From NCBI GenBank assembly GCA_016928495.1, contig JAFGKQ010000315.1, positions 1 through 8,707 of the forward strand: a stretch of 8,707 nucleotides of DNA, written 5' to 3'. Below, piece by piece: positions 1-8,707 of the stretch (position 1 is the stretch's first letter; each line of letters starts with the position of its first letter). Below the pieces are notes generated by a model, which had not been told where the DNA came from, searched no databases, and was given only the letters and a program-made list of their open reading frames with translations. Made by a program: the position numbers and the translations under genes. The DNA comes from Candidatus Fermentibacterales bacterium (GTDB lineage: Bacteria; Fermentibacterota; Fermentibacteria; Fermentibacterales; JAFGKQ01).

Positions 1-1
1 T

Positions 2-442
2 GTGTTCGCCCTGGTGAACTCCTACCGGCGGGACCATGGACTGGAGGAGCTCCGCTGGGAGGAGTCCCTGGCGGTGGTGTGCAGGCTCCATTGCAGGAGA
101 ATGGCCGAGAGCGAGTCCTATCTGGGACACGCCGGCATAGACTTCAGAGGTGCCCTGGCCGGAGCCATAGTCGACTGCATCGTGTACAGGGAGAACGTCG
201 GGATGACCCTCAACGTGGACCACCCGGCGCAGGGCGTGGTGATGTCCTGGCTGGAGAGCGGCTCGCACAGGCGCAACATCGAGAGTGATGCAACACTCAG
301 CGGAGTCGGCGTGTCCATCGGCGAGAGCGGGGCCTGCTTCTTCGTGCAGATCTTCGTGAAGGACCTGACCTACATTCCGGGCGAGGACCGGACCATCTAT
401 CCAGAGCCGAGCATAGAGCGCTATGTCGAGCCCCGGCCCTAG
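2..442 (+). CDS. CAP/SCP (PR-1-like, YkwD-type) domain protein, 5' end cut by the window edge
   Basis: This is the C-terminal 146 residues of a CAP-superfamily protein; the reading frame is open to the left edge. It opens with the CAP first helix (ALVNSYRRDHGLEELRW, residues 3-19), followed by the helix with RRMAES. The polar residues lining the CAP cleft can be placed at H43 (GHAG), E64 (RENVG) and H89 (SGSHRRNI). The last strand is GVGVSI...CFFVQIFVK. Because the CAP fold starts almost at residue 1, the GTG at position 2 is probably internal and the real start, probably with a signal peptide or other N-terminal region, lies outside. Bacterial CAP proteins are usually exported; their biochemical activity is mostly unknown, so only the family is called. 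The tail after the domain (DRTIYPEPSIERYVEPRP) is short and proline-rich. The stop overlaps that of the convergent DUF1648 gene. Confidence 0.85.
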   Translation: MFALVNSYRRDHGLEELRWEESLAVVCRLHCRRMAESESYLGHAGIDFRGALAGAIVDCIVYRENVGMTLNVDHPAQGVVMSWLESGSHRRNIESDATLSGVGVSIGESGACFFVQIFVKDLTYIPGEDRTIYPEPSIERYVEPRP

Positions 443-450
443 GGCCGGGG
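431..450. terminator. 20-bp perfect palindrome over two convergent stop codons; possible bidirectional terminator
   Basis: The sequence ccccggccctagggccgggg equals its own reverse complement. As RNA from either strand it can fold into an 8-bp all-GC stem with a CUAG loop. The loop holds the TAG stops of both flanking genes (440-442 on plus, 439-441 on minus), and each strand reads Pro-Arg-Pro-stop through it. No T-tract follows on either side, so it is not a canonical intrinsic terminator. It may end or stabilise the transcripts, or it may be only a coding coincidence. Confidence 0.4.
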
Positions 451-1032
451 GAGCTGGTCCGGGGGAGGCTCCCATTCGTCGTCCGCAGCGTATTGCGCCC
501 AGTCCTCCGGACGCCTGTTCCTGTAAGCGCGTACAAGGTATGCCGCCAGCGCCAGGATCACAGCGATTCCCGATGCGGGAAGGAACCAGGCGCCGAGAGC
601 CGGCTGCGCCCCCTCTGCGGATTCGGCCATCACCCAGCCCAGGTAGGCCATGACCAGGGTGGCAACGAGCCTGACCCATGACATCAGGCGGAACGCCAGC
701 TCGTACTGCGCCCGGGCGTTCGCTCTGGTAATGGGCCAGGCGTAATTGAAGATGTGTGGGAACCTCTGGACTACGGTGAGCATGATGTTCATGAGCCATG
801 CCATGGCCGGCATGAGCAGGATGATACCCCTCGAGCCGAAGCCGTCGGGCCTGCCCTGAAGGTCGAAGTGGAGTGCTATCGTCTCCGGCAGGTCCTGCCA
901 GGCTAGCGCTACCCTGAGGGTCACCGCGACGGCTGCTGCCGTGGAGAGCAGGAGCAGGGTCCTGTCGAGGCCCTGCGCCTGCAACACGATCCTCGGTCGG
1001 TCCTTCTTCGAGAGCGGCTCGTTCGGGCCCAT
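439..1032 (-). CDS. DUF1648 (SdpI-like N-terminal) integral membrane protein
   Basis: This is a 197-residue membrane protein with about four hydrophobic segments (near residues 25-44, 69-88, 119-137 and 151-170). The diagnostic stretch lies between the first and second: LPETIALHFDLQGRPDGFGS (residues 48-67) matches the DUF1648 signature (LPxxIxxHFxxxGxPDxxGSK). That domain is found in SdpI immunity proteins and in many uncharacterised membrane proteins. The SdpI C-terminal domain is not evident, so an immunity role is not claimed. The C-terminus is a charged cytosolic tail rich in D, E and P. The ATG at 1032 follows an AGGAAGG Shine-Dalgarno that overlaps the upstream gene's TAG stop, with only 10 bases between the genes. 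It is therefore very likely co-transcribed and translationally coupled with the TSUP exporter. Confidence 0.82.
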   Translation of the reverse strand: MGPNEPLSKKDRPRIVLQAQGLDRTLLLLSTAAAVAVTLRVALAWQDLPETIALHFDLQGRPDGFGSRGIILLMPAMAWLMNIMLTVVQRFPHIFNYAWPITRANARAQYELAFRLMSWVRLVATLVMAYLGWVMAESAEGAQPALGAWFLPASGIAVILALAAYLVRAYRNRRPEDWAQYAADDEWEPPPDQLPRP

Positions 1033-1042
1033 GATGGCCTTC

Positions 1043-1807
1043 CTAGTAGATGCCGGCGAGCCTGCCCGCCATGGCCAGCACCGCCAGCGCGAGCACGGCC
1101 TTGATCCAGACCTCGCCCTTCCTGACGGCGAACGTGGTGCCTAGCCATCCCCCGGTACCGGCTCCAAGGGCCAGGACCAGCGCCGGGAGCCAGGCAATCT
1201 TGCCATCGGCGATGAACACGGCCAGCGAGGGAATCAGGTAGATGCCGGTCACCATTATCTTGACGCAGTTGGTCCGGACGAGGGAGAGACCGCCAACGAT
1301 GTAGAGGGCGAAGATCTGCAGGTAGCCGACTCCGGCCTGTATGAAGCCTCCGTAGAGGCCGATCAGGAAGAAGAGCAGGAGCTGAAGGCGCGGGTGCCCG
1401 ACTCCCGTCTGCGCGCCAGGCTGGTCCGGCGGGCAGCCGGCCTTGCCCTTTCTCCTGACCAGGATGACGATCAGGGCCAGCACCATCACCAGGGAAAGCA
1501 CCACTCTGAACACGGCATCCGGAGTATCTACGGCTACCAGCGATCCCAGCACCGCGCCCGCGATCGCGGTGACGCTCAAGCGGAGGCCCAGCTTCAGGCC
1601 ATCGTGGCCCAGACGGCGGAAGGTCCCCGTCGAGACTCCGCACTGGATGAGGATTGCCAGCCTGTTCGTGCCGTTCGCGACCGCGGTAGGCAGCCCGAGG
1701 AAGATCAGCGCCGGGAGCGTCAGCAGAGAGCCACCCCCTGCCGACACGTTCACGAAACCGGCACCCACCCCGGCGAGGAAGAGCAGCAGGGCCTGGTAGA
1801 GCGTCAT
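1043..1807 (-). CDS. TSUP family (TauE/SafE) membrane transporter, putative sulfite/organosulfonate exporter
   Basis: This is a 254-residue polytopic inner-membrane protein, the usual length for the 4-toluene sulfonate uptake permease (TSUP, TauE/SafE) family. The two internally homologous halves each carry the family glycine-rich motif: GAGFVNVSAGGGSLLTLPAL (residues 15-34), then PTAVANGTNRLAI, in the first; and GLYGGFIQAGVGYLQIFAL (150-168), followed by RTNCVKIMVTGIY, in the second. A basic cytosolic loop (about 117-140) joins the halves. Family members move sulfur-containing or other small organic anions, but the substrate cannot be read from sequence. The ATG at 1807 is chosen because the first membrane helix starts there and a GGAG lies 9 bases upstream. 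The frame stays open to 1999, but that extension lacks hydrophobic or family sequence and runs into the divergent gene. First gene of a two-gene unit with DUF1648. Confidence 0.87.
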   Translation of the reverse strand: MTLYQALLLFLAGVGAGFVNVSAGGGSLLTLPALIFLGLPTAVANGTNRLAILIQCGVSTGTFRRLGHDGLKLGLRLSVTAIAGAVLGSLVAVDTPDAVFRVVLSLVMVLALIVILVRRKGKAGCPPDQPGAQTGVGHPRLQLLLFFLIGLYGGFIQAGVGYLQIFALYIVGGLSLVRTNCVKIMVTGIYLIPSLAVFIADGKIAWLPALVLALGAGTGGWLGTTFAVRKGEVWIKAVLALAVLAMAGRLAGIY

Positions 1808-1827
1808 GGCGGAGATCTCCAGTTCTG

Positions 1828-1880
1828 TTGCCGCTTCGGGCGGCTCAGGGTAGCATAAGCCTGTGGTGACCGGCCCGGAA
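1828..1880. promoter_or_regulatory. candidate divergent promoter region
   Basis: The 95-base gap between two divergent genes (1808-1902) must hold their promoters. On the plus strand, TTGCCG (1828-1833) is 17 bases from TAGCAT (1851-1856). On the minus strand, TATGCT (1857-1852) is preceded 17 bases upstream by TTCCGG (1880-1875). The two -10-like hexamers overlap on opposite strands. Matches to the sigma-70 consensus are only 2-4 of 6, so this is a weak suggestion. A short GC hairpin (gccgc-ttcgg-gcggc, 1830-1844) would lie in the 5' leader of the exporter transcript. Confidence 0.2.
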
Positions 1881-1902
1881 GCCTGAACCGGAGGGGATCC
1901 CT

Positions 1903-2337
1903 GTGTCGCCAGCATTGCCGCTCGCTGCCGGAGGATTGCTGCTGTTCGTGCTCGCTCTCGCCGTGGTAAGGGTTCTCCTGCGCAGGCGCACGGCCGCAAT
2001 GATCGAGAGGTTCGGCGGCAGCGAGATCGTCATGGTTTCTCCCGGCGCGAGCTTCTTCGGCCTGGAGTCCAGGGGAATGGGCCAGGTGAGGGGCAACGGA
2101 GTTCTTCTCCTGACCTCCGGACAGCTCTGTTTTGAGATGCTGCTGCCGAGGAGGGTCTTCACCATCCCTCTCGAGACCGTCACCGGAGTCCAGATAGTGA
2201 AGAGCCATCTCGGCAAGTCCCGGGCCTGTCCTCTCCTCAAGGTCAGCTTCGCCGGGCCCGCAGGGCCGGATTCCGCCGCATGGGCGCTCGGGAACCCGGA
2301 GGAGTGGGTGGGGGCTATCTCAGGACGACTACCCTGA
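1903..2337 (+). CDS. single-pass membrane-anchored small protein, possibly PH/GRAM-like fold
   Basis: I do not recognise a named family. The 144-residue product has one N-terminal membrane helix (about residues 6-26, LPLAAGGLLLFVLALAVVRV) followed by RRR, which predicts a cytosolic C-terminal domain. That domain is rich in short beta-strands: EIVMVSPGASFFGLES, NGVLLLTSGQLCFEMLLP and RVFTIPLETVTGVQIVKSHLGK. This order, an 'LLLT...L.F' strand followed by 'IPL..V..V', resembles bacterial PH-like and GRAM-like domains that sit at membranes; this is inference from pattern only. It ends with a WALGNPEEW segment. The start is GTG at 1903, with GGAGGGG (1890-1896) a few bases upstream. It is divergent from the TSUP gene, and its 3' end overlaps the convergent propeller gene by 23 bases. 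Confidence 0.7.
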   Translation: MSPALPLAAGGLLLFVLALAVVRVLLRRRTAAMIERFGGSEIVMVSPGASFFGLESRGMGQVRGNGVLLLTSGQLCFEMLLPRRVFTIPLETVTGVQIVKSHLGKSRACPLLKVSFAGPAGPDSAAWALGNPEEWVGAISGRLP

Positions 2338-4126
2338 CCGCTGCCCTCAACTCCCCGCAATCTGCCCCGACTATGTAGACACCCGCCGGAAGGCAGGCTC
2401 CGCCGAGAGAGACCGCCGCGTTGTCCTGCCCTTCGGCATACGTCACGTCGGTCCTGTCGATCAGCCTTCCGGCGGCGTCCCATAGTGAGACCGAGACAGG
2501 TTTGCCGATCGCGGGAGCGGTGACCATCACCACCGGGGAGCCCAGGCAGGGATTGGCAAGAGGACTCACGGCCAACTGGCCGAGAACCGCCTCGGAGCTG
2601 GTCTCCACCGCCGTGGGCGAGTCGAGGACACGGAAGTCGTCGGGGGAGACGGCCTCGACAGAGGCGGAGGCGGTGGCGACGACGGCCCGGATCCTGCACT
2701 CGTCGGATGCGACCGGGGAGTCCACGCCCCACTGGTAGTGGCCGTCGTCCGGGGTATCCTCCGCTAGCTGGGTCCAGGGACCGGAAGGCCCGGAGACCGA
2801 GAGGTAGAGGTCGACCGTGGCCTGTCCCTGTCCCGGGGGCACGGCGCTCAGCCACCTGATCTCCCTGACCGCCCCGTTGATGAAGGTCTCGCCGCCGTGC
2901 GGATAGATCACTCTTGCAGAGAGGGCGGATGGCTCGAGCCATGGCGAGTAGACCCTGAGCTGGTTCCTGTCGAACATGCCGCCGGTCTGTTCCCCCTGGA
3001 TGACTATGTCCTCCCTGCCGTCGTGATCGATATCGCCCTCGACGTTCATGGCAGAAGCGTCGCCGGACGCGGGCATCGACCATATCGCGTCCTGCGCCCA
3101 GTTGCCGGCGCCGTCGCCCAGGTAGACCCAGCCCGTGGGATCGTCGTATAGGACCAGGTCGAGCAGCCCGTCTCCGTCGATGTCGCCGAACCTGACCTCG
3201 TCGTAGTAGGCGCCGCCCGGAGGAAGACCTGCCGAGCAGTCGACCCAGGCGCCACCCTCGTAGCGGTAGCAGCGGACTCCGGAGTCGGAGCCCAGGGAGC
3301 AGGCTATGTCGTCCCGCCCGTCGTTGTCGAAGTCGCCCACGTCGATGGCGACTATCGTTCTGTCCGGTATGCCGTCCTGGTCCTGGGTGAAGCCGAAGCT
3401 GCCGTCACCGAAGAACACGTTCGCGTTGGGATACCATCTGGTGCAGGCGAAGTCAGGTATGCCGTCCGAGTCGAAGTCACCCGACTCGATCGTGTAGTTG
3501 GCGTTGCCGCCGTCCAGCGTCCAGACAGGCGACCAGGTCCCGTCCATGTTGTTCTCGTAGACCCTCACCCCGTTGCTGGCCCCGAAGGACTGGCAGACTA
3601 TGTCCAGGTCCCCGTCCAGGTCGAAGTCGGCCAGCTCCGTCGCGAACATGCCCCAGTCCTCGCCGCCGGTGGCCAGGCCGGTGTCCCACGGAGTCCACCC
3701 GTAACCCGTGCCGTCGCCGAGGGCGGCGCCCATCAGCCGGTCCCCGAACGGAGCAGGAGCGTAGTTGTGATGGATGCCCCAGGCGACGTCCGCGATCCCG
3801 TCGAGGTTGATATCACCGACCGCGCAGCCCCCGTAGCCGAACTCGCCCGTCTGATGGACCGTCCACACGCCTTGGCCGTTGCCCAGCCAGACCATGATGC
3901 CGTGCTCGTCCGAGTTGATGTACGGAGACCCGTGGTCCCCCACGGAGACCAGATCGAGGAAGCCGTCGTCGTTGACGTCCGCCACCTCGATCTCGGTGTG
4001 CCCGGCCTCCTTCAGGGGTATCTCCAGGCCGGTGGATCTGGAGATCAGCGTGACTGCGCCGGAGAGCCCCGTGCAGATGACCAGAACCGACATGGCACCC
4101 AGGATCGCGCTTCGGCTGGTTCCCAT
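2315..4126 (-). CDS. secreted FG-GAP/VCBS seven-repeat beta-propeller protein with Ig-like and sorting-type C-terminal domains
   Basis: The 603-residue product starts with a signal peptide (hydrophobic about 8-22, likely cleavage after LSGA near 24). Seven calcium-binding FG-GAP-type loops (DxDxDGxxD) follow at about residues 50, 105, 167, 217, 265, 315 and 365, spaced 48-62 apart, enough for a complete seven-bladed integrin-like propeller. Residues about 405-500 form an Ig-like domain (YPHGGETFINGAVREIRW ... DGHYQWGV). The last about 90 residues (LAVSPLANPC ... VSLWDAAGRLID ... LPAGVYIV) resemble FlgD-Ig or type IX secretion type-A sorting domains, implying export to the cell surface or medium. 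Known relatives often bind surfaces, glycans or proteins; no catalytic motif is seen. The ATG at 4126 is preceded by a strong GGGGAGG about 5 bases away. It stands alone, downstream of the mobile element's left end. No secretion-machinery gene is in the window, so T9SS use is inferred. Confidence 0.85.
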   Translation of the reverse strand: MGTSRSAILGAMSVLVICTGLSGAVTLISRSTGLEIPLKEAGHTEIEVADVNDDGFLDLVSVGDHGSPYINSDEHGIMVWLGNGQGVWTVHQTGEFGYGGCAVGDINLDGIADVAWGIHHNYAPAPFGDRLMGAALGDGTGYGWTPWDTGLATGGEDWGMFATELADFDLDGDLDIVCQSFGASNGVRVYENNMDGTWSPVWTLDGGNANYTIESGDFDSDGIPDFACTRWYPNANVFFGDGSFGFTQDQDGIPDRTIVAIDVGDFDNDGRDDIACSLGSDSGVRCYRYEGGAWVDCSAGLPPGGAYYDEVRFGDIDGDGLLDLVLYDDPTGWVYLGDGAGNWAQDAIWSMPASGDASAMNVEGDIDHDGREDIVIQGEQTGGMFDRNQLRVYSPWLEPSALSARVIYPHGGETFINGAVREIRWLSAVPPGQGQATVDLYLSVSGPSGPWTQLAEDTPDDGHYQWGVDSPVASDECRIRAVVATASASVEAVSPDDFRVLDSPTAVETSSEAVLGQLAVSPLANPCLGSPVVMVTAPAIGKPVSVSLWDAAGRLIDRTDVTYAEGQDNAAVSLGGACLPAGVYIVGADCGELRAAVRVVVLR

Positions 4127-4180
4127 GTTTTCCTCCCCTTCCTCCGGGAATGGGAATCAGCCCTCAGCCTTTGTCAAGAG

Positions 4181-4204
4181 TTATGGGGACACATCACTTA
4201 TCTC
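4181..4204 (+). repeat. left terminal inverted repeat of the transposase element
   Basis: Twenty-four bases beginning ttatggggacacatcactta match the reverse complement of 4973-4996 without mismatch. Read on the minus strand this repeat encodes the last seven residues of the transposase (EISDVSP) and its TAA stop. Outward beyond it, the ATG it contains runs only seven codons (ATG TGT CCC CAT AAC TCT TGA), so this copy does not start a gene. Confidence 0.9.
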
Positions 4205-4861
4205 GCCTCGAGCCCGCGGCCCCGGCTTCCTCCTGGCCAGGCTCCTTCCAGTGAGCTTCTCGGCCATCCTGACGAACCTCTCGTCTCCGAGCGGCCTGCC
4301 GGTTCTCGTGTGCCTGCGGATCAGGCTCTCCTCTTCCTCACCGAGCAACGCACCTCTGACCGCCTCGCGGGCAATCCCGAGATCACTGAGGCTTGCGCCC
4401 ACCAGAGGATCCTCATGACAGAGGCCTGCATAGTAGCGTGCGCTCGACCAGCGGTAGTCGGTGGGCCGTCGGACCAGTCCGGCCCGAACCGGGTTCTGAT
4501 GAGCGTATCGGATAGCACTGACGAGATGGGCGGTTCCGAGGGGTGTCGAGTAGAACCTCCCCTGGAACAGGTAGCCCCTGACCTGCTTTCTCTCGTTGAC
4601 GGTCGCCGTGTACGCCTTGTGGGCGTCGCCGATGCCACGGGCCAGGCTGTCAACAGCTTCCGGGATCACGACGAGATGTACATGGTTGCCCATGAGGCAC
4701 CAGCAGACGTACGAGAGGCCGTGAGCCGCCGCCGCCTTGCGGAGCGACCTGACATAGAAGAGCCTGTCGTCGTCCGAGTCGAAGATGCTCATCGACCTGA
4801 CCCCGCGCTGCGTCACGTGGTGGGGGATCCCGGGGAGCACCACTCGTGCAATCCTTGCCAT
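4181..4861 (-). CDS. REP-associated-type tyrosine (Y1, IS200-like) transposase
   Basis: The 226-residue HUH single-strand DNA transposase has the hallmarks of the Y1_Tnp/RAYT group. These are the N-terminal MARIARVVLPGIPHHVTQRG, the metal-binding HUH motif H60-V-H62 in LMGNHVHLVV, the FQGRF segment (99-103), and the helix IRYAHQNPVRAGL, where Y119 is the probable nucleophile with N123 four residues on. The C-terminal TGRPLGDERFVRMAEKL region of this subgroup is present, so the enzyme looks full-length and intact. Such enzymes cut and rejoin single-stranded DNA at hairpin-containing REP-like ends. The start is placed at the ATG at 4861 because family members begin with MAR...PG...HH. Upstream starts in frame (ATG 4879, TTG 4897) would add 6 or 12 unconserved residues. 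No strong Shine-Dalgarno is seen, which suggests low expression. The last residues and stop lie in the left inverted repeat. Confidence 0.92.
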   Translation of the reverse strand: MARIARVVLPGIPHHVTQRGVRSMSIFDSDDDRLFYVRSLRKAAAAHGLSYVCWCLMGNHVHLVVIPEAVDSLARGIGDAHKAYTATVNERKQVRGYLFQGRFYSTPLGTAHLVSAIRYAHQNPVRAGLVRRPTDYRWSSARYYAGLCHEDPLVGASLSDLGIAREAVRGALLGEEEESLIRRHTRTGRPLGDERFVRMAEKLTGRSLARRKPGPRARGEISDVSP

Positions 4862-4920
4862 AATGACTCTGTTACTCATTCGCGCAGCTGGTTTCAACCC
4901 CCCCCGTGCCAGTATCGTCG

Positions 4921-4952
4921 GAACGGATCAGGCCGGCCTGATCCTACCGTTC
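4921..4952. repeat. bulged palindrome inside the element, candidate transposase recognition hairpin
   Basis: The core 4925-4944 (ggatcaggccggcctgatcc) is a perfect 20-bp palindrome. A better hairpin pairs gaacgg (4921-4926) with ccgttc (4947-4952) and atcaggcc with ggcctgat, leaving a four-base bulge ccta (4943-4946). HUH/Y1 transposases recognise imperfect subterminal hairpins in single strands, and this lies between the transposase start and the right repeat, where such a site would be expected. Recognition is inferred. Confidence 0.5.
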
Positions 4953-4968
4953 TCGGGCAGAACGCTCC

Positions 4969-4973
4969 GGAGG
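4969..4973 (+). promoter_or_regulatory. Shine-Dalgarno for ygiQ, located inside the mobile element
   Basis: GGAGG lies nine bases before ATG 4983 and six before GTG 4980, both good spacings. Its last base is the first base of the right inverted repeat and the rest is just internal to it, so the ribosome binding site belongs to the element. It decides that translation of ygiQ starts at the tandem GTGATG in the repeat. Confidence 0.65.
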
Positions 4974-4996
4974 AGATAAGTGATGTGTCCCCATAA
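4973..4996 (+). repeat. right terminal inverted repeat of the transposase element, containing the ygiQ start codon
   Basis: Twenty-four bases beginning GAGATAAGTGATGTGTCCCC are the exact inverse of the left repeat. The tandem GTG (4980) and ATG (4983) within it begin the ygiQ reading frame, and the in-frame TAA at 4977-4979 blocks any start further upstream. Confidence 0.9.
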
Positions 4997-6695
4997 TTGG
5001 CTGCCGACGACACGGTCGGAGATGCGGGAGCTGGGCTGGGACTCCTGCGACGTCGTGCTGGTCAGCGGGGATGCCTACGTCGACCACCCATCGTTCGGCA
5101 CCGCGCTGATCGGTCGCTGGCTCGAGAGCCTGGGCTACAGGGTGGGCATCGTCCCGCAGCCCGATCCGGCGAGGGCCTCCGATTTCCTCGAGCTCGGGAG
5201 GCCGAGGCTGTTCGTCGGCGTCTCCTCCGGCGCCATGGACTCCATGGTGAACCACTACACGGCGCTGGGGAGGCGTCGGTCCGACGACGCCTACAGCGAG
5301 GGCGGGCGGGCCGGCCTGAGGCCGGACAGGGCGCTGCTGCGCTACGTGAATGCCGTCAAGGCCGCCATGCCCGGAGTCCCGGTGGTCATCGGGGGGATCG
5401 AGGCCAGCCTCAGGCGCCTCAGCCACTACGACTTCTGGTCAGACAGCGTGAGGAAATCGATCCTGCTCGACTCGAAAGCGGACATCCTCGTTTGCGGGAT
5501 GGGGGAGAAGGCGATCGCGGAGGTGGCCGCCAGGATCGGGAGCGGGGCTCCGCTGTTCGGCATCAGGGGGACGGCGGTCTACGCCGGGGAGGCCGGATTC
5601 GACTACTCGGACCCTGGCCTCGGTGAGTCCGCGATCCTCCCGTCCCACGAGCAGGTCAGCTCCTCCGGCAGCGAGTTCATGAAGATGACGAGGATGCTGG
5701 AGAGGGAGAGCAGCCCCTGGAACGCCAGGACGCTGCTGCAGTGCGCTGACAGCAGGATCGTGGCTGTCTTCCCACCTCAGCTTCCCATGTCCACGGAGGA
5801 GCTGGACCTGGTCTACGCTCTGCCCTTTGCCAGGATGCCGCACCCCCGCTACCGGGAGGGCGTGCCTGCGTTCGACATGATCTCCTGCTCCATAACCGCA
5901 GTGAGGGGATGCGCCGGGGGCTGCAGCTTCTGCGCGCTGGGCCTCCACCAGGGCAGGGACGTCCGGAGCAGGAGCGAGGAGTCCGTAGTCTCCGAGGCCC
6001 GCACCATAGCGGCCACGGACTATTTCGGGGGCACCATCACCGACGTAGGGGGGCCCACCGCCAACATGTACGGGCTGGGCTGCAGCAGTCCCGACGCCAT
6101 GATGAGCTGCCGGCGGCCGTCCTGCCTGTTTCCCTCGATCTGCCCCAGGTTCCGACGCGATCACTCGGCCTACGGGAGGCTGCTGGGGAGCGTGGCGGCA
6201 GTGAAGGGCGTCAGGCACGTGTTCGTGAGCAGCGGCATACGCCACGACCTGGCGGCCCTGGACCCGGCATTCTGCGAGCAACTGGCAAGGGAGCATGTCG
6301 GGGGCCATCTAAAGCTTGCCCCGGAGCACTCGTCCGGCAGGGTCCTGAAGCTGATGAGGAAGCCGGGCTGGGAGTGCTTCCGGGAGTTCAGGCGCGACTT
6401 CGAGAGGCGGAGCTTCGAGCTCGGCAGGGAGCAGTACGTGCTGCCCTACGTCATGGCCGGGTTTCCCGGCGGCAGCCAGGAGGACATGAAGAGGCTCTCT
6501 CAGGATCTCGTCAGGGAGGGGCTGCGCCCGGAGCAGGTCCAGCTATTCCTGCCTACGCCGATGACGCTTGCCACGGCGATGTACTACACGGGTCTCCATC
6601 CGGACACGGGGGAGAGGCTGTTCGTTGCCAGGGGCGACTCCCGGAGGAGACAACTCGAGGTGCTCAGGGCGCTTCCCCCAAGGCCTAGGACCTGA
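4983..6695 (+). CDS. ygiQ: YgiQ family (UPF0313) radical SAM protein
   Basis: The 570-residue protein matches YgiQ/UPF0313 along its length. The N-terminal cobalamin-binding-like region reads WLPTTRSEM..LGWDSCDVV then GDAYVDHPSFGTALIGRWLE (residues 6-50), followed by the hallmarks SSGAMDSMVNHYTA and GGIEASLRRLSHYDFWSD. The radical SAM [4Fe-4S] motif is C310-x3-C314-x2-C317 (RGCAGGCSFC). Next come the family segments DVGGPTANMYGLGC, a second cysteine group (SCRRPSCLFPSICP), SSGIRHD, HVGGHLKLAPEHSSGRVLKLMRKPG and MYYTG. The reaction and substrate of YgiQ proteins are not established. The frame stops soon after FVARGDSRRRQL, so the about 40 or more residues that follow in E. coli YgiQ (the DUF3362 region) are missing. 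The start (ATG 4983, or GTG 4980) and its Shine-Dalgarno lie in the mobile element's right end. ATG 5022 is rejected because it would remove the conserved WLPTT. The 3' end overlaps nrdG by 11 bases. Confidence 0.92.
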   Translation: MCPHNWLPTTRSEMRELGWDSCDVVLVSGDAYVDHPSFGTALIGRWLESLGYRVGIVPQPDPARASDFLELGRPRLFVGVSSGAMDSMVNHYTALGRRRSDDAYSEGGRAGLRPDRALLRYVNAVKAAMPGVPVVIGGIEASLRRLSHYDFWSDSVRKSILLDSKADILVCGMGEKAIAEVAARIGSGAPLFGIRGTAVYAGEAGFDYSDPGLGESAILPSHEQVSSSGSEFMKMTRMLERESSPWNARTLLQCADSRIVAVFPPQLPMSTEELDLVYALPFARMPHPRYREGVPAFDMISCSITAVRGCAGGCSFCALGLHQGRDVRSRSEESVVSEARTIAATDYFGGTITDVGGPTANMYGLGCSSPDAMMSCRRPSCLFPSICPRFRRDHSAYGRLLGSVAAVKGVRHVFVSSGIRHDLAALDPAFCEQLAREHVGGHLKLAPEHSSGRVLKLMRKPGWECFREFRRDFERRSFELGREQYVLPYVMAGFPGGSQEDMKRLSQDLVREGLRPEQVQLFLPTPMTLATAMYYTGLHPDTGERLFVARGDSRRRQLEVLRALPPRPRT

Positions 6696-7377
6696 CCTCC
6701 ACCTCCGCCACCCTGGCTCTCATGGCCTCCGCGCACTCCTCCAGGTAGGAGACCGGGTAGGGCACGACCTCCTCGTACTCCGGCGAGAGCGTCTTCTGCG
6801 GCCTGAACGGCTGCAGAACGTACCTCGCGACCGGGATCCCTATGGCATCGAGAACGTCCATGAGGCCATCTCTGTCGATCAGACCGGGCACCATGGTGGT
6901 GCGCAACTCGAAGGCGGGGAAGGAGCCGGCCGCCGCGATGCTCCGGAGCACGCGGTCGAAGACGTCGTGACCGCCCGTGGCTTCGGGATAGCGGTCGGGC
7001 GAGGCCTTCACGTCTATCGCGAGGTAGTCCACCAGTCCCTCGAGTGGCGGCATCCTCTCGGGGAGCGTGCCGTTCGTGTCAATCTTGATGGCCAACGGGG
7101 TCTGCTTCCTGAGGCTTGCCAGGAAGTCGGGCAGACCTTCCTGGATCAGGGGCTCCCCTCCGGTTACCGTGACTGCCTCCACGAAGCCCTGCCTCGCCCT
7201 GAGGCGCTCGATCACGCTGTCGGGGGAGATGGAGAGCTGATCCGCAAGAAGGTCCGGCCTGACCAGCTCCGGATTGTGGCAGAAGGGGCAGTAGAGGTTG
7301 CAGCCACCGAGGAAGATGACCGAGCAGACCTTCCCGGGGTACTCGATGAGGCTCGTGCCTACGAAGGAGCGGATCAA
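6685..7377 (-). CDS. nrdG: anaerobic ribonucleoside-triphosphate reductase activating protein (radical SAM activase)
   Basis: The 230-residue protein is a glycyl-radical-enzyme activase of the PflA-like NrdG2 type. It opens with the family N-terminus IRSFVGTSLIEYPGKVCSVIF. The CX3CX2C [4Fe-4S] motif of radical SAM activases follows at C26, C30 and C33 (GGCNLYCPFCHNPELV), then the SAM-contacting GGEP at 73-76 (VTVTGGEPL). Later come DTNGT, DYLAIDVKAS and ELRTTMVPGL. It reduces S-adenosylmethionine and abstracts hydrogen from the glycine of the reductase to form the glycyl radical. Here that glycine is encoded by the gene immediately upstream. The start is TTG at 7377, which overlaps the upstream stop as TTGA. 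No good Shine-Dalgarno is seen, so translation is probably coupled. The distance from this TTG to TSLIEYPGK fits the family and no ATG is nearby. The 3' end overlaps ygiQ. Confidence 0.93.
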   Translation of the reverse strand: MIRSFVGTSLIEYPGKVCSVIFLGGCNLYCPFCHNPELVRPDLLADQLSISPDSVIERLRARQGFVEAVTVTGGEPLIQEGLPDFLASLRKQTPLAIKIDTNGTLPERMPPLEGLVDYLAIDVKASPDRYPEATGGHDVFDRVLRSIAAAGSFPAFELRTTMVPGLIDRDGLMDVLDAIGIPVARYVLQPFRPQKTLSPEYEEVVPYPVSYLEECAEAMRARVAEVEVRS

Positions 7378-7580
7378 GAGCCGGGCTCAGCCTGCCTCGC
7401 GTCCTCCTCCACGGGCGGCCGGTCGTAGGAGACGTAGGCCCTCTCCCTGAACTCTTCCTGCTTGCCCTTGTTCCAGTCCTGCACGGGTCTGTAGTAGCCA
7501 ACGACCCTGGAGTAGATCTCCGTGCGGATAGCCCGGACCTGTCTCGGTCCCCGGGTAGGCTCCTCGCTGTCTGCGATCAT
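7374..7580 (-). CDS. separate glycyl-radical-domain small subunit of class III ribonucleotide reductase
   Basis: The 68-residue product contains TEIYSRVVGYYRPVQDWNKG and then KQEEFRERAYVSY (residues 20-52). This is the conserved C-terminal end of NrdD proteins, including the glycyl-radical loop RVxGY; G28 is the predicted radical site. In ordinary NrdD this segment is the last part of the same polypeptide, a few residues after the zinc-binding cysteines. Here it has its own ATG overlapping the nrdD stop (ATGA, 7577-7580), with GGAAGG six bases upstream, so it looks like a real start. Residues 1-19 (MIADSEEPTRGPRQVRAIR) and the acidic tail after 52 are unlike NrdD. Presumably it docks on the large subunit and is activated by NrdG; this is inference, modelled on how the small glycyl-radical protein YfiD/GrcA repairs PFL. 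A natural frameshift or sequence error is the alternative. Confidence 0.82.
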   Translation of the reverse strand: MIADSEEPTRGPRQVRAIRTEIYSRVVGYYRPVQDWNKGKQEEFRERAYVSYDRPPVEEDARQAEPGS

Positions 7581-8707
7581 TCCGGGCCTTCCACCCTTCC
7601 CACGTGGACGAACAGGTTTCCCTGTCCGTCATCGGCCGCCGGACTCAGCTCGCGGAAGCAGCCTTCCGGGAGCTCGGACTCCATCTCCACGATGTCCCCG
7701 TACTCCTCGATCTCCTCGTCCGTGTGCGGATAGGGGCAGACGGGGTGCTCGCCCGGGACGTAGCCGTGGACCGGGCATATCGAGAAGGTCGGAGTGAAAC
7801 TGAAATAGGGCAGCGAGAAACGCTCCACGATGCTCCTGGCCAGCTTCCTGACGACTCTCCAGTCGGTGATGGCCTCACCCAGGTAGATGTGGACCACCGT
7901 TCCTCCCGTGAACATCTGCTGTAGTGGATCCTGGTGCGCGAGCAGGTCGTAGATGTCCATCGCGCAGCTGACGGGAGGATGGACCGAGTTGGTGTAGTAG
8001 GGGTTGGAGACTCCCATCGCAGCGCAGTCGGGGAACCTCTCCCGGTCCAGCCTTGCGAGCCTGTAGGAGGCGCCCTCGGCGGGAGAGGCCTCGAGGTTGT
8101 AGAGGTTCCCCGTCTCCTCCTGGTAGCCGGACAGGCGTTCCCGCATGAACTCCAGCGTCCTCAGCGAGAGGTCCCTGGATGCCTCGTCCACGATCCCGTG
8201 CCCCGTGAGATTCACGCACGCCTCGTTCATCCCGACCAGGCCGACCGTCGAGAAATGGTTGGCCCAGTAGGTGCCGCCCGATGACCTGCGAATCCCGGAG
8301 AGGTAGTGCCTGGTGTAGGGGTAGAGGCCTGCGGCGGTCAGGTCTTCGATCATGGCCCTCTTCAGCTCCAGGGAGTCTCTGGCAATGTCCATCAGCTCTC
8401 CGAGGCGCTCGAAGAACCCGGCTTCGTTCCGCGACAGGTACGCGATCCGGGGGAGGTTGATCGTGACTACGCCGATGGAGCCTGTGAGAGGGTTGGAGCC
8501 GAACAGCCCGCCGCCCCGCTTCCTGAGCTCCCTGTTGTCGAGCCTGAGCCTGCAGCACATGCTCCGGGCGTCCTCGGGCCTCATGTCCGAGTTCACGAAG
8601 TTGCTGAAGTACGGGATGCCGTATTTTCCGGTCATCTCCCAGACAGGCTTGAGGTTCTCGTCGTCCCAGTCGAAGTCGCTGGTGAGGTTGTAGGTCGGGA
8701 TCGGGAA
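7577..8707 (-). CDS. nrdD: anaerobic ribonucleoside-triphosphate reductase large subunit, 5' end beyond the window and lacking the glycyl-radical loop
   Basis: The frame is open to the right edge; the 376 visible residues are the C-terminal part of class III ribonucleotide reductase, which reduces NTPs to dNTPs without oxygen. FPIPTYNLTSDFDWD is read at the edge, then KYGIPYFSNFVNSDM and the active-site region DARSMCCRLRLDNREL (visible residues 46-61), where one of the paired cysteines (C52 by position) is the likely thiyl-radical residue. FGSNPLTGSIGVVTINLPRI, GLVGMNEACVNLTG, NLEASPAEGASYRLARLD and FTGGTVVHIYLGE follow. The zinc-binding region reads CPVHGYVPGEHPVCPYPH, where most relatives have CPxC at the second pair. 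Then 48 residues of acidic, unfamiliar sequence end at a TGA overlapping the next gene. The glycyl-radical motif that should follow is absent and is found in that next gene. It is first in an overlapping operon with the small subunit and nrdG. Confidence 0.93.
   Translation of the reverse strand, partial: FPIPTYNLTSDFDWDDENLKPVWEMTGKYGIPYFSNFVNSDMRPEDARSMCCRLRLDNRELRKRGGGLFGSNPLTGSIGVVTINLPRIAYLSRNEAGFFERLGELMDIARDSLELKRAMIEDLTAAGLYPYTRHYLSGIRRSSGGTYWANHFSTVGLVGMNEACVNLTGHGIVDEASRDLSLRTLEFMRERLSGYQEETGNLYNLEASPAEGASYRLARLDRERFPDCAAMGVSNPYYTNSVHPPVSCAMDIYDLLAHQDPLQQMFTGGTVVHIYLGEAITDWRVVRKLARSIVERFSLPYFSFTPTFSICPVHGYVPGEHPVCPYPHTDEEIEEYGDIVEMESELPEGCFRELSPAADDGQGNLFVHVGRVEGPE

Follow-up and report, generated by a model that had tools for sequence, protein, structure and literature searches.

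The locus examined here raises the question of how a class III ribonucleotide reductase (NrdD) could operate when its glycyl-radical motif, RVxGY, is present at the locus but not in the polypeptide that forms the barrel. The window, meaning the whole stretch of DNA analysed (8,707 nucleotides), is an entire contig (G000:C90:1-8707) of a genome bin that is 81% complete, and for this reason the large chain lacks its 5′ end. The features of the locus are as follows.

7577-8707, minus strand: nrdD large chain, comprised of the barrel, finger loop and zinc region, truncated 5′ by the edge of the contig
8549-8560, minus strand: finger-loop motif MCCR, of the double-cysteine type, from the translation
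7724-7777, minus strand: predicted zinc-binding region CPVHGYVPGEHPVCPYPH (C-x2-H ... C-x3-H), complete within the large chain, from the translation
7587-7592, minus strand: GGAAGG, a Shine-Dalgarno-like site six bases 5′ of the small-gene ATG
7577-7580, minus strand: ATGA overlap of the small-chain start and the large-chain stop
7374-7580, minus strand: small chain of 68 amino acids, the NrdD glycyl-radical loop and tail as a gene of its own
7461-7508, minus strand: radical motif RVVGYYRPVQDWNKGK, nearly invariant among the aligned small chains
6685-7377, minus strand: nrdG activase, a radical SAM protein of the NrdG2 type (TIGR02495, E 7.4e-47, over the cut-off)

The large chain matches positions 202-536 of the 562 in the NRDD profile (PF13597; E 2.3e-99, over the cut-off), as well as NF006126/PRK08270 (E 1.1e-154). 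Its PRK08270 and TIGR02487 matches fall slightly under the full-length cut-offs because the contig ends within this copy, and it is homologous to the full-length large chains of relatives in the order. The double-cysteine class of NrdD has been described previously (PMC9669993), and the CPVHGYVPGEHPVCPYPH region would be expected to ligate zinc. The chain then ends 48 residues past CPYPH without a glycyl-radical motif. The small chain, in turn, matches NRDD positions 533-560 (E 8.6e-9), and the two chains jointly cover the C-terminal part of the profile once. Its radical Gly28 is encoded at 7497-7499, with 20 residues preceding EIYSRVVGY, and the TTG start of nrdG overlaps its stop codon (TTGA, from the sequence). 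A preliminary description had reported a large frame lacking RVxGY after the zinc region and a separate 68-codon gene with an ATGA start and its own GGAAGG; the NRDD match that stops at 536 bears out the first, the open reading frame and its coordinates the second, and the residue counts on either side of the junction are correct. Searched alone, the small chain has no match in PHROGs, its NCBIfam matches are all to full-length NrdD models, and its PDB relatives are limited to weak ribosomal matches, probably by chance. On the opposite strand, a YgiQ-family radical SAM protein (TIGR03904; 4980-6695, plus strand) is convergent with nrdG.

With high confidence, the locus is best explained as a two-chain class III ribonucleotide reductase, in which the small chain would be made from its own start and the normal NrdD chemistry retained; judged from the sequences, joint function of the two chains is likely. 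The most prosaic alternative, an error of sequencing or assembly or a decaying gene, draws on the incompleteness of the bin and on a divergent nrdD fragment that it also holds. This N-terminal fragment lies at a contig end (G000:C29:4453-5177; L050) and is similar to yet distinct from the window copy. It was considered as the missing half of that copy and rejected, as the overlapping ends differ (FDWEGEELRPLW vs FDWDDENLKPVW); it is either a second nrdD copy or a contig of another strain mixed into the bin. A search of this genome, at its 81% completeness, revealed no second nrdD that is complete, and decay of the window copy, which the preliminary description had named together with such a second gene as a reason for doubt, is very unlikely.

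Conservation contradicts the error or decay explanation, which is the least probable of those considered and can practically be dismissed. The NRDD profile search was extended to 41 further genomes of the order (Candidatus Fermentibacteria relatives; 42 with the window genome), and in each of the 41 a short match at about 533-560 stands apart from the main one, with a longer, stop-interrupted range in one genome. A separate small gene with its own ATG thus occurs in 42 of 42 genomes, preceded in nearly all the relatives by a purine-rich Shine-Dalgarno-like site, and MAGs of Candidatus Fermentibacteraceae, Aegiribacteria and Fermentibacteria display the same junctions. The close relatives with a continuous NrdD that would have spoken against a split were not encountered among these 42 genomes; no complete fused NrdD was found in those searched, leaving the small chain as the sole source of the loop there. 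Nor does any intron, intein or homing endonuclease lie at the break in the order, where the genes overlap or stand 1-2 bases apart. Together with single-contig genomes, named isolates and many other phyla discussed below, these observations uphold the earlier view of an evolved split rather than a simple frameshift. The same description had asked whether relatives share the split with the same ATGA junction. The split is conserved, but the small-gene ATG lies at -14, -8, -4, -1, +1 or +2 relative to the stop codon of the large gene, so that conservation concerns the presence of a separate start and not ATGA. L041/L100 is not a fused form: its small-gene frame is open far upstream, yet the large chain ends in another frame. 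In G041, nrdD is additionally broken inside the barrel, which looks like an assembly error.

Both chains are under purifying selection. Across 159 pairs within the order (dS <1.5), the median dN/dS of the small chain is 0.17 with no value >1, and a sample of 48 of those pairs gives 0.07 for the large chain. These values, along with a radical motif that is intact in every small chain of the order, argue against the notion that read-through or re-initiation yields mainly an inactive large chain with the small frame as a leftover. A class II ribonucleotide reductase is present in 39 of the 42 genomes, meaning that NrdD need not be essential in the order and could be dispensable as that notion requires, but the selection on both genes makes it highly improbable. 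Programmed ribosomal frameshifting that fuses the two frames into one NrdD would account for the overlap of the frames in most members of the order and is perhaps marginally less improbable than a leftover frame, although still very unlikely. The offset varies, gaps of +1 and +2 included, and two relative frames of large and small gene occur, whereas the ATG is universal and the Shine-Dalgarno-like site usual. Taken together, the separate gene in 42 of 42 genomes, its ATG, the varied offsets and frames and the dN/dS values make error, decay or a common programmed frameshift very unlikely.

The tails of the large chains are related across the order, with LP..S....LFL...KV in most. Shine-Dalgarno-like sequences (GGAAAGG, GAAAAGG or GGGAGG) are repeatedly seen at the codons for GKV, EKV or GRI, and the conservation of the tail may in part reflect the ribosome-binding site that serves the following gene. 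As a separate observation, the tail often contains Q-x-x-L-F (QGSLF, QPSLF or QGNLF; window 7577-7650 and relatives in the order), which resembles a sliding-clamp-binding motif and may serve as one, but could equally be a structural strand.

The split extends well beyond the order. In a sample of 385 genomes, NRDD matches occur in 171, of which 129 lie outside the order, and the loci examined were those where the main match ends early or contains a stop. A separate downstream radical-loop frame was found in at least 30 of the 129 non-order bacterial genomes, among the matches listed, including single-contig genomes (e.g. G137, G205, G344 and G142). One candidate, G051 (L049), was left out of this count, its barrel being broken elsewhere too, and L054, L055 and L086 were rejected as linked pairs, as the upstream frame is not NrdD. 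Named loci add Brevinematales, Thermodesulfobacteria (cultured Thermodesulfobacterium and Thermosulfurimonas species), Chloroflexota, Aminicenantes, Spirochaetes, Planctomycetes and Saganbacteria, and, among archaea, Micrarchaeota, Diapherotrites and Altiarchaeales, with fused NrdD in Clostridia, Latescibacteria, Brachyspira, Thermotogales and others; these loci were chosen by similarity to the small chain, and the ratio of split to fused among them is no measure of frequency. When 111 large chains are placed on a tree (a quick method, LG+G4), the split or fused state changes 17 times, counted without direction, and at least 14 of these changes are forced by starred branches, which indicates that the split arose or reverted repeatedly. 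Two loci in a distant NrdD lineage (L132 and L134; G270 and G130) bear a separate radical-loop frame, FERIRRITGYLVGTVDRFNNAKRAEVNDR, and the split is therefore not confined to the PRK08270-like group.

The forms that the split takes are diverse. Outside the order, the genes are separated by gaps of up to about 200 bases or share one reading frame that a stop codon interrupts. In L155 and L048 (G202 and G054, of the same family), a ThyX-like frame, named from sequence alone, intervenes between the two genes, making the small gene clearly independent there, and in an Aenigmatarchaeota genome the large and small genes are unlinked. Each of these arrangements further counts against frameshifting. 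The place of the cut also appears to differ. In the order it falls after the complete C-x2-H ... C-x3-H zinc region, whereas several archaeal small chains open with a cysteine shortly ahead of the motif (MSKCNAPCEVYSR, MTKCGKNTEVYSR), at the place equivalent to the last CG of the ribbon in fused archaeal NrdD; the archaeal zinc site may thus need both chains for its completion. The small chains of spirochaetes (L091, L101, L109, L115, L129, L139 and L141) extend into a CxxC-containing thioredoxin-like stretch (Pfam Thioredoxin_2, E 9.5e-4, below the cut-off), and it is possible that this type joins the radical cofactor and a reductant in one protein. The small gene of L048 is itself broken right after the RVVG codons, at the radical Gly, by an insert of about 0.85 kb (reverse complement, about 4860-5745) that holds a LAGLIDADG-like frame, after which the gene resumes with LRPVSQWN. 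The insert in the radical loop is probably a homing element, either an intron or an intein; Rfam gave no match for an intron.

A structural view of the pairing was obtained from a Brevinematales pair, outside the order of the window, in which the large and small genes share a frame with a TAA between them (L051). This TAA was read as Gln, and the single read-through chain was modelled with AlphaFold2, yielding a mean pLDDT of 86.9 and a pTM of 0.86, with block values of 53 for the linker and 77-86 for the radical loop. Aligned with Prevotella copri NrdD (8p2s_B), the model gives a Z of 35.6, with 556 residues matched at 2.5 A and the alignment reaching residue 735; for the T4 enzyme (1h78), Z is 33.7, with 484 residues matched at 2.3 A and the alignment reaching residue 587. 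The ends of the alignments to the T4 and T. maritima (4coj) enzymes place the small-chain Gly727 by register on Gly580 and Gly621, the known radical glycines (PMC4493059), a placement read from the alignment ranges. The modelled chain has the canonical NrdD fold, and its small-chain part occupies the place of the radical loop, a placement that the covalent linker and the natural fused NrdDs in the alignment favour.

For the window, a two-chain enzyme would then work as follows. The large chain would provide the ATP cone (seen in relatives), the barrel, the finger-loop cysteines and the zinc region, with the small chain contributing the glycyl-radical loop and the C-terminal tail. The overlap of large gene, small gene and nrdG is most simply read as one operon, from which the three would be co-transcribed, and translation of the small chain from its own start would be coupled at the ATGA here. 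The small chain would dock non-covalently on the large chain with its Gly opposite the finger-loop cysteine, NrdG would abstract the hydrogen of this Gly, and the assembled enzyme would presumably operate as an ordinary NrdD.

Small chains are also found alone, chiefly in viruses. Among the best 80 loci in IMG/VR (L186-L265), the examined stretch around the locus contains the small chain without a large one in 48 cases, a fused NrdD in 29 and a linked pair in 3. When 41 stand-alone records were searched whole, with two linked-pair records as positive controls, 40 had no large chain and the other had one about 17 kb away; some of the records are fragments. Terminase, a Mu-type transposition protein and endolysin occur near a few of these chains and support a phage origin of the regions. 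Several viral chains, L188, L215 and L254 among them, contain CxxC pairs of their own ahead of the loop, and CxxC pairs are also present in the 144-amino acid stand-alone radical-loop protein of the ANMV-1 virus (KP703175.1; L266:4680-5114). The ANMV-1 gene is annotated as anaerobic ribonucleoside triphosphate reductase, and the virus has been described as encoding an oxygen-sensitive ribonucleotide reductase (PMC4372165), but the record lacks a catalytic chain. Two other phage records contain full-length fused NrdD. A cellular counterpart is provided by Brevinematales DeMMO6_14, where another small chain stands alone (L054:3986-4168) in addition to the linked pair. Its neighbours are a minor-tail-protein match and a DNA methyltransferase of phage type, and it is possibly a prophage-borne spare.

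These occurrences invite an extension of the two-chain explanation, with no contradiction between them. Glycyl radical enzymes are vulnerable to oxygen, which cuts them at the radical Gly; for pyruvate formate-lyase (PFL), a spare part is known from phage T4 (PMC8683613). By analogy with GrcA/YfiD, an exchangeable subunit is plausible, and the small chain might be kept precisely because it is cut by oxygen and can be swapped, with phages re-arming or taking over the host NrdD. Beyond the viral records and their phage-type neighbours, ANMV-1 with its single protein and the Brevinematales genome with its second copy, this idea finds indirect support in the unlinked small genes and agrees with the published speculation that further enzymes of the glycyl radical type may have spare parts (PMC8683613). 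On the other hand, viral contigs may be fragments with the large chain elsewhere, and within the order of the window the small gene always adjoins the large, as for a fixed subunit. The spare-part extension is accordingly held tentatively, at somewhat below even chances. Its broadest form, put forward with the same reserve and rather less readily believed than doubted, is that a large share of anaerobes have a detachable NrdD glycyl-radical protein that could be renewed without remaking the enzyme, and that phages and archaeal viruses carry it alone to re-arm or take over the dNTP synthesis of the host.

A natural two-chain NrdD would allow the radical-bearing piece to be made, activated, labelled and swapped separately, and would open to experiment the access of NrdG to the buried Gly, the exit of the loop from the barrel and the repair of oxygen damage. 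Judging by the viral copies, a minimal auxiliary gene, in many cases <100 codons, could control the dNTP supply of the host. Scoring any nrdD match as a complete ribonucleotide reductase is misleading, as the case of ANMV-1 exemplifies.

With respect to known systems, the enzyme is a variant of class III ribonucleotide reductase in which the radical loop is not in the barrel polypeptide. It shares its family, barrel, finger loop, zinc region, motif and NrdG with the canonical NrdDs of T4, T. maritima, P. copri, S. thermophilus and E. coli; in all the solved NrdDs matched, however, the loop follows the zinc site in one chain, whereas here it has a separate gene. The literature searched on ribonucleotide reductase phylogeny, insertions, structures and phage genes yielded no account of an NrdD radical loop with a gene of its own; subscription papers were mostly absent from this body, and an earlier report may exist. 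GrcA/YfiD and the T4 protein Y06I are likewise small proteins with the glycyl-radical loop of a larger enzyme, known from phage too, and the small chain is itself a stand-alone glycyl-radical protein, although of the NrdD and not the PFL type: GrcA is homologous to the PFL C-terminus and serves as a spare beside a complete PFL, whereas the large chain here lacks the loop. The split class II enzyme of Pseudomonas aeruginosa, NrdJa/NrdJb (PMC4520616), likewise derives a ribonucleotide reductase catalytic polypeptide from two genes, but belongs to another class and has no glycyl radical. Phage nrdD genes split by introns, inteins or endonucleases (PMC3653736) are also in pieces, their breaks tied to mobile elements or to sporadic fragmentation in single phages; the split of the order, by contrast, falls between domains with no insertion and is fixed in the whole order.
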